Part shown: positions 1 through 64,000 of the stretch, one piece after another
Position numbering within the stretch: position 1 is the first letter of the stretch
Layout of the letters: the number at the start of each line of letters is the position of its first letter
Assembly: GCA_025517465.1 (NCBI GenBank)
Contig: JAOPKE010000001.1
Span: forward strand, 806,001-870,000
Length of the DNA: 64,000 nt
Origin: Halobacteria archaeon HArc-gm2
GTDB lineage: Archaea; Halobacteriota; Halobacteria; Halobacteriales; Haloarculaceae
Direction: 5' to 3'
Position numbers and translations under genes: made by a program
The notes under the pieces: generated by a model
Database searches by the model: none
Told to the model about the DNA's origin: nothing
The model's input: only the letters and a program-made list of their open reading frames with translations

Positions 1-69
1 GCGTGCGGAATTCAGGGTGACGGCCGCGTCCGGACGTATTCGATGACCGAATAAAGTATCGAATACCGA

Positions 70-86
70 TTTCCAGAATCTGGAAA
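70..86. promoter_or_regulatory. Inverted repeat upstream of the halocyanin gene
   Basis: TTTCCAG-AAT-CTGGAAA is a perfect 7-bp inverted repeat with a 3-nt spacer, 47 bp before the halocyanin start. AT-rich sequence just before it (about 48-60) could be a promoter. The symmetry and position fit an operator for a dimeric regulator, but no regulator is identified. Confidence 0.4.
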
Positions 87-132
87 CCAGAGCGTCGCAT
101 TACGTCGAAGCGGGTCGAACACAGAATCAGGT

Positions 133-1029
133 ATGCGCTCCCCGCTTACCAGACGCCACCTCCTCGGTACCGCAGCAGGACTGACGGCCACCGCCGGATG
201 CGTAAGTAGCGGAACCACACGCTCACCGGACACGGCCGAGAACGGTTCCACTCAGACCTCCACTACAGAGCCATCGGAGGACGCGAGCGAGCAATCCGAA
301 ACCGACCTCGACGCCTGGCTCGCCGACGCCAACGGGTACGACGGAACGATACCCCGGGCGGGCCACGACGATTCCGTCTCGATCTGGGTCGGCGAGGACG
401 CCGAGCACGATGGCGAGTACCTGGCGTTCGACCCGCCGGCTATCGAGATCGCGCCCGGCACGACAGTCTACTGGGAGTGGACCGGCCACGGCGGCGCGCA
501 CAACGTCGTCTCTACCGACGACGCCTTCGAGAGTGGCGACCCCGTCGAGGCCAACACCGGCACTATCTTCGAACACACGTTCGAGGAGACCGGAACGTAC
601 CGCTACGTCTGCGAAGAGCACGACGACGATGGCATGAAGGGCGCCATCGTCGTCGCCACGCCACCGTCGACTGACTATCCGGCCGTGGACGAGTGGCTCG
701 CGGGCGTCAGCATCTGGGACGGGACCATCGCCGACGAAACCGACGTCGAGACGACGACCGTGACAGTCGGCGCCGAAGACCACCGCGGCGCGTTCGCGTT
801 CTCGCCGCCCGCGGTAAAGATTGCAGCCGGGACGACGGTCTCGTGGGAGTGGACTGGCGAGGGCGGCGGTCACGACGTCGTGTTCGAGGACGCCGATATC
901 CGGACTGACGACATCCACGTTGAGCCCGGCGTCCACTTCGAGCACATGTTCACGGAGTCCGGTGTCTACCGGTACGCCTGTCGACCCCACGAGGGCGTCG
1001 GCATGAAGGGCGTCGTCGTCGTCGAGTAG
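133..1029 (+). CDS. Halocyanin-like lipoprotein with two blue-copper domains
   Basis: Predicted membrane-anchored electron carrier with two type I copper (plastocyanin-like) domains. The N-terminus carries a twin-arginine motif (RR at residues 7-8), a short hydrophobic stretch and a lipobox ending at Cys23, so export by Tat followed by lipid anchoring is likely. A Ser/Thr/Glu/Asp-rich linker leads to domain 1 (about 60-175; ligand set GGAHNVV, YVCEEH, GMKG) and domain 2 (about 190-298; GGGHDVV, YACRPH, GMKG). Each domain keeps the His-Cys-His-Met set. Most halocyanins I know of have one domain. The partner redox enzymes are not nearby. The ATG start is the first codon of the Tat signal. Confidence 0.92.
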   Translation: MRSPLTRRHLLGTAAGLTATAGCVSSGTTRSPDTAENGSTQTSTTEPSEDASEQSETDLDAWLADANGYDGTIPRAGHDDSVSIWVGEDAEHDGEYLAFDPPAIEIAPGTTVYWEWTGHGGAHNVVSTDDAFESGDPVEANTGTIFEHTFEETGTYRYVCEEHDDDGMKGAIVVATPPSTDYPAVDEWLAGVSIWDGTIADETDVETTTVTVGAEDHRGAFAFSPPAVKIAAGTTVSWEWTGEGGGHDVVFEDADIRTDDIHVEPGVHFEHMFTESGVYRYACRPHEGVGMKGVVVVE

Positions 1030-1093
1030 GGACCAGATTCGAACCGGAGGAGCCGGTCGAGCCCGGTTCGCTGCGCGCGACCTCCCTGATTAG

Positions 1094-1151
1094 AATCCCG
1101 CCATGCCAGTTCAGTCGTCGCTACGCTCCTCCTTGCACGGGCGTGGCGGGA
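1094..1151. repeat. 58-bp direct repeat, copy 1 (next to tRNA-Arg)
   Basis: This 58-bp segment is repeated at 1308-1365 with one mismatch (A1108 versus G1322). Its right end matches the 3' acceptor sequence of the minus-strand tRNA-Arg gene. A second shared block (14 bp, 1036-1049 and 1240-1253) lies upstream of each copy, so the segment 1036-1365 looks like two degenerate tandem units of about 204-214 bp. Confidence 0.85.
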
Positions 1152-1228
1152 CTGAGCGAAACCGAAGGTTTCGCGAAGGTCGCCACGCCCGCGAGTGTGT
1201 TTCGAGCGGACGCGAGAAACCACGAAGC

Positions 1229-1249
1229 GGGCGTGGCGGGATTCGAACC
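1229..1249 (-). repeat. Truncated copy of the tRNA-Arg 3' end
   Basis: Twenty-one bases are identical to positions 1353-1373, the acceptor and T-arm end of the intact tRNA-Arg(CCU). The match then breaks off. Such 3'-end duplications are what tRNA-targeting integrases leave behind, but no integrase gene remains in the window. Confidence 0.7.
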
Positions 1250-1307
1250 GGAGCGAGACATTCCTGCTCGGGCTTCGCCCTGTGCGGGCTGTGACTCGCA
1301 GGGCTCG

Positions 1308-1365
1308 AATCCCGCCATGCCGGTTCAGTCGTCGCTACGCTCCTCCTTGCACGGGCGTGGCGGGA
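1308..1365. repeat. 58-bp direct repeat, copy 2 (overlaps the tRNA-Arg 3' end)
   Basis: Second copy of the repeat at 1094-1151, offset by 214 bp. Its last 14 bp lie inside the intact tRNA-Arg gene. It contains TCGCTACGCTC, which resembles the 11-nt hairpin loops found elsewhere in the window, though no flanking stem is evident here. Confidence 0.85.
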
Positions 1366-1425
1366 TTCGAACCCGCGATCTAGGGGTTAGGAACCCCTCA
1401 CCCTGATCCACTAGGCCACACGCCC
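1352..1425 (-). tRNA. tRNA-Arg (anticodon CCU)
   Basis: The reverse complement folds as a complete cloverleaf: acceptor GGGCGTG/CACGCCC, anticodon stem AGGGG/CCCCT with loop TTCCTAA (anticodon CCT), T-arm GCGGG-TTCGAAT-CCCGC and discriminator G. CCA is not encoded. No intron is seen. Length is 74 nt. Confidence 0.95.
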
Positions 1426-1502
1426 TGTTCGGTACAACGCAGGTTAGTGAAAAACGCTTTCCGTTCCACTCCGGGGAGTGAAAATAGCAGAAATCGCGCG
1501 AA

Positions 1503-1775
1503 TTACTCGGTGGACGTCTCGGTCGTGGTGGATTCGGTGGCGTCCGATTCGACCGTGGTGTCGGCGGACGTGCTCGACTTCGTCTCGCCGTCGCGAATCT
1601 CCTGGAGTTCCTGCTCTACTTCTTCGCGGCCTTTCTGGAATTCACCCATCGCCTCGCCGGTCGAGCGGGCGAGCTTGGGGATCTTGTTCGCGCCGAACAG
1701 CAGGACTGCGATCAGGAGAATGATCATCATCTCCTGGGTTCCGGGCAGTCCGATTTGAAGGACGGGTGCTACCAT
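1503..1775 (-). CDS. tatA: Sec-independent protein translocase subunit TatA
   Basis: Pore-forming subunit of the twin-arginine translocase, which exports folded proteins and is heavily used in haloarchaea. At 90 aa it shows the family plan: a short N-terminus, one transmembrane helix (about residues 16-29), the FGANKIPKLAR hinge, an amphipathic helix (about 32-60) and an acidic, Ser/Thr-rich C-terminal tail. It is a single gene without tatC. The TATA-like element 28 nt upstream predicts a leaderless mRNA. Substrates in this window would include the halocyanin and the HtrA-like lipoprotein. Confidence 0.93.
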   Translation of the reverse strand: MVAPVLQIGLPGTQEMMIILLIAVLLFGANKIPKLARSTGEAMGEFQKGREEVEQELQEIRDGETKSSTSADTTVESDATESTTTETSTE

Positions 1776-1798
1776 CGTAAGCGGAATTTACGCTGTCG

Positions 1799-1808
1799 TT
1801 ATTATAGG
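1799..1808 (-). promoter_or_regulatory. TATA box of tatA
   Basis: On the minus strand the sequence is CCTATAATAA, centred about 28 nt before the tatA ATG at 1775. That spacing places the transcription start at or within a few bases of the start codon. Confidence 0.6.
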
Positions 1809-2416
1809 CTTTTTGCTCGTCTCAGCGGAGCCAGACTACACGAATGCGTGGGGATAGTGGGACGTCGGCAGTCGTGTGAGCGCGCTGGGTCCGTATTCGC
1901 CACGTTACCGGCGGTTGAGGTGGTATAAGCGTCAGTTCGACGATGGCATCACTCCGTGCGAGCGAGTGTCCAGTCGCGTGTTCATCGCGGCGAATCGACG
2001 TATCGGACACGCGACTAGTAGGTTACTGGCACGTATAGGAGACGATTGCTAAAAGTAAACACGACAGAAATTGTAGGCGTGTGAATACCAGCCGGTACAG
2101 GGCCGAATCGACGGTGGACGCCATCACCGGTGTCTTCGAAACCCGTTCACCCGGTTCGATTTCGAGCGTCGATATCGAACATAGTATTATGCCCGCGAGA
2201 AATATTTAAACTAGCTGCTGGTTCGATTATACCAGCCTGTGCCACTCGGCCCTCGATAGCCAAGACCCCCACCCCCTTGGTCTCTCGCCGGTGGCCTTCG
2301 CGTCACAGGTGAGGTGTGGAGATCTGCTCGGGAACTCGTCGGTCGCTCACACCGGTGCAGGTGACGCGACCTGAAGAGCCGAGTTCTTTTCTCTATGGCT
2401 TTCGAATATCCCTTCG
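1809..2416. other. Intergenic region without a recognised gene
   Basis: About 600 bp between tatA and the HD-domain gene. Short open frames here have unconvincing composition and no family features. AT-rich patches (for example AAATATTTAAAC near 2199) and a small stem-loop CTGGT/ACCAG near 2218-2235 may be regulatory. I see no RNA gene. Confidence 0.5.
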
Positions 2417-3235
2417 ATGAGTGACACCGAGACAGACGCCGATAGCGACGGGCACCGTTACGACCCGTCGGCAGACCACGCGTTCCCCGACGAACGCGTC
2501 AACGACGTGCTCGATTACGTCGAAACTGACGAGGAGATACAGGCCTATCTCGAGGCGCAGAACGTCAATCCAGTCGAGCGAAAGGGGTACAACGACCACG
2601 GGAGCAAACACGTCAGCATCGTCCGACATCGGGCCCTCTGCCTCTACGACCTGCTCAAGCGCGGCGGCGTCACGTTCAACGGCGCGCTCGAACAGGGACT
2701 CGACGAGGCGGACGAACCGGTCATCGTCGCACTCGCCGCGACGCTTCACGACATTGGCCACGTCGTACACCGGGACGAGCACCCCTACTACTCCATCCCG
2801 CTGGCCGCGGACCTGCTGGACCGCGTCCTCCCGGAGTTCTACGACGTCGCGGACGCGGTGCGCGTCAAGGGGGAGATACTCCACGCCATCCTCTGTCACC
2901 ACACCCCGGAGGACCCGCTCACACTCGAAGCGGGCGTCGTCCGCGTCGCGGACGCGCTGGACATGGAGCAGGGGCGGTCCCGTATTCCCTACGAACAGGG
3001 CGGCCGGGGCATCAACACGGTGTCGAGTCAGGCCATCAAGCGCGTCTTCCTCGAACCGGGCGACGACAAGGCAGTCCTCGTCGAGATCGAGATGACCAAC
3101 GCCGCCGGTGTCTACCAGGTCGACAACCTGCTGAAGGCGAAACTTCACGGCTCCGGACTGGAACAACACGTCCGAATCGTCGCACTCAACATCCGGGAGG
3201 AGACAGAGCCGCTCGTCGAACGAATCGAACTCTGA
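2417..3235 (+). CDS. HD-domain metal-dependent phosphohydrolase
   Basis: 272 aa. Predicted phosphohydrolase of the HD superfamily. Candidate metal ligands are His65 (HVSIVRHR), His111-Asp112 in ATLHDIGH, His161-162 (ILCHHTPED) and Asp179 (RVADALDM). The helical HD core spans about residues 60-190. The last 60 residues form an extra region ending in an acidic segment, also seen in archaeal HD proteins annotated only as phosphohydrolases. The substrate is unknown; nucleotides or cyclic dinucleotides are possible. The gene is monocistronic, with a T-run just after the stop. Confidence 0.85.
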   Translation: MSDTETDADSDGHRYDPSADHAFPDERVNDVLDYVETDEEIQAYLEAQNVNPVERKGYNDHGSKHVSIVRHRALCLYDLLKRGGVTFNGALEQGLDEADEPVIVALAATLHDIGHVVHRDEHPYYSIPLAADLLDRVLPEFYDVADAVRVKGEILHAILCHHTPEDPLTLEAGVVRVADALDMEQGRSRIPYEQGGRGINTVSSQAIKRVFLEPGDDKAVLVEIEMTNAAGVYQVDNLLKAKLHGSGLEQHVRIVALNIREETEPLVERIEL

Positions 3236-3261
3236 GTGACGACGGTCGCGGAGCAGAACGG

Positions 3262-3266
3262 TTTTT
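3262..3266 (+). terminator. T-run after the HD-domain gene
   Basis: TTTTT occurs 27 bp after the stop codon. Oligo-T runs are the usual intrinsic termination signal in archaea. Confidence 0.4.
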
Positions 3267-3379
3267 AGGCAGACGTGTACGGTTGCAATAAGTACTTACT
3301 CGCGGTTTTGGAGGGGTTTACGAACGACTGAGTCAGTTATCGACCGCATGGCTTTGTGTCGTCACGGTGAATATTGCGT

Positions 3380-3802
3380 ATGAGTATCACACCGGTTGAC
3401 AAGCCCCCCGATGGTGACGAAACGCCGGACGAGGCACTGTCAGACCGTTCCTGGTCCCTGCGCGAGTACGTCAGGCGAGTCTTCTCGTGGCTCAGCGGTC
3501 GAGTCTCCAGTGTGACGGTCCACGCCGGCAGCGACGGCAATGCCAGGGATACCGAGGCAGCCGGTGGGCGAGGTGAAACCGGAAGCGAACAGAACCCAGA
3601 GCCAGTTTCACCGGTCGATTGCCCCACCTTCCGAGGGTTCCCCAGTCGAGAGGAACCGCTCACGCATCCCGCTCGCAATTCGCCGGGCATCAACGCCCCC
3701 GACGTCGTGAGTATCGAGACGGACCAGGGCCTCCGGCTCTCCGTTCCCGAGAATCCCGACGCGGTCCTCACCTCCGACGTCTGGACGACCGTCGACCCCT
3801 GA
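3380..3802 (+). CDS. Haloarchaeal protein of unknown function
   Basis: 140 aa, not recognised. The N-terminus (residues 1-30) is acidic, followed by an amphipathic stretch rich in Trp and Arg (SLREYVRRVFSWLSG). A variable, low-complexity middle leads to a better-structured C-terminus (VSIETDQGLRLSVPENPD...TSDVWTTV) that looks like a short beta unit. No signal peptide or membrane helix is clear. ATG 3380 is preferred over the TTG two codons upstream. Composition is haloarchaeal and codon use looks normal, so it is likely real. Confidence 0.6.
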   Translation: MSITPVDKPPDGDETPDEALSDRSWSLREYVRRVFSWLSGRVSSVTVHAGSDGNARDTEAAGGRGETGSEQNPEPVSPVDCPTFRGFPSREEPLTHPARNSPGINAPDVVSIETDQGLRLSVPENPDAVLTSDVWTTVDP

Positions 3803-3849
3803 TCGTGAACTGTACTACCGCTGCTCGTTCCGTTGTCGTATCCGCAGAA

Positions 3850-3920
3850 TGCACCGGCCGGGAGTTGAACCCGGATCGTTGGCTTGGAAGGCCAAAGTCA
3901 TGCCATTAGACCACCGGTGC
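3850..3920 (-). tRNA. tRNA-Gly (anticodon UCC)
   Basis: The reverse complement folds completely: acceptor GCACCGG/CCGGTGC, anticodon stem TTGGC/GCCAA with loop CTTCCAA (anticodon TCC), T-arm CCGGG-TTCAACT-CCCGG and discriminator A. Length is 71 nt, with no encoded CCA and no intron. Confidence 0.95.
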
Positions 3921-3936
3921 TCGCTTCGCTCGCACC
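3916..3936. repeat. Hairpin with a TCGCTTCGCTC loop at the tRNA-Gly 5' boundary
   Basis: The stem GGTGC (3916-3920, the tRNA 5' end) pairs with GCACC (3932-3936) around the 11-nt loop TCGCTTCGCTC. The 10-mer CCACCGGTGC that ends the tRNA is repeated at 3966-3975. The same loop class recurs at 27954, 29081 and 29114. Confidence 0.6.
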
Positions 3937-4024
3937 GAGGCTCGCGATTCCTCCGGAATCGCTCACCACCGGTGCACTCACTTCGTTGAAGCGAAGCCTG
4001 TACTTCAGCGTATCCCGTCGTAGT

Positions 4025-4690
4025 TTAAGGGCGTTTCCCTTCCGGTCGCACGACGGCGTAGCAGTTGCCACTGGATATCTCGAAGTCGACGAGGGTCAGG
4101 CCGCTCGCTTCGACGTCGGCGCGGAACTCGTCGGGCGCGTAGATGTGGTAGAAGCGAGGGACGACTTCGTCGCCCGGGAGCGTCCAGTCGATGGTCGTGT
4201 CGAATCCGTCGTCGCCCGCGTCGTCGAAACGGTCGTGTTCGGTGGACCACGCGCTGACGAGCGCCCGTCCGTCCGGCGCGAGGACGCGAGCCAGTTCGTC
4301 GAGACTCCGTCGCCTGTCCTCGCGCGTCGGGAGGTGGTGGAGCGTGGCGACGTAGACGGCGAGACCGGCGGAATCGTCGTCGAGGGGAAGGCTCGCGGCG
4401 TCAGCCTGGACGAGTGGGACCCGGCCCCCGAGTGAGCCGAAGCGTTCCCGTGCTTCGAATAGCAGGCCGCGGCTGGCATCCAGCGCGACGACTTCCGCCG
4501 CTCCTGTCGCGAGCAGTTCGGCGTGCCGACCGTTACCACAGCCGACGTCGAGTGCACGGTCGACGTTGCCAGCACTCTCGACGAAGGACTCGACTTCCGG
4601 CCAGGCGTACTCGCGCGTCTTCGAGAAGTGGTCGGCTATCTCCTCGTAGGTGTCCCGGACGTCACGGCGGGTCGCCTGGTCGTCAACCAT
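4025..4690 (-). CDS. Class I SAM-dependent methyltransferase, Trm9-like
   Basis: 221 aa. Rossmann methyltransferase with SAM motif I DVGCGNGRH (about residues 48-56), motif II VVALDAS and the post-motif ATLHHLPTREDRRRSLDELARVL. The later FYHIYAPDEF segment matches the Trm9/ALKBH8 layout, which methylates modified wobble uridines in tRNA; that assignment is family inference. The gene sits 6 bp downstream of tyrS in the same direction and ends about 105 bp from tRNA-Gly(UCC), whose wobble base is a uridine. A generic small-molecule methyltransferase remains possible. Confidence 0.75.
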   Translation of the reverse strand: MVDDQATRRDVRDTYEEIADHFSKTREYAWPEVESFVESAGNVDRALDVGCGNGRHAELLATGAAEVVALDASRGLLFEARERFGSLGGRVPLVQADAASLPLDDDSAGLAVYVATLHHLPTREDRRRSLDELARVLAPDGRALVSAWSTEHDRFDDAGDDGFDTTIDWTLPGDEVVPRFYHIYAPDEFRADVEASGLTLVDFEISSGNCYAVVRPEGKRP

Positions 4691-4696
4691 GCCCGC

Positions 4697-5740
4697 TCAC
4701 TCGTCGGCGTACTTCTCGGGGTAGGCCTCGGCGAGGAGATCGGGCTGTGCGTCGAGTCGCTCCCGAACGGGGTCGATGACCTCGGAGATGTACTCCCCCG
4801 CGGCGGGCTTGAGGTCCGCCGGGTGGAGTTCCTCGCTGACGAAGTCGTCTTCGAGGTCCTGGTAGGTCTCGTAGACGAGGTCGCCACCGTACTCGTCGGG
4901 GCGCTCCACGACGAACTCCTCACTGCGCTCGTTCAGGACGGGGAAGACGAGGTACTCGAGGTACTCCAGGACGCCGTTGTCCTCCACTTCGCCCATCGGG
5001 CAGTAGGCCTCCTGGATCTTGTCGACGACGTCGTCCGGCGAGTCGTTGAGGTTCACTTTCGAAGACTCGTCGGAGGCGCTCATCTTGCCGCCGGAGAGTC
5101 CGGAGAGGAGCGGTGCGAAGATACAGATGGGAGCCTCGCCGCCGTGGTTCGGCAAGATCTCCCGGGCGAGCATGTAGATGCCGCGCTGGTCGACGCCGCC
5201 GTAGGCGATGTCCGCATCGAGCGCATCGACGTCGAGCGCCTGCATCAACGGGTAGAGCAGGCCGCCCAGGTTCGGGCTCTCGGCCTCCCGGACGACCTCG
5301 CTGCCGGCGCGCTGGGACCGCGCGAGCGTCGTCTCAGCGGCCATGCGGTACATCTCCAGCGTGTACGCCTCGTCGAGCTGGTAGTCCGTCCCGCGGACGA
5401 AGGAGATGTCCTCGGGGTCGGCACCGGCGGCCTCGATCATCCCCTCGATGGCCTCCTGGTAGTACGCCGAGCGCGCGTCCAGCAGGTCGAACGGGCTCTT
5501 CTCGTCGTCGAGGTGGGCGTGCAGGTCGGCGATGAGCACGGTGACGTCGACGCAGGCTCGCAGGAAGTCGGCGAGCTTCCGCATCGTCGTGAAGTGACCG
5601 ATGTGCATCTCGCCGGTGGGGGCGTAGCCGATGTACGCCGTCGGCTCGTCCTCGTCCGCGAACAGCGTCTCCAGTTCCTCCTCGGTGACGACCTCCTGCG
5701 TGTGCCGGGTCGCCAGGTCGAAACGCTCGGCGGTGTCCAT
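4697..5740 (-). CDS. tyrS: Tyrosyl-tRNA synthetase
   Basis: Charges tRNA-Tyr with tyrosine in the cytoplasm. 347 aa, the compact archaeal/eukaryotic class Ic form. The class I signatures are intact: PTGEMHIGHF with HIGH at residues 46-49, and KMSAS at 219-223. The tyrosine pocket region DADIAYGGVDQRG lies at about 175-187. There is no bacterial S4 domain at the C-terminus, as expected for archaea. The gene heads a two-gene unit with the Trm9-like methyltransferase. Confidence 0.96.
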   Translation of the reverse strand: MDTAERFDLATRHTQEVVTEEELETLFADEDEPTAYIGYAPTGEMHIGHFTTMRKLADFLRACVDVTVLIADLHAHLDDEKSPFDLLDARSAYYQEAIEGMIEAAGADPEDISFVRGTDYQLDEAYTLEMYRMAAETTLARSQRAGSEVVREAESPNLGGLLYPLMQALDVDALDADIAYGGVDQRGIYMLAREILPNHGGEAPICIFAPLLSGLSGGKMSASDESSKVNLNDSPDDVVDKIQEAYCPMGEVEDNGVLEYLEYLVFPVLNERSEEFVVERPDEYGGDLVYETYQDLEDDFVSEELHPADLKPAAGEYISEVIDPVRERLDAQPDLLAEAYPEKYADE

Positions 5741-5924
5741 ACCGTCGCTTCCCCGCCGCGCCGGTTAAACCGTTCCGTTCGAAACTGGAGCGTCGGGCCG
5801 GGCCGTCAGGAACCGTCCAGACGAGTCCACTGAACTCTCACGAACGACCGTCGAAAATTACGTGACGACGCTCGCTCCCGCAGTATCCAAACTGTTTTGA
5901 GGTGCGGTGGCTCTATGTCAGACG

Positions 5925-6962
5925 ATGACTGTACGCGTAGGCGTTCTCGGTGCGACGGGGGCCGTCGGTCAGCGCCTCATCCAGCTGATCGACCCGCATC
6001 CCGACTTCGAACTGGCAGCGGTAACGGCGAGTGAAGCGAGCGCAGGGAAGCGCTACCGCGAGGCGGCGAAGTGGCGCATCGACGCGCCGATCCCGGACCA
6101 CATCGCGGAGATGGAGGTCGTCGCGACGGACGCGGACGAGGTACCGGACGACGTCGACCTCATCTTCTCCTCGCTCCCCTCCAGCGTGGGCGCGGAGGTC
6201 GAACCAGAGTTCTGCGAAGCGGGCTACGTCGTCTCCTCGAACTCCTCGAACGGGCGGATGGACGAGGACGTGCCCCTGATCATTCCCGAGGTCAACGCCG
6301 ACCACCTCGACGTGCTCGAAGTCCAGCGCGACGAACGGGGCTGGGACGGCGCGCTGCTGAAGAACCCCAACTGCTCGACCATCACGATGGTACCGCCGCT
6401 GAAGGCACTCGACGACGAGTACACGCTGACGGACGTCACCGTCTCGACGCTCCAGGCCGTCTCCGGCGCAGGGTACTCCGGCGTCACGTCGATGGAAATT
6501 ATCGACAACGCCATCCCGCACATCGGTGGCGAGGAACAGAAGATGGAGAGCGAGTCCCGCAAACTGCTGGGCTCCTTCGACGGCGCGGAGGTCACCCTCC
6601 ACGACATGGACGTCGCCGCCTCCTGTAACCGCATCGCGACCATCGATGGCCACCTGGAGAACGTCTGGGCCGACACGGCCGAGGACGTGACCGCCGAGGA
6701 CGCCGCCGAAACGATGGCGACTCAGCCGAGCATCGACCTGCCCTCTTCCCCCGAGACGCTCATCGAGGTGTTCGACGAACCCGAGCGCCCGCAGCCGCGA
6801 CTCGACCGGTCGCTGGGTAACGGCATGACCGTCTCCGCCGGTGGGTTCCGCGAGACGGACGACGGCGTCCAGTTCAACTGTCTGTCACACAATACGATGC
6901 GCGGCGCCGCGGGTGCGAGCGTGCTCAACGGCGAACTGCTGGCCAAACACGGTTACCTGTAG
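5925..6962 (+). CDS. asd: Aspartate-semialdehyde dehydrogenase
   Basis: Reduces aspartyl phosphate to aspartate semialdehyde on the path to threonine, methionine and lysine. 345 aa. The NADP-binding motif GATGAVGQRL begins at residue 9. The nucleophile is Cys150 in NPNCSTITMVP, and the substrate region VSGAGYSGV follows. It is the archaeal/fungal-type enzyme by length and by its SHNTMRGAAGASVLN C-terminus. ATG 5925 is chosen because the fold starts at once; an upstream GTG at 5907 would add six unconvincing residues. Confidence 0.95.
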   Translation: MTVRVGVLGATGAVGQRLIQLIDPHPDFELAAVTASEASAGKRYREAAKWRIDAPIPDHIAEMEVVATDADEVPDDVDLIFSSLPSSVGAEVEPEFCEAGYVVSSNSSNGRMDEDVPLIIPEVNADHLDVLEVQRDERGWDGALLKNPNCSTITMVPPLKALDDEYTLTDVTVSTLQAVSGAGYSGVTSMEIIDNAIPHIGGEEQKMESESRKLLGSFDGAEVTLHDMDVAASCNRIATIDGHLENVWADTAEDVTAEDAAETMATQPSIDLPSSPETLIEVFDEPERPQPRLDRSLGNGMTVSAGGFRETDDGVQFNCLSHNTMRGAAGASVLNGELLAKHGYL

Positions 6963-6973
6963 CTTCTCGATCG

Positions 6974-6979
6974 TTTTTT
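6974..6979 (+). terminator. T6 run after asd
   Basis: Six consecutive T residues lie 12 bp after the asd stop codon and 24 bp before the next start, consistent with oligo-T termination. Confidence 0.5.
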
Positions 6980-7003
6980 CCGGAGCAGGTCAGTGGTATT
7001 CGC

Positions 7004-7393
7004 ATGCTCTCGCGAGAAACACGGGTCCACGTTCTCTGCGTCGTCGTCGGGGTCGCCGCATTCGGCGTCCTCGCCGTCACCAGCATCACGGAGACGCCCG
7101 GCGGGCAGGTCCTCGCGATAGGAGTGTTCTACGGGCTGTCACACGCTGGCGCGCACCTGTACTTCGCGTTGCGTGGCGAAGACGGAATGATCCCGGTGTC
7201 GAGTCGGTGGCGCTTCGTCGGGGTCGTCGCTGCCCTCGTCGTGCTTATGGTAGTACTCGCTACCGCGAGGGAAATCGAAATAGCGGGTGTTACGGTGGGC
7301 TCGATCGCGGGATGGACCTACGGTTTCCTGGTTATCGCGTACTTCCTCGTCGAGGGAGTCGCCGGATACAGACAGACCATACAGGAGCCCTGA
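7004..7393 (+). CDS. Small integral membrane protein
   Basis: 129 aa, unrecognised family. Four hydrophobic segments are visible (about residues 8-28, 35-52, 71-90 and 95-117), separated by short charged loops, so it is a small polytopic membrane protein. There are no catalytic motifs. It follows asd after a T6 run, so it is probably transcribed separately. A haloarchaea-specific membrane protein is the most that can be said. Confidence 0.7.
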   Translation: MLSRETRVHVLCVVVGVAAFGVLAVTSITETPGGQVLAIGVFYGLSHAGAHLYFALRGEDGMIPVSSRWRFVGVVAALVVLMVVLATAREIEIAGVTVGSIAGWTYGFLVIAYFLVEGVAGYRQTIQEP

Positions 7394-7480
7394 CCGAACC
7401 GCGATCGGTAGGTCCCGTTGGCCCACCATTCTGTGAGACAGCAAACGTGACACCGCAACAGCGCTCTCCGGCGAACAGGG

Positions 7481-7488
7481 AATTTAAG
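7481..7488 (+). promoter_or_regulatory. TATA box of the flavin oxidoreductase gene
   Basis: AATTTAAG, centred 27 nt before the ATG at 7512, predicts a leaderless transcript. Confidence 0.6.
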
Positions 7489-7511
7489 CCCCCGGGACAC
7501 ACGGGACGGGT

Positions 7512-8873
7512 ATGGAACGCGTAGACGTCGCTATCGTCGGTGGGGGGCCCGCTGGGACCTCGGCCGCCCACGCCGCGGCCCGCCACGGCGCCGACGCCGT
7601 CGTCCTCGAGAAGGGGGTCCCACGGGCCGACAGGGACCGCCTGGGCCCCGACTCGACGGACGCGGCGGGGATGCTGGACTACTGGGTCGACCTGATGGAC
7701 TTCGAAGCGGACGAGGAGTTCCCCGAGGACGTGATCCTCAGCGAACTCGACGGCGCGTCGTTCATCGGTCCCAGCGAGTCCGTCACCCTCCGGTCGACGG
7801 GCATCGACGCCAGCTACCCGAATTTCGGCTTCACCTTCCACCGCGCGAAGTTCGACGACTGGCTCCGCGACCGGGCGGAGGACGCCGGTGCGGAGTACCG
7901 CGTCGGCGTCAGCGTCACCGACGTGGAGACGGACCAGTCGGACGAGTACTCACACTACGTCTCGCTCGCCGACGGCGAGGACCTGGAGGCGAAGTTCCTG
8001 ATACTCGCCGACGGGCCGCAACGGACGATCACAGCGGGCGCCGTCGGCCAGTTCTTGCCCGGCGAGGAGACGCTCAGCGACCGCCTCCCCTCGACCGAGG
8101 CGAACCACATCGCCTACCAGGAACACCGACGGATGCCCGAGGAGCTGTTCCCCGAGGACACCATCGACTTCTGGTGGGGCGTGATGCCCGGCCACACGGC
8201 CTACCCGTGGATCTTCCCGAACGACGGCAACGTCGCCCGCATCGGGCTGACGATGCCCATCGGCCTGGACATCGAAGATTACGACAGGAGCGAGTGGGCA
8301 CTGCTCCGCGAGGACGACGAACAGATCCCCCGCGGCGCCGAGTACGTCGAACGCCTCCTCGAACGGGAGTTCCCCGACTACGACCTCGACGACTTCCCGC
8401 TCGTCGAGGACCGGGGCAAGACCGGTGGCACAGAGACGTACCCGATCTCCTCGACGCGGCCGATCGACTCGCCCGCGGGCGCAGATATCGCCGTCGTCGG
8501 CGGCGCGATGGGTGCGACGTCGGCCTTCCACGAGGGCGGGGACCACGTCGCGGTGCGGACCGGCAAGATCGCCGGCACCCTCGCCGCCCAGGATCAGATG
8601 GAACGGTACAACGACGAGTGGAAGGCCGCCATCGGCGAGGAGGTCCTGCGCAACGTCGCCATGGCCGAGGTCGTCCACGACTTCGGCCCGGACGACTGGG
8701 ACCGCACGTTCGAGACGGTGGCCCGGATGGAACACGTCGAAGGGGTTCGGTGGCGCCAGGCGCTGGCCGCCGGCGTCGACGGGCTGGGGCTGCTGGGCCG
8801 GTACAAGTGGACCAAACGCCGCTATCGCGACGGCGCATACGTACAGCTGACCGAGTCGGAGTACTCCGTCTGA
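7512..8873 (+). CDS. FAD-dependent oxidoreductase, geranylgeranyl reductase type
   Basis: 453 aa. The N-terminal Rossmann motif VAIVGGGPAGTSAAHAAARHG (residues 5-25) binds FAD, and a GD-like segment lies near residue 325 (ADIAVVGGAMGATSAFHEGG). The layout matches the geranylgeranyl reductase/p-hydroxybenzoate hydroxylase group, which in archaea saturates isoprenoid chains of membrane lipids and quinones. The substrate cannot be told here, and this looks like a divergent paralogue rather than the canonical digeranylgeranylglycerophospholipid reductase. Monocistronic with its own TATA box. Confidence 0.8.
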   Translation: MERVDVAIVGGGPAGTSAAHAAARHGADAVVLEKGVPRADRDRLGPDSTDAAGMLDYWVDLMDFEADEEFPEDVILSELDGASFIGPSESVTLRSTGIDASYPNFGFTFHRAKFDDWLRDRAEDAGAEYRVGVSVTDVETDQSDEYSHYVSLADGEDLEAKFLILADGPQRTITAGAVGQFLPGEETLSDRLPSTEANHIAYQEHRRMPEELFPEDTIDFWWGVMPGHTAYPWIFPNDGNVARIGLTMPIGLDIEDYDRSEWALLREDDEQIPRGAEYVERLLEREFPDYDLDDFPLVEDRGKTGGTETYPISSTRPIDSPAGADIAVVGGAMGATSAFHEGGDHVAVRTGKIAGTLAAQDQMERYNDEWKAAIGEEVLRNVAMAEVVHDFGPDDWDRTFETVARMEHVEGVRWRQALAAGVDGLGLLGRYKWTKRRYRDGAYVQLTESEYSV

Positions 8874-9272
8874 ACCGGCGAGCGGAGGGCTTAATCCGCT
8901 GGAGTCGGTATTTTTACTGCGTGCCTCTAGTCCCCGCCCGAGACCCGACATCGGGACGATGACAGCGCGGCGAACCCGGGTGCGCTATAGTACGCGGTTG
9001 CAGCAGTTCGTCGTTCCTGACGGAACGACCGGCTCAGCGGCTGACGCCGCTTCGCCAATTGGTCTTGCCAGAGGCGAGACCCGCCCGCCACGAGGGTTAT
9101 CCGACTGACGCGGCACGCAGCCGAGGATGAGGTCGGTCGTTAGTGTCGCGGGCGACATTCACTTCTCGTCGAGCTCCATCTGCGCGTTCCTCGGCCTCTC
9201 TCGCGACGACCGAACACCAGCAGAGACGGGGAAGAACAGTCTTTTTTACCGACTGGTCGTTCGAATCACGAA
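8874..9272. other. Intergenic region without a recognised gene
   Basis: 400 bp between two plus-strand genes. No frame has convincing coding character. A T-rich stretch (CTTTTTTACC, 9241-9250), centred about 27 nt before the next ATG, may be its promoter. Confidence 0.5.
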
Positions 9273-10424
9273 ATGGTCTCCCAGCCCCTCCGAAAACTCC
9301 CGGTCGTGCGGGACAGCCCCGTAGCACGCGCCTACGGGTCGCTGTTCGCTCTCCTGTTCGCGTCGCAAGTGCTGGAGTTCCTGTTCGTCAGGGGAGTGGC
9401 GTTCGTTTCCCAGCTGGTACCGAACGTGCTCGATCCACAGGTCGCCGGTGCAGTAGTCTACGCCGTGCTCGGAATGGCCGCCTTCGCCGGGATGTACGGT
9501 GTGGTCCGGACCAGACGACCGCAGAAGGCACGAGCTGAACGGCACGAAGTCACCCAGATCGGCGGTGTCACGGCGATGTTGCTCCTGGTCGCCGCGTACC
9601 TCCTCCACGGTGTCACGGACGTTCCGGTGTTCCCGGGACAGGTGCTCACGTCGCTCCTCGTCGCCAGTGTCGCGATGGGGGTGCCCGCGTTCGCGTATGC
9701 GAAGGCGTGTGAATTCGACGTGCACCTCGACTTTCCGGGGCGTGATGCTGTTCCCCTCGCCGGTGTGATACTCACCCTGAGTGCGATCACAGGGCTCGCT
9801 CAGTTCGCCGTCGCGGTGGCCCCCGGAAATCCGCTTCTCACCGACGGCGTCGTCGGGCGGTTCGGCCCACAGCTCTCGGCCGGACTCATGGCCTGGCGCG
9901 TGGTGGTCCCTGGCGTCTGTGTCGGCCTCGGTATGGGGTTCCTGTACAACGGCGCGGTGCAGGAGCGACTCCGCGAGTGGCTGGGACCGGCCGGCGCGAC
10001 TGCTGCAGTCACGGCGCTCGTCGGCGTACTCGGGTGGGCGTTCGTCGCCGGAGGACTGACGCCCAGCGCAGTCGGGGTGGTCGGCGCGCTCGCCGCAGTC
10101 GTTCTACTGTCATTACTGGGGGCTGCCGTCGCTGTCCGGAGCGTTCGACTGGGCGCTCGACGACTCGACGGCGAAGTGACGCCCGTCGTCGCAGCATCCG
10201 TCGGCGTCGCCGTCGTCGCCGTTCCGCTCGCGGTACTGGTCGGGATCGACCCATCTTGGGCCGGCCTCGCGGTCGGCGGCCTCGCCGCGACTGTCGTGGT
10301 GGCCATCGCCAGCGTGGCCTACGAACGGTCGCGCTCGGTGTGGATTCCCGTACTGGCGTTCACGACGTCCCAGATCGCCGGCGACAGCGACCTGCTCCTG
10401 GCGATAGCGGGATTCGTCGGTTGA
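9273..10424 (+). CDS. Polytopic membrane protein of unknown function
   Basis: 383 aa with roughly ten hydrophobic segments of about 20 residues spread over the whole chain, joined by short loops with a few Arg residues. No transporter signature or catalytic motif is seen, and the chain is rich in Val, Ala, Gly and Leu, as in haloarchaeal inner-membrane proteins. It is a single gene. The start at ATG 9273 gives a short charged N-terminus (VSQPLRKLPVVRDSP) before the first helix. Confidence 0.75.
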   Translation: MVSQPLRKLPVVRDSPVARAYGSLFALLFASQVLEFLFVRGVAFVSQLVPNVLDPQVAGAVVYAVLGMAAFAGMYGVVRTRRPQKARAERHEVTQIGGVTAMLLLVAAYLLHGVTDVPVFPGQVLTSLLVASVAMGVPAFAYAKACEFDVHLDFPGRDAVPLAGVILTLSAITGLAQFAVAVAPGNPLLTDGVVGRFGPQLSAGLMAWRVVVPGVCVGLGMGFLYNGAVQERLREWLGPAGATAAVTALVGVLGWAFVAGGLTPSAVGVVGALAAVVLLSLLGAAVAVRSVRLGARRLDGEVTPVVAASVGVAVVAVPLAVLVGIDPSWAGLAVGGLAATVVVAIASVAYERSRSVWIPVLAFTTSQIAGDSDLLLAIAGFVG

Positions 10425-10580
10425 TCATCCTCCTCGAAACCCCCGACTAGTGACAGGTACCAGTTGCCGTACTGAATACAGGGCGCATCGCTTGCACGAA
10501 GGTTCGGTCTGTTTGCGGTCGGTATGCCCAGTCAGTTTCTAAACCAAAGCTACAGTTGCTCTCGAATCGATAATAGAGAC

Positions 10581-12167
10581 ATGGCACAGACGATCGGCTC
10601 GCGGATCGTCCAGGAGACGACCCTCGAGAGTGGGTACCTCGAACGGCTCGCGGCTCGTATCGAGACGCCCGGCGACGGGGCGTCCATCGACGTTCTGACA
10701 CCGGTCACCGACGAAATTATTGGAGCGATCCCGGCCTGCACGGCCGACGACGTCGCGGTTGCGGTCGAACGCGCTCGGTCGGCCCAGATCGACTGGGAAC
10801 GGACGGCGGACGACGAACGGGCGGCGGTTCTCGAGCGGATGGGAACTCTCGTTCTGAAACACCGTGAGGAATTGCTCGACGTAGTGCAACTCGAGACCGG
10901 GAAGTCCCGTCTCCACGCCGTCGAGGAGATACTCGACGTCCCGCTGACGTGTTCGTACTACGCGGCGAACGGATCATCGATACTCGCGGACGCTCACCGG
11001 TCAGGTGCGGTGCCACTGGTCACGGACGCGACGGTCACGTACGATCCCGTGGGCGTCGTCGGCGTTATCTCACCCTGGAACTACCCGCTGACGCTCGCGA
11101 TGACCGACGTGATTCCCGCCCTGTTCGCCGGCAACGCCGTCGTGTGCAAACCAGACGAGCGGACGCCATTTACCGCGCTGGCGCTCGCGGGCCTGCTGGC
11201 GGAGGCCGGTCTCCCGGACGACCTCTTCCAGATCGTTACCGGCGACGGGCCGACGGTCGGTTCGGCGCTGATCGACGAGGTCGACTACGTCGCCTTTACC
11301 GGCGGCACCGAAACCGGTCGAACTGTCGCCGAGCGGGCTGGCCGGAACCTGATCGACTGCTCGCTCGAACTCGGCGGAAAGAATCCGATGCTCGTCCTCG
11401 ACGACGCCGATCCCGAGACGGCCGCCCGCGGCGCGGTCAAGGGTGCATTCACCAACGCGGGCCAGCTCTGTCTCGCTCCTGAACGGATCTACGTCGACGA
11501 GCGACGGTACGACGAGTTCGTGGACGCCTTCGTCGGCGCCACGCGGCGGCTCGAAATCGGTCTCGAGTTCGACTACGGCCCCGAGGTCGGCTCGCTGATC
11601 GATGGCGATCACCTCGATAGCGTCCGCGAGCACGTCGAGAGTGCGGTCACAGAGGGCGCATCGCTGCTCTCGGGTGGCCGCGCCCGTCCCGACGTCGGAC
11701 CGTTCTGTTACGAACCGACGATCCTGACGGACGTCGACCCCGACTCGCGGGTCGCCTGCGAGGAGACGTTCGGCCCCGTCGTCTCCGTCCACCCAGTTTC
11801 CGGCGTCGACGAGGCGATCGAACTGGCGAACGACTCCGAGTACGGACTGAACGCCAGCGTCTGGACGACCGACCGCGAGCGCGGCCGTGCGGTCGCCCGT
11901 GAAATCGACTGTGGCACCGTCTGCGTCAACGATCCGTACACCGTCGGCTGGGCGGCGACGGATGCGCCGATGGGCGGCGTCGGCGACTCGGGACTCGGCC
12001 GGCGTCACGGTCCCGAGGGACTCCGACGGTACGTCGACGCCCAGACGATCGCGACTTCGCGGATCGGTCCGCTGAGCGCGCCAGCGGGCGTCTCACCGCG
12101 CTGGTTCGCACGCTTCATGTTCGGACTGACGCGCGTTCAGCGGCGACTCACCAGGTGGTTGCCGTGA
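10581..12167 (+). CDS. Aldehyde dehydrogenase (succinate-semialdehyde dehydrogenase type)
   Basis: 528 aa, NAD(P)-dependent oxidation of an aldehyde to an acid. The family core is complete: SPWNYPL, general base Glu263 in LELGGKNP, nucleophile Cys297 in NAGQLCLAPERIYV and EETFGPV near residue 395. The last 35 residues (LSAPAGVSPRWFARFMFG...RRLTRWLP) form a basic, amphipathic tail beyond the usual end, perhaps a membrane contact. Its stop overlaps the GTG of the next gene (GTGA), so the two are translationally coupled. ATG 10581 fits the fold better than an in-frame ATG at 10524. Confidence 0.9.
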   Translation: MAQTIGSRIVQETTLESGYLERLAARIETPGDGASIDVLTPVTDEIIGAIPACTADDVAVAVERARSAQIDWERTADDERAAVLERMGTLVLKHREELLDVVQLETGKSRLHAVEEILDVPLTCSYYAANGSSILADAHRSGAVPLVTDATVTYDPVGVVGVISPWNYPLTLAMTDVIPALFAGNAVVCKPDERTPFTALALAGLLAEAGLPDDLFQIVTGDGPTVGSALIDEVDYVAFTGGTETGRTVAERAGRNLIDCSLELGGKNPMLVLDDADPETAARGAVKGAFTNAGQLCLAPERIYVDERRYDEFVDAFVGATRRLEIGLEFDYGPEVGSLIDGDHLDSVREHVESAVTEGASLLSGGRARPDVGPFCYEPTILTDVDPDSRVACEETFGPVVSVHPVSGVDEAIELANDSEYGLNASVWTTDRERGRAVAREIDCGTVCVNDPYTVGWAATDAPMGGVGDSGLGRRHGPEGLRRYVDAQTIATSRIGPLSAPAGVSPRWFARFMFGLTRVQRRLTRWLP

Positions 12168-13243
12168 GCGATGCCGATATCCTCCTCACCGGCTTCCCTG
12201 GGTTTCTCGGGTCGGCACTGCTCGGTCGCGTCCTCGTCCGCGGCGACGGACCAGTCGCCTGTCTGGTCCAGCCCGAGTACCTCGAGACCGCCCGCCGGCG
12301 AGCGCGGGAGATCACCGCCAGAGTCGACGGGATCAGCGACGACGCCATCCGCCTCTACGAGGGCGATATCACCGAACCCGGCCTCGGACTGGGCGAGGAA
12401 TCGCTCGCGGACGTTCGCGAACTCTACCACCTCGCGGCAGTCTACGACCTCGCCGTCGACCGCGATCTGGCGGAAGCTGTCAACGTCCGGGGGACCGAAC
12501 ACGTCCTCGAGTTCGCCGACGGCCGCGACGTGGAGCGGTTCCACTACGTCAGTACCTGCTACGTCAGCGGCCGATACGATGGCGTGTTCACTGCGGACCA
12601 CCTGCAGGAGGGCCAGTCGTTCAACAATCACTACGAGGAGACGAAGTACCGCGCAGAGGTCGCGGTCCAGGACCGGATGGACGCCGGCCTGCCCGCGACG
12701 GTCTACCGGCCCGCGATCGTCGTCGGCGACAGCCGGACGGGCGAGACCGACAAGTTCGACGGCCCCTACTATCTGCTCCGTCTCTTGCTGGCTCAACCCG
12801 AGTGGCTCTCGGTGACGTTCACGCTGCCGGACTCCAGCAACGCCGAGCTAAACGTCGTCCCAAGGGACTACGTCGTCGACGCGATCGCCTCCCTCAGCGC
12901 GCGCGAGGAGACCGTCGACGAGGTCTACCAGCTCTGCGATCCCGCGCCGCTTTCCGTCCCGCGGTTCGTCGACGTTCTCGCAGCGGCGGCCGGACATCGC
13001 ACCGTCAGACTGCCGACGACGAAGCCGGTCGCACGGATGGTGTCGAACCGCCTCCCCTCGTCGCTCCCGCTTGCGCCCGCGACGCTCGACTACCTCGACC
13101 ATCCGACGCGGTACGCCTGTCCGAAGACGCTGCAGGCGCTCGAAGGAAGTGGAATCGCGGTGCCGCCGTTCGAGTCCTACGTCGACCGACTCGTCGCCTA
13201 CGTTGTCGAGAATCCCGCCGTCGGTGACGAACCGATGGTCTAA
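12164..13243 (+). CDS. Extended SDR, thioester-reductase/epimerase-like
   Basis: 359 aa. NAD(P)-binding motif TGFPGFLGSALL near the N-terminus, then HLAAVYD, the active-site block VSTCYVSG and catalytic NHYEETKYRAE (YxxxK). The order and a C-terminal substrate domain resemble the terminal reductase domains of fatty acyl reductases and carboxylate reductases, which make aldehydes from thioesters. Start GTG 12164 overlaps the aldehyde dehydrogenase stop by GTGA; another GTG at 12155 is possible. The pairing suggests interconversion of an acyl thioester, aldehyde and acid. This is inference. Confidence 0.8.
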   Translation: MSDADILLTGFPGFLGSALLGRVLVRGDGPVACLVQPEYLETARRRAREITARVDGISDDAIRLYEGDITEPGLGLGEESLADVRELYHLAAVYDLAVDRDLAEAVNVRGTEHVLEFADGRDVERFHYVSTCYVSGRYDGVFTADHLQEGQSFNNHYEETKYRAEVAVQDRMDAGLPATVYRPAIVVGDSRTGETDKFDGPYYLLRLLLAQPEWLSVTFTLPDSSNAELNVVPRDYVVDAIASLSAREETVDEVYQLCDPAPLSVPRFVDVLAAAAGHRTVRLPTTKPVARMVSNRLPSSLPLAPATLDYLDHPTRYACPKTLQALEGSGIAVPPFESYVDRLVAYVVENPAVGDEPMV

Positions 13244-13436
13244 CTGGGGTTTCCAGACAGACAGCTCTCCCGAGAGACACGCGGGAAAGCATCCACTCTG
13301 GCTCGCGCTACTCCCTGCTCGTGTTTGTCAGCGAGGGTTTCAACGAGGACGGGTTATCCGTAAGGGTGGCCCGTTACTCCTGCTCTCTGTCACGGCGAAG
13401 GGGACAGATGGCGAATGGATCGCTCAGTGATTCGGT

Positions 13437-14270
13437 CTACACGACGAACGAGAGCGTGGCCGCCGCCTGGTCCGGCAACTCGTCACCGAACTCTATCACC
13501 ACGTAGAGCAGCGTGAACAGCGTCGCGTTGTAGAAGCCGTGGATGAGGGACGGGACGACGATGTTGTCGGTGTACTCGTAGCTCGCGCCGAAGACGAGCG
13601 ACGGACCGAGGAGGATGACGAGGACGACCAGATTGCCAGTCAAGGAGCCACCGGTGAGCGCGAAGTAGTGGAGGCCGGCGAAGATGGCGCTCGGGATGAG
13701 AACGCCCGGAACCGGGCCGAACACCTCACGCATGCGCCCCTGGACGACGCCACGGAAGAGCGCTTCCTCGCCGGGGCCGATGAGGAGGATGGACGCCGGC
13801 ACGAGGAGCAGGATGATCTCCGGATTCTCCATCGCTATCGCCGCGGCCTGGTTCGTGCCGGTGTCGACCTGTACGAGCGACGCGAGGGCGGCGCCGACGA
13901 ACATGGAGCCGAAGGCGAGGCCGTAGCCGACGACGACGACGGCGACGTCACGCAGTCCCGGTACAGAGAGACCGATACGAAACCTGGGCGGCGTCCCGGA
14001 GATATCGAACAGGTCACGGATGGCCGGCGCGATCCGGGGTCGGAGTTTGACGTACGCCGCGGCGACCCCGATACACCCCACGCCCTGGACGAACACCAGG
14101 CTGACCACGAGTTGCATCGACGCCGTGAGCTCCATGCCGACCACCGCGATCAATACCAGGAGCGCCAGGAACATCAACACGGCACCGAAGAGCAATCCAC
14201 CCGCGCCGAGCACGATAGCTGAAACCATCGCGACGGCGATCCGGACGTACGGTCTCTCGCTCTCCAACAT
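13437..14270 (-). CDS. CPBP-family intramembrane metalloprotease
   Basis: 277 aa with about eight membrane segments. The Abi/CPBP (Rce1-like) motifs are present near the C-terminus: GPGEEALFRGVVQG (EExxxR), FAGLHYFAL (FxxxH) and HGFYNATLF (HxxxN). Members are glutamate-type intramembrane proteases; the substrate is unknown. ATG 14270 begins directly before the first helix; longer in-frame extensions upstream have basic, unrelated composition. Divergent from the J-protein gene. Confidence 0.88.
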   Translation of the reverse strand: MLESERPYVRIAVAMVSAIVLGAGGLLFGAVLMFLALLVLIAVVGMELTASMQLVVSLVFVQGVGCIGVAAAYVKLRPRIAPAIRDLFDISGTPPRFRIGLSVPGLRDVAVVVVGYGLAFGSMFVGAALASLVQVDTGTNQAAAIAMENPEIILLLVPASILLIGPGEEALFRGVVQGRMREVFGPVPGVLIPSAIFAGLHYFALTGGSLTGNLVVLVILLGPSLVFGASYEYTDNIVVPSLIHGFYNATLFTLLYVVIEFGDELPDQAAATLSFVV

Positions 14271-14393
14271 AGTATCGATAAAGTGACCCGGAGCGTGAAA
14301 ACAATTCCCTCCTGGACCGATGTCGACGCCCGAAATTGTAGGTAGTTTATTAAGCTTGTGGCCGAATTTGGTCAGATAGTAAGGGTGTGTACT

Positions 14394-15059
14394 GTGGAGA
14401 CGTTTTACAGCGTCCTCGGTGTGGGCCGGGACGCAGACAGACAGACGATAGTCCGCGCGTATCGCGACGAGGCGAAGTCGCACCATCCGGACGTGTCCGA
14501 CCGATCGGACGCGACAGAGACGTTCAAACGCCTGACGACGGCGAAGGAAGTGCTCGCAGACGAGTCGAAACGGTCGGAGTACGACCGACTCGGCCACGAG
14601 GCGTACCTCCGGCGCCACGGGGGCTGTGGGTGGGCCGTCGAATCAGAATCGGGGCCTGAGAGTGCCGCTACGGGCACGAGCGACGGCAGTGAGACGCGAT
14701 CTGCGGCAGCGAAGGCGGCGGAAGCGTACACCGACGGCGGCGGGACGACCGACGCGACGCCGCGCGAGAACCCGACGAGAGCGGCCAGCGGCGGCACCGC
14801 GACCGCGTACTATCGCCCTGGCCAGCGAATGAACCCCGGCCGCGCCCCGGCGAGGGCCGGCGGCCTGCTGTCCCGGTTCCAGTCTGTCGGCCCGTGGCTC
14901 TTGCTCGACGTCATCCTGCTGGCGAGCGCGCTGGCCACGGCCTGGGTCATCGTGTCCTGGGGGTCGCAGTCGGCGCTGAGCGTCGTCCTCGCCGTGGTCC
15001 TCTGCGTCGTCGCGCTGGCGGCGACGTCGCTCCACCTGTCCGTCCGGGCCTACGCCTGA
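14394..15059 (+). CDS. Membrane-anchored J-domain protein
   Basis: 221 aa from GTG 14394. The J-domain occupies about residues 3-65 with the HPD tripeptide (SHHPDVSD) that stimulates Hsp70/DnaK ATPase. A Ser/Ala/Thr/Gly-rich linker follows, then two hydrophobic helices (about 167-187 and 194-217). It lacks the zinc-finger and substrate-binding domains of true DnaJ, so it probably recruits DnaK to the membrane. A TATA-like TTTATTAAG lies at 14346-14354. A GTG at 14358 would lengthen the N-terminus by 12 residues but sits too close to the TATA box. Confidence 0.85.
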   Translation: METFYSVLGVGRDADRQTIVRAYRDEAKSHHPDVSDRSDATETFKRLTTAKEVLADESKRSEYDRLGHEAYLRRHGGCGWAVESESGPESAATGTSDGSETRSAAAKAAEAYTDGGGTTDATPRENPTRAASGGTATAYYRPGQRMNPGRAPARAGGLLSRFQSVGPWLLLDVILLASALATAWVIVSWGSQSALSVVLAVVLCVVALAATSLHLSVRAYA

Positions 15060-15126
15060 TTCTCGAGCTCGTAACCGACGCGGCGCAGATGGCAAACGGT
15101 TTTTCGCGCCACCGCGAACGACGCCT

Positions 15127-16398
15127 ATGAACGTCCGAAGCGTCGCCGACCTCGGGCCCGACGAACGGAGCGCGCTGTTCGAACGCGACGCCGGGGTCGA
15201 GGCCGTCCGCGACGACGTCCGCGACATCGTCGACCGCGTCCGCGAGGAGGGGGACGTCGCCCTGCGCGAGTTCTCCGAGGAGTTCGACGGCGTCACCGTC
15301 GGGAACCTCGACGTGAGCGACGCCGCCGAGCGGGCCTACGAAGAGATAGACGAGGAGACGCGGCGGGCAATCGAAGCCGCAGCCGAGAACATCCGAGCGT
15401 TCCACGAGGCCCAGCTCCCCGACGACTGGCGAGACGAGTTCGACGGACGCACGCTCGGTCGACGCTTCGCCCCCATCGAGAGCGCCGGCGTCTACGCACC
15501 CGGCGGGACTGCCGCCTACCCCTCGAGCGTACTGATGGGCGTCGTCCCGGCCAGGGTCGCGGGCGTCGAGCACGTCGCCGTCGCGACGCCGCCGGCCGAG
15601 GAGATCAATCCGGTCACGCTGGCCGCCATCCACGTGGCCGACGCGGACGCCGTCTACCAGGTCGGCGGGGCCCAGGCCATCGCTGCGCTGGCGTACGGCA
15701 CCGAGACGGTCACGGCAGTCGACAAGGTCGTCGGCCCGGGCAACCGGTGGGTGACCGCAGCCAAAGCCGAGGTTCGTGGCGACGTCGCCATCGACTTCCT
15801 CGCCGGTCCCTCCGAGATCCTCGTCGTCGCGGACGAGACGGCCGACCCGGAACTCGCGGCGGCGGACCTGGTCGCCCAGGCCGAACACGACGAGGCCGCC
15901 TCCGTCGTCGCGGTGACCGACGACGAGTCACAGGCCGACGCGATCGCCGCCGCCGTCGAGGAGCAAGCGACCGGACGCGAGCGCGAGGACGTGATCCGCG
16001 CAGCTCTCGACAGCGACGTCTCCGGCGTCCTGGTGGCTCGTTCGATGAGTGAGGCCGTCCTCTTCGCCGAGGAGTACGCCCCGGAGCACCTCTCGATCCT
16101 CGCCGAGGACGACGAGGAACTGCTCGACCGCATCCCGTCTGCTGGCTCCGCGTTCCTCGGTCCCTACAGCCCCGTCGCCGCGGGCGACTACGCCAGCGGG
16201 CCGAACCACGTCCTCCCGACTGGCGGCGGCGCGCGCGTCGTCGGCGGCCTCTCCGTCGACACCTTCCTCCGGTCGACGACGGTCCAGCGCATCTCCAGGG
16301 ACGGCCTCGCCGACCTCAGCGACACCATCACGACGCTCGCCGAAGCGGAGGGGCTGGAAGCCCACGCCGAGAGCGTTCGCAAGCGCTTCGAAGAGTAG
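15127..16398 (+). CDS. hisD: Histidinol dehydrogenase
   Basis: Catalyses the final two oxidations of histidine biosynthesis, histidinol to histidine, with NAD and zinc. 423 aa, normal length. Diagnostic stretches are [63 protein letters not shown] (catalytic His), [10 protein letters not shown] (EH pair) and [10 protein letters not shown]. It stands apart from other his genes, which is common in haloarchaea. An ATG 67 bp after the J-protein gene starts the chain. Confidence 0.96.
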
Positions 16399-16462
16399 CA
16401 CCGTCCGACGTGGGCCCGAGGTGGGCGTCACCGTTAACACGCCCCGTCACGTTTGACCTCCC

Positions 16463-16828
16463 ATGAGCAGTACCGCCGAGCCGGATCCGGACGCGACGCG
16501 GATCGACGTGACCGAGCCCGCCGCCGACGAGGCGATCGACCTGATGGATGGCGAGGACATGGACGTAGCGGAGGCCGGGCTCCGCCTCTTCGTCCAGCAG
16601 GGAGGGTGTGCCGGGCTCTCGTACGGAATGCGATTCGAACTGGAGCCGGAAGACGACGACGAGGTGTTCGAACACAAGGGACTACGGGTGTTCGTCGACC
16701 AGTCGAGTCTCAAATACATCGGGGGCTCGGTCCTCGACTTCGAGGGCGGCCTCCAGGGCGAGGGGTTCCACGTGCGCAACCCGAACGTCGAGAGCGAGTG
16801 CGGCTGCGGTGAGTCGTTCCGGACCTGA
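16463..16828 (+). CDS. A-type iron-sulfur carrier (HesB/IscA/ErpA family)
   Basis: 121 aa. Carries or delivers Fe-S clusters to apo-proteins. The three conserved cysteines are visible: one in QQGGCAGLSYGM (about residue 52) and two in the C-terminal SECGCGESF. The N-terminal 15 residues are acidic and variable, typical of haloarchaeal copies. The gene is 64 bp downstream of hisD and faces the dodecin gene. Confidence 0.93.
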   Translation: MSSTAEPDPDATRIDVTEPAADEAIDLMDGEDMDVAEAGLRLFVQQGGCAGLSYGMRFELEPEDDDEVFEHKGLRVFVDQSSLKYIGGSVLDFEGGLQGEGFHVRNPNVESECGCGESFRT

Positions 16829-16869
16829 CTCGCCTCGCACCGAGTGGCCGCCCTCCGTCTCTCCGCCGC

Positions 16870-17073
16870 TTATTCTTCCAGTTCGAACGCGACCATCACT
16901 TCCGCCTGGTACTGACGACCCTGTTCGGCGTTGGCGATCTCGACGCCCATCTCCTCGACTTCGGCCCACTTCAGGTTGTCGAGCGTCTCTTCGGCCCGCG
17001 AGACGGCGTCGTCGACCGCGTCGTCGAAGCTGTCGGGACTCGTGCCGGTGAGTGATATCTTCTTGAAGACCAT
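16870..17073 (-). CDS. Dodecin (flavin-binding storage protein)
   Basis: 67 aa. Matches the dodecin plan: one helix between beta strands, [19 protein letters not shown] at the N-terminus, [15 protein letters not shown] carrying the Trp that stacks on flavin, and [15 protein letters not shown] at the C-terminus. Haloarchaeal dodecin is known as a dodecameric riboflavin/lumichrome store that protects against light and oxidation. The start is set by MVFKK; longer frames upstream are basic noise. Confidence 0.93.
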
Positions 17074-17113
17074 TCCACGTGTCCGTTCGGTCGGCGACGG
17101 CAAAAAGCTCCGG

Positions 17114-17773
17114 TCAGCGCTGGCGGTTCTCGATGATGTTCGCGACGATGCCGACGACGTCGGTGAGGTGGGCCGTCCCCCAGACGGCGACGACGACCGC
17201 ACCGATCGTATTGAACACCAGGTCGAGCATGGTGTCCTCCAGGCCGTACTGGGTGAGGACCGACGTGGCGCCGGCCAGCGCCGCGAATTCGCCGAGCGTG
17301 AACTCGATCACTTCCCAGAAGACACCGAAGGCGAGGACGAACAGCAGGATGAACACGAACATGAACCGCGGCGGGAGGTAGATGTCCTCGGAGTGGAGGT
17401 CGATGGCGCGGACGGTCGTATAGCCCACGGCGGCGACGACCGACGACGACAGCGCGTGGGTGAGGTGGTCCCACCACCAGATCGTCGCGTAGAAGTTCTG
17501 GTCGGCGCCCGGCATCCCGACCGTCCCGACCGCGTGTAACCACACCGCACCGGTTATCCACAGCGTCAGACCCGCGTCGAGCGCGATGTCGTAGTCGCGC
17601 TCGAGGACGGCGGGGAGCTGGGAGATGGCGAGGGCGATGGCCGTATTGACGATGATACCGGTGTTCCCGCGGTCGATGCCGATGAAGAACATGCCAACGA
17701 GCGAAGCCTCCATCACCCACACGATGCGCCGCTGCCAGAGCTGATTGACGCCGACCCGGTCGCGGACCCTCAC
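17114..17773 (-). CDS. Integral membrane protein of the YjdF/DUF2238-like type
   Basis: 219 aa from GTG 17773. About six membrane helices. Conserved-looking polar motifs inside the membrane are [25 protein letters not shown] and [13 protein letters not shown], which match the DUF2238/YjdF pattern from memory. Function is unknown. The GTG overlaps the stop of the upstream membrane protein gene (GTGA), so the two are translationally coupled and probably act together. It ends 40 bp from dodecin. Confidence 0.78.
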
Positions 17774-18399
17774 CGTGGCACCTCCTCGGGGAATCGCAGG
17801 TCCGGTTCGATACGTCGGCGGACGTACAGGGTGAACACCAGTGCCGCGATGACGCCGGCCGCCGTCGACGCGACGAACTCCCACATCAGCTGGCGTTCGA
17901 TCACGTGCTCGGAGAGCGCCGGGTCCAGCAGGAGCGTCGTCCCGAGCATGAGGTCCGCTACCCAGCGGACCACGGCCCAGAGGCCGGCCATCGCCAGCGT
18001 CGCGACGACGACGAAGCCGACGGCGAAGGTGTCGGTCATCCGGACGGGCGTGAACAGGTGGAGTTCGACGGCGACGACGAGCGCGATGCCCGCGACGGAG
18101 AGATACGTGGCGAGTTGTCCGGTGAGCGTCACGGTCGACAGCGCCCGTCCGAGGATGGGGAGCGCACACAGTGCAGTCACTTCCCACGGTAACATCGCCG
18201 TCGGATTCCGGAGGAGCACCGGCGGCAAGACGGCCAGCACCGCGACGACCAGCGCGAAGCCGGCCCAGATCAGGTCGCCACGAAACAGGCTCGTCGCGAC
18301 GGCGAGCGCGAGAAAGCCCACGAGGGCCCACGAGAGGGCGGCGTTTCGTCGCGCCCCACTCAGTAGTTGCCCGACGTTGGCACTCATGTCCCCGACCAT
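17770..18399 (-). CDS. Polytopic membrane protein, partner of the YjdF-like protein
   Basis: 209 aa from ATG 18399, or 205 aa from ATG 18387, which cannot be decided. Six hydrophobic helices; polar residues include LHLFTPVRMTDTF between helices 4 and 5. No catalytic motif is recognised. The GTGA overlap with the next gene makes a fixed stoichiometric pair likely. Start spacing and codon use look normal for the genome. Confidence 0.72.
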   Translation of the reverse strand: MVGDMSANVGQLLSGARRNAALSWALVGFLALAVATSLFRGDLIWAGFALVVAVLAVLPPVLLRNPTAMLPWEVTALCALPILGRALSTVTLTGQLATYLSVAGIALVVAVELHLFTPVRMTDTFAVGFVVVATLAMAGLWAVVRWVADLMLGTTLLLDPALSEHVIERQLMWEFVASTAAGVIAALVFTLYVRRRIEPDLRFPEEVPR

Positions 18400-18537
18400 G
18401 ACGTCCTCCGTTGAAAGGCTGTCGGGAATCGTAGTGTCGGTTGGACCTGATTTTAGCGGGGACGCGTCACCGAGGGTGGGCTGGGGCCGAACGAACTGGC
18501 GACGGAAAACACCGGGAGCGAATGACGACCGACGCTA

Positions 18538-19452
18538 TCAGAACACGACGTAGGCGCTGGCGTACGCGAGCCCGGCACAGGTCACGACGGCGAGTGCCGT
18601 ACAGAAGACGCGCGGCGCGTCGACCCGGCGGACGCGCCGTCGGGGGAAGGCCACGAAGCCGAACGCGAGGACGGAGAAGACGAAGTGGTACGACGTCTCC
18701 AGCGTCGGCGCGGGGAGCAACAGGGCGAGGCCACCGTACGCCAGGCCGAGCACGGCGCGTCGGTCGACGTACGTCCGGACGTCCCTGTTCTTCAGCGAGA
18801 AGGCGACGTAGATGGCGAGCCAGACGACAGTGAGTTCGACGGCGAAGGCGGCGAGCAGGTTGAGCGTCGGGTCGGGGTGCAGGACGATCCGCTCGCTCAG
18901 GAGCGTGACGTCGAGCGGGTACAGTAACTGCGGCGGTTCGCCGGTGAAGAGGTCACCGAGCGGATGGGTTAGCAATCCGGCGAGCGCCGCGAGCCCCACG
19001 GACCTGGGACCGAACTCCCAGCGGTCGCCGAGAACGCTGACGAGGAGGCCGCCGCCGAGGAACAGGGCGGTCACGACGGCAGCCAGTCCGCCGCTGAGCG
19101 TCGCGACTGTGGTGACGACACCACCGAGGACGACGAGCGCGAGCGCGCGTGACGTGACGGACCCACGAGCCCACGCCGCGAACGCGCCTGCCGCGACCAG
19201 GCCGACGACCATCGAGTGAGTCGGTCCGCGGTGCGTGACGTTGCCGGTCGACCAGAACGTCTCCGCGGCGCCCATGACGCCGGAGACGCCGCCGACGAGG
19301 CCGACGGGGCCGTAGAGGATGTCGAGGTCGGGGGCTGTCGCGAAGAGACCGGCTACGACGCCGACCTGTATCGCCCGCTCTGGCTCCCAGCCCCGCCATC
19401 GAGCGAACGCCGCGACGAGGGCGAATGCGAGGAGCGCGTGCCCCACGAACAT
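18538..19452 (-). CDS. Membrane-bound metal-dependent hydrolase (YdjM/DUF457 type)
   Basis: 304 aa. The family's metal-binding motifs are present in order: GHALLAF near the N-terminus (His5), TAPDLDIL, THRGPTHS and LLTHPLGDLFTGEP. Six to eight membrane segments follow. Members are annotated as predicted membrane-bound hydrolases; E. coli YdjM is LexA-regulated, but no such site is seen here. Substrate is unknown. Its palindromic TATA element suggests a leaderless mRNA. Confidence 0.82.
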   Translation of the reverse strand: MFVGHALLAFALVAAFARWRGWEPERAIQVGVVAGLFATAPDLDILYGPVGLVGGVSGVMGAAETFWSTGNVTHRGPTHSMVVGLVAAGAFAAWARGSVTSRALALVVLGGVVTTVATLSGGLAAVVTALFLGGGLLVSVLGDRWEFGPRSVGLAALAGLLTHPLGDLFTGEPPQLLYPLDVTLLSERIVLHPDPTLNLLAAFAVELTVVWLAIYVAFSLKNRDVRTYVDRRAVLGLAYGGLALLLPAPTLETSYHFVFSVLAFGFVAFPRRRVRRVDAPRVFCTALAVVTCAGLAYASAYVVF

Positions 19453-19472
19453 ACCCGTTGTTCACCGTCGAC

Positions 19473-19482
19473 GCTTATAAGC
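19473..19482 (-). promoter_or_regulatory. Palindromic TATA box of the membrane hydrolase gene
   Basis: GCTTATAAGC, a perfect palindrome, is centred about 26 nt before the ATG at 19452. Confidence 0.6.
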
Positions 19483-19538
19483 TTCTTGTGCAGGGTGTAG
19501 CGTGGTACCGATTAGCTCGCCGGGTGGCCGTCCTTGCG

Positions 19539-19728
19539 TCACTCCTGTTCGATGGCTTCGTTCGCACGGACGCCCGTGTCGCCGTCCACGGGCAGGCGCG
19601 TCTTCCGGAGTTCGATGGCGACCACCTCGCCGGTGACGTCGTCGACGGTGACGGTGTCGCCATCGAACTCCTGATCGCGAAGAAGGTAGACGCCGGCGAC
19701 GGCGCCGCCTAAAAGCTCACGTGGCGTG
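19539..19728 (-). pseudogene. Remnant of an MscS-type mechanosensitive channel
   Basis: Reading the minus strand from about 19728 to the TGA at 19539 gives an uninterrupted stretch, GAVAGVYLLRDQEFDGDTVT then DDVTGEVVAIELRKTRLP. It aligns with the pore-to-beta-domain region of MscS channels (compare GFFLLADQPYEIGD in the full-length channel at 22364). There is no ATG, GTG or TTG start in frame nearby and the N-terminal membrane part is absent. It overlaps the end of the next gene upstream. Best read as a decayed fragment; translation by frameshifting is possible but unsupported. Confidence 0.5.
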
Positions 19729-20022
19729 GGACCGCTCTCGCACCTCGTACTCGCCGTCGTCGTCGACGCCGATGACGGCCCACTCGTAGTCGGGATCGGC
19801 CATCGCGACCCGTCTGCTGGTGGACGTGGCCTCCTCGGAACGGGTGACGAAACACCGGAACTCGCCGTCGGACGGGACCTCCTCCGGATAGGAGAGGGTC
19901 ACGTGGACGACGCGCCACTTGCGCTCCGCGAGAAGTTCGGTGTCGTGCTGTGACACGCTGTACCCGAGGTCGTCGAATATCGACTCGGCCTGCGACGCCA
20001 GTGAGGTGGTAACAGCCCCCAT
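19717..20022 (-). CDS. Small haloarchaeal protein of unknown function
   Basis: 101 aa, cytoplasmic, soluble and acidic. It has a predicted helix-strand pattern: QAESIFDDLGYSVS, then KWRVVHVTLSYP, then EFRCFVTRSEEATS and YEWAVIGVDDDGEYEV. I think related short proteins are widespread in haloarchaea, but no function is known to me. It ends inside the open frame of the MscS remnant. Confidence 0.7.
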   Translation of the reverse strand: MGAVTTSLASQAESIFDDLGYSVSQHDTELLAERKWRVVHVTLSYPEEVPSDGEFRCFVTRSEEATSTSRRVAMADPDYEWAVIGVDDDGEYEVRERSHAT

Positions 20023-20101
20023 CTGATACTCAGTACCAAGGGCGAGGTATTAAGCGTTCGGACTGTCCCGACTGCTGACGTGAATGCGCCGACGGCGACT
20101 C

Positions 20102-20183
20102 ATAGTGGTCGTTGTAAGCCCGTACCGGCGTTCGACGTGGCCGGTACCGGCGAACGCCGGTAAAAAGTTACAACGACCACTAT
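20102..20183. repeat. 82-bp nested palindromic element (MITE candidate)
   Basis: Perfect 16-bp terminal inverted repeats (ATAGTGGTCGTTGTAA at 20102-20117 and its complement at 20168-20183) enclose a second perfect 11-bp inverted repeat (20124-20134 and 20151-20161) and the central palindrome CCGGTACCGG (20141-20150). The right end overlaps the first base of the stop codon of the next gene. ACTC lies directly left of the element and again one base beyond its right end, a possible target duplication. It could instead act as a strong hairpin terminator. Confidence 0.75.
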
Positions 20184-20422
20184 CACTCGTGGGCCGCGTC
20201 CCACTCGTCGGGCTTGCGGACGTTGCTACAGACGTTACACTGGATACGGCCCATGGCGTCCATGGCGTTATTGAACGTCTGACAGTTGTCGCAGAAGTAC
20301 CCCCAGCGGGACTCGCGCTCCGGGTCGCCGAAGGCGACGAAGAACGGTCCCTTGGATCCGCGCTCGCGCTGCTCCCGGTCGACGTAGAGTTGCCGGCCGT
20401 CTGGGCCGTCGCGTTCCTCCAT
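20183..20422 (-). CDS. Zinc-ribbon small protein (DUF5816-like)
   Basis: 79 aa. Two knuckles, CDNC (FCDNCQTFNN) and CNVC (IQCNVCSNVRKPDEW), form a treble-clef or ribbon zinc site. The N-terminal half is charged, with a conserved-looking GSKGPFFVAF segment. I associate this layout with a haloarchaeal DUF (DUF5816, from memory). Likely a nucleic-acid or protein-binding small protein. Its TGA stop touches the palindromic element. Confidence 0.78.
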   Translation of the reverse strand: MEERDGPDGRQLYVDREQRERGSKGPFFVAFGDPERESRWGYFCDNCQTFNNAMDAMGRIQCNVCSNVRKPDEWDAAHE

Positions 20423-20518
20423 GCCCGGTTCTGGGGCGTCGAGCGGTTTAGGGCTAACTCTCCGGGCAACGGGGGGAGCCGAAGAGGATTAGTCCGCCTG
20501 TGGCGTGGACGGCAGTAG

Positions 20519-21874
20519 ATGCCGCCCTCCCTCGTCCACTACTCCGACGTCGAGAACGCCTACGACGACCCCGAGAACGCCGGCCGTCTCGCCGGCACCA
20601 TCGACGCCCTTCGCGACGATGCGACCATCGTCTGCGGGACGGGCGACAACACCGCACCGGGCGTCCTCTCCTTGATCACCGAGGGCCGCCAGTCGCTCCC
20701 GTTCTACGACGCCGTGGTCCCGGACTTCGAGACGTTCGGAAACCACGACTTCGACCACGGCGTCGACGCCATCCGCGGAATCGTCGCGGACTCACCCCAG
20801 ACCTGGCTCACGGCGAACGTCGTCGACGGCGATGGCCGGCGACTCCTCGCCGACGAGACCGCCCCCTGGGCCGTCCAGCACGTCGACGGCACGACGGTCG
20901 GGTTCGTCGGCGTCACCGACCCGAAGACGACCGCCTACGTCCCCGAGACGGGTTCCCTCGAGTTTCTCGACCCGACAGTCCCCGTCCAGCAGGCCGCCGA
21001 GGCGCTCAGGGAACGCGGCGCCGATTGGGTCGTCGTCCTCTCCCACCTCGGCAGACTCGACGAGACGCTGGCAGCCGAGACGGACGTCGACGTCATCCTC
21101 GGTGGCCACGTCCACAGCGAAATCGTCGAACGCCTCGACGACACCTTGCTTACTCGCCCCGGCGTCAACGGGGAAATCGTCTACGAGGTAACCTTCGGCG
21201 AGTCGCCGACGGTCAGCCGTCACGAGGTCGAGGATGGCCCGCGGCACGACGACGTCGCTGAGGCGATGGCCGAACTGCGCGAGGAGGCCGACCTGGACGA
21301 GGTCGTCGGTCACGTCAGCGACCCGATCTTGCGGACCGAGTCGACGGCGTTTCGCGGTGAGAGTCGCATCGGGAACTTCGTCGCCGACGCGTACCGATGG
21401 GCCGCGGAGGCGGACGTCGGGCTACAGAACAGCGGCGGGATAAGAGAAGGGCCGCCTCTGGCGGGGGACGTCACCGTAGCCGACCTCGTCTCTGTCGTCC
21501 CGTTCGACGAACCCGTCGCCGTCGCGGAGCTGACGGGTGCGGAGCTTCGGACGGTTATCCGGCAGTGCAGCGGGGCGAACGTCGGCTTCGGGGCGTCCGA
21601 CTGGTGGAACGGCCACCTGAGCGGGCTGTCGGTCGTCTGGGACAGGGCCGACGGAGCGATCGACTCGGTCCACGTGAACGGGACACCGGTCGCCGACGAC
21701 GCGACGTACTCCGTCGCCACCGCCGACTTCCTCTTTCACACGAGCGAGGAGTTCCCAGTGCTCGACGCGTCCCACCGGACCGGGACGCTCGACACGCAGT
21801 ACCGGGTCATGGCGGACTACGCCCGCGCCGAGGGGATCGACCCGGTGGTCGAAGACCGACTCGTCTACCGATAG
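20519..21874 (+). CDS. 5'-nucleotidase/metallophosphoesterase family protein
   Basis: 451 aa in two domains. The N-terminal calcineurin-like phosphoesterase has GTGDNTAPG, GNHDFDHG and GGHVHSEIV as metal motifs. The C-terminal half has 5'-nucleotidase features (GESRIGNFVADAYRWA, QNSGGIREG, SVVPFDEPVAV). The usual first motif DxH is replaced by SDVENAYDD, so one metal ligand is altered. There is no signal peptide, so a cytoplasmic role in nucleotide or phosphate ester hydrolysis is likelier than the periplasmic UshA role. Confidence 0.87.
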   Translation: MPPSLVHYSDVENAYDDPENAGRLAGTIDALRDDATIVCGTGDNTAPGVLSLITEGRQSLPFYDAVVPDFETFGNHDFDHGVDAIRGIVADSPQTWLTANVVDGDGRRLLADETAPWAVQHVDGTTVGFVGVTDPKTTAYVPETGSLEFLDPTVPVQQAAEALRERGADWVVVLSHLGRLDETLAAETDVDVILGGHVHSEIVERLDDTLLTRPGVNGEIVYEVTFGESPTVSRHEVEDGPRHDDVAEAMAELREEADLDEVVGHVSDPILRTESTAFRGESRIGNFVADAYRWAAEADVGLQNSGGIREGPPLAGDVTVADLVSVVPFDEPVAVAELTGAELRTVIRQCSGANVGFGASDWWNGHLSGLSVVWDRADGAIDSVHVNGTPVADDATYSVATADFLFHTSEEFPVLDASHRTGTLDTQYRVMADYARAEGIDPVVEDRLVYR

Positions 21875-21912
21875 CGGAACCCTTGTACCGTGTGGCAGTG
21901 AACGACCCACTG

Positions 21913-22317
21913 ATGACACAGGTGGTCGTTCCCGTCCGGTATCCACTGACCAAACACTCGCGCGCGACGCTGGCCGAGGGCATCCGCGTCGCCGAGGAGC
22001 GGGAGGCCAACCTCTCCATTCTCCACGTCAATCTCTACCAGCAGGGTCGGGGTATCACGCGCCGGCAACTGAAAGAAGCCGTCCAGAAGGCGTTCGGCCA
22101 CCTACCACGGACGCGCTACGTCGTCCGCTCCGGATTGCTCGTCGAGGAGACCATCCTCGAAGAGATCGCCGCCCAGAAGGCCGACGTCGTCGTCATCGGG
22201 AAGAAGCAGGCCGGCCGGTGGCGCGCGATGATCCGCCGGCTCGTCGACGACGCCGACGTCGAGCGGTTCCTCCACGAGGAAGTCGACTGTGAGGTCGTCA
22301 CCGCGTCCGCCGACTAA
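21913..22317 (+). CDS. Universal stress protein family protein
   Basis: 134 aa from ATG 21913; a GTG at 21898 is also in frame. UspA-like fold: VVVPVRYPLTKHSRATLAE at the N-terminus, ILHVNLYQQG after strand 2, and KADVVVIGKKQAGRWRAMI before the C-terminal strands. The GxxGxG-type ATP motif is not clear, so it may be a non-ATP-binding member. It lies 38 bp downstream of the nucleotidase gene and may be co-transcribed. Confidence 0.83.
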   Translation: MTQVVVPVRYPLTKHSRATLAEGIRVAEEREANLSILHVNLYQQGRGITRRQLKEAVQKAFGHLPRTRYVVRSGLLVEETILEEIAAQKADVVVIGKKQAGRWRAMIRRLVDDADVERFLHEEVDCEVVTASAD

Positions 22318-22363
22318 CTGAAGTCGTCGCCCCTCTCGTCAGTTCGCATCGTCACCGCTCTCG

Positions 22364-23449
22364 TCAGTTCGCGTCGTCAGTTCGTTCGTCCGAACGCACG
22401 TCATCTCCCGGTGAGTCGATCCCATCGACGTCGTGGGCCATCGTCGAGGAACCGGTCGGGCCGTTGCGCGACAGTTCGTCCATCCCGACGCCGAGTTGGC
22501 CGCTCGTCTCGTCGAAGTAGAGGTGCGAGTGGGGGTAGGCGATCTCGACGTCGGCGTCGGCGAGGGCCTCCCACACGTTCGTCTGGACCTCCGAGCGCGT
22601 CGCCAGGAGTTTGTAGGGCTGTTCGATCCAGTACCGGAGCGTGAGGAGGATGCCGTGGTCGCCGAACTCGTCGATGTAGCAGGTCGGGGCCGCCGGGTAG
22701 CGCGCTGCGCCGACGCGGATGTCCGGGCCCCCCTGGATGACCACGTCCACCTGGCGGGCGGCGGTCTGTATCAGCCGCCGGGCCTCCGGAATATCGCTTT
22801 CGTAGGTGACCAGCACCGGCAACTCGAGTCGCGTTCGAGAGTCCTCGGCCGAGTAGTTGATCACGTCCCGCTCGCGCATCGTCCCGTTCGGGATAACCAG
22901 GAAGGTGTTGTCGAGTGTGAAGATCTTGGTGTACCGGAGCGTGATGTCCTCGACGAAGCCCGTCTGGCCAGTGTCGTCCAGTTCGATCATGTCGCCGATC
23001 TCGTATGGTTGGTCGGCCAGCAGGAAGAACCCGCTGATGACAGAGCCGACGATGGGCGCGAGGACGATACCGAGCACGGCCGTGAACACACCGACCTGGA
23101 TGGCGATGTCCCCGAGCCCGAAGTCGTAGATGCTGAGAACGGTCAGGAACGCGAAGAGGAAGACAGTGAACCGGATGCCCCGGATCACCGTCCGGGTCAC
23201 GCTCGGTCGCTCGAACCGACGCGCGATGCGGCGACCGAACAGCTTGATGAATAGTCTGCTGACGAGGAACGCGAGCGCGACGACGACGAGCGCCGACAGC
23301 AGGTCCTGGGCCCAGTACGGAAACCAGTCCGGGAACAGTTCGACCGGGACGGGCGACTCCGGGGTCTCTGTCGTGTTACCGGTAGCTGTCCCCGTCGGTG
23401 TCGCAGTCACCTGTCCGAGGAAGGCCCCGTTGCTCCGTCCCGCTGGCAT
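22364..23449 (-). CDS. Small-conductance mechanosensitive channel (MscS family)
   Basis: 361 aa. Opens under membrane tension to release solutes during hypo-osmotic shock. A short N-terminal segment with Thr repeats precedes the first helix (about 35-58). Two more helices follow, then the pore-lining helix VLAPIVGSVISGFFLLADQP and the beta domain with GDMIELDDTGQTGFVEDITL and VIPNGTMRERDVINYS. The C-terminal alpha/beta domain runs to about residue 320, then a charged tail. ATG 23449 is preferred to an in-frame GTG at 23470. Confidence 0.92.
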   Translation of the reverse strand: MPAGRSNGAFLGQVTATPTGTATGNTTETPESPVPVELFPDWFPYWAQDLLSALVVVALAFLVSRLFIKLFGRRIARRFERPSVTRTVIRGIRFTVFLFAFLTVLSIYDFGLGDIAIQVGVFTAVLGIVLAPIVGSVISGFFLLADQPYEIGDMIELDDTGQTGFVEDITLRYTKIFTLDNTFLVIPNGTMRERDVINYSAEDSRTRLELPVLVTYESDIPEARRLIQTAARQVDVVIQGGPDIRVGAARYPAAPTCYIDEFGDHGILLTLRYWIEQPYKLLATRSEVQTNVWEALADADVEIAYPHSHLYFDETSGQLGVGMDELSRNGPTGSSTMAHDVDGIDSPGDDVRSDERTDDAN

Positions 23450-23651
23450 ACTCGTGTGCTCTCTCGCCACGTGCGAAAAACGTTGTGACCCGGTTCTCGC
23501 GAAATTCGACGACTATTCTGGGTCGTTGACACCAACTATCACGGTCGACGACGATCCTACACGGTCGAAATCGCGGGATAGCACCGTTTGTCAGTAACAA
23601 TCAAACAAACGCTCGACAGGTATATGACGGACGGTACGCTAGCCTCCGATA

Positions 23652-23849
23652 ATGACGAGCGCCGACGTTCGTACGGAACCGAGAGAGAGGAAGAAGCCCC
23701 CAACTGACGGTCAGCGACGCAAAGACGTCCTGTTCTGCCCCGTCTGCGGGCACGAGAGCCCAGTCGACGGATCGTGGGACGTCACGACGGCCGAGACCCA
23801 GCAGGAGTACCGCTGTCCGGAGTGCGACCAGGTCGTCGCAGTCCGGTAA
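23652..23849 (+). CDS. Zinc-ribbon small protein
   Basis: 65 aa. A charged, Arg/Lys-rich N-terminus leads to a rubredoxin-like knuckle pair: CPVCGHESP and CPECDQVV. This is a compact zinc-ribbon protein of the type abundant in haloarchaea. Target unknown. It ends 1 bp before the convergent eIF2B-like gene. Confidence 0.78.
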   Translation: MTSADVRTEPRERKKPPTDGQRRKDVLFCPVCGHESPVDGSWDVTTAETQQEYRCPECDQVVAVR

Positions 23850-23850
23850 G

Positions 23851-24702
23851 CTAGTATTCGACGAGCGATTCGTCCGTGATTACCGAGTCGACGAGACGCA
23901 TCGGCGTCGCGTCGTAAGCGGGGTTGTCGATGGTGAAGTTGTCCGCCGGTTCCCGCATGACCTCCGCCGTCGAGCGGAACTCGTTCTCGAAGGCGAAGCC
24001 GCCCTCGATGAGCTTGGCCGCCGACCCGACGACGCTGACCGGCACACCGACGTCGTTCGCCGTCGCGGCGATGGGGTAGGTGCCGACGCGGTTGTACAGC
24101 ACGTCGTCGACGACGCAGTCCATCCCGACGAGAACGCGCTCGCAGGCCGCCAGGTAGTGGCCCGCGGCGCTGTCGACGATGTGGTGGGTGTCGACGGCGT
24201 CGATCTCGGCGAGCTTGCGGGTCATCCGCCGCCCGAGGAACCGGGGGCGTGCCTCGGTGACGTAGACCTCGAACTCTGATCCCTGCTCCGTCGCCAGGCG
24301 AATCGCGCTCAGGACCGTCGAGGAGTAGTCGTGGGTGAGGAGGACGTCGTGGTCGGCGATCTGGTCGGCACAGCGCTTGGCGGCGCTGAGCTTCGCGGTC
24401 TCGACCTGCTCTATGACCTCTTCGATGGCGATGTGCGTCTCGCGCTGGGCGTCCTCGAGGCTGTCGGGGTCCGCGTCGGTGACGCGCTCGACGATCTGGC
24501 GTTGCGTCGTGTGGAGTGACGCGTGGGACGGGTTCGCCCGCCGGAGCGCGTTGCTGTTTCGCTCGAGCGAGCGCAAGTACTCCTCGACGGCGGGGAACTC
24601 CCTGTCGGTCAGCGACTGGAGGGCGCGGGCCGCTCGCACGGCGACGACCGAGGAGCTGTGGGTCTGCATCTCCTCGATTTGCTCGACGGTCTCGTCTATC
24701 AT
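23851..24702 (-). CDS. eIF2B alpha/beta/delta-family protein
   Basis: 283 aa. Helical N-terminal domain (residues 1-120), then the Rossmann-like part: DVLLTHDYSSTVLSAI, FEVYVTEARPRFLGRRMTRKL, ADVDD-type segment VGMDCVVDDVLYNRVGTYPIA and VPVSVVGSAAKLIEG. The family covers eIF2B subunits, methylthioribose-1-phosphate isomerase and ribose-1,5-bisphosphate isomerase. The sugar-phosphate isomerase catalytic set is not obvious, so a regulatory or unknown role is as likely. The upstream extension of the frame beyond ATG 24702 looks non-coding. Confidence 0.8.
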   Translation of the reverse strand: MIDETVEQIEEMQTHSSSVVAVRAARALQSLTDREFPAVEEYLRSLERNSNALRRANPSHASLHTTQRQIVERVTDADPDSLEDAQRETHIAIEEVIEQVETAKLSAAKRCADQIADHDVLLTHDYSSTVLSAIRLATEQGSEFEVYVTEARPRFLGRRMTRKLAEIDAVDTHHIVDSAAGHYLAACERVLVGMDCVVDDVLYNRVGTYPIAATANDVGVPVSVVGSAAKLIEGGFAFENEFRSTAEVMREPADNFTIDNPAYDATPMRLVDSVITDESLVEY

Positions 24703-24793
24703 GTCCCACTCTGTGCCCCGGATCGACAAGGGTTTTCCCCTGTCTCCGTCAGCCGAATCACCTATATTCGATGCCCGCACAACCACCGAGGGA

Positions 24794-25351
24794 ATGGAGG
24801 GATTCCGCCGCGACGACCGAGCGGTCACCGAGTCGACGGGAGTCGTGATCCTCGTCGGGATAACCATCGTCGTGACCGGACTGGTCGGCCTCAACGTGCT
24901 CATCGGCACCGACGAGGGCCCGAGCGGTCCCAGCGCCAACTTCAGCTACGATCACGTCGAAGACAGCGGTGCACTCATCGTCACCCACGTCGAGGGTGAC
25001 GCGTTCCCCGCCGGCGACATCGTCATCGTGGGGGACGACGCCGAGACGACCTGGGCAGAAGCCGGAAGCGTCGACGAGTCGGAGGAGATCGGCCCTGGCG
25101 ACATCGTACAGGTGAGCGAAGGGAACAGCTACGGGGAACCCGTGACAGAGCGCTCTACCGTCCGCATCTTCTACGAACAGGGGGAGAACCGCACGCAACT
25201 GAGCGAGTGGGTCGGTCGCGACGCGGAGGCGTCCGGATTCCGCCTTCAGCGGCTTCAACCCTTGATGTTACAGACCGGGAACGTCCGGGCCACCTTGTCG
25301 CCGATGCCGAGGGCGTCCGAGACCCGGACCACCTCGTCGACGTCCTTGTAG
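24794..25351 (+). CDS. Type IV pilin-like protein
   Basis: 185 aa. The N-terminus RRDDRAVTESTGVVILVGIT has the haloarchaeal pilin layout: basic leader, prepilin-peptidase-type junction, then one long hydrophobic helix (about 12-38). The rest is an acidic beta-rich domain (VIVGDDAETTWAEAG, STVRIFYEQGENRTQL). PibD processing and surface assembly are inferred. The final 32 residues run antisense over the rtcB 3' end and have different composition (RLQPLMLQTG...RTTSSTSL), so the true end may have been nearer 25255. Divergent from the eIF2B-like gene. Confidence 0.78.
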   Translation: MEGFRRDDRAVTESTGVVILVGITIVVTGLVGLNVLIGTDEGPSGPSANFSYDHVEDSGALIVTHVEGDAFPAGDIVIVGDDAETTWAEAGSVDESEEIGPGDIVQVSEGNSYGEPVTERSTVRIFYEQGENRTQLSEWVGRDAEASGFRLQRLQPLMLQTGNVRATLSPMPRASETRTTSSTSL

Positions 25352-26715
25352 ACGCCGGGCGCCTCCTCGGCCACCGTTGCGCCGGACTGTGCTTTCACGT
25401 AGATTTGCTGCTGGTCCCGCAGGTCGTCACGGACGTCCTCGCCCCAGTACTCGTTTTTCGCCTGCGTCCGGCTCATCAGCCGCCCCGCACCGTGTGCCGT
25501 CGACCCGAACGTCTCCTCCAGGCTCCGGTCGCCGCCGCGGAGGACGTAGCTTCCCGCACCCATGCTCCCGGGGATGATAATCGGCTGGCCGACGTCGCGG
25601 TACGCGGCCGGCACCTCCGGGTGTCCTGCCGGAAACGCGCGCGTCGCTCCCTTCCGGTGGACGTACAGGTCCGTCTCCTCACCGTCCACGTCGTGCGTCT
25701 CCCGCTTGGCGATGTTGTGGGCCACGTCGTACAGCAGGTCCATCTCCATCGCCTCCCAGTCCCGGCCGAAGACGTCCTCGAACACCTCGCGGGTCCGGTG
25801 CATGATCAGCTGTCGGTTGACCCATGCGTAGTTGATGGCGGCGCACATCGCCTCGTAGTAATCCTCGGCGAGCTGCGAGCCGGCCGGCGCCGCAGCGAGT
25901 TCCCTGTCCGGGAGCTGGTTCAGCAGCCCCGAGTGGGCCTGTTCGATCTCCCGCAGGTAGTCCGTACACACCTGGTGACCCAGGCCGCGGGAGCCACAGT
26001 GGATGAGGACGACGATCTGGTCCTCATCGAGGCCGAAGTCGGCCGCGACGTCCTCGCGGAACACGTCGGTGACTCGCTGGACCTCGAGAAAGTGGTTGCC
26101 CGAGCCCAGCGATCCGACCTGGTTCTTCCCCCGATTCCGGGCTTTCTCGGAGACCTTGTCGGGATTGCCTTCTGGTCGGTACCCCTCGTCTTCGCAGTGT
26201 TCGAGGTCGTCCCGCACGGCGTAGTCGTTTTCGAGCGCCCAGTCCATCCCGCGCGAGAGGATGGCGTCGACGTCGTCGATGGTCCCCTCGTGGACGCCGC
26301 CACCGCCGAGACCCGAGGGGATGGCCTCGAACAGCGCGTCGACGAGTTCCTCTTCGTGGCCCTTCACGTCGTCGTAGGTAAGGTTCGTCCGCATCATCCG
26401 TACCCCGCAGTTGATATCGTAACCGACTGCTCCGGGCGAGATACAGCCGTTCTCGGCGTCGATGCCGGCGACGCCGCCCACGGGGAAACCGTAGCCCTGG
26501 TGGCCGTCGGGCATACAGAGCGCGTACTTCCGCACGCCGGGGAGGTGCGTCGAGTTCCGAAGCTGTTCGAGCGTCTTGTCCTCGCTGATCTCGTCGAGCA
26601 ACGACTCGCTGGCGAGGATTCGCGCCGGGACGTTCATCCCCCCGGACTGGGGAATCTCCCAGACGAACTCGCGGACCTGCTCCAGCGTGACGTCGCCCGC
26701 CTCGTACGTGGTCAT
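25255..26715 (-). CDS. rtcB: RNA-splicing ligase RtcB
   Basis: Joins 2',3'-cyclic phosphate and 5'-hydroxyl RNA ends, sealing tRNA exons with GTP and Mn. 486 aa, standard length and without an intein. Key blocks are MPDGHQGYGFPVGGVAG, GAVGYDINCGVRMMRT (metal Cys), SLGSGNHFLEVQ (metal His), VLIHCGSRGLGHQVC, DVAHNIAKRE, IPGSMGAGSYVLRG and TAHGAGRLMSR (guanylated His region). ATG 26715 starts MTTYEAGDVTLEQV. Haloarchaea need it for intron-containing tRNAs. Confidence 0.97.
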   Translation of the reverse strand: MTTYEAGDVTLEQVREFVWEIPQSGGMNVPARILASESLLDEISEDKTLEQLRNSTHLPGVRKYALCMPDGHQGYGFPVGGVAGIDAENGCISPGAVGYDINCGVRMMRTNLTYDDVKGHEEELVDALFEAIPSGLGGGGVHEGTIDDVDAILSRGMDWALENDYAVRDDLEHCEDEGYRPEGNPDKVSEKARNRGKNQVGSLGSGNHFLEVQRVTDVFREDVAADFGLDEDQIVVLIHCGSRGLGHQVCTDYLREIEQAHSGLLNQLPDRELAAAPAGSQLAEDYYEAMCAAINYAWVNRQLIMHRTREVFEDVFGRDWEAMEMDLLYDVAHNIAKRETHDVDGEETDLYVHRKGATRAFPAGHPEVPAAYRDVGQPIIIPGSMGAGSYVLRGGDRSLEETFGSTAHGAGRLMSRTQAKNEYWGEDVRDDLRDQQQIYVKAQSGATVAEEAPGVYKDVDEVVRVSDALGIGDKVARTFPVCNIKG

Positions 26716-26798
26716 ACCCGAAGATGGTCGCGGCAAAGTGAAATGTCGTCCGGTAGTCCGGCGTCGAGTCGGACGCGGCGTCGGCCATCGGCCCCAGC

Positions 26799-27735
26799 TC
26801 AGTCGTCGCCCGGGGCCGGCGTCGCCCTGGCATCAGTCGATCGCTCGAGGCGCTCGTCCAGCGAGAACGGCCCCGCACCGAGTGTGAAGATGGCAGAGGC
26901 CATCCCGAACAGCGTGACGTGCGCGAGCACCGGGTCGTCCGGCAGGCCGAACAGCGTCACTGTGAACAGGAGGAACGCCGTCGCGGCGCTCGCGCGGGTC
27001 AGCAGGCCCGCGACGAGCGCCAGACCGACGACGACCTCCATCAGTCCGGCACCCAGCACCCACATCCCCGGGTCGACGGGGACGACGGCGGTCAGGTCGT
27101 ACTTCGCGACAACCTGGAGCGCCCTGTCCGAGGAGCCAAGCTTCTCGACCAGGCCCAGGTAGACGAAGGCGACACCCATCCCCACCCGGAGAATCGTCGG
27201 CACGAATCGTCGATACGGTGCCGTCAGGTCGTCGAGCCACGCCTTCAGGTGGTGGACCGGGTCGACGCGGCCGTACAGGGTCGCGTCACTGGCGGCGACG
27301 TCCTGGAGCATGTCGTCCGCGCTCGGGCGGCCGCCACCGAGGACGAAGACCGCGACGAACCCGGGGAGGTACTCGATGGCCAGCACGACGTCCGGGTTGG
27401 TCGCGAGCGCCCACGAGCGGAAGCCCCAGACTCAGCCGGAGCATCCAGGGGACGAGGTCGTCGTACGTCCCGAGCGTCTCCCGCAGGATCTGAACGTCGG
27501 GGACGGTCGGCCGGTATCGGAGGTACGCCGCCAGCACCGCGACGCCGACCAGCGAAGCGACGGCCACCATCGCGGCGTTGACCGGATCGGAGAGGACGTC
27601 TGACCCGAACGTGACCGCGTCACGCGCCTGACCGACAGGATCGGTGACGTAGTCGACGTGCGCCGCCGCGGTCGGAACGAACCCGCACGTGGCGAGTGCA
27701 ACGACAGCGGCCGCGAACGACGAGCGAGTAGTCAT
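26799..27735 (-). pseudogene. DoxX-family membrane protein gene, broken by frameshift and deletion
   Basis: Two overlapping frames carry the two halves of one protein. The upstream half (27735 to about 27410) has a signal peptide ending AAAHVDYV and a helix (VAVASLVGVAVLAAYL), then reaches WMLRLSLGLPLVG and turns into an Arg-rich tail. The downstream half is in another frame: open as RSWALATNPDVVLAIEYLPG, with a GTG at 27386, continuing through the DoxX helices (TILRVGMGVAFVYLGLVEKL, GAGLMEVVVGLALVAGLL) to 26799. The helices expected between the halves are missing. The second half could still be expressed alone. Confidence 0.75.
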
Positions 27736-27835
27736 GAGCCCGCCTTACCAGCCGCCAGGTTTACCCCATTCGACTTTCGAATCGATGACGTTTCCGCTGT
27801 TTCCGAACCGAACCTGCCGGTCGAGTTCCACCGGC

Positions 27836-28063
27836 AGACTCTCTCCGCTCGTCTCCCGAGCCCAGTCTCACGCTGTTCGACTGGACGCCGAAAGACTCAC
27901 TCCGTTCGTCTTCCGAGCCCGGCCTCGCTGCACTCGGCCGGACGTCAGGAGACTCGCTCCGCTCGTCTCCTGAGCCCAGTCTCACGCTGTTCGACTGGAC
28001 GCCGATAGACTCACTTCGTTCGTCGATCGAGCCCGGCCTCGCTGCGCTCGGCCGGACGCCGGT
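27836..28063. repeat. Tandem array, 4 x 57 bp with ABAB alternation
   Basis: Four exact-length 57-bp units start at 27836, 27893, 27950 and 28007, each opening with AGACT. Units 1 and 3 resemble each other, as do 2 and 4, giving a 114-bp super-repeat. The units fold into hairpins with 11-nt loops, for example CAGGAGAC/GTCTCCTG around TCGCTCCGCTC (27946-27972) and CCAGTC/GACTGG around TCACGCTGTTC (27976-27998). No credible protein is encoded in any frame. Confidence 0.9.
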
Positions 28064-28064
28064 G

Positions 28065-28073
28065 GAATTATAG
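28065..28073 (+). promoter_or_regulatory. TATA box of the GNAT gene
   Basis: GAATTATAG lies 2 bp after the tandem array, centred about 29 nt before the GTG start at 28098, predicting a leaderless transcript. Confidence 0.55.
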
Positions 28074-28097
28074 TCTTCAGCCGGTTAGAAGGGTGTA

Positions 28098-28577
28098 GTG
28101 AGCGTCAACGTCGAATCGAGGGTCGTCGATCGCGGCGACGACGGGTTCGTGGACGCCGCCTGGCAACTCAAAGAACGGATCCGCCAGGAAGACGGCGTCC
28201 TCCGCCAGCGTCGCGGCTTCTTCCGCGACGCCTACCGTCGCTCGCGCGTCTACGTCTACGTCGACCGGACCAACAACACCCTGGTCGGGTTCGCCGCCGT
28301 CCGCTCGGACGGCTACGTTCTCTTCCTCGCCGTCGACCCGGAATACCGCGGCCACGGCTTCGGGAAGCGACTCATCGCCCGGGTCTCCGAGGACTTCGGG
28401 AGCGTCACCTGCCACGCCCGGACGACGAACGACGACGCCATCGGGTTCTACGAACACCTCGGATTCGACGTCCGCCGTCGCATCGACAACTACTACGAGG
28501 ACGGCGGCGACGCGTTCTACCTCTCGCTCGGCGACGACTCCATCCGTGCGAAACTGTCGAAGCTACTCGGTAGCTGA
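28098..28577 (+). CDS. GNAT-family N-acetyltransferase (RimI-like)
   Basis: 159 aa from a GTG start. The acetyl-CoA site VDPEYRGHGFGKRLIARV (Q/RxxGxG/A motif) lies at about residues 77-94, and the late block TTNDDAIGFYEHLGFDVRRR is typical of RimI-type enzymes that acetylate protein N-termini. The substrate is not defined. The TATA box abuts the 57-bp repeat array, so the array may influence this promoter. Confidence 0.88.
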   Translation: MSVNVESRVVDRGDDGFVDAAWQLKERIRQEDGVLRQRRGFFRDAYRRSRVYVYVDRTNNTLVGFAAVRSDGYVLFLAVDPEYRGHGFGKRLIARVSEDFGSVTCHARTTNDDAIGFYEHLGFDVRRRIDNYYEDGGDAFYLSLGDDSIRAKLSKLLGS

Positions 28578-29075
28578 ACGCGGATACTATCCCGCCTCCC
28601 AACTGCTAAGTCTGTCAGGGGAAAACTCCGCTGCCCACGGAGTTCTCGAGGAATTGCTCGACGATCGGAACCTATCCATTTAGGCACATCTACTAACCAG
28701 CTACGCTCCGACCGTTTTACCGGATCGGCATTCAGGAACGTCGTCAGGCCCAACCACGAGCCCGTGGGTGCCCCAGCAGCCACCCAGGCTATCGTGTCGA
28801 CCCACGCCGGCCGCCGGTGGCCGAGCAGCGACCGACGCGAGACCGTCCACCTGGCAGCGAGGCAGTCACACACCGGTCGAACGGTTCAGGGGGTCACACA
28901 TCCCCATCTCGGGGAAATCCCACTCTTTCGGACCATGCGGGCCGAACCGAGCGCGGCGGGTCCGTCTTCCTCACCAGTTCGAGGACGTCGGTTTTCCGTT
29001 CGTTTTGGACGATTAGGGTTGATCGAATCCCGCTCGCTTTATCGAGGTGTTTACTTCGCTCGGACCGCCCTACTC

Positions 29076-29096
29076 ACGGGTCGCTCCGCTCCCCGT
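29076..29096. repeat. Hairpin with a TCGCTCCGCTC loop
   Basis: Stem ACGGG/CCCGT around the 11-nt loop TCGCTCCGCTC, 80 bp before the priS start. Confidence 0.6.
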
Positions 29097-29105
29097 TCGC
29101 TTTGA

Positions 29106-29132
29106 GAAGGTGTTCGCTTCGCTCACACCTTC
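29106..29132. repeat. Hairpin with a TCGCTTCGCTC loop
   Basis: Perfect 8-bp stem GAAGGTGT/ACACCTTC around TCGCTTCGCTC, the same loop as at 3921, 43 bp before the priS start. Confidence 0.7.
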
Positions 29133-29175
29133 CTATCCACAACTCCTATGACCACCTCCCCCAATCATCTATCCC

Positions 29176-30342
29176 ATGGAAGAGCGGACTCGTCTGTACC
29201 TCCGGGGGCGCTTCGGCGACCACTACCGGCGGGCAGATATCACCCTTCCGCCGGACGCCGACGCCCGGGAGTGGGGATTCATCCCGTGGACCGACGGTCC
29301 CGGTGAGACGATGGTCCGCCACCGTTCGCTACTCGACCTGGGCGAAATCGGCGACTTTCTCGAACGGAAACGACCCAGGCACGTCTACTTCTCCGCGGGC
29401 CGGTACGAGGACCCCAGCGCGCCCTCGATGGACGAGAAGACCTGGCTGTCCTCGGACCTGGTGTTCGACCTCGACGCCGACCACCTGCCGGCCGTCGAAC
29501 TCGGCGAGGACAGCTACGCCGAGATGCTCGCCAAGTGCAAGGACGCGCTGCTCTGTCTGCTGGACTTCCTGGAGAACGACTTCGGGTTCGACGACCTCAC
29601 CGTCGTCTTCTCTGGCGGGCGCGGCTACCACGTCCACGTCCGTGACGAGGGCATCCAGCAGCTCTCCCGTGACTCCCGCCGGGAAATCGTCGACTACGTC
29701 CGCGCCGTCGGCCTCGAACCGGACGGCATCCAGACGACGGAGATCAGGCCCGGCAACACGGCGGCCTCGCGCGTCCTCCAGACCGAGGGCGGGTGGGGTC
29801 AGCGCGTCCACGACAGCCTCCTCGCGTTCGTCGGCGAACTCGAGGCGATGGAAGAGGAGGCGGCCCTCGAGGAGCTACAGCAACTCGACGGCATCGGCGA
29901 GGGCCGCGCGAAAACAGTCTACGGCGCCATTCAGGCCAACCGCGAGGCCATCGAGAGCGGCAACCTCGAAGCCGGTGGCGTCGGCATCCGGACGCTCGTC
30001 GAGACGCTGCTGGACCGGGTCGTCGAGGAGGACATCGCCCCCATCGACGAACCGGTCACCACCGACACGAACCGGCTCATCAGGCTCCCGGGGAGTCTCC
30101 ACGGCGGGAGCGGCCTCGCAGTCCAGCGGATCGACCGCGATTCGATCGAGGAGTTCGACCCGCTCGTCGACGCCGTCCCGGAGACGTTCACCGGCCACGA
30201 GATCGCGGTCGAGATCGCCGACGACGTCGAGGTCGAACTCGGTGGGGATACCTTTACATTCCAGGCAGGTGCACGATCCGTACCAGAGCACGTGGGCATC
30301 TTCCTGATGGCCCGCGGGCAGGCCGAGAAGGGTCCAGAATGA
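29176..30342 (+). CDS. priS: DNA primase small (catalytic) subunit PriS
   Basis: Catalytic subunit of the archaeal/eukaryotic primase, which makes primers for replication together with PriL (not in the window). 388 aa. The catalytic Asp pair is in SDLVFDLDADHL (about residue 95); FSGGRGYHVHVRDEG supplies the SGxRGxH nucleotide motif; the late TTDTNRLIRLPGSLHGGSG is typical of the AEP fold. A helix-hairpin-helix-like segment (LQQLDGIGEGRAKTV) sits near residue 240. Its stop overlaps the GINS start (ATGA). Confidence 0.96.
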   Translation: MEERTRLYLRGRFGDHYRRADITLPPDADAREWGFIPWTDGPGETMVRHRSLLDLGEIGDFLERKRPRHVYFSAGRYEDPSAPSMDEKTWLSSDLVFDLDADHLPAVELGEDSYAEMLAKCKDALLCLLDFLENDFGFDDLTVVFSGGRGYHVHVRDEGIQQLSRDSRREIVDYVRAVGLEPDGIQTTEIRPGNTAASRVLQTEGGWGQRVHDSLLAFVGELEAMEEEAALEELQQLDGIGEGRAKTVYGAIQANREAIESGNLEAGGVGIRTLVETLLDRVVEEDIAPIDEPVTTDTNRLIRLPGSLHGGSGLAVQRIDRDSIEEFDPLVDAVPETFTGHEIAVEIADDVEVELGGDTFTFQAGARSVPEHVGIFLMARGQAEKGPE

Positions 30343-31187
30343 ACTTAGACGAACTGCAATCGGTACAGTCCAGGGAGCGACAGACCGACAGCCTCCAGCA
30401 ACTCCGGGAGTCGTTCTACGAGGACGCCGGCGAGTACATCCAGCAGTTGCGCGAGGAACGCGACCAGGCCGCCGAGCGCGCCGCGGACCCGTTCGACTCC
30501 CCCGAGGTGAACCGGCTGAGCGACGACATCAAGACCGCCGAACAGACCGTCGAGGCGCTGTACGAGCGCCGCGTCGGGAAGGTCGTGAAGATGGCGTCGC
30601 TCGCCGCCGCCGACATGCCGACGGAAGAGGAGGGTCTCACGCGCGAGGAACGCGACCTCTTCGACACGCTCCTGCACGCCATCGAGGAGAACCGGGACCA
30701 CGTCCTCGACGTCCTCGCGGGCGAGGCGTCACCCGGTGCCGTCTCCACGCCGACGGACGTTCCGCAGACGGGCCGCGGACAGACCGAGTCGGCCGCCACT
30801 GATTCCGCGAGCGAGGCGCCACAGGCAGACCCGACGGCGGACGGGGCGTCGACAGGAGTCGGCGCCGCGGACGTCATGGGCAGCCCCGACGGCGACGCAC
30901 CCGCGGACGTCCCGCCGGACGTTCCGCCAGACGTGCCGACCGATGGACCCGCCGCAGGACCGACCGATGGGACCGCAACCAGTCCCGACGCCGACGGGCA
31001 GAACGAGGCAGACGGTGCGGAGGGGGCGGACGTCGACCGGCGTACCGTCCGCATCACTGACGACGTCGGCGCCATCTTCGGCGTCGACGAGCGGGAGTAC
31101 GACCTCTCGACGGACGACGTCGTGACGCTACCCGCGGCGAACGCGGACCCCCTCGTCGAACGCGACGCCGCCGAACCGCTCGAATAG
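30339..31187 (+). CDS. GINS complex protein (replication)
   Basis: 282 aa. GINS joins MCM and Cdc45/GAN in the replicative helicase. Residues 1-130 form the helical A-domain (LQQLRESFYEDAGEYIQQLR, TREERDLFDTLLHAIEENRD). Residues 135-230 are a Pro/Asp/Ala/Gly-rich linker with PPDV repeats. The last 50 residues (RRTVRITDDVGAIFGVDERE) match the small beta B-domain. The A-then-B order is that of the Gins51 type. ATGA overlap with priS indicates coupled synthesis of primase and helicase factor. Confidence 0.9.
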   Translation: MNLDELQSVQSRERQTDSLQQLRESFYEDAGEYIQQLREERDQAAERAADPFDSPEVNRLSDDIKTAEQTVEALYERRVGKVVKMASLAAADMPTEEEGLTREERDLFDTLLHAIEENRDHVLDVLAGEASPGAVSTPTDVPQTGRGQTESAATDSASEAPQADPTADGASTGVGAADVMGSPDGDAPADVPPDVPPDVPTDGPAAGPTDGTATSPDADGQNEADGAEGADVDRRTVRITDDVGAIFGVDEREYDLSTDDVVTLPAANADPLVERDAAEPLE

Positions 31188-31229
31188 AGTCGCGCTGTCG
31201 GACGAGTCGTTTTCCGTTTCTCGCGAGGA

Positions 31230-32354
31230 TTACCGACCAGGCTCGGGTCGCGAACCCAGTTCGAGCGTGACGCTCTGGCGGTCCCCGTCGCGGACAACGT
31301 CGACGTCGAGTGAGTCGCCCGGGCTGGTTTCGAGTGCCAGATAGGTCGACAGCGCCTGCCGAGTCGGAATCCGCGTCCCGTCCATGCCGACGACGACGTC
31401 GCCCCCGACGGGCGCCTGGACACCGTCGACCCGTTCGGTCCCGCCGCTCCCCTGGAGGACGCCGTCGGCGGGCGTCCCGTCGAGTACCTGGTCGATGTAC
31501 ACGCCCTCCGAGACGGAGAGCTGGTTGGCCTCGACGATAGTCGGCGTCACCGGTGTCAGGGTGACACCCAGGTAGGAGTGGTCGTAGTCACCGTTCTCGA
31601 TTAGCGCTGGGACGACACGGTGGACCAGCGCGGCGGAGATAGCGAACCCGATGTTGTCGCCACCGCCGGAGTTGACCACGCCGACGACGTCGCCGTTCAG
31701 CGTGACGAGCGGGCCGCCGCTGTTGCCGGGGTTGACGGCGGCGTCGGTCTGGATGGCGTCGGCGATGGAGAAGCCGTTCGCGGCGGGGAGCGTCCTGTCG
31801 ACGCCGCTGACGATGCCAGCCGAGATAGACCCCGAGTAGCCGAAGGGGTTCCCGATGGCCACGACCTCCGTGCCGACGGCCGGGTCAGCGTCGACGAGCG
31901 AGAGCGGCGTGACCTCGTCGGGGCGGTTCGCTGCCTCGAGAACCGCCAGATCGCTGTAGACGTCCGTGGCGACGACGGACGCCGAGCGCCAGCCGGTGTT
32001 CTCGAACCGGAGGTAGACGTCGTCGCTGTCCGTGATAACGTGCTCGTTCGTCACGAGGTACCGCTCGTCGTACGCGAAGGCGCTCCCCTGTGCAGACTGC
32101 CCGTTACTGGTGTAGACAGCGACGCTGGCGATAGATGGGGAGACGCCCTCGTAGACGTCGGCGTACCGGCCCTGCGGCGGTGCGCCGGAGTCGCGGTCCC
32201 GCGACTGCCCGGCGGTCGCTGTGGACTCGTCTGGGGTCCGCGTCGCCGTGTCGGCCTCATCGGTCGACCCGATAGAGTTGCACCCGGCGATGGTCGCGGT
32301 GACCCCGGTTGCCACCGATCCGAGAAATGCCCGACGTGACTGGGGAGGTTTCAC
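31230..32354 (-). CDS. HtrA/DegP-like serine protease lipoprotein
   Basis: 374 aa from GTG 32354. Tat-type signal SRRAFLGSVATGVTATIAGC with a lipobox Cys near residue 25, then a Thr-rich linker. The trypsin-like domain holds the triad: His in YLVTNEHVI, Asp in YSDLAVLEA and Ser in NPGNSGGPLV. One C-terminal PDZ domain follows (YLGVTLTPVTP through DVVVGMDGTRIPT). It probably degrades or refolds damaged proteins outside the cell membrane. An in-frame ATG 17 codons upstream is possible but would mask the Tat signal. Confidence 0.9.
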   Translation of the reverse strand: MKPPQSRRAFLGSVATGVTATIAGCNSIGSTDEADTATRTPDESTATAGQSRDRDSGAPPQGRYADVYEGVSPSIASVAVYTSNGQSAQGSAFAYDERYLVTNEHVITDSDDVYLRFENTGWRSASVVATDVYSDLAVLEAANRPDEVTPLSLVDADPAVGTEVVAIGNPFGYSGSISAGIVSGVDRTLPAANGFSIADAIQTDAAVNPGNSGGPLVTLNGDVVGVVNSGGGDNIGFAISAALVHRVVPALIENGDYDHSYLGVTLTPVTPTIVEANQLSVSEGVYIDQVLDGTPADGVLQGSGGTERVDGVQAPVGGDVVVGMDGTRIPTRQALSTYLALETSPGDSLDVDVVRDGDRQSVTLELGSRPEPGR

Positions 32355-32437
32355 ACCCGCTGTTTTCGGCGCGAACCGAATAAACCCGTCCCGTCGCGGG
32401 GGCAAAGTACACGGTGGTCCTTCACAAAGAGAGTCCC

Positions 32438-32725
32438 ATGGCGAATCGAGACGAACTGCAGGGAGAACGGCGGGAAGTCCCCGCCCCGGATTTCGTCGTT
32501 CCCGGCATTCGGTGTGCGCTCGAGATGATCATCGTCGGGAGCATCGTCGGACTGATCGGACTGCCGGCCTCGAGCGCGCTCCACCTCGGCGTCGTGTTGA
32601 TAGCGATGACGGTGTCGATGGTCGTCGTGCTGTTCTGGGCGCTCAATCACCACATCGCCGAGTGGGTGCGCCGGGCACAGGGGAAGCCGACGCTGACCGA
32701 CGGCGGTAACTCCGGGCCGTTCTAA
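32438..32725 (+). CDS. Small membrane protein with two helices
   Basis: 95 aa from ATG 32438. Charged N-terminus, two closely spaced hydrophobic helices (about residues 31-46 and 52-72), then a basic C-terminus (HHIAEWVRRAQGKP). No family is recognised. Divergent from the HtrA-like gene. Confidence 0.65.
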   Translation: MANRDELQGERREVPAPDFVVPGIRCALEMIIVGSIVGLIGLPASSALHLGVVLIAMTVSMVVVLFWALNHHIAEWVRRAQGKPTLTDGGNSGPF

Positions 32726-32790
32726 CCCGCGGAACCCACCGCTCGGCCTCAAACGATTAAGTGCCAGCCCCGAGTAGCCACTGGCGACTC

Positions 32791-33507
32791 ATGGAACTCA
32801 CCTGGCACGGACATTCGACGTGGCACGTAGAGGTCGGCGGAACGTCGCTTCTGATCGACCCGTTCTTCGACAACCCCCAGACGGATCTGAGCGCCGACGA
32901 CGTCGACGCGCCGGACTACGTCCTGCTCACGCACGGGCACGCCGACCACGTCGCCGACGTCGGTTCCTTCCCCGACGCGACGGTCGCGGCGACGCCGGAA
33001 CTGGCGGCGTACGTCGAGGACGAGTACGGCGTCTCCGACACCGCCGGCTTCAACCTCGGCGGAACGGTCGAACTCGGCGACGCCTTCGTGACGATGCACC
33101 GGGCCGACCACACCAACGGCCTCGGAACCACCTACGAACAGGGCTCGGGCGGCATGCCGGCCGGGTTCGTCATCAGCGACACGAAGCCGACGCAAGTGAA
33201 CGACGAAGAGTCGACGACGTTCTACCACGCCGGCGACACGGGGCTGATGACGGAGATGCGCGACGTCATCGGCCCGTTCCTCGAACCCGACGCCGCGGCG
33301 GTCCCCATCGGCGATCACTTCACGATGGGGCCGATGCAGGCGGCCGTCGCGGTCGACTGGCTCGACGTCGACCACGCGTTCCCGCAGCACTACGACTCGT
33401 TCCCGCCCATCGAACAGGACCCGCAGGACTTCGTCCGCGAGGTGAAAGGCACCGGCAGCGACGCCGAGGTGCACGTCCTCGACGGCGACGAGACGTTCGA
33501 ACTGTAG
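32791..33507 (+). CDS. Metal-dependent hydrolase, UPF0173 (metallo-beta-lactamase fold)
   Basis: 238 aa. Metallo-beta-lactamase fold: [11 protein letters not shown] at the N-terminus, main metal motif [13 protein letters not shown] (about residues 50-62), [18 protein letters not shown] and GDHFTMGP (late His). It matches the short, stand-alone UPF0173 hydrolases, whose substrate is not established. ATG 32791 begins MELTWHGH, the usual family start. Confidence 0.9.
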
Positions 33508-33579
33508 CGTCCCCCTCGTTTCCCGGTAGCTATCGGGGCCGAAACCGACCACGCGTTTCGCGGAACTCTGCCGCGCAGA

Positions 33580-34479
33580 TCACTCGGCGTCTTCACCACG
33601 CACCGTGACGCTGGTCGTCTCTTCGAGGTGTTTGACGACAGCAGCCATGTCTTCGCCGCCGTGGCCACGGCCCCGGGCCGCGCTGAACAGTTCCCGGGCG
33701 GCGGCGGTGACGCCCATCGGAACGCCGTCCTCGCCGGCGGCGTCGAGCGCCAGGTTCAGGTCCTTGAACTGGTAGTCGGCGGGGAATCTGGGCGCGAAGT
33801 CGCCGGCTGCGATCTGCTCGCCCTTCGCCGAGAACAGCGGCGAGTCGAGCGCACCGTTCTCGACGACGGTGAGCATGTCCTCGACGGAGAGGTCCCGGTT
33901 GGCGCCGAAGGTCAGCGCCTCGGCGAAGGCGCTCATCGCGTCGCCCAGCAGGAGGTTGATAAAGAGCTTCATGTTCGTCCCCTGCCCGACGTCGCCGCAG
34001 GAGACGACCGGGTCGCACATCGCTTCGAGGACCGGTCGAACGGATTCGACGTCGTCCTCGTCGCCGCCCGCCAGGCCGACGAGCGTGCCCTCTTCCGCCG
34101 GTCCGACGGTACCGGAGACGGGGCAATCGACGAACCGGCCGCCGCGGTCAGTGACAGCGTTAGCTGCTGCTTCCGTCTCGTCGTGGCCGATAGTGCTCAT
34201 CTGGACGACGGTCGTCTCCTCGTCGACGCCGGCGAGGATGCCGAGGTCGCGGTCGAGTACCTCCGCGACCGCGTCGCCGTCCGAGACTATCAGGCAGACG
34301 ACCTCGACTCGCTCCGTGAGGTGCTTCGGCGAGTCGGCGACGCTGACGCCCGCTTCGGCGAACGGTCGCTCGCGCTCGGTGGTGCGGTTGTACACGGTCA
34401 GGTCGAACCCGGCGTCGGCCAGGTTCCACGCCATCGGCGCGCCCATCGCTCCGAGTCCGACGAATCCGACTGCTGTCAT
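33580..34479 (-). CDS. NAD(P)-dependent beta-hydroxyacid dehydrogenase
   Basis: 299 aa, 3-hydroxyisobutyrate dehydrogenase/6-phosphogluconate dehydrogenase-like superfamily. N-terminal VGFVGLGAMGAPMAWNLADAG binds the dinucleotide; VDCPVSGTVGPAEEGTL holds the substrate motif; the catalytic Lys lies in VGQGTNMKLFINLLLG (about residue 170); PADYQFKDLNLALDAA follows. The substrate could be 3-hydroxyisobutyrate, tartronate semialdehyde or another hydroxyacid; context does not decide. Confidence 0.88.
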   Translation of the reverse strand: MTAVGFVGLGAMGAPMAWNLADAGFDLTVYNRTTERERPFAEAGVSVADSPKHLTERVEVVCLIVSDGDAVAEVLDRDLGILAGVDEETTVVQMSTIGHDETEAAANAVTDRGGRFVDCPVSGTVGPAEEGTLVGLAGGDEDDVESVRPVLEAMCDPVVSCGDVGQGTNMKLFINLLLGDAMSAFAEALTFGANRDLSVEDMLTVVENGALDSPLFSAKGEQIAAGDFAPRFPADYQFKDLNLALDAAGEDGVPMGVTAAARELFSAARGRGHGGEDMAAVVKHLEETTSVTVRGEDAE

Positions 34480-34625
34480 ACTCCGGTGTTCGCACGGGCG
34501 GGACTTGAATGTCCGCCCAGCGGCGGCCTCACGGCCGAGTTCTCGGCGAACGAGCGCCCGGTCGGACCAGGTCGAGTCTGACCAGGTCGAGTCGCACCGG
34601 GTCGATTACCGCGGACGCACGGCCC

Positions 34626-35342
34626 TCAGACGAACGGCACGAGCGAGAGGACCAGAGCGGAGACTGTCTCGACGAGTCGTTCCCAGAGGGAGACGCCGGT
34701 CAGAGTCGCCTGGAGAGTGTCGACGCCGAAGAACGAGAACAGAGCAGCACCGGCGTAGTGAGCCTTCCGGAGGTCGAAGCGAGCGGCGAACCGGTGGAAG
34801 AAGTACGCGTTGACGAGCGTGACGGGGACGATGGCCGCCATCTCGCCGACCCAGATGGCCGATACCTGAGAGTACTGGGCGGCGAGGCCGATGGTCACGA
34901 GCTGGGTCTTGTCCCCGAACTCGCCGAAGGCCATCATCGCGAAGATGGGGACGAACCCGCCGAGAACGTTCGGGACGTCCCAGTTCAGGACGGGGACCTG
35001 GACGTCGAGTTCGCCGTCGCTACCGACGACCGCGCCGCCGTCGGTCTGGAACGACGCCTCGTCCGGTCCCGGTGCGGACCGGTACAGGAGGACGGCGAAC
35101 AGACAGAACAGGAGACCGGTGAACAGGTCGAGGACGAACGGCGACAGCGCCGACTGAAGGCGGCTCCCGAACACGACTTCCAGGGCGGTCCAGCCGGCGA
35201 AGGCGCTGGCGGCGGCGCTGACCACGAGGAGGGGGTGGTACCGGGTCGACAGGGCCGCGACGATGAACTGGACCTTCTCGCCGGGCAACACCAGCAACTG
35301 GGTGACGAAGGCGATAGTCGCGACTTCCAGCCAGCCAGTCAC
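34626..35342 (-). CDS. GDT1/TMEM165 (UPF0016) family cation transporter
   Basis: 238 aa, about six to seven membrane helices in two inverted halves. The second half keeps the signature E-x-G-D-K-T (MAFGEFGDKTQLVTIGLAA), which binds Mn or Ca in this family. In the first half the expected motif is altered to LPGEKVQFIVAALS, losing the Gly-Asp pair. An acidic hydrophilic linker (about residues 88-120) separates the halves. Transport of divalent cations is known for homologues; the altered motif may change selectivity. Confidence 0.82.
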   Translation of the reverse strand: MTGWLEVATIAFVTQLLVLPGEKVQFIVAALSTRYHPLLVVSAAASAFAGWTALEVVFGSRLQSALSPFVLDLFTGLLFCLFAVLLYRSAPGPDEASFQTDGGAVVGSDGELDVQVPVLNWDVPNVLGGFVPIFAMMAFGEFGDKTQLVTIGLAAQYSQVSAIWVGEMAAIVPVTLVNAYFFHRFAARFDLRKAHYAGAALFSFFGVDTLQATLTGVSLWERLVETVSALVLSLVPFV

Positions 35343-35411
35343 GCCGACCGACCCCGCCGCTGGTTTCCGACGGACGCTCTGGTGGGAACCATCATACGAC
35401 TATGGATCGGA

Positions 35412-35425
35412 TTAGAGTGCTCTAA
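35412..35425. promoter_or_regulatory. Inverted repeat between the GDT1 and OsmC genes
   Basis: TTAGAG-TG-CTCTAA is a perfect 6-bp inverted repeat with a 2-nt spacer in the divergent intergenic region. It may be an operator for either gene. Confidence 0.35.
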
Positions 35426-35534
35426 ACAAATAATCCTGTTCCCCGAAATTGGTCGGTCCGACGGACGTATGGTCGTCCAGCCCGCGTCGGATCTGACAAC
35501 GTTTAGGGGGGAGGGGTCCGTCCACCCGGACGCA

Positions 35535-35930
35535 ATGACAGACATCGAAGTCACCAGCACGTGCGAGGAGGGCTACACCGCCAACAACGTCATCGACGAC
35601 GAGTGGGAACTCACCGTCGACGCCCTCGAAGAGGACGGGCCGTCGGCACAGCAGGTACTCGTCGCCGATTACGCCTCGTGCTATCTCCCGGCACTCCGCG
35701 TCGCCGCGGACCAGACCGGCTACGACGACATCGGCGAGATCGAGATCGACGTCGAGGCCGACCTCGACGAGGACGACGACGTCTCCGCCATCCGCTTCGA
35801 CCTCCGCGTCGAAGAAGACCTGGGCGACGACGAGCAGGAAGTCGTCGAACTGGGCGAGGAGATCTGCCACGTCCACGACGCGCTGCGCGAGGAACTCCAC
35901 GCCGACATCTCGATCGAGAGCGGCGTCTAG
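35535..35930 (+). CDS. OsmC family protein
   Basis: 131 aa. OsmC/Ohr fold: VTSTCEEGYTANNVIDD at the N-terminus, GPSAQQVLVADYASCYLPAL around the start of the central helix (holding one conserved Cys) and EEICHVHDALREEL near the C-terminus (second Cys, CHVH). The two Cys match the peroxidase pair of OsmC/Ohr proteins that reduce organic hydroperoxides. Very acidic. ATG 35535 gives the normal family length. Confidence 0.85.
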   Translation: MTDIEVTSTCEEGYTANNVIDDEWELTVDALEEDGPSAQQVLVADYASCYLPALRVAADQTGYDDIGEIEIDVEADLDEDDDVSAIRFDLRVEEDLGDDEQEVVELGEEICHVHDALREELHADISIESGV

Positions 35931-36024
35931 GTCGGTTCGACGCGCTGTCTTTTTCGCCGTTCACGTCAACTGAGCGTGGGATCTGCGGGAAACGCTGATA
36001 GGGCCGCCAGGCCAAGGTCTGCCC

Positions 36025-36468
36025 ATGTCAGACGACTGGACCGGCATGATCGCCGGCGAGCGGATGCAACTCGACCAGGAGTTCGCCGACAGAGTCGAGG
36101 CCTCGTCGTTCAACCGCCAGCAGTGGGGGCTCGTGATGACGGCGCTCGACTTCGAAATAGAGAATCCCGGGACGCCGGACCAGGCCACGCTCGTCCCTGA
36201 CACGTCCAGCGTGCCGACGATCATCCCGGAACTGGACAACCTCGAGCAACCAGGCGCAATGGGCGGCGGGTCACAGTCATCGGACTCCGGCGGCGGACTG
36301 ATGGACTCGGTGAAAGGTGCGCTCGGCCTGGGCGGTGGCAGCGGCGGCAGCGACCAGGAGCGCCTCGACGAGGCCACCGAACTGGCGACCGACTACTGCG
36401 ACCGCCTCCAGGAGCGCCTGGAATCCAGCGGTCGCTGGGAGAGCGTCTGCAAGCGCGCGCAGGACTAG
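36025..36468 (+). CDS. Haloarchaeal protein, DUF5799-like
   Basis: 147 aa. N-terminal segment DWTGMIAGERMQLDQEFADR and QQWGLVMTALDFEIENPGTP resemble a haloarchaeal DUF I recall as DUF5799. A Gly/Ser-rich linker (residues 73-110) with one amphipathic helix (MDSVKGALGL) leads to a C-terminal helix with a Cys at each end (YCDRLQERL, WESVCKRAQD). Function unknown. The stop overlaps the stop of a convergent 49-aa gene. Confidence 0.75.
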   Translation: MSDDWTGMIAGERMQLDQEFADRVEASSFNRQQWGLVMTALDFEIENPGTPDQATLVPDTSSVPTIIPELDNLEQPGAMGGGSQSSDSGGGLMDSVKGALGLGGGSGGSDQERLDEATELATDYCDRLQERLESSGRWESVCKRAQD

Positions 36469-36614
36469 TACTCGTCCCCGCCGTGGAACATCGTCAGCTC
36501 CTCGGCCTCGTAGATGTTGATCAGCTCGGTGATTATCTCGTCGTAGGACTCGTCTTCGACCTGGAGCTGTTCCAGCCGCTCGACCGTCTCCTCGTCGTGT
36601 TCGACGGTTGGCAT
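36465..36614 (-). CDS. 49-aa protein, antitoxin-like or DNA-binding
   Basis: Reading from ATG 36614 gives MPTVEHDEETVERLEQLQVE, then DESYDEIITELINIYEAEEL and a short tail ending in TAG 36465. The pattern of a short strand, helix, turn and helix, with EDESYDEIITELI, matches the short haloarchaeal proteins that look like ribbon-helix-helix antitoxins without the toxin. Convergent with and touching the previous gene. Confidence 0.7.
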   Translation of the reverse strand: MPTVEHDEETVERLEQLQVEDESYDEIITELINIYEAEELTMFHGGDEY

Positions 36615-36734
36615 ACGTGTCGAACGACGTGCCGGATTCACTTAATCACGGGGCTGGCACGTCCTGGGCGCCAGCCCTGCGGCCATCCGAACTGCAGCGA
36701 AGCGCTCTAATGAAGTCCACGAGATGCACTGGAT

Positions 36735-37859
36735 ATGACGACGTTCGACGAGGATACCGCCGGTGCGGTCGCCGGCGCGGTCGAGCAGTTCCCCGCCACG
36801 CTCTCGGGCGGTCGCGTCGTGTTCGGCTTCGACGGCTTCGTCGACCAGGTCCGCGAGGTCGTCGCCGACCGTCGGGACCCCGACACCCACGACCGCCTCG
36901 ACGAACTCGCGGGGTTCAGCGACCGCGTCGCGGCCTCCGTCGCCGCGGACAGCTCCCTCTCCTTCGAGTGGATCCAGCGCGGGACGCGGACGGGCGGCCA
37001 CACCTGCCACCTCGGCCGCGCCTTCGGGAAGTGGGGCTTCGACCCCGTCCTCGTCGGAATGTACGGTGACCCCATTCAAGAGCCGTTCGAGCGGGAGTTC
37101 GCCGACTACGAGCTCCACACGCTCGGCGAACCGGGATACACCGACGCCGTCGAGTTCGACGACGGGAAGCTGCTGCTCATCGAGAACGGCGACTCGATGG
37201 AACTCGACTGGGACCGCCTCCGTGACCGCGTCGGTCGCGAGACGCTGGTGAACCGGCTCGACGGCGCGCGACTCTTCGGTGCCGGCTACTGGGCGGAGAC
37301 GCCGAACCTCCCCGACCTGGTCGCTGGCCTCAGGGAACTCTGGTCGGAACTGGCGGACCCGCCGGAGACGGTCGTCGTCGACCCCGGCGACGTCAGGAAA
37401 CTCGACCCCGGCCGGCTTCGCGCCGGTCGTGACGCGCTCGGCGAACTGGACGACATCGCCCGGGTCGTCCTCACCGCGAACCGCGCCGAGACCGAGGTTC
37501 TCGCGGATACCTACGGCGAGGGAACGGAGTCTGATCGGGACGCCGCGGGCGACGCGGAACTCGTCTTCGACGCCCTCGACGTCGCACTGGTCGTCTGCCA
37601 CGGACTCGAAGAATCAGTCGTCGTGAGAGAGGGCGGGATCCATCGGGTGGCCGTCCCCGTCGTCGACGACCCGGTCCTGACGACGAGTTCTGGCGACCAC
37701 TTCAACGCCGGCCTCGCGCTCGCGCTCGTCGAGGGGATGGGCCCCAGCGCTGCCGCAGCCGTCGGGAACGCCGTCGCGGGCTGCTTCGTCCGGACCGGTG
37801 AACCACCGTCGGTGGCGGACGTTCGAGCGTTCCTCGACGGGTACGAGGCGGAGTTCTAA
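36735..37859 (+). CDS. PfkB-family carbohydrate kinase, divergent
   Basis: 374 aa, longer than ribokinases of about 300 aa. VVFGFDGFVDQVREVV replaces the usual N-terminal strand; TGGHTCHLGRAFGKWG corresponds to the GG sugar-binding region; the catalytic motif normally written DTTGAGDxF reads TTSSGDHFNAGLALAL, keeping the anion-hole Gly-Asp. Phosphorylates a sugar or nucleoside, identity unknown. It converges on the second PfkB kinase with 13 bp between the stops. Confidence 0.82.
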   Translation: MTTFDEDTAGAVAGAVEQFPATLSGGRVVFGFDGFVDQVREVVADRRDPDTHDRLDELAGFSDRVAASVAADSSLSFEWIQRGTRTGGHTCHLGRAFGKWGFDPVLVGMYGDPIQEPFEREFADYELHTLGEPGYTDAVEFDDGKLLLIENGDSMELDWDRLRDRVGRETLVNRLDGARLFGAGYWAETPNLPDLVAGLRELWSELADPPETVVVDPGDVRKLDPGRLRAGRDALGELDDIARVVLTANRAETEVLADTYGEGTESDRDAAGDAELVFDALDVALVVCHGLEESVVVREGGIHRVAVPVVDDPVLTTSSGDHFNAGLALALVEGMGPSAAAAVGNAVAGCFVRTGEPPSVADVRAFLDGYEAEF

Positions 37860-37872
37860 CTCGCGAAGCGGA

Positions 37873-38781
37873 CTAGTACCGTGAGAGGTCGACTGCCCTC
37901 CTCCGCGTGGCGACTTTCTCGAAGGACGGCACGCTCGTTCCCGACTGTTCCACCACTGTCGACGCGACGGCGATCCCGTTCCGGAGGGCGCTCTCCGTCG
38001 GTTCTCCCGCGTCGATAGCAGCCAGGTAGCCGGCGGCGAGCGCGTCGCCCGCTCCAACGGTGTCGACGACGTCGGCGTCGAGGGCGTCCGCGACGAGTAC
38101 GCCGTCGGGGCCGGAATAGAACGCGCCCTCGGCCCCCAGCGAGGCCAGCACGCGTTCGAACCCGCGGTCGCGGAGCCGCTCCGCAGCGGTCGCACAGCCG
38201 TCGAGGGTCGAAACGTCCGTTCCAGTCGCCTCCCCGAGTTCCGACCGGTTTGGCGTACAGAGTTCGTATTCTCCGTCCACGGCGGCGAGCAGGTCGCCGT
38301 AGACGTCGACGGACGTCTCCCACGCGCCCGCAGTCCCAACGGCGTCGATAGCGTCGACACCGAGTCCGGGCGGCAGGCTCCCGGCGACGTGAACCCGTTC
38401 CGGGTCGTGTTCGTCGAGAATTCCGAGCAGGTCGTCGACGGCAGCCTGGGAGGCTTCGGGACCGTCCTGATTGAGCTTGTACTCCCCGTCGGCGGCGAGC
38501 GCCGTCGTGTTGAGACGCGTCGGTTCGTCCAGGTCGACGAAGTCGGCCAAGATTCCCTCGCTTGCCAGGGCATCGGTGACGAACCGCCCGGTGAACCCGC
38601 CGAGCAGTCCAGTCGCTACCGTCTCAGTTTCCAGCGCGTCGAGGTACTGCGAGACGTTGATCCCCTTGCCGCCAGGGTCGTACCGGGCGTCCGCGGTGCG
38701 GCTGACGGTTCCCGGCGCCAGTTCACCGTCGAAGTGGAGCGTCTGGTCGACGGCGGGGTTGTAGGTGACGGTCAGAATCAC
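37873..38781 (-). CDS. pfkB: 1-phosphofructokinase (PfkB family)
   Basis: 302 aa. Phosphorylates fructose 1-phosphate to the 1,6-bisphosphate in haloarchaeal fructose catabolism. The signature is complete: LTVTYNPAVDQTLHF at the N-terminus, RYDPGGKGINVSQYL (residues 33-47), LASLGAEGAFYSG and DTVGAGDALAAGYLAA with the catalytic Asp. Starts and ends match FruK/TagK-type enzymes. No PTS or aldolase gene is adjacent, so fructose specificity is family inference. Confidence 0.88.
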   Translation of the reverse strand: MILTVTYNPAVDQTLHFDGELAPGTVSRTADARYDPGGKGINVSQYLDALETETVATGLLGGFTGRFVTDALASEGILADFVDLDEPTRLNTTALAADGEYKLNQDGPEASQAAVDDLLGILDEHDPERVHVAGSLPPGLGVDAIDAVGTAGAWETSVDVYGDLLAAVDGEYELCTPNRSELGEATGTDVSTLDGCATAAERLRDRGFERVLASLGAEGAFYSGPDGVLVADALDADVVDTVGAGDALAAGYLAAIDAGEPTESALRNGIAVASTVVEQSGTSVPSFEKVATRRRAVDLSRY

Positions 38782-38904
38782 GGTGTCGTCCCCCGGGAGC
38801 GCGAGATATCCATCGCGCGATGGTTCGTTCGGCCCCGGTATACCGTTTGCTTTGGCGTCGAGCGTCCGACCTGGGAGGAGGCCTGGTCGCGGAGCGGTCC
38901 GACT

Positions 38905-39885
38905 TCAGAGCCGGTCGAGAACCGCAGACGTGACCTCGTCGGTGCTCGCGTCGCCGCCGAGGTCGGGCGTTCGCGGGCCCTCGTCGAGGACCCCTTCGAC
39001 GGCCGCTCGAACGCGGTCGCCCTCGTCGTCGTAGCCCAGGTGGTCGAGCAGCATCGCGGCCGAGAGGATCATCGCAGACGGGTTGGCGACGCCCTGGCCG
39101 GCGATGTCCGGTGCGCTCCCGTGGACCGGTTCGAACAGCGCGTTCTCCTCGCCGACGTTGGCGCTAGGGAGCAGGCCGAGGCCGCCGACGAGGCCCGCGG
39201 CCAGGTCCGAGAGCATGTCACCGGCGAGATTCGGGCAGATGACGACGCCGTAGTCCTCGGGGTGCATGACCAGGTGCATCGCGAGCGCGTCCATCAGCGC
39301 GGTGTCGTGGTCGGCGCCGCGCTCTTCGGCGACTGCTTCGGCCGTCTCCAGGAAGAGCCCGTCCGTCTCGCGCATGACGTTGGCCTTGTGGGCGATGGTG
39401 ACGTCGTCGAAACCGTTCTGTCGGGCGTAATCGAAGCCGAACTCGGCGATGTCGCGGGAGGCGTCCTCGGTGACGACGCGGGTGAGCGTCCGGACGCCGT
39501 CGGTGATTTCGTCCTCGATGCCCGAGTAGACGCCCTCCGTGTTCTCGCGGACGAAGACGATGTCGGTGTCGGGCTGAACCGCGTCGAGGCCGGGGTAGGA
39601 GACGGCGGGGCGGACGTTGGCGAACGAGCCGACGACCTCCCGGAGTGGGAGGATGACGTCGGCGGCGGTCTCGCCGGCCGCGCCGAACAGCGTCGCGTCG
39701 GCGTCGGCGGCCATCTCGCGGGTCTCCTGGGGGAGCGCTTCGCCGGTCTCGGCTTCCACCGCGTCGCCGGCGTCGCCCTCGACGAAGTCGAAGTCCACGT
39801 CCAGTGCCTGAAGTACCTCGACGGCAGCGGGCGTCACTTCCTGTCCGATACCGTCGCCGGGGATCACGGCGATCTCGTGAGTCAT
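38905..39885 (-). CDS. leuB: 3-isopropylmalate dehydrogenase
   Basis: Third leucine enzyme: oxidative decarboxylation of 3-isopropylmalate. 326 aa. [19 protein letters not shown] at the N-terminus; [16 protein letters not shown] with substrate Arg/Glu/Tyr; [16 protein letters not shown] with catalytic Lys; [20 protein letters not shown] with metal Asp; [18 protein letters not shown] for NAD. It is close to isocitrate dehydrogenase, but its length and the nearby leuC/leuD favour LeuB. It is separated from leuD by about 5.3 kb of unrelated genes. Confidence 0.9.
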
Positions 39886-39983
39886 GTTCCAGAGTCCTTC
39901 GGGACGTGAAAAGAGGGTATCGATGTGGGAGTCGCGAGTATCGACGGCGCTCTGCGGTCGCCACCATCGGCCGGAGCCGTCTC

Positions 39984-42005
39984 TCAGTCGTCGTCGCCGA
40001 TGCGCGCCCGTTCGACGAAGTCGTCCGGCAGCGCCTCGACGTTGCCGATCTGGACCCGCCAGAGGTTGGCGTACGTGCCGTCGGCCTCTAGTAGTTCGTC
40101 GTGGGTCCCGTCTTCGACCAGTTCGCCGTCGTCGAGGACGAGGATGCGGTCGGCGTCCCGGACCGTCGACAGGCGGTGGGCGATGACGAACGTCGTCCGG
40201 TCTTCGGTCAGGTCGTCCAGGTTCTCCTGGATGAGCACCTCCGTCTCGTTGTCGACGTGGCTGGTGGCTTCGTCGAAGACGAGGATGGACGGATCGCCGA
40301 CGACCGCGCGAGCGATGGCGATTCGCTGGCGCTGGCCGCCGGAGAGCTTCGTCCCGCGCTCGCCGACCTCGGTGTCGTACCCCTTGGGGAGTCGTTCGAC
40401 GAACTCGTGTGCGCCTGCTTCCTTCGCGGCGCGCTCGACGGCTGCGCGCTTTGCCTCGTCGGACGTCCCGTCTTCGTGAAGGCCGTAGGCGACGTTCTCG
40501 GCGACGGTCCCGTTGAAGAGGAACGGATCCTGGTCGACGTACCCGATGGACCGCCGGAGGCTCTCGCGGGTCACGTCGCGGACGTCCGTCCCGTCGACGC
40601 GGACCGCGCCCTCCTCAACGTCCTCAGAACTCGGAGAGTTCTGCTGTGCTCGTGGGACGTCAGACCTGCCTGACGTCCCACGAACGTCGTAAAAGCGGAG
40701 CAGGAGCTTGATCAGCGTGGACTTTCCCGCGCCGGTCGATCCCACGATGCCGACCGTCCGGCCGGCTTCGACGTCGAACGACATTCCGTCGAGGACGCGC
40801 TCGGGTTCATCGTCGGCGTCACCTCCCGAACCGCTTCCGGGATAGCTGAACGCGACGTCGTCGTACTCGACGTCGCCGTCGACGTCCCCGAGTTCCGCTT
40901 TGCCAGCGTCGTCGATCCGTCGGTCGACGTCCCGCAGGCCGACGATGCGCTTGGCGGCCGCCTTGGCGCTCTTGAACGTCTCGATGACGCCGGCGACCCA
41001 GCGCATGGGCCCCGTCAGTTGCTGCATGTAGAACAGGAACGGGATCAACTCGCCCGCCGTGAGCGTGCCAGTGAACCAGAGCGGTGCCCCGTCGATTACC
41101 CAGACCGAGCCGACGACGAACGTGACGAGGAGTGACGCGCCGGAGATGAGTCGCATCGACGGGCGGTGGCGGGCCGAGACGCGCTTTGCGCCCCACCGCG
41201 CGTCCCTATGTTTACGGGAGTCTTCAGCGACGCGCTCGCTCTCGAACGGCTCTGCCGCGAACGCCTTGATCACGTCGATGCCGCTGAGCGTCGTCTCCAG
41301 CCGGGCGTTCAGGTCGCCGACCTCCGACCGGACCACGTCCTGGAGGCGTTCGAGCACCTGCGAGAACCACCAGTTGACGCCGGCGATGAGCGGCGCCGCC
41401 GCGAGCACGAACAGCGCGAGCTGCCAGTTCAACAGGACCATCAGGCCCATCGACGTCACGAGCACTACGACGACTCGCGTTGCACCGGTGATGCCCCGGG
41501 TGAGGAACCGTTCGAGCGTGTTGACGTCGTTGTTGAGCACGCTCATCACGTCGCCAGTCCGGCTGTCCTCGAAGAAACCCAGTTCGAGGCCCGTCGCGGT
41601 GTCGAACGCATCGATCCGGAGTCCGTGGAGGAACCGCTGGGCGAAGACGTTCCGGGTGATCTGGCTCAGGTTCGCCGCGAGGATGTCGGCGACTTTCATG
41701 CCCAGGAGGAGATAGAAGGTGAACCAGAGCTGTGCGAGCGGCTCTTCCTCCGGCGGAATCAAGGCGTCGGGAACCAGGGGGAGCGCGTACACCTGCCCGT
41801 TGAACATCGCGTCGATAGCGATACCCAGGACGAAGATGTCGGCCATGTCTAGCGCCGTGCCGAAGGCGAGCGACGTGACGCTCACTCCCAGGTACGGCAG
41901 TTGCGGCCGCCCCTGTGACCAGATCAGGTCGACGAGCGGCCAGTCGGTCTCGGCGGCGTCGGCGATGTCGTCCGGGCGCTCCCTCGACTCGCCGTCGTCA
42001 CTCAT
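39984..42005 (-). CDS. ABC exporter subunit with an in-frame hairpin insertion in the NBD
   Basis: 673 aa, fused six-helix transmembrane domain (residues 30-350) and nucleotide-binding domain. Walker [12 protein letters not shown]-loop [11 protein letters not shown], signature KLSGGQRQR, Walker [13 protein letters not shown] and H-loop VIAHRLSTV are all intact. About 22 extra residues (from [10 protein letters not shown] to SPSSED) sit between [10 protein letters not shown] and EGAVRVDG, where its partner has only PDEGEIRVDG; they are encoded by hairpin DNA (40625-40683). Starts by ATGA overlap with the partner gene. Substrate unknown. Confidence 0.92.
40625..40683. repeat. Hairpin-rich insertion within an ABC transporter gene
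   Basis: Two perfect inverted repeats lie inside the coding region: CAGAACTC/GAGTTCTG with a 3-nt loop (40625-40643), and TCGTGGGACGTCAG (40650-40663) with its complement (40670-40683) around a 6-nt loop. Together they encode most of the 22 residues absent from the partner ABC subunit. The frame is kept. Confidence 0.75.
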
Positions 42006-43903
42006 CGCGCCACCTCCTCGCCGTCGACGGCGCGGTCGAGGAACTCGTCGGAGACCGACCCCACGTCGCCGACCTGCACGCGCCAGAGGTCGGCGTAGAG
42101 GCCGTCGGCCTCGAGCAGGTCCTCGTGCGCGCCGTCCTCGACGAGTTCCCCGTCGTCCACGACGAGAATCCGGTCGGCGTCTCTGACCGTCGAGAGGCGG
42201 TGGGCGATGACGAACGTCGTCCGGTCACCGGCGAGCGCGTCGAGGCTCTGCTGGATCTGGAGTTCGGTCTCGTTGTCGACGTGACTCGTCGCCTCGTCGA
42301 GCACCAGGATTTCGGGGTCGCGGAGAATCGCCCGCGCGACGGCGATACGCTGGCGCTGGCCGCCGGAGAGCTTCACGCCGCGCTCACCGACGGTCGTGTC
42401 GTACCCCTCGGGGAGGTCGGAGACGAACTCGTGGGCGCCCGCGAGTTTCGCGGCCGCGACGACGTCCTCCCGGTCGGCCTCGGGCCGAGCGTAGGCGACG
42501 TTCTCCCGGACCGTCCCGTAGAAGAGGAACGGGTCCTGGCTGACGTAGCCCACGTGGTCCCGGAGGCTCCGAAGGTCGACGCCGGCGACGTCCTGGCCGT
42601 CGACCCGGATTTCACCCTCGTCCGGGTCGTAGAACCGGAACAGGAGCTTGATCAGTGTGGACTTGCCCGCGCCTGTCGAGCCCACGATGCCGACCAGTTC
42701 GCCGGGGTCGACGGTGGCGTCGATGTCCCGGATCGCGGGTTCGTCGGCACCGTCGTAGGCGAAGGAGACGTCGTCGTACACCACGCGGCCCTCGGTCACC
42801 TCGATGGCCTGCGCGTCCGGGTTCTCCTCCGCGACTGCGGGACTCGTGAGCACCGCGACGACGCGTTTCCCCGACGCTAGCGCGTTCTCGTAGTTGTCGA
42901 TAACCCGCACCGCGAGGTTACGGACGGGGTGGAGGAACGACCGGGCGTACATCAGGAAGGTGACGAGCGTCCCGGCTGTGAGCGTCGTCGTGAAGAAGGC
43001 GGGCGGACCGAACAGGACCCAGTAGCCACCGAGCAGGAAGAGCCCGCGCTCGCCCGCGCGGCCGAGGAGCCACGTCGTGAAGTCGTAGCCGATGCGGAGC
43101 CGGATGGCTGACCACTTCGACTCCTTGTACGCGGCCGAGGCGTCCTCGACGCGCGCTCGCTCGTCGTCCTCCCTGGTGAACGCCTTGACCGTGCTGATCC
43201 CGTCGATAGCGTCCTCCAGCCGGGCGTTGACCGAGCCGACGCTCTCGCGGACGGTGTCGTAGCGAGGTTCGAGGAGGTTCGCGTAGAGGCGGCTCGTGAT
43301 CCCCAGGGCGAGGGGCGTCAGGGCGACGACGAGGGCGAGTTGCCAGTTGAGCAGCGCCATGAACACGAGGGCCACGAGCAACTCGGTGACGTACGTGACG
43401 CCGTTGTACGTCCCGGTCGCCAGGTCCTCCATGTTGTCGACGTCGTTGTTGAGCACGCTCATGATCTCGCCGCTCTGGCGGTCGTCGAAGTACCCCATCT
43501 CCAGGCCCACGACGGCCTCGTAGGTCGCGGTCCGGACGTCGTGGAGTGTGTCCAGCGTCGCCCGGTCGTACAGCAACTGGGCGAGCCAGTCGAGACCGCT
43601 CTCGGCCACGACGGCCATCCCGAGGACGATAACGGTGAACCACAGCTGTTCGGTCGTCGTCATCGTCGACGTGAACGACTGGGGAACCAGCGGAATCGCG
43701 TACGGCTCGCTGGCGAACAGTAACCCATCGAGCGCGACGCCGATCATGAGCGCCGGGATCCGCTGGGGGATTCGCGCGAGCGTGAGCGCGACCAGGCCGA
43801 GCGCGAATCGACCGGCGTGGGGCCGGGCGTAGCGCTCGGCGAGATACCCCAGCGGGTTGCCGACGTCGCGTTCCCGCAACGCCACCCCACCGTCACCCGA
43901 CAT
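42002..43903 (-). CDS. ABC exporter subunit, partner of the downstream gene
   Basis: 633 aa, transmembrane domain fused to a nucleotide-binding domain. Walker [12 protein letters not shown]-loop YVSQDPFLFYG, signature KLSGGQRQR, Walker [13 protein letters not shown] and H-loop VIAHRLSTV are complete. With the overlapping downstream subunit it should form a heterodimeric MsbA/LmrA-type exporter of lipids, drugs or peptides. The two NBD ends are nearly alike ([18 protein letters not shown] in both), so the pair arose by duplication. Confidence 0.93.
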   Translation of the reverse strand: MSGDGGVALRERDVGNPLGYLAERYARPHAGRFALGLVALTLARIPQRIPALMIGVALDGLLFASEPYAIPLVPQSFTSTMTTTEQLWFTVIVLGMAVVAESGLDWLAQLLYDRATLDTLHDVRTATYEAVVGLEMGYFDDRQSGEIMSVLNNDVDNMEDLATGTYNGVTYVTELLVALVFMALLNWQLALVVALTPLALGITSRLYANLLEPRYDTVRESVGSVNARLEDAIDGISTVKAFTREDDERARVEDASAAYKESKWSAIRLRIGYDFTTWLLGRAGERGLFLLGGYWVLFGPPAFFTTTLTAGTLVTFLMYARSFLHPVRNLAVRVIDNYENALASGKRVVAVLTSPAVAEENPDAQAIEVTEGRVVYDDVSFAYDGADEPAIRDIDATVDPGELVGIVGSTGAGKSTLIKLLFRFYDPDEGEIRVDGQDVAGVDLRSLRDHVGYVSQDPFLFYGTVRENVAYARPEADREDVVAAAKLAGAHEFVSDLPEGYDTTVGERGVKLSGGQRQRIAVARAILRDPEILVLDEATSHVDNETELQIQQSLDALAGDRTTFVIAHRLSTVRDADRILVVDDGELVEDGAHEDLLEADGLYADLWRVQVGDVGSVSDEFLDRAVDGEEVAR

Positions 43904-44225
43904 GCTAGAACGCCCTCCGCTGCCGTCGCGGCGCGGCGGCTACGCCCTCCTGTCCAGCCAGCACGGACGTGAAACGACCAGTACTCATCTCGGCATCGAC
44001 CTTTCGATTCGTTGTGTTCCCACCTGGGATTTAGTAATTGCGAGAGAGTGACAGAGACTCGCACGCGCGTCCCGGCACGTCGCGAAATATATTTTCCCCA
44101 ACTAGTCCTCACTGGCACGTTAATTACCTCCATTTAGGGTCGAAATACCACCATATACAGCGTCTCCCGCGACTTTCGGTTCTGGGGCCAGACGATTTAT
44201 AATTGCGCAGACACTACAGGCACCG
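43904..44225. other. Divergent intergenic region, AT-rich
   Basis: 322 bp between the ABC exporter and the TraB-like gene. AT-rich patches (AAATATATTTT at about 44085, TTAATTACC at about 44121) are unusual for this GC-rich genome and probably hold promoters in both directions. No gene is seen. Confidence 0.5.
44194..44203 (+). promoter_or_regulatory. TATA box of the TraB-like gene
   Basis: GATTTATAAT, centred about 27 nt before the ATG at 44226, predicts a leaderless transcript. Confidence 0.6.
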
Positions 44226-45179
44226 ATGACAGTCGAGCGGGGCGAACGACGGCGGCTCACGAACGCCGAGCGATATCGGCTCAGAGCCCTCCGACGGGCC
44301 GGGTCGCTGGCCGACCTCGTCCCGCTCACGGGCGTCGATTCCGAGCACGCCGCCTACTTCGCTGCCAAGCGAACCTGGAACGAACTCCGCACGAAAGAAC
44401 TGGCTGCCAGTGGAGGCGGCAGCGGACTCCCGGGAAACACCGTCGCCGTCGACGACACCGAGTTCCACGTCCACGGCATCACGCACGCTGACACGAAAGC
44501 GGAGCGCCGGTTTCTCCGGGCCCACGTGACCCGCTTGATCGCCGACGACTCGGCGGTGTACTGCGAACAGGGCATTCGCTCGATGTACTTCGCGGACTTC
44601 GACGCGGTGCACGAGATGGATGACTATCGGTGGGCCATGGCAGAGCGCGAGTCCCTCGACGAGAGCAACCGCGTCGCCGACGTGCTCGCGCCGGGTTTCG
44701 ATAGCCTCTCGGAAGACGTGGACACGCTCACGGACCGATTCCGCGACGGCGTCTTCTCACTCATCGAATCGGACGCGGCGGTCGAACAGAACGCCGTCCG
44801 CCGCGCACTCGGCGACGTCGCGTCTTCGCTCCTGACGAACAAGGAATCGATGGCCACCGGCGAGGACTTCGAGTCGTTCCGGAAGCGGCGACTCGCGGCG
44901 GCCAATCCCACGTATCTCCCCGACCTGCAGCGCTACTACGAGCGGCGCTTCCTCCCACAGCCCGTCGAACGCGAGTGGTTGCGCCGCCACGACCCGGAAC
45001 TCGAACTCGTGACGCACGCGCGCAACGAGCGGATGGCCGACTACGCGCTGTACCACGCCGACGACGCGAACGAGATCCACCTGATCGTCGGCGCCGCTCA
45101 CCAGCCGGGCGTCACCTACTACCTCGAACAGCACCGCGACGGAAACCGGGACCTGTCCGGGTTCGAGCCGATTCCGTAA
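44226..45179 (+). CDS. TraB/Tiki (GumN/PrgY) superfamily-like protein
   Basis: 317 aa, no signal peptide or membrane helix. Spaced motifs resemble the TraB/Tiki family: FHVHGITHADTKAERR (GxxH), VYCEQGIRSMY (acidic plus Arg), VTHARNERMADYAL (RN motif) and HLIVGAAHQPGVTYYLEQ (GxxHxxG). Family members include metalloproteases and pheromone inhibitors. The assignment rests on motif order, not on overall similarity I can score. It lies between leuD and the ABC exporter, facing leuD. Confidence 0.5.
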   Translation: MTVERGERRRLTNAERYRLRALRRAGSLADLVPLTGVDSEHAAYFAAKRTWNELRTKELAASGGGSGLPGNTVAVDDTEFHVHGITHADTKAERRFLRAHVTRLIADDSAVYCEQGIRSMYFADFDAVHEMDDYRWAMAERESLDESNRVADVLAPGFDSLSEDVDTLTDRFRDGVFSLIESDAAVEQNAVRRALGDVASSLLTNKESMATGEDFESFRKRRLAAANPTYLPDLQRYYERRFLPQPVEREWLRRHDPELELVTHARNERMADYALYHADDANEIHLIVGAAHQPGVTYYLEQHRDGNRDLSGFEPIP

Positions 45180-45232
45180 GTGAGAGTCGCGACGGTCCGC
45201 AAAACGAGTTCCCGCGAGCGACGGCGATCAGA

Positions 45233-45850
45233 TCAGGAGTCGACGTACGGCAGCGACCCTGCCGTCTCGTCGATGGCGTTCCGGTTGGCCTTCATCAGCG
45301 CCGTCGTGTCCCAGATGCCCTCGACGAGGGCCTGGCGCTGGGCGTCGTCGACCGAGACGCTGACCGACTCGTCGCCGTAGCGGACGGTCTCCGCCGCGAC
45401 GTCGACTTCGAGTTTTCCGTCCGGGTTGTCGTCGACCCACTGCTGGAGTTCGTTGATCGTCTCGTGGTCGGCGGTGACGGTGGGGATGCCGAGCGCGAGG
45501 CAGTTGCCCGCGAAAATCTCCGCGAACGACTCGCCGATGATAGCGTCGATGCCCCAGCGCATCAGGGCCTGTGGCGCGTGCTCGCGCGAGGAGCCACAGC
45601 CGAAGTTCGCGTTGACGACCATGACGTTGGCGTCCTGGAACCGTTCCTCGTTGAAGGTGTGGTCCTTCTCGTTGTCGTCGTCGTCGAATCGCAGGTCGAA
45701 GAAGGCGAACTCGCCCAGGCCGTCGAAGGTGACGACCTTCATGAACCGCGCCGGGATGATCTGGTCGGTGTCGATATCGTTCCCGCGGACGGGGACGCCG
45801 GTGCCCTCGACGTAGTCGACCTCGGGGATCTCCTCTGTCGGATCGCTCAT
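45233..45850 (-). CDS. leuD: 3-isopropylmalate dehydratase small subunit
   Basis: Small subunit of the isomerase converting 2- to 3-isopropylmalate. 205 aa, the longer bacterial-type form. [20 protein letters not shown] at the N-terminus, [18 protein letters not shown] as substrate loop and [19 protein letters not shown] follow the family. ATGA overlap with leuC fixes the start and couples the subunits. Last gene of the ilv-leu operon here. Confidence 0.95.
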
Positions 45851-47268
45851 GCTACTTGCACCTCTTCCAGGTCGCGCACGTCAGAGACCTCGCCGGTGAT
45901 GGCCGCCGCGGCAACCATCCGGGGGTTCATCAGGACCGTACGGCCATCCTTGCTCCCCTGGCGGCCGACGAAGTTGCGGTTCGAGGAGGAGGCACACGCC
46001 TCGTCGCCCTCCAGCTGGTCCTCGTTCATGCCGAGACACATCGAACAGCCGGCGTTGCGCCAGTCGAAGCCGGCCGCCTCGAAGACGTCCTTGAGGCCTT
46101 CCTCCTCGGCCTGCCGCTGGACGCGCTGGCTGCCGGGGACGACCATCGCGCGGACGTCGTCGTGGACCTGGCGGCCCTCGACGATGCGTGCGGCGCGTCG
46201 CAGGTCGGGCAGGCGCGCGTTCGTACACGAGCCCAGGAAGGCGACGTCGACATCGTAGCCCTCCATCGACTCGCCGGGTTCGACGCGCATGTGCTCCTGG
46301 GCACGCCGGGCGGTGTCCTGTTTGTCCTCGGGCAGGTCTTCGGGGGCCGGAATCGGGTCGTGGATGCCGATGCCCTGTCCGGGGGTGGTACCCCAGGTGA
46401 CGACCGGGTCCAGTTCGGAGGCGTCGATGTGGACGACGTCGTCGTACTCGGCGTCCTCGTCGCTCCGGATGGACTCCCAGTAGGGCTTCAGCTCCTCGAA
46501 CTTCTCGGGGTGCTCCCGGAAGAAGTCCGTCTCCTGCATCCACTCGTAGGTGGTCTCGTCGGGGTTGACGTAGCCCGCGCGAGCGCCGCCCTCGATGGAC
46601 ATGTTGCAGATGGACATCCGACCCTCCATGTCGAGGTTTTCGATGGCCTCGCCGGCGTACTCGTAGACGTAGCCGACGCCGCCCTCGGTGCCGAGGCGAC
46701 GGATGATCTCCAGGATGATATCCTTGGCCTCGACGCCCTCGCCGAGCTCGCCGTCGACCTGGATCTTGCGGACCTGCTGTTTCTCCATCGCGATAGTCTG
46801 GGTGGCCAGCACGTCGCGGATCTGGCTCGTCCCGATCCCGAACGCCAGCGCCCCGAAGGCGCCGTGGGTGGAGGTGTGGCTGTCGCCGCAGACGATGGTC
46901 TTGCCGGGCTGGGTGATCCCCTGCTCCGGGCCGACGACGTGGACGATGCCCTGTTCGCCCGACGGCGGGTCCAGGAACTCGATGCCCGCGTCGCGGACGT
47001 TCTCCTCGAGTTCGGACATCATGTTCTCGGCCGCGTCGTCCGAGTAGGGTCGGGACTGGTCTGCGGTGGGGACGATGTGGTCCACCGTCGCCAGCGTAAG
47101 GTCCGGTCGAGCGACCTCGATGTCGCGCTCCCGGAGCATGCCGAAGGCCTGCGGGCTGGTGACCTCGTGGATGAGGTGGAGGCCCACGAACAGCTGGTCC
47201 TGCCCGTTGGGCAGCGTCGTCACCTTGTGGCGGTCCCAGACCTTGTCGTAGAGGGTTCCCGAACTCAT
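45847..47268 (-). CDS. leuC: 3-isopropylmalate dehydratase large subunit
   Basis: Aconitase-fold [4Fe-4S] subunit. 473 aa. Cluster cysteines are in [13 protein letters not shown] and [14 protein letters not shown]; other marks are [20 protein letters not shown] and [19 protein letters not shown]. Overlaps leuD (ATGA) and starts by ATGA overlap with the preceding 78-aa gene. Confidence 0.96.
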
Positions 47269-47501
47269 ACTGACTCGTCCCGACCCTCTGTCCCGCGCTC
47301 GAAGGTGCGTTTGGCGCCCTCGGTCGGGGACTCGTGGTCGACGTCTTCCATGGATTCCTCGTCCGGCTGCTGTTCGTCTGCCGATTCCGAACCGTTACGC
47401 TCGCCCCCGTCCGCGGCCACGTCGGGGCCGCGACGGAACGCCGCGCCGAACGGTTCGTCCGTGTGTGGATGCGTGTGGTCCACGTCTTGCATGGTACTCA
47501 T
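47265..47501 (-). CDS. 78-aa acidic protein between ilvC and leuC
   Basis: Not recognised. 78 aa, very hydrophilic. It contains two related units, [22 protein letters not shown] and, after a Ser/Glu/Gln spacer, MEDVDHESP with KRTFERG; each runs DVDH-x-x-P ... F-x-RG. The gene starts 5 bp after the ilvC stop and ends by ATGA overlap with leuC, so translation is tightly tied to the operon. Possible roles are a small subunit or regulator of the LeuCD or IlvC enzymes; nothing proves this. Confidence 0.72.
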
Positions 47502-47505
47502 AGTC

Positions 47506-48555
47506 TCAGTCTGCGTTCACTCTCGTCTGCTCGTCGTCCTCGGACCCGCTGTCCTCCTCGGCCCACGCGAACAGGTCGCGCAGCTTCTCGCCGACGTCCT
47601 CGATCTCGTGGTTCTTCTCGGCCTGGCGGAGCTGCGTGTAGCTCGGTCGGCCGGCCTGGTTCTCGGTGATCCACTCCTGGGCGAATCGGCCTGACTGGAC
47701 GTCTTCGAGTGCTTCCTCCATCTTCTCCCGGGCGTGGTCGTCGACGATGTCGTCGCCCTTGGTGAGTCCGCCGTACTCCGCGGTGTCGGAGACGGAGTCC
47801 CACATCTCGCCGAGCCCGCCCTCGTACATCAGGTCGACGATGAGTTTGAGCTCGTTCATGCACTCGAAGTAGGCCATCTCCGGGCTGTAGCCCGCGTCGA
47901 CGAGCGTCTCGTAGCCGTGCTTGACCAGGCTCGTGACGCCGCCACAGAGGACGGCCTGCTCGCCGAACAGGTCCGTCTCGACCTCCTCCTGGAACGTCGT
48001 CTCGATGACGCCGGCGCGGGTGCAACCGATGCCCTTCGCGTAGGCCAGCGCCTGCTCCTTGGCGTCGCCCGTGACGTCCTGGTAGACGGCGATGAGGCCG
48101 GGCGTCCCCTGGTCCTTCTCGTAGTTCCGGCGGACGAGGTGGCCCGGCGACTTCGGCGCGACCATCGTCACGTCGACGTGCTCCGGGGGCTGGATCTGGT
48201 TGTACTGGATGTTGAACCCGTGGGCGAACTGCAGCGTGTCGCCCTCCTCGAGTTCGTCGACGATCTCCTCGAAGACGGCGGGCTGGACCGTGTCCGGCAC
48301 CAGCACGGAGACGATGTCGGCCTGGGCGGCCGCCTCGCTCGGCGTCGCCACGGTCAGGCCCTCGTCCTCGGCCGCCGCGCGCGACGAGGAGTTCTCTCGC
48401 AGGCCGACGATCACGTCGACGCCGCTCTCGTGGAGGTTGAGCGCGTGGGCGTGGCCCTGGCTGCCGTAGCCCAGTACCGCGACCGTCTTGTCCGCTAGCT
48501 GTGCTTCGTCCGCGTCGTCGTCGTAGTAGACTTCGGTAGTGAATTCGTCAGTCAT
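47506..48555 (-). CDS. ilvC: Ketol-acid reductoisomerase
   Basis: Mg- and NADPH-dependent step common to valine, isoleucine and leucine precursor synthesis. 349 aa, class [21 protein letters not shown] binds the cofactor; the beta2 loop [15 protein letters not shown] has Arg and Ser as expected for NADPH; metal ligands lie in [14 protein letters not shown] and [17 protein letters not shown] 48555 overlaps the end of ilvN by 8 bp. Confidence 0.96.
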
Positions 48556-49150
48556 CAGTTTCGAGTGTGTCCGCCCCTCTCTCAAGTGCTGCGGTTCCGG
48601 TCCGGCAGACTTCCTGCACGTCGAACTGCTGGAAGGCCTCGACCGCCGCGTCTATCTTCTGCTGGCTGCCGGTCAGCTCGACCGTCACGGTGTCGGTCGT
48701 CACGTCGACGGCCTGACCACCGTACATGTCGGCGACGGCCTGGACGTCGTCGGGCTTCTCGCCGTTCACCTTGATGAGGGCGAGTTCCCGTCGGGTGGCC
48801 TCGGGTTCCAGCTCTTCGACCGAGATGGTCGGCACCAGCTTCTCCAGTTGCTTCTTCGCCTGCTGGACGCCCGGGTCCGGCTCCTCGATGACGATGGTCA
48901 TCCGGGCGACGTCGTGGTCCACCGTGGGCCCGACGGTGAGGCTCTCGATGTTGAACTGTCGCCGGCTGAAGAGGCTCGACACCTCCGAGAGGACGCCGGG
49001 TTCGTGTTTCACGAGCGCCGAGAGCACCGCCTGTCGGGGCTGGTGGGTCGCCTCGGCCTCGGGGTCGATGCGAATTCCTTGCGAGTTGCGCCGGCCCGCC
49101 GGACGCATCCGTTCGTCCGGAGCCGGTCCTGGCATTCCTCCGCCGCTCAT
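48548..49150 (-). CDS. ilvN: Acetolactate synthase regulatory subunit
   Basis: 200 aa. ACT domain at about residues 40-115 ([40 protein letters not shown]), followed by the C-terminal ALS_ss domain ([38 protein letters not shown]). It binds valine or other effectors and regulates IlvB in known systems. A Pro/Gly/Arg-rich N-terminus of about 35 residues is extra. ATGA overlap with ilvB. Confidence 0.95.
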
Positions 49151-50910
49151 AGTTGATCCAAGTGGTCTTCGTTCAGCGCGAACAGTCCGTTGTCTCCGCC
49201 GCTGGGAACCATCGGGTAGACGTTCTCCGCGGGGTCGATGATGGCGTCGATGACCGACGGGCCGTCGTACTCGCGGGCGGCCTCGATGGTCTCCTCGACG
49301 TCGTCGTAGTCTTCCAGTCGGAAGCCCTGGGCGCCGAAGGCCTCGGCGAGCTTGTCGAACTCGGGGATCCACGGGTACTCTGAGGCCATCCGGCGGCCCT
49401 CGTAGAACCCGTCCTGCCACTGGCGCACCATCCCGACGGCCTCGTTGTTGAGGACGACGTAGGTGATGTCCAGGTTCTCCCGGACAGCGACGGAAAGTCC
49501 CTGGACCGTCATCAGGAAGGAACCGTCGCCGTCGAAGCAGACGACCTCCTGGTCGGGCGCGGCGAGCTTGGCGCCGATGGCCGATGGCACGCCGTATCCC
49601 ATCGTCCCCAGCCCGTGGCTGGACACCCAGGTCCGGGGCTCGCGGTAGGTCCAGAACTGGCTGGCCCACATCTGGTGCTGGCCGACGCCGGTGGTGACGA
49701 TGGTGTCGTCCGGCGTCACCTCGGAGAACTTTTCGACGACGTACTGCGGCTTGAGGGGTTCGTCGTCGGGCGTCTCGTACTCCATCGGGTACTCGGCCTT
49801 CCACGTCTGGCACTGCTCGCGCCACTCGTCGCAGTCGGGCGCGGCCGGCATCGCGTCGTACAGCTGCCGGAGCACTGCCTTCGCGTCCCCGATCAGCGGG
49901 TAGTCAGCGTGGATGTTCTTCGAAATCTCGGCCGGGTCGATGTCGACGTGGATGACCTCGGCGTCGGGAGCGAACGAGTCGACGCCGCCGGTCAGGCGGT
50001 CGTCGAAGCGCGTCCCGATCGCGAGCAGGCAGTCGGTGTTGGTGATGGCCATGTTGGCGTAGCCGGTGCCGTGCATGCCTGCCCATTCGAGGGAGAGTTC
50101 GTGGTCCTCGGGGAAGCTCCCGATGCCGGGCATCGTCGTCATGACCGGGACCTCGTAGTCGATGGCGAAGTCGCGCAACGCGTTCGACGCGTTCGCCTTG
50201 ATCACGCCGCCGCCAGCGAGGATGACCGGTCGATCCGCGGCCGCGAGGGCGTCGGCGGCCTCCTGGACGTTCGCGTCGTCGGCCTCCTCGGGCGGGTGGT
50301 ACGTGTCGGGCGCCTTCGGCTCGCCGGGCTGGACGTCGGTCTCGCCCTGCGTGACGTCCTTGGGCAGGTCGACGAGCGTCGGGCCCTGGCGGCCCTCCTC
50401 GGCGAGTGCGAACGCCTCGCTGACGTCGAAGCCGACGGTGTCGGAGTCGTCGGCGAAGTAGCTGTGCTTGGTGACGGGCTGGGAGATTCCCACCGTGTCC
50501 GTCTCCTGGAAGGCGTCGTTCCCGACGAAGTTCGTCGGGACCTGCCCGGTCAGGGCGATCATCGGGTCCGAGTCCATGTTTGCGTCGGCGATGCCGGTGA
50601 TCAGGTTCGTCGCCCCCGGCCCGGACGTCGCGAAGCAGACGCCGGGTTCACCGGAGACGATGCCGTAGGCGTCCGCGGCGTGAGAGGCGCCCTGCTCGTG
50701 GGCCATCGTCACGTGGTTCATGTCCGAGTCGTACAGCGCGTCGTAGACAGGCATGATCGCCCCGCCCTGGACGCCGAAGACGTACTCGGCGCCGGCGTTC
50801 TCGAGCGCGCGGACGACGGACTCGGCGCCGGTCTCGACCGGTTTGTCCCCGGTCGCTTCTTCCTCGGCTTCCGTCTCGTCCTCTTGCTGGACGGGCGCAC
50901 CCTCGCTCAT
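49147..50910 (-). CDS. ilvB: Acetolactate synthase catalytic subunit
   Basis: 587 aa, TPP- and FAD-dependent first common step to branched-chain amino acids. TPP Glu in MAHEQGASHAADAYGI; FAD/central domain with ALTGQVPTNFVGNDAFQE; TPP/Mg motif CFDGDGSFLMTVQGLSVAVR ... VVLNNEAVGMVRQWQ. A 30-residue acidic N-terminal extension is normal for haloarchaea. ATG 50910 overlaps the stop of a 20-codon upstream ORF (ATGA), and a BCAA-rich leader ORF lies further upstream. Confidence 0.96.
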   Translation of the reverse strand: MSEGAPVQQEDETEAEEEATGDKPVETGAESVVRALENAGAEYVFGVQGGAIMPVYDALYDSDMNHVTMAHEQGASHAADAYGIVSGEPGVCFATSGPGATNLITGIADANMDSDPMIALTGQVPTNFVGNDAFQETDTVGISQPVTKHSYFADDSDTVGFDVSEAFALAEEGRQGPTLVDLPKDVTQGETDVQPGEPKAPDTYHPPEEADDANVQEAADALAAADRPVILAGGGVIKANASNALRDFAIDYEVPVMTTMPGIGSFPEDHELSLEWAGMHGTGYANMAITNTDCLLAIGTRFDDRLTGGVDSFAPDAEVIHVDIDPAEISKNIHADYPLIGDAKAVLRQLYDAMPAAPDCDEWREQCQTWKAEYPMEYETPDDEPLKPQYVVEKFSEVTPDDTIVTTGVGQHQMWASQFWTYREPRTWVSSHGLGTMGYGVPSAIGAKLAAPDQEVVCFDGDGSFLMTVQGLSVAVRENLDITYVVLNNEAVGMVRQWQDGFYEGRRMASEYPWIPEFDKLAEAFGAQGFRLEDYDDVEETIEAAREYDGPSVIDAIIDPAENVYPMVPSGGDNGLFALNEDHLDQL

Positions 50911-50969
50911 CGGTGCTCACCCCGTCTGGTCTGTCCTCGATACCTCGGTGCTGTGCTGTGTCCGTTCAT
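50907..50969 (-). CDS. 20-codon upstream ORF coupled to ilvB
   Basis: MNGHSTAPRYRGQTRRGEHR, ending in a TGA that overlaps the ilvB ATG (ATGA). The overlap is the same type used between ilvB/ilvN, ilvC-side gene/leuC and leuC/leuD. It has no branched-chain codon run and no known homologue to me. It could serve to deliver ribosomes to ilvB by termination-reinitiation. Confidence 0.45.
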   Translation of the reverse strand: MNGHSTAPRYRGQTRRGEHR

Positions 50970-51030
50970 TGCTAGATCCTGCTGTGTTCGTGAAAGGCCG
51001 GTACGACGTCGCGGAGAGAGTGGTGTGTGC

Positions 51031-51046
51031 GGGGCTAGAGCGCCCC
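51031..51046 (-). promoter_or_regulatory. GC hairpin at the leader-peptide stop codon
   Basis: In the minus-strand transcript GGGGC (51046-51042) pairs with GCCCC (51035-51031) around a 6-nt loop holding the last Leu codon and most of the TAG stop. An earlier GCCCC (51090-51086) could pair with the same GGGGC, and GGGG (51096-51093) with that CCCC, giving mutually exclusive 1:2, 2:3 and 3:4 pairings. No U-run follows, so simple intrinsic termination is unlikely. Confidence 0.5.
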
Positions 51047-51118
51047 TACAATACCCGCGAGAAGAACGAGTGCGCCGCTGCCGGCGGGGCGACCCCTTCG
51101 TGCAGCGTGCGCCGTCAT
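51035..51118 (-). CDS. Candidate ilv leader peptide, 27 aa
   Basis: The peptide reads MTAHAARRGRPAGSG followed by ALVLLAGIVGAL and TAG. Seven of the last 11 codons are Leu (4), Val (2) or Ile (1), the end products of the operon downstream. The N-terminal half is basic, as in bacterial ilv leader peptides. A TATA element centred 30 nt upstream predicts that transcription begins within a few bases of the ATG, so translation would be leaderless. It overlaps alternative hairpins and lies 125 bp before ilvB. A coincidental hydrophobic short frame is the alternative. Confidence 0.55.
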   Translation of the reverse strand: MTAHAARRGRPAGSGALVLLAGIVGAL

Positions 51119-51143
51119 CAGTACGAATTTCTGTTCCGCACCC

Positions 51144-51153
51144 GTAATAAGAC
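51144..51153 (-). promoter_or_regulatory. TATA box of the ilvB leader transcript
   Basis: On the minus strand GTCTTATTAC follows a purine-rich AGAA (BRE-like), centred about 30 nt before the leader ATG at 51118 and within the 375-bp gap between leuA and ilvB. Confidence 0.55.
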
Positions 51154-51285
51154 TTCTGTGACAGGCCGTCCCGAAGCGCTGCTGCGCGGCGTCGCGATTC
51201 CGCCTCCCGGGACGCGTTCTGCCCGTCAAACACCGCCACCGACACCAGTCGCTGGCCGGCGGTCGAATCCGCGACGGAGGTCATC

Positions 51286-52497
<1,212 letters not shown>

Positions 52498-52536
52498 TAT
52501 GATTGGACATAATCGTTTGAGTACAGACCCTGCGAT

Positions 52537-52546
52537 GTATTTAAAG
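52537..52546 (-). promoter_or_regulatory. TATA box of leuA
   Basis: Minus-strand CTTTAAATAC, centred about 44 nt before the leuA ATG, implies a leader of about 15-20 nt. Confidence 0.6.
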
Positions 52547-52696
52547 CTGTCCATGAACCCGCAGGCGTGAGAGCCGTTGGCGTGGAACGACTCGGTCCTG
52601 CAGGCGCTCACGGACTGTAGCGCGTTCGGACGCCGGTCCAGTCACGCCGACTGGAAACAGCGACGTTTTTCAGGACGGACCGTCAACAGTCGTGGT

Positions 52697-53020
52697 ATGG
52701 CTGCCCATATCTCCCGGGGAGAATGCGGCGACGCGGCCGACCTCCCGGCGGTCGTGCCCTTCGATATCCCTCATCTGAGTCGACTGAGCTGGGAACTCGG
52801 CTCCCGCATCGTGGAAGACGACGAGTCGACCCGTTACGGCACCTGGTCGCACGTCGAGACACCCTGGAGACTGACCGTCTACCGCGTTACGAGTGCGACC
52901 GTTCTCCTCAGGCTACACACACCGGTCGGGAGAGAACGATTCTACGGCGCCGCCCTGAGAGACTTCGAATCCGACGGGTCTCGGCTCGAAACGGACCCCA
53001 CCTGGCGACAGGTCGACTGA
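52697..53020 (+). CDS. Haloarchaeal protein of unknown function
   Basis: 107 aa from ATG 52697. Predicted alternating strands (GTWSHVETPWRLTVYRVTSA, VLLRLHTPVGRERFYGAALR) after a short N-terminal helix, with regular Trp and Arg residues. No known family or motif comes to mind. An in-frame extension upstream to 52577 looks non-coding. Confidence 0.6.
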   Translation: MAAHISRGECGDAADLPAVVPFDIPHLSRLSWELGSRIVEDDESTRYGTWSHVETPWRLTVYRVTSATVLLRLHTPVGRERFYGAALRDFESDGSRLETDPTWRQVD

Positions 53021-53116
53021 CCGGACGAGTTCGCGACGACCCAGTAGTCCGCTCGGGGTCGACGAGTCCGGTTCGCCAGGGGAGGATTTTTCTCGGTCCA
53101 CTGCAACCACTCTCCC

Positions 53117-53422
53117 ATGAGCGACTTCGAGGGACTGGACCTGCAGGCCGTGGAGGACCAGATGGACGAGGGGAACGAGGGAGAAGAGGGGAGTAACCGC
53201 GTCGTCCTGGCGGTGCTGGACGACTCCACACCGCCGGAGGAGTGGCTCGACATGATAGACGACGGCGACGTCCTCGTGCTCGACGTCGACGGCGACCTGA
53301 ACGAACTCGCGTCGACGTTCGCGCGCGACGTGAAAGAGGGCGGCGGCGAACTGATGCACTTCCGGGGGTTCCTCGTCGTCACGCCGCCGGGAGTCGCCAT
53401 CGACAGGGACCGCCTGGAGTGA
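53117..53422 (+). CDS. Conserved haloarchaeal protein (DUF5779-like)
   Basis: 101 aa. N-terminal acidic helix (DFEGLDLQAVEDQMDEG), then VVLAVLDDSTPPEEWLDMI, VLVLDVDGDLNELASTFARD and GGGELMHFRGFLVVTPPGVA. I recall close sequences throughout haloarchaea under DUF5779; function is unknown. A small alpha/beta protein, cytoplasmic. Confidence 0.78.
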   Translation: MSDFEGLDLQAVEDQMDEGNEGEEGSNRVVLAVLDDSTPPEEWLDMIDDGDVLVLDVDGDLNELASTFARDVKEGGGELMHFRGFLVVTPPGVAIDRDRLE

Positions 53423-53449
53423 ACCGATTCGACTGACCGGTTCCGAGAT

Positions 53450-54151
53450 CTATTCTTCGCACAACGTGAGATAGTGGCCGTCGGGGTCCCGGATTCGAAA
53501 ACCTGACTCCACCTCGTCGATAGCCAGGGCATCCCGTGTCACCCGATCAGCGGCGATTTCCGCGTCCTCGGCGGTGATGCCCCAGTCCACGTGGACGCCG
53601 CCGCGGCCGTCGGCGAGGCCGAGCTGAGGTTCCCACAGTTCCAGGTCGACGTCGCCGCCGGTCATCCGCACCCGCCGACGCTCGTCGCCGTGGTCGACCG
53701 GTTCGAAGCCGAGGCGCTGGTAGAAGACGCGGGCCGGTTCCAGTTCCTCGACCTCCAGAACGACCTCGAACAGGCCGACGACGACGGGGCCGTCCACAGC
53801 GAGACTGTCGACGTTAGACCCGGCGAGTTCCACACAGTGACCGTCTGGATCGTCGAAGTACAGCGACCGGGTGTCACCGAACTGGTGCTCCACGAGGTCG
53901 AATCGCTCGTCCAGCCGTTCGTACCAGTCGTCGTACGCCACGCTCGGGACCGACAGCGCGTAGTGGGTGTGGAGGCCGCCACGCGGGACGTCGCCGGGCG
54001 CGCGCAACCGGAGTTCGGTCTTACCGACGTCGAAGGCGACCTCCCGTTCGGCCTCGCGCACGACAGGCAGGTCAAGGACCGACTCGTAGAACGACCTGGC
54101 CCGGTCGAGGTACTTCACCTCCAGCGCCAGCCACCGCGGCGTCGAAAGCAT
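53450..54151 (-). CDS. VOC-superfamily (glyoxalase/dioxygenase fold) protein, two domains
   Basis: 233 aa, two betaalphabetabetabeta modules pairs. First half: EVKYLDRARSFYESVLDLPV, FGDTRSLYFDDPDGHCVELAG. Second half: VGLFEVVLEVEELEPARVFY, IRDPDGHYLTLCEE. The DPDGH ... E pattern at the end of each module supplies metal-type ligands, so a metal-dependent lyase, dioxygenase or resistance protein is possible. Substrate unknown. Confidence 0.87.
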   Translation of the reverse strand: MLSTPRWLALEVKYLDRARSFYESVLDLPVVREAEREVAFDVGKTELRLRAPGDVPRGGLHTHYALSVPSVAYDDWYERLDERFDLVEHQFGDTRSLYFDDPDGHCVELAGSNVDSLAVDGPVVVGLFEVVLEVEELEPARVFYQRLGFEPVDHGDERRRVRMTGGDVDLELWEPQLGLADGRGGVHVDWGITAEDAEIAADRVTRDALAIDEVESGFRIRDPDGHYLTLCEE

Positions 54152-54246
54152 ACCCGCGCTTCGTCCGGTCAGCAGAAAGTCGTTCGCCCGAACGTCCGTG
54201 TGCGGGTTCCGCCCGCTACCACGTCAGCAGCTCCGCCGCTCCGCTC

Positions 54247-54262
54247 GCCGTATTTATACGGC
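54247..54262 (+). promoter_or_regulatory. Palindrome spanning a TATA box
   Basis: GCCGTA-TTTA-TACGGC is a perfect 6-bp inverted repeat enclosing TATTTATA (54251-54258), centred about 28 nt before the ATG at 54283. A repressor bound here would block TBP directly. Confidence 0.6.
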
Positions 54263-54282
54263 GCACGGGCCTACGTCCGCAC

Positions 54283-54963
54283 ATGACGATGAAAGCGTCC
54301 GGACCTGCTGCCGAGTGGCGAGAAATCGACCGCTGGGACCACGGGGTGGGCTGGATGGCCCATCCAGAGGAGGAGATGCAACGGGCCAGCCACGCGCTGG
54401 AAGCCGACGGCGAGGTCTGGGTCGTGGACCCTGTCGACGCCGACGGAATCGACGACCTGTTCGCGGAGTTCGGCGACGTCGCCGGCGTCGTCCTCCTGCT
54501 CGACCGTCACACGCGCGACGCCGACGTCGTCGCGAACCGCCACGACGTCTCGGTCCACGTCCCCCGGTGGATGTCCGGCGTCGAGGAGAAGGTCGACGCG
54601 CCGGTCGAACCGCTCCACGCCCAGCTGGGCGACACCGAGTACGGCGTCCACCAGGTCGTCGACCTCCCGTTCTGGCAGGAGGCCGCACTCTACGGGGAGG
54701 ACACTGGCACGCTCGTCGTCCCCGAGGCACTGGGCACCGCCGACTTCTTCCTGAGCGGAATCGAGCGCCTCGGCGTCCACCCCATGCTTCGGCTGTTCCC
54801 GCCGAAGAAACTCGGTCGGCTCTCGCCCGAGCGGATCCTCGTCGGGCACGGCGAAGGCGTCCTCGACGACGCGACAGACGCGCTCGTGGACGCGCTCGGT
54901 GGGTCCAGGTCGCGCGCGCCGTCGCTGTACGCGAAGACCGTCCGCGAGTTCCTGCCCGTGTAG
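54283..54963 (+). CDS. Degenerate metallo-beta-lactamase-fold-like protein
   Basis: 226 aa. The pattern of strands and the late LVGHGEGVLDD resemble a metallo-beta-lactamase fold, but the metal signature HxHxDH is replaced by LLLDRHTRDADVVANRHDVS, so the metal site is probably lost or changed. N-terminal DHGVGWMAHPEEEMQRASHA and the middle VVDLPFWQEAALYGEDTGTL are distinctive. Perhaps a binding or regulatory protein. Leaderless mRNA predicted. Confidence 0.6.
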   Translation: MTMKASGPAAEWREIDRWDHGVGWMAHPEEEMQRASHALEADGEVWVVDPVDADGIDDLFAEFGDVAGVVLLLDRHTRDADVVANRHDVSVHVPRWMSGVEEKVDAPVEPLHAQLGDTEYGVHQVVDLPFWQEAALYGEDTGTLVVPEALGTADFFLSGIERLGVHPMLRLFPPKKLGRLSPERILVGHGEGVLDDATDALVDALGGSRSRAPSLYAKTVREFLPV

Positions 54964-54999
54964 CGACGACATTATGTCGACAGACACGCAATTACGGCC

Positions 55000-55410
55000 G
55001 TGATCTACGCGACTCGTGGCCTGGTCGAGACGCTCCTGCGGATGGCCGAGGAGGCCGATCCCGACTCGGTGACGATCTCCATCGCCGTCACGCAAGCCAG
55101 CGAGCTCCCGGAGACCGACCTGCCGCCCGAGACGCCCGTGTTCACGCACTTCTACATGCCCAGCGCCGGTGGGTCGGTCAACGCCGTCTTCGGCGTGGAC
55201 CTGGGGACCCCCGTCGGACAGACCCAGGGGAGATTCGTCTCCCACCCGGACGGGAACCTCTCGCTGACGAAGGCGGACGACCTCCACGAAGTGGTGTTCG
55301 TCGCCGTCCCGCCGTGGGAGGAGGCATCCCTGGCCGCCTTCGACCGGCGGGGAGACCAGCAGGAGCTGGAACTGCTCGACGTGGAGCCGCCGGAAGAAGT
55401 GCTGGAGTAG
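55000..55410 (+). CDS. Haloarchaeal protein of unknown function
   Basis: 136 aa from GTG 55000. Helix, then strands: VIYATRGLVETLLRMAEEA, SVTISIAVTQASEL, PVFTHFYMPSAGGSVNAVFG and GRFVSHPDGNLSLTKADDLH. The C-terminus is acidic. I do not recognise the family. It follows the degenerate beta-lactamase-like gene by 36 bp and may be in the same transcript. Confidence 0.7.
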   Translation: MIYATRGLVETLLRMAEEADPDSVTISIAVTQASELPETDLPPETPVFTHFYMPSAGGSVNAVFGVDLGTPVGQTQGRFVSHPDGNLSLTKADDLHEVVFVAVPPWEEASLAAFDRRGDQQELELLDVEPPEEVLE

Positions 55411-55422
55411 TCCCCCGTTCCG

Positions 55423-55635
55423 CTAGTCCTCGATGTACCCCAGGTCCCTGAGCTGGTCGGCGATGTCCTGGAACTGCGCCTCCGTGAGTTCACCTTCCCG
55501 CTGGTGCTGGATGACGATGCTCCGCAGGAGGAACCGGACGAGGTCGCTCGTGCTCGAAAAACTGGTCCCCTCGATGGTCTCCTCGACTCGCTCCGCGAGA
55601 TCTTTCGGGATGGAAACCGTGGTGTAGTCGGCCAT
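55423..55635 (-). CDS. Ribbon-helix-helix DNA-binding protein (CopG type)
   Basis: 70 aa. Strand DYTTVSIPKDLAERVEETIE, then helix-helix SSTSDLVRFLLRSIVIQHQR, and a C-terminal acidic helix (TEAQFQDIADQLRDLGYIED). This is a typical dimeric RHH repressor fold. No toxin gene is adjacent. ATG 55635 is set by the MADYTTVSIP start; the frame continues open upstream but with unrelated composition. Confidence 0.82.
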   Translation of the reverse strand: MADYTTVSIPKDLAERVEETIEGTSFSSTSDLVRFLLRSIVIQHQREGELTEAQFQDIADQLRDLGYIED

Positions 55636-55729
55636 ACCCCGGCTTTGCCGTCGGACCGGATAGGCGTTGTGGGGTCCGAAGCGCCGACAGCCATCCCGAA
55701 GTCCCGAAACAGAGCTCCCTCGGCAGAGC

Positions 55730-56689
55730 CTACGCGTCGGATTCGGCTCGAACATCGAGCACCAGTTTCCCTCTGACGTGGCCCGTCTCGCTCTCGTCGT
55801 GAGCCGCCGCTGCCTCCGCCAGGGGGTACGTTTCGCTGACCACGGGTTCGACCCGTCCTTCGTCGACCAGAGCGTCGATCTCACCCAGGACGGCGGCGTC
55901 CGGTTCGACGCTGAACCAGTGGGTTTCGACGCCGTGTTCGCGGCGAAGTCGGTCCCGCTGTTCGGCGTCAGGTTCCACCGGGAGAGTGACGAGGTCCCCG
56001 CCTTCGACCAGAACTTCGGCCGACCGCTCCAGCGTATCGCCACCGACACCGTCGAGCACGACGTCGACGTCGTCGACGACCGCTTTGAATCGCTCGATGC
56101 GATAGTCGACGAACTCGTCGACGCCCAGGTCGCGGAGAAACCGCTCGTTGTTCCCAGAGGCCGTGCCCACGACCGTCGCCCCAGCCTCCTTCGCCAGCTG
56201 GACGGCGACGTGTCCGACGCCTCCCGCTGCGGCGTGAATCAGCACGCGGTCACCAGGGCCGACGCTGACTTCCTCGAAGAGTGCCCGCCACGCCGTGAGT
56301 CCCACCATGGGCACCGCGGCCGCTCCGACGTGGTCGAGGGAGGCGGGCTTCCGGACAACCTCGTCCGCAGGGACGGTCGCGTACTCCGCGTACGTGCTGC
56401 CCGACCGAGGCATCCGAACCATCCCGTGAACGGCATCGTGGGGGGATAGCGTCTCGACGTCGGACCCGATCGATTCGACGACGCCGGACAGGTCCCACCC
56501 CGGTATCCACGGACGGGTCGCCCAGATCGGGTCGTCGAACTCCCCTCTGCGAACGATCCAGTCGATCGGATTGACGCTGGCTGCGTGGACGCGGACCAGG
56601 GCCTCATCGGCCGCTGGCTCGGGCTGTGAGACGTCCTCCAGGGCGAGCACGTCCGGATCGCCGAACTCGTGGGCGCGTATCGCGTTCAT
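55730..56689 (-). CDS. NADPH:quinone reductase-like zinc-independent MDR enzyme
   Basis: 319 aa. N-terminal GroES-like domain (VRVHAASVNPIDWIVRRGEF, PWIPGWDLSGVVESIG) and Rossmann domain with AAAGGVGHVAVQLAKEAGA (about 148-166). The quinone-reductase signature is intact; structural zinc cysteines are absent. Likely reduces quinones or enones with NADPH. ATG 56689 begins MNAIRAHEFGDPDVL, the family start. Confidence 0.88.
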   Translation of the reverse strand: MNAIRAHEFGDPDVLALEDVSQPEPAADEALVRVHAASVNPIDWIVRRGEFDDPIWATRPWIPGWDLSGVVESIGSDVETLSPHDAVHGMVRMPRSGSTYAEYATVPADEVVRKPASLDHVGAAAVPMVGLTAWRALFEEVSVGPGDRVLIHAAAGGVGHVAVQLAKEAGATVVGTASGNNERFLRDLGVDEFVDYRIERFKAVVDDVDVVLDGVGGDTLERSAEVLVEGGDLVTLPVEPDAEQRDRLRREHGVETHWFSVEPDAAVLGEIDALVDEGRVEPVVSETYPLAEAAAAHDESETGHVRGKLVLDVRAESDA

Positions 56690-56823
56690 CGGTATCGGAC
56701 GGGTATTCACAGAATAGCGACTAAAGCACTCGCTGAACTGACGTTTTGTAACGAACCCGAGAACTCGACGGCGAGAGCCTCGTTCTGCGTGGGACGACCG
56801 GTGATCGCGGAGCGCGCGGCCAG

Positions 56824-57999
56824 TTAGACGACCAGTTCCATCGGGTAGTCCGTCAGGTTCTCGTAGCCGTCCTCGGTGACGACGACGAGGTCTTCGAGGC
56901 GGACGCCGCCGACGTCGGGGTCGTAGAGGCCGGGTTCGATGGTGATGACGTGGCCCGGCTCGAGTTCGCCGCCGTTTGGGCCGACGCTGGGCTGTTCGTG
57001 GACGTCCAGACCGACGCCGTGGCCCGTGCTGTGGATGAACCCGGTCTCGGCCGACTCGTCGCTCCGCAGCGTCTGTTCGCCGGCGTCTTCGTACACCTCG
57101 CACGCGGCGTCGTGGACGTCCGCCCCGGTCGCGCCGGGTTCGACCGCGTCGAGGGCCGCCTCGTACGCGCGTCTGGTGAGGTCGTACCACTCACGGACAG
57201 TCTCGCTCGCCTCGCCGACGAGGAAAGTCCGCGTCATGTCGCCGTTGTACTTCGTCGCCTTGTTCCGCGGGAAGATGTCGACGATGATGGGCTCGTCGGC
57301 CCGGAACGGCCCACTTCCCCGGTCGTGGGGGTCCGCCGCGTCCGACCCGCCGGCGACGATGGTCTGGTCGAGGGCGCAGCCGTCCCGCAACAGCGTCACC
57401 TCTATCTCCTCCTTGACGCGCTCGCTGGTGAGCACGTCTCCGTCGTAAGTGAGTTTCCCGTCGTCGTCGACGCCGGCTTCCCGAAACAGCCGCTCCGCCG
57501 CGGCCATGGCCTTCTCGTTGGCGGCCTGGGCGTCGCGGATAAGCTCGACCTCCGCCTCGGTCTTCCTCGCCCGGACGTCCGTCACGACGCTGTCCCGGTC
57601 CGGTTCGACGGTGATTCCCAGGTCGCGGAGCGCGTCCGCGACCGAGACGGGGAATCGGGGTGGCACCGCGACCGACTCCACGCCATAGGAACGCAGGAAC
57701 TCGGCGAGGACGTGGAACGGCGCCTCGTCGGCCCCGTGTTCGGCGACCTTCTCGCGATAGTTGAAGTCGACGTTCCGCTCGACGGTGGCGGCGCGAGCCT
57801 CGCGCTTCGCTCGCCCGTACTCCAGGCTCCGGCCGAACAACAGGTGGACCTCGCCGTCGTACAGCGTCACGAACGGGTCGGGGGCGTCGAACCCCGAGAG
57901 GTAGTACTGGTCGGCGTTCTCCGAGTCGGCGTCGATCAGATAGCCGTCGACGTCCCGTTCAGCCAGGGACGCGTCGAGTCGCGAAAAGTCCGGGTCCAT
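56824..57999 (-). CDS. M24-family metallopeptidase (Xaa-Pro aminopeptidase type)
   Basis: 391 aa. N-terminal creatinase-like domain (residues 1-150) and pita-bread catalytic domain. Metal ligands: Asp in IIVDIFPRN, Asp in GDMTRTFLVG, His in HSTGHGVGLDVHE, Glu in ITIEPGLY and Glu in VRLEDLVVV. It removes N-terminal residues before proline. ATG 57999 (MDPDFSRLD) is preferred; the upstream extension is Arg/Ser-rich. Confidence 0.9.
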   Translation of the reverse strand: MDPDFSRLDASLAERDVDGYLIDADSENADQYYLSGFDAPDPFVTLYDGEVHLLFGRSLEYGRAKREARAATVERNVDFNYREKVAEHGADEAPFHVLAEFLRSYGVESVAVPPRFPVSVADALRDLGITVEPDRDSVVTDVRARKTEAEVELIRDAQAANEKAMAAAERLFREAGVDDDGKLTYDGDVLTSERVKEEIEVTLLRDGCALDQTIVAGGSDAADPHDRGSGPFRADEPIIVDIFPRNKATKYNGDMTRTFLVGEASETVREWYDLTRRAYEAALDAVEPGATGADVHDAACEVYEDAGEQTLRSDESAETGFIHSTGHGVGLDVHEQPSVGPNGGELEPGHVITIEPGLYDPDVGGVRLEDLVVVTEDGYENLTDYPMELVV

Positions 58000-58060
58000 A
58001 CCGACGAGTCCGCTCGCCAGTGCCTTGGCTCTGGCGTCACCGGGACGTCCAGCAGGCCAC

Positions 58061-58447
58061 CTAGAGGCTGGAGACGTACGCTGCCAGGTCTGACGTCGTG
58101 ACGATGCCGATGACACCCTCCTCGGGGTCGACGACGGGCACGTGGTGGATCCCCCGGTCGACCATCTCCTCGGCGACTTCCTGGACAGGGGTCTGGGCCG
58201 TCGTCGTGTACAGGTCGGTCGTCATGTACCGCGAGACGGCCGTCTCGGCCTTCGGGTGGCTCTTGGAGACGATGTCGACGAAGTCGGTCGTCGTCAGGAT
58301 CCCCTGCAGTTCGCCGTCGTCGTTCGTGACGAGGAGCGAACTGATGTCCTCGCTGAGCATGAGCGTGGCAGCCTCTTCGACGAGCGTCTCGGGCGTGACC
58401 GTTACGAGCGAGGTGGACATGAGTCGTGCGACGTAAATATCGTCCAT
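58061..58447 (-). CDS. CBS-domain pair protein
   Basis: 128 aa, made only of two CBS domains: residues 7-60 (VARLMSTSLVTVTPETLVEE, DISSLLVTNDDGELQGILTT) and 68-128 (VSRYMTTDLYTTTAQTPVQE, GIHHVPVVDPEEGVIGIVTT). Such proteins sense adenine nucleotides or SAM and regulate partners. No partner is adjacent. Confidence 0.92.
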   Translation of the reverse strand: MDDIYVARLMSTSLVTVTPETLVEEAATLMLSEDISSLLVTNDDGELQGILTTTDFVDIVSKSHPKAETAVSRYMTTDLYTTTAQTPVQEVAEEMVDRGIHHVPVVDPEEGVIGIVTTSDLAAYVSSL

Positions 58448-58468
58448 GACAGTTCGTATCGCTCTCTC

Positions 58469-58477
58469 CTTTATAGG
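58469..58477 (-). promoter_or_regulatory. TATA box of the CBS-domain gene
   Basis: Minus-strand CCTATAAAG, centred about 26 nt before the ATG at 58447; leaderless mRNA predicted. Confidence 0.65.
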
Positions 58478-58686
58478 GGTTCGCGTACGGGCGAACGTGA
58501 CCGCTCCTTCGGACAAATTCCGGGGTTCCGGCGCCAGCGCGAACGCCTGTGGGCCGGGACGATAGTTGCGGGAACCGAAACGACCCGGTCCCGAATCACT
58601 CGCTGAGAGAGCACGACAGTATTTGTCGGTCGCGTTCGAGAGTGGAGCCGTGAACGGACATCGCACCGGACCACGGAGGGGGTATC

Positions 58687-59688
58687 GTGGGTGAGTTCGC
58701 CATCGACGTCGACGGGCTGGAACTGACCTACAGCGACGGCACGCGGGCCGTCCGCGACGTCGACCTGCAGGTTCCCGAAGGCGAACTGTTCGGTTTCCTC
58801 GGACCGAACGGTGCCGGGAAGACGACGACGATCAAAGTGCTATCCACGCTGTTGCAACCCACCGGCGGGTCCGTCCACGTCAACGGGTTCGACGTCGTCG
58901 ACCGACCCCGCGACGTCCGGCGCACCATCGGCTACATGGCCCAGGAGACGAGCATCGACAACGACCTCACCGCGAGGGAGAACATCCGGTTCGCCTGCGA
59001 GGCCTACGGCGTCCCCCGGAGCAAGCGCGCCGACCGCATCGACGAACTGCTCGAACTGGCAGACCTGGCCGACGTCGCCGACAAGCGCGCCAACGACTTC
59101 TCCGGCGGCATGAAGAAGCGCCTCGACGCCGCGACCGCACTCGTCCACCGGCCACCGCTCGTCTTCCTCGACGAGCCCACCACCGGGCTCGACCCTGCCG
59201 CGCGGAACCGCCTCTGGGAGTACTTCGAACGGATCAACGAGGAGGGCACGACCATCGTTCTCACCACCCAGTACCTCGAAGAGGCCGACCAGCTCTGCGA
59301 CCGCATCTCGGTCATCCACGACGGCGAGATCGTCGTCACCGGTTCTCCCGAGGAACTCAAACGCGAGGTCGGCGGCGAAGTGCTCGACGTCGAACTGGCG
59401 GAGGACGGCCCGGACGTCGAACGCGCCCGTGACGCCGTCGCCAGCGCCGACGCCGTCGACAGGAGCGCTATCGACGTCACCGACGACGGCCTGAGTATCA
59501 CGTCGCCCCGCGCCCGCGAGATCGGCACCGACGTCCTGCTCGCGCTCAGGGACGCCGACATCCCGGTGCTCGGGTTCAACGTCCGGTCGCCGACGCTCGA
59601 CGACGTCTTCCTCGCCGTGACCGGGGAACACGTCGAGGACCTCGACGCCGACGGCGACGGATCCGAACCGGTGGAGGCGTCCCGATGA
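58687..59688 (+). CDS. ABC-2 type exporter, ATP-binding subunit (DrrA-like)
   Basis: 333 aa from GTG 58687. Walker A GPNGAGKTTTIKVL, Q-loop YMAQETSIDNDLT, signature DFSGGMKKRLDAATAL, Walker B LVFLDEPTTGLDP and a C-terminal DrrA-type extension (about 235-320) with a terminal DDVFLAVTGEHV. Powers export with the overlapping permease gene. Substrates in this family are drugs, lipids or polysaccharides; here unknown. Confidence 0.92.
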   Translation: MGEFAIDVDGLELTYSDGTRAVRDVDLQVPEGELFGFLGPNGAGKTTTIKVLSTLLQPTGGSVHVNGFDVVDRPRDVRRTIGYMAQETSIDNDLTARENIRFACEAYGVPRSKRADRIDELLELADLADVADKRANDFSGGMKKRLDAATALVHRPPLVFLDEPTTGLDPAARNRLWEYFERINEEGTTIVLTTQYLEEADQLCDRISVIHDGEIVVTGSPEELKREVGGEVLDVELAEDGPDVERARDAVASADAVDRSAIDVTDDGLSITSPRAREIGTDVLLALRDADIPVLGFNVRSPTLDDVFLAVTGEHVEDLDADGDGSEPVEASR

Positions 59689-60554
59689 GCACCGAAAACC
59701 CATCCCAGCGGTCCCAGCAGGCGACCGGCAACTCGTTCGTCGGTGACGTCTGGGTCAACTACAAGCGCTGGATGATCAAGTCAGTCCGGAACCCGTTCAT
59801 CCTCACCGGCTCGCTCCTCCAGCCGGTCATCTTCCTGGTGCTGTTCACCCAGGTCTTCGGCCAGGTCGCGACGAGCGCGATCGGTGGAAACGGCGCGGCC
59901 ATCAGCTACGAGACCTACCTGGTCCCGGCCATCGCCGTCCAGACGGCGCTCGCGGCCGCCGCGGCGTCGGGAATCGGCCTCGTGAACGACATCGAGGAAG
60001 GGATGTTCGACAAGATTCTCGTCTCGCCGATGAGCCGGACCGGCGTCTTCCTCGGCAAGAGCCTCGCCGAGATCAGCCGGATCGTCGCCCAGATCGTCAT
60101 CATCGTCGGCCTCGGCTGGCTGCTGGGTGCCCGCTATGCGACCGGGATCCCGGGCATCGTCGGCATCCTGATCGTCGGCATCGTCTTCTCGCTGTGGTTC
60201 ACGGCGTTCTCGAACATCGTCGCGCTCGTGACCAGGGACCAGGAGTCGACGATCATCGGCGCGAACATCCTCCAGTTCCCGCTGCTGTTCGTCTCCAGCG
60301 CCTTCCTCCCGCTCTCGGTGATGCCCGGCTGGATCCAGACCATCGCCGCGTTCAACCCGATCACCTACGGCGTCGACGCCGCCCGCGCACTCACGCTCGG
60401 CGAGGACGTCATGACGGTGATCGAGGTGACGCGCTTCGGCGGCGTCTGGGACACACTGGTCCCCGCCTTCGCCGTGCTGGTCGCCCTCGACGTCGTCATG
60501 GTCGGCGCCGCCGTCGTGATGCTCAACCGCGCCGCGAAGTCGGCCGTCCAGTAG
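59685..60554 (+). CDS. ABC-2 type exporter, permease subunit (DrrB-like)
   Basis: 289 aa. N-terminal cytoplasmic segment, then six helices; marks are [40 protein letters not shown] and [19 protein letters not shown], all typical of ABC2_membrane proteins. Starts by ATGA overlap with the ATP-binding gene, so the two form one exporter. Confidence 0.92.
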
Positions 60555-60616
60555 ACCGTCGCTCCGGGTCCGACGGGTCCGGTAGCCTCTTGTCGGGTCC
60601 CGACGACCGACGCATC

Positions 60617-61909
60617 ATGAACGTCCGACTCTCGCAGTCGACGGTCCGGGGGACCGCACAGGCCCCGCCGTCGAAGAGCTACACGCACCGTGCGATTCTC
60701 GCCGCGGGCTACGCCGACGGCGCCCTCGTCCACGACCCGCTCGTGAGCGCCGACACGAAGGCCACGATGCGCGCCGTCACCGCCTACGGCGGCAGCGTCG
60801 GCCTCCGCGACGACAGCTCCGTCCTCGACGTAGCGGGCTTCGGCGGCCAGCCGGAGACGCCCGGGAACGTCATCAACTGCGCCAACAGCGGGACGACGAT
60901 GCGACTCGTCACCGCGACCGCTGCCCTGCAGGACGGGCTGACCGTCCTCACCGGCGACGACTCGCTCCGGTCACGGCCGCAGGGGCCGCTGCTGGACGCC
61001 ATCGAAGACGACCTGGGTGGTCGCGCAGAGAGCACCCGATCCAACGGCCAGGCGCCGCTCGTGGTCGGCGGCGACGTCACCGGCGGCGACGTGTCCATCC
61101 CGGGCGACGTGTCGTCGCAGTACATCACCGCGCTGCTGATGGCCGGCGCAGTCTCCGAAGACGGGATCGATATCTCGCTGGAGACCGAACTGAAGAGCGC
61201 GCCCTACGTCGACATCACGCTCGAAGTGCTCGACGCGTTCGGGGTCGATGCCGAGCAGACGGCGGACGGGTTCACCGTCCCCGGCGGGCAGCACTACGAA
61301 CCCGAAGACGGGGAGTACCACGTCCCCGGGGACTTCTCTTCTATCTCCTACCTGCTCGCGGCGGGGGTCCTCGCCGCGGAGGACGAACTGACCATCACCT
61401 CCGCGTACCCGAGCGCGCAGGGCGACACGGCCATCATCGACGTCGTCGACCGGATGGGCGGCGACGTCGACTGGAACACGGACGACGGCGTCATCACCGC
61501 GAGGAAGTCGGATCTCACTGGCGTCGAAGTGAGCGTCGCCGACACGCCCGACCTCCTCCCCACCATCGCGACGCTCGGTGCCGTCGCCGACGGGACGACG
61601 CGCATCGTCGACTGCGAGCACGTCCGCTACAAGGAGACGGACCGCGTGAGCGCGATGGCCGAGGAACTCACCGCGATGGGCGCCAGCGTCGACGAGGAGC
61701 AGGACACACTGACGATTCACGGCAGCGCGAGTGACCTCCAGGGCGCAACCGTCGACGGGCGCGCCGACCACCGGATCATCATGTCGCTCGCCATCGCCGG
61801 GCTGGTCGCCGACGGCGAGACGACCGTCGAGGGGGCCGAACACGTCGACGTCTCCTTCCCGGAGTTCTTCGACGTGCTGTACGACCTGGGAGCGACTGTC
61901 GACCGATAA
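60617..61909 (+). CDS. aroA: EPSP synthase (3-phosphoshikimate 1-carboxyvinyltransferase)
   Basis: 430 aa, sixth step of the shikimate pathway. N-terminal [76 protein letters not shown] and [20 protein letters not shown] are the known substrate segments. Followed by aroC 183 bp downstream, so both late pathway steps lie together. Confidence 0.95.
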
Positions 61910-62092
61910 CATCGGTCGCCTGGCTCTGAAGTAGCGAACAGACGGCACTCTTCTGACCCACGTCGACGTGCCGTGCTACCGCTGCCCGACGCGGGGTGAC
62001 GGTCAGACCACGGGCAGTCTGGCCCCGTTCCGCTATTTGAACCCTCGGCCGGACTGTAAGCTTGAAATGCCCCCGTGACGCACACATTCGTA

Positions 62093-63292
62093 ATGAACGG
62101 AAACGAGTTCGGTCGTCTCTTCCGCTTTACCACCTTCGGCGAGAGTCACGGGGAAGCGATGGGCTGTACCGTCTCCGGCGTGCCCGCTGGCGTGGAACTC
62201 TCCGAAGAGGACATCCAGCGCGACCTGGACCGGCGGAAGCCCGGGCAGTCGATGATAACTACCTCGCGGGGCGAACCCGACGCCGTCTCCATCAAGTCCG
62301 GCGTCCAGGACGGCTACACCTCGGGGATGCCGATCGGGATGGTCATCGAGAACAAAGACGCTCGGTCGGGGAAGTACGAGCCGTTCATCACGGCACCGCG
62401 GCCCTCGCACGGCGACTTCACGTACTCCGCCAAGTTCGGCACCCGAAACTGGGGCGGCGGTGGGCGGTCTTCTGCTCGGGAGACAGTCAACTGGGTCGCT
62501 GCCGGAGCGGTGGCAAAACAGGTCCTCGAACAGTCCGAGTTCGATATCCAGATCAAGGCCCACGTCAACCAGCTCGGAGACATCGAAGCGCCCGAAGTCA
62601 GTTTCGAGGAGATGCTCGAACACAGCGAGGAGAACGACGTCCGGTGTGGCCACCCCGAGACGGCCGAGGAGATGCGCGACCTGGCCGACAAGTACCAGCA
62701 GGAGGGCAACTCCATCGGCGGGTCCATCTACTTCGAGTGCCAGGGCGTGCCCCGCGGCCTCGGCGCACCGCGGTTCGACCAGGTTCCGGCGCGACTCGGC
62801 CAGGCGATGTTCGCGATTCCAGCCGTGACGGCCTTCGAGTTCGGCCTCGGGAAGGAGGCCCGCGAGGTGTCTGGACTCGACCGCAACGAGGACTGGGAGT
62901 TCGACGAGGACGGTGACCCGACGCCAGTCGGTAACGACCACGGCGGCCTCCAGGGCGGCATCACGACAGGGGACCCCATCTACGGCGAGGTGACGCTCCA
63001 CGCGCCCACGTCCATCCCGTCGAAACAGCAGACCGTCGACTGGGAGACGGGCGAGAAGAAGGAGATACAGGTCGTCGGCCGACACGACCCCGTGCTCCCG
63101 CCCCGCGGCGTTCCGGTCGTCGAGGCGATGCTGTACTGCACGATCCTGGACTTCATGCTCCTGGGCGGGCGGATCAATCCGGACCGCCTCGACGGACAGC
63201 CCGGAGAATACGACACGGACTACCACCCGTCGAGTCCGCAGAACGACCCCGACGACGCCGACACCGTCGCCCGGTCCGTCGACGAGGAGTAA
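62093..63292 (+). CDS. aroC: Chorismate synthase
   Basis: 399 aa, FMNH2-dependent last common step to aromatic amino acids. FTTFGESHGEAMGCTVSGVP, DRRKPGQSMITTSRGEPDAV and RPSHGDFTYSAKFGTRNWGG are all intact. ATG 62093 gives the standard MNGNEFGRLFRFTT start; a GTG at 62075 is possible but adds six weak residues. Confidence 0.96.
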   Translation: MNGNEFGRLFRFTTFGESHGEAMGCTVSGVPAGVELSEEDIQRDLDRRKPGQSMITTSRGEPDAVSIKSGVQDGYTSGMPIGMVIENKDARSGKYEPFITAPRPSHGDFTYSAKFGTRNWGGGGRSSARETVNWVAAGAVAKQVLEQSEFDIQIKAHVNQLGDIEAPEVSFEEMLEHSEENDVRCGHPETAEEMRDLADKYQQEGNSIGGSIYFECQGVPRGLGAPRFDQVPARLGQAMFAIPAVTAFEFGLGKEAREVSGLDRNEDWEFDEDGDPTPVGNDHGGLQGGITTGDPIYGEVTLHAPTSIPSKQQTVDWETGEKKEIQVVGRHDPVLPPRGVPVVEAMLYCTILDFMLLGGRINPDRLDGQPGEYDTDYHPSSPQNDPDDADTVARSVDEE

Positions 63293-63370
63293 TCGGCATC
63301 GAGCGTTCTCGGCCAGCACATCGACCGGCAGTCGCCGCGGTTTTACGCGACGAACTCGTCTCCGGAGTCA

Positions 63371-63997
63371 ATGGACGCGAGACAGGAATCGGCGTCGAAC
63401 CCCTTCGGGATGGACGAGGAGTGCGAGAACTGTCCCGAGCTCTGCGAGGCGCGGACGACCATCGCACACGGCTACGGCGACGTCGGCGCGGAGTTCGTCG
63501 TCCTCGGTGGTTCACCCAGCGAAGCCGCCGACGAGGCCGGAATTCCGTTCCTCGGCGACGAAGAGCGGGGCGTGCTTGACGTGCTCGCTGCGGTCGACAT
63601 GTGCGAGGACCCCGACGCGGCCGAGCCCGAGCTCTCGAACGTCTTTCTCACCTACACCGCTCGGTGTCGCCACCCAGAACGCGAGCCGACCGACCGGGAG
63701 GTCCAGAACTGCGAGCCGTACCTCAACAGCGAGATCAGGATGATCAACCCGGAGATACTCGTCCCCGTCGGCCAGCGACCGCTGAACGAACTGGCTTTCG
63801 AGTACACGACCTTCTCCCAGGACGAACTCGACGTCGAGGAGCGCCACGCGACGACCATCCGCGGGCGCGGGTTCGAGATCATGCCGATGATCGATCCCGC
63901 CGAGCAGACCGACCACCAGCGGACGGTATTCCTCGAGCACTTTAGCGAGACGCTCGGTCGCGATTACCGCCAGACCAAGGGCCGCCGCGGGCGATAG
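63371..63997 (+). CDS. Uracil-DNA glycosylase superfamily protein
   Basis: 208 aa. Cys-rich N-terminus (EECENCPELCEART) and a later Cys pair (TARCRHPEREPTDREVQNCEPYL) match the iron-sulfur type 4/5 UDG layout. The usual GEAPG water-activating motif reads VVLGGSPSEAADEAGIPFLGDE, so it is divergent. IMPMIDPAEQT in place of the HPS/HP motif also differs. DNA repair or an altered specificity is plausible. Confidence 0.82.
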   Translation: MDARQESASNPFGMDEECENCPELCEARTTIAHGYGDVGAEFVVLGGSPSEAADEAGIPFLGDEERGVLDVLAAVDMCEDPDAAEPELSNVFLTYTARCRHPEREPTDREVQNCEPYLNSEIRMINPEILVPVGQRPLNELAFEYTTFSQDELDVEERHATTIRGRGFEIMPMIDPAEQTDHQRTVFLEHFSETLGRDYRQTKGRRGR

Positions 63998-64000
63998 GTC

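What the first reader, a model, noticed from the sequence alone, without database searches (positions are those of the whole stretch)
27836..28063. 4 x 57-bp tandem array with alternating A/B units and paired hairpins
Exact 57-bp periodicity with ABAB alternation implies duplication of a 114-bp unit. Every unit makes hairpins with 11-nt loops. The array ends 2 bp before the TATA box of the GNAT gene and lies downstream of a broken gene.
Basis: seen in the sequence. Interest (0 to 1): 0.55.

Follow-up and report, generated by a model that had tools for sequence, protein, structure and literature searches.

The report
Haloarchaeal double-hairpin repeat array
The array is four copies of a short two-hairpin DNA repeat that is scattered through most salt-loving archaea sampled; its copies differ in number between close relatives, and its hairpin stems change mostly as matched pairs while the hairpin tips stay alike.

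Summary
Window 27832-28059 holds four 57-bp units in ABAB order, and each unit is two hairpins with 11-nt loops. But this is not a local curiosity. The unit is a dispersed element: 44 matches (some overlapping) in the window's own genome, and its covariance model hits 206 of 243 genomes of the order, and only genomes of that order in a phylum sample. Over 81 units, 95.6% of stem cells pair, with 309 two-sided changes against a shuffled mean of 90. The 'loop' is itself structured: on the minus strand it reads GA-X-C-GNA-G-X'-GA, containing a GNA-triloop cap published as extraordinarily stable in DNA. The array has four units here, one in the closest relative and none in five other congeners. 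At another locus the two closest species differ by exactly one 57-bp unit; at a third, a unit is of another type. Best reading: a mobile or at least module-shuffling, non-coding double-hairpin DNA family, in this species partly carried inside an 82-bp MITE that inserts at TGA. A role for the GNAT gene is unsupported. My searches found no published description. DNA-level action and the mobilising agent are inferred.

The parts
27832..27888 (-). 57-bp unit 1 (hairpin A 27832-27858, one stem mismatch; hairpin B 27862-27884). The GA-loop strand is minus.
27889..27945 (-). 57-bp unit 2 (hairpin A 27889-27915, one mismatch; hairpin B 27919-27941)
27946..28002 (-). 57-bp unit 3 (hairpin A 27945-27973, 9-bp stem; hairpin B 27976-27998)
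28003..28059 (-). 57-bp unit 4 (hairpin A 28003-28029, one mismatch; hairpin B 28033-28055)
27826..28067 (.). array bracketed by a 9-bp palindrome TTCCACCGG (27826-27834) / CCGGTGGAA (28059-28067)
   Evidence: sequence; the RNA and DNA folds and close the array by pairing its two flanks
28066..28073 (+). TATA-like AATTATAG of the GNAT gene; AATTATA is conserved in congeners with and without the array
28098..28577 (+). GNAT acetyltransferase gene (neighbour, not part of the element)
   Evidence: PF13508, 1.2e-14
26799..27735 (-). broken DoxX-family membrane protein gene (neighbour); its homologue is one open frame in G006, G004 and G003
20102..20183 (.). 82-bp MITE-like element of the family that carries other copies of the 57-bp units in this genome (this copy carries none); absent at the orthologous place in G006
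29076..29132 (.). two single hairpins with the same loop type (TCGCTNCGCTC on +) upstream of the DNA primase small-subunit gene; G006 has one more hairpin plus spacer here (63 bp)
3915..3937 (-). single hairpin of the same loop type; one arm is the 5' end of tRNA-Gly(TCC)

Best explanation
The array is a tandem run of a dispersed, non-coding double-hairpin element of haloarchaea. One unit is 57 bp: hairpin A (8-bp stem, 11-nt cap), AGC, hairpin B (6-bp stem, same kind of cap), ACGC. The element most likely acts as folded single-stranded DNA. On the GA strand each hairpin is a stem, then tandem G.A mismatches, two base pairs and a C(GNA)G triloop, a cap of the kind known to be exceptionally stable in DNA. 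When that strand is exposed in replication, repair or cruciform extrusion, the hairpins form. Units are then lost, duplicated, swapped between loci and, in one case seen, flipped in the loop, by template switching, gene conversion or an unidentified hairpin-binding enzyme. In this species and its closest relative some units also sit inside an 82-bp MITE that inserts with a 3-bp TGA/TCA target duplication, and so can travel with it. Shown: dispersal, conserved fold, unit-level differences between sister species, MITE insertion. Inferred: DNA rather than RNA action, and the agent that moves the units. No benefit to the neighbouring GNAT gene is needed.
For: Dispersal: 44 matches, some overlapping, in the own genome. 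Range: 206 of 243 genomes of the order, own included, with model R1; 20 of 148 in a phylum draw, all 20 in the same order. Fold: 81 units, 95.6% of cells paired, 309 two-sided changes against 89.8 shuffled and at most 44 when partners are slid. The apical pairs, not used to select units, also covary (columns 11-17: GC 43, AU 29; 39-45: GC 48, AU 26). Cap: triloop is GNA in 165 of 191 hairpins; with a Watson-Crick inner pair, 157 GNA triloops against 3 GNRA tetraloops. Published cap: GNA or GNNA loop on at least two G-C pairs, GCGAAGC Tm 78 C (PMC4686876, passages). Unit change: 4, 1 and 0 units at one site; L015/L181 differ by exactly 57 bp, L017/L183 have equal length but one unit of another type; 21 combinations of A and B arms among 44 units. 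MITE: 28 of 35 rows have identical TCA or TGA flanks; 7 of the 9 alignable loci lack the element in G006. A unit lies between TIRs in G006 too (C2:370561-370697).
Against: No agent was identified. The genome's one Y1 transposase sits beside a tnpB-like frame (by eye) with no such hairpins nearby. The window array has neither the carrier's terminal repeats nor a target duplication that I could see. Single-unit folding energies are unremarkable: z from -0.12 to -1.65 on the GA strand. The number of further pair types is no higher than in shuffles (34 against 33.3). The published DNA cap includes GNNA as well as GNA loops, so the triloop excess is suggestive of DNA, not proof. RNA is not excluded: A.C cells on the TC strand (wobble if the GA strand is RNA) are 30 of 1458 against 9 G.T, and the GA strand is the sense strand of the upstream gene in 92 of 143 intergenic hairpins where 52% is expected. 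Units in A1 were partly chosen by pairing and loop ends, and the named loci by a pattern, so percentages are inflated. E-values of R1 are rough.
Confidence: 0.55

Rival explanations
1. A structured RNA element. The GA strand is transcribed as part of 3' or 5' UTRs, and the hairpins act as RNA (3'-end formation, stability, or a binding site for a protein that likes tandem G.A pairs). Selection on RNA pairing makes the covariation.
For: Strong covariation. GA strand is sense relative to the upstream gene in 92 of 143 intergenic hairpins against 52% expected. GA-strand wobble cells exceed TC-strand wobble cells, 30 to 9. The whole array folds as RNA (plus strand) with z -2.96.
Against: No Rfam match in the window beyond two tRNAs. 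GNA triloops outnumber GNRA tetraloops 157 to 3, the reverse of what RNA usually prefers (recalled). The orientation bias is mild, and the loci were preselected and not independent. Wobble on the GA strand is 2.1% of cells against 5.05% in 25 tRNAs from the same loci, and GA-strand non-wobble mismatches (43) outnumber wobbles (30) (ARAGORN lists only pairs for tRNAs, so its zero mismatches are by construction). Placement differs between loci: promoter side here, 3' ends elsewhere.
Confidence: 0.25
2. A mutational by-product. Quasi-palindromes are perfected by template switching in replication, and tandem copies arise by slippage. Two-sided changes are single template-switch events, not selection, and the array has no function.
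For: Sister units 2 and 4 differ by a paired A-T to T-A change and sister units 1 and 3 by a paired G-C to A-T change (sequences printed). One loop is flipped in G006. One arm of a single hairpin is a tRNA-Gly 5' end, and its arms differ in G006.
Against: Template switching alone does not explain one conserved cap and one 57-bp, two-hairpin layout across the order, nor units of other types at the same place.
Confidence: 0.3
3. A cis-regulatory part of the GNAT promoter (protein-binding palindromes or a supercoiling sensor).
For: It lies about 6 bp upstream of a conserved TATA-like sequence.
Against: Five of six congeners lack the array, yet GNAT and its TATA-like region are conserved. The same units sit beside other genes and elements.
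Confidence: 0.05
4. Assembly artefact or chance.
For: None beyond repetitiveness.
Against: Shuffle controls; related units at many loci and in many species.
Confidence: 0.01

Closest known systems
Double-hairpin elements (DHEs) of fungal mitochondrial DNA (Allomyces; Paquin et al. 2000)
   Same: Two adjacent hairpins per unit, suggested mobility, many copies (recalled; the paper itself was not seen, only its citation in passages of PMC5910586).
   Different: Those are organellar. Here the element is chromosomal and archaeal, with a conserved GNA cap, a 57-bp layout, tandem arrays and an association with a MITE.
Small mobile repeats (SMR-A) and PATEs of Haloquadratum walsbyi (PMC3119063)
   Same: Haloarchaeal, non-coding, mobile; SMR-A elements insert into the near-terminal palindromes of other elements (sections 25 and 28 read; passages), as these units sit inside the palindromic core of a MITE.
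   Different: SMR-A are about 110 bp with prominent inverted terminal repeats. These are 57n bp of hairpin modules. No sequence comparison with the Hqr. walsbyi elements was made.
REP/REPIN elements with RAYT transposases (bacteria; PMC3116915, listing and abstract start only)
   Same: Short dispersed hairpins, often paired, non-autonomous.
   Different: REPINs pair hairpins in inverted orientation (recalled). Here both hairpins have the same loop polarity in 81 of 90 units, stems are free and caps conserved; the one Y1 transposase found sits in an IS605-like setting.
d(GCGAAGC)-type DNA mini-hairpins (Hirao, Yoshizawa)
   Same: The commonest cap, GC-GNA-GC, is this motif (PMC4686876 passages).
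   Different: There a laboratory and aptamer structure; here a recurring natural motif extended by tandem G.A mismatches and variable stems.

Membership tests
Double-hairpin element (DHE) | two adjacent hairpins per unit | tested here: met
Double-hairpin element (DHE) | presence/absence or number differs at orthologous sites | tested here: met
Double-hairpin element (DHE) | fungal mitochondrial location / shared ancestry with those elements | tested here: not met
   chromosomal, order-wide in haloarchaea; no sequence comparison with the fungal elements was made
MITE (window array) | terminal inverted repeats of the 82-bp carrier and a target-site duplication | tested here: not met
   flanks read by eye; the array is bracketed by a 9-bp palindrome whose right half is already present in G004, which lacks units
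MITE (82-bp carrier element) | TIR, target-site duplication, too short to code, empty sites | tested here: met
   the L013 copy is an exception (flanks CGA/TGA)
MITE (82-bp carrier element) | parent transposase with the same TIR | tested here: inconclusive
   ten further TIR sites fetched: six are short pairs, four solo; frames listed for three only and read by eye, no family search run
REP/REPIN | RAYT (Y1-type) transposase not linked to IS605-type tnpB | tested here: not met
   one PF01797 match in the own genome, beside a tnpB-like frame judged by eye
REP/REPIN | hairpins of a pair in inverted orientation | tested here: not met
   same polarity in 81 of 90 units; 8 had one loop outside the TC..TC rule, 1 had a flipped loop beside an off-motif one
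CRISPR array | identical repeats separated by unique spacers | tested here: not met
   continuous 57-bp units with no unique spacers
Known RNA family (Rfam 15) | covariance-model match at gathering score | tested here: not met
   only two tRNAs in the window
SMR-A of Hqr. walsbyi | about 110 bp with prominent inverted terminal repeats | tested here: not met
   units of 57 bp; ends of a unit are not inverted repeats of each other; definition

The most novel reading that the evidence does not exclude
A haloarchaea-wide class of DNA hairpin modules in which the ultra-stable cap (tandem G.A plus C-GNA-G) is the conserved, recognised or self-priming part and the stem is rewritten as a matched pair, possibly copied from flanking DNA in one step (fold-back synthesis). 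The cap would then be a portable hairpin seed that spreads through genomes without a dedicated transposase, helped by molar intracellular salt.
Probability: 0.2. Interest if true: 0.85.

Novelty: new variant of a known kind. Interest (0 to 1): 0.6.

Why it matters
If the reading holds, most sampled haloarchaea share a mobile double-hairpin DNA element with a sharply defined structural cap, which my literature searches did not find described. It would explain recurrent GC-rich intergenic hairpins. It would also offer a natural system, in organisms with molar salt, for testing whether single-stranded DNA hairpins form in cells and drive unit exchange. And it warns that strong 'RNA-like' covariation in archaeal intergenic DNA may come from DNA-level processes.

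Tried and rejected
RNA or DNA from wobble: I first took the rarity of G.U as proof of a DNA process. Counting both strands weakened this: GA-strand wobble is 30 of 1458 and TC-strand wobble 9, so wobble does not separate RNA from ssDNA. Energy z-scores of single units were unremarkable. Loop inversion as a general feature: only 1 of 90 units. OB-fold gene as universal partner: three annotated plasmid hits have it downstream, but only 4 of the 80 named loci searched encode a relative, so it is one context. tRNA ends as universal templates: 8 of 25 tRNAs have a hairpin with GA..GA or TC..TC loop ends nearby (one of them, L081, not of the motif), and only 3 hairpins touch a 5' end, two of them at the same tRNA-Gly in sister species. 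Parent transposase of the 82-bp element: not found, search incomplete. Viral carriers: no match in viral contigs to one strict pattern. Literature: seven of nine searches aimed at a prior description; in what they listed I saw none of this unit, but listed papers were mostly not opened. The one haloarchaeal paper holding loop letters (PMC11434293) has them in a primer (passages). Searches looked for fungal double-hairpin elements and the DNA mini-hairpin. Most subscription papers are not held.

Rows dropped: A1 uses 81 units, 37 distinct own plus 44 others. From the 58 other-genome rows I left out those whose hairpin spacer is not 3 nt, duplicates, and two hand-removed rows (second units of L104 and L133). 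Of the 87 loci, 80 were listed and analysed; seven (L141-L147) were not. Of the 14 flanks sent, L012 and L020 gave no usable G006 match; of the 12 aligned, L011, L034 and L043 could not be aligned across the element. In one search one element (L058) gives two of the 35 rows.

Full report
OBSERVATION. The finding is correct in substance. TRF gives period 57 (4.0 copies) and period 114 (2.0 copies, 92% matches) at 27836-28061. In hairpin register there are four 57-bp units, 27832-28059, each holding two hairpins with 11-nt loops: A with an 8-bp stem and B with a 6-bp stem. Units 1 and 3 match at 53 of 57 positions and 2 and 4 at 50 of 57; the 57-bp self-match is 0.69 against a shuffle mean of 0.29. 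The array is bracketed by a 9-bp palindrome, and the next feature is the TATA-like AATTATAG at 28066. It lies between divergent genes, upstream of both, so 'downstream of a broken gene' is wrong. The gene is broken: its homologue is one open frame of 368 to 408 residues, stop to stop, in G006, G003 and G004.

DISPERSED FAMILY. Searching the own genome with the array gave 44 matches, some overlapping (40 of 102 candidates scored). In 20 loci fetched around matches, exact 57-bp units recur in 16, in runs of one to about nine. A pattern for hairpin A found 87 stretches in public genomes. The 80 listed and analysed are titled Halobacteria of many genera, except one 'Salinivenus' MAG contig that I did not examine. 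A covariance model built from 81 units matched 206 of 243 genomes of the order at E<=1e-4, own included. In a phylum-wide draw it matched 20 of 148, and every matching row is marked own, same family or same order. Model E-values are rough, and match counts per genome are capped by the number of candidates scored.

ANATOMY. Alignment A1 (37 own and 44 other units, no gaps) with the two-hairpin structure gives 95.6% paired cells (shuffled 76.0%), 309 cells with both sides changed (shuffled 89.8) and a covariation score of 0.544 (shuffled 0.173); slides of 1-3 columns fall to 26-44% paired. One measure does not stand out: further pair types, 34 against 33.3 shuffled. Units were chosen partly by pairing and loop ends, so the paired percentage is inflated. 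The two apical pairs inside each 'loop' were not used for selection and also covary. Read on the minus strand the loop is GA-X-C-GNA-G-X'-GA. In 191 such hairpins from the preselected named loci and the window, X-X' is G-C 101, A-T 61 and C-G 15, and the triloop is GNA in 165. With a Watson-Crick X-X', GNA triloops number 157 and GNRA tetraloops 3. GNA or GNNA loops on two or more G-C pairs are the 'extraordinarily stable mini-hairpin DNA' of Hirao and colleagues (PMC4686876, passages). In 681 kb of preselected loci plus the window, 11-nt loops give 152 intergenic inverted repeats with stems of 7 bp or more against 34-49 for 9, 10, 12, 14 and 15 nt; the 146 at 13 nt are largely the same hairpins counted one pair out. 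In the unselected window alone the excess is small: 9 with stems of 8 or more against 2.0 expected, 15 with 7 or more against 11.0.

UNIT CHANGE BETWEEN SPECIES. At the window site the closest relative G006 (GNAT 99% identical) has one unit, whose first loop is inverted and whose second loop is off-motif, and G001-G005 have none (flanks read by eye). Of 14 own-genome elements whose flank was sent to G006, 12 were aligned and 9 could be read across the element. Seven lack it in G006 (L013, L014, L016, L023, L026, L032 and the window's 82-bp copy), with the cleanest empty site at L023, a 139-bp MITE with one unit: the G006 site reads through a single TGA. L015 differs by exactly one 57-bp unit, and L017 has the same length but one unit of another type in each species. 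Among 44 own units, 15 A-arms and 7 B-arms occur in 21 combinations, which suggests that hairpins reassort singly.

THE CARRIER. Many arrays lie inside an 82-bp element with TIR TAGTGGTGGTTGTAA, between ACGCC and GGTAC, giving lengths such as 139, 196, 310 and 367 bp. The TIR pattern at up to 3 mismatches has 113 matches in this genome against 4 for the control. At up to 2 mismatches G006 has 67 against 4; G004 has 3 against 3 and G005 5 against 2; G001-G003 have none at up to 1 mismatch. Of 35 rows, 28 have identical 3-bp flanks, all TCA or TGA; in 27 of 35 the triplet is the stop codon of a coding-like frame, against 54 of 1096 control TGAs. The control counts every TGA on one strand, so selection against insertion inside genes explains part of this. 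The window array is not in such an element.

RNA OR DNA. For DNA: the GNA-triloop cap and unit exchange. For RNA: the GA strand is sense to the upstream gene in 92 of 143 intergenic hairpins against 52% expected, and wobble-type cells favour the GA strand 30 to 9. In 25 tRNAs from the same loci 28 of 555 pairs are G.U; the hairpins have 2.1% GA-strand wobble and 43 other GA-strand mismatches. I put the DNA-level element reading at 0.55, template-switch by-product at 0.3 and structured RNA at 0.25; these overlap and are not exclusive.

COMPARISON. The closest precedents are fungal mitochondrial double-hairpin elements, known to me from recall and from a citing passage, and the small mobile repeats of Haloquadratum, which insert into palindromes of other elements (sections read). 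It is not a REPIN by orientation or by a separate RAYT, not a CRISPR, not an Rfam family, and the array itself lacks the carrier MITE's ends. In my searches I saw no description of this unit.

VERDICT. A real, order-wide, mobile or at least rapidly shuffling double-hairpin DNA family, a new variant of a known kind. The open and testable points are the moving agent and whether the cap acts as DNA.

Noticed in passing
window 20102-20183 and about 50 copies elsewhere (L031-L060 and others): 82-bp MITE-like element whose 3-bp flanking repeat is TGA/TCA in 28 of 35 rows and is the stop codon of a coding-like ORF in 27 of 35 (control 54 of 1096 TGAs): a family that tends to insert at TGA stop codons and leaves the stop intact.
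   Followed up: partly
L163:3001-3055, L164:3001-3065, L165:3001-3055 (pNRC200, Salinigranum and Halorientalis plasmids): Matches to the unit lie about 185-255 bp upstream of a gene for an OB-fold DNA-binding protein on three plasmids.
   Followed up: partly
window 3915-3937; L209: A single hairpin of the same cap type uses the 5' end of tRNA-Gly(TCC) as one arm; in the sister species the hairpin at the same place has longer, different arms and a further hairpin lies beside it.
   Followed up: partly
window 29076-29132; L167: Upstream of the DNA primase small-subunit gene, G006 has an extra hairpin plus spacer (63 bp) next to the orthologous hairpin; the spacers are similar but the new stem is unrelated.
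   Followed up: partly
window 26799-27735: DoxX-family membrane protein gene broken in the window; its homologue is a single open frame in G006, G004 and G003.
   Followed up: yes
L167 (G006 unit at the window-array site): Hairpin A of the single G006 unit has its loop in the reverse orientation between otherwise normal arms.
   Followed up: partly
L103: A contig named as a Salinivenus (Bacteroidota) MAG carries a double-hairpin unit; binning contamination or transfer was not examined.
   Followed up: no
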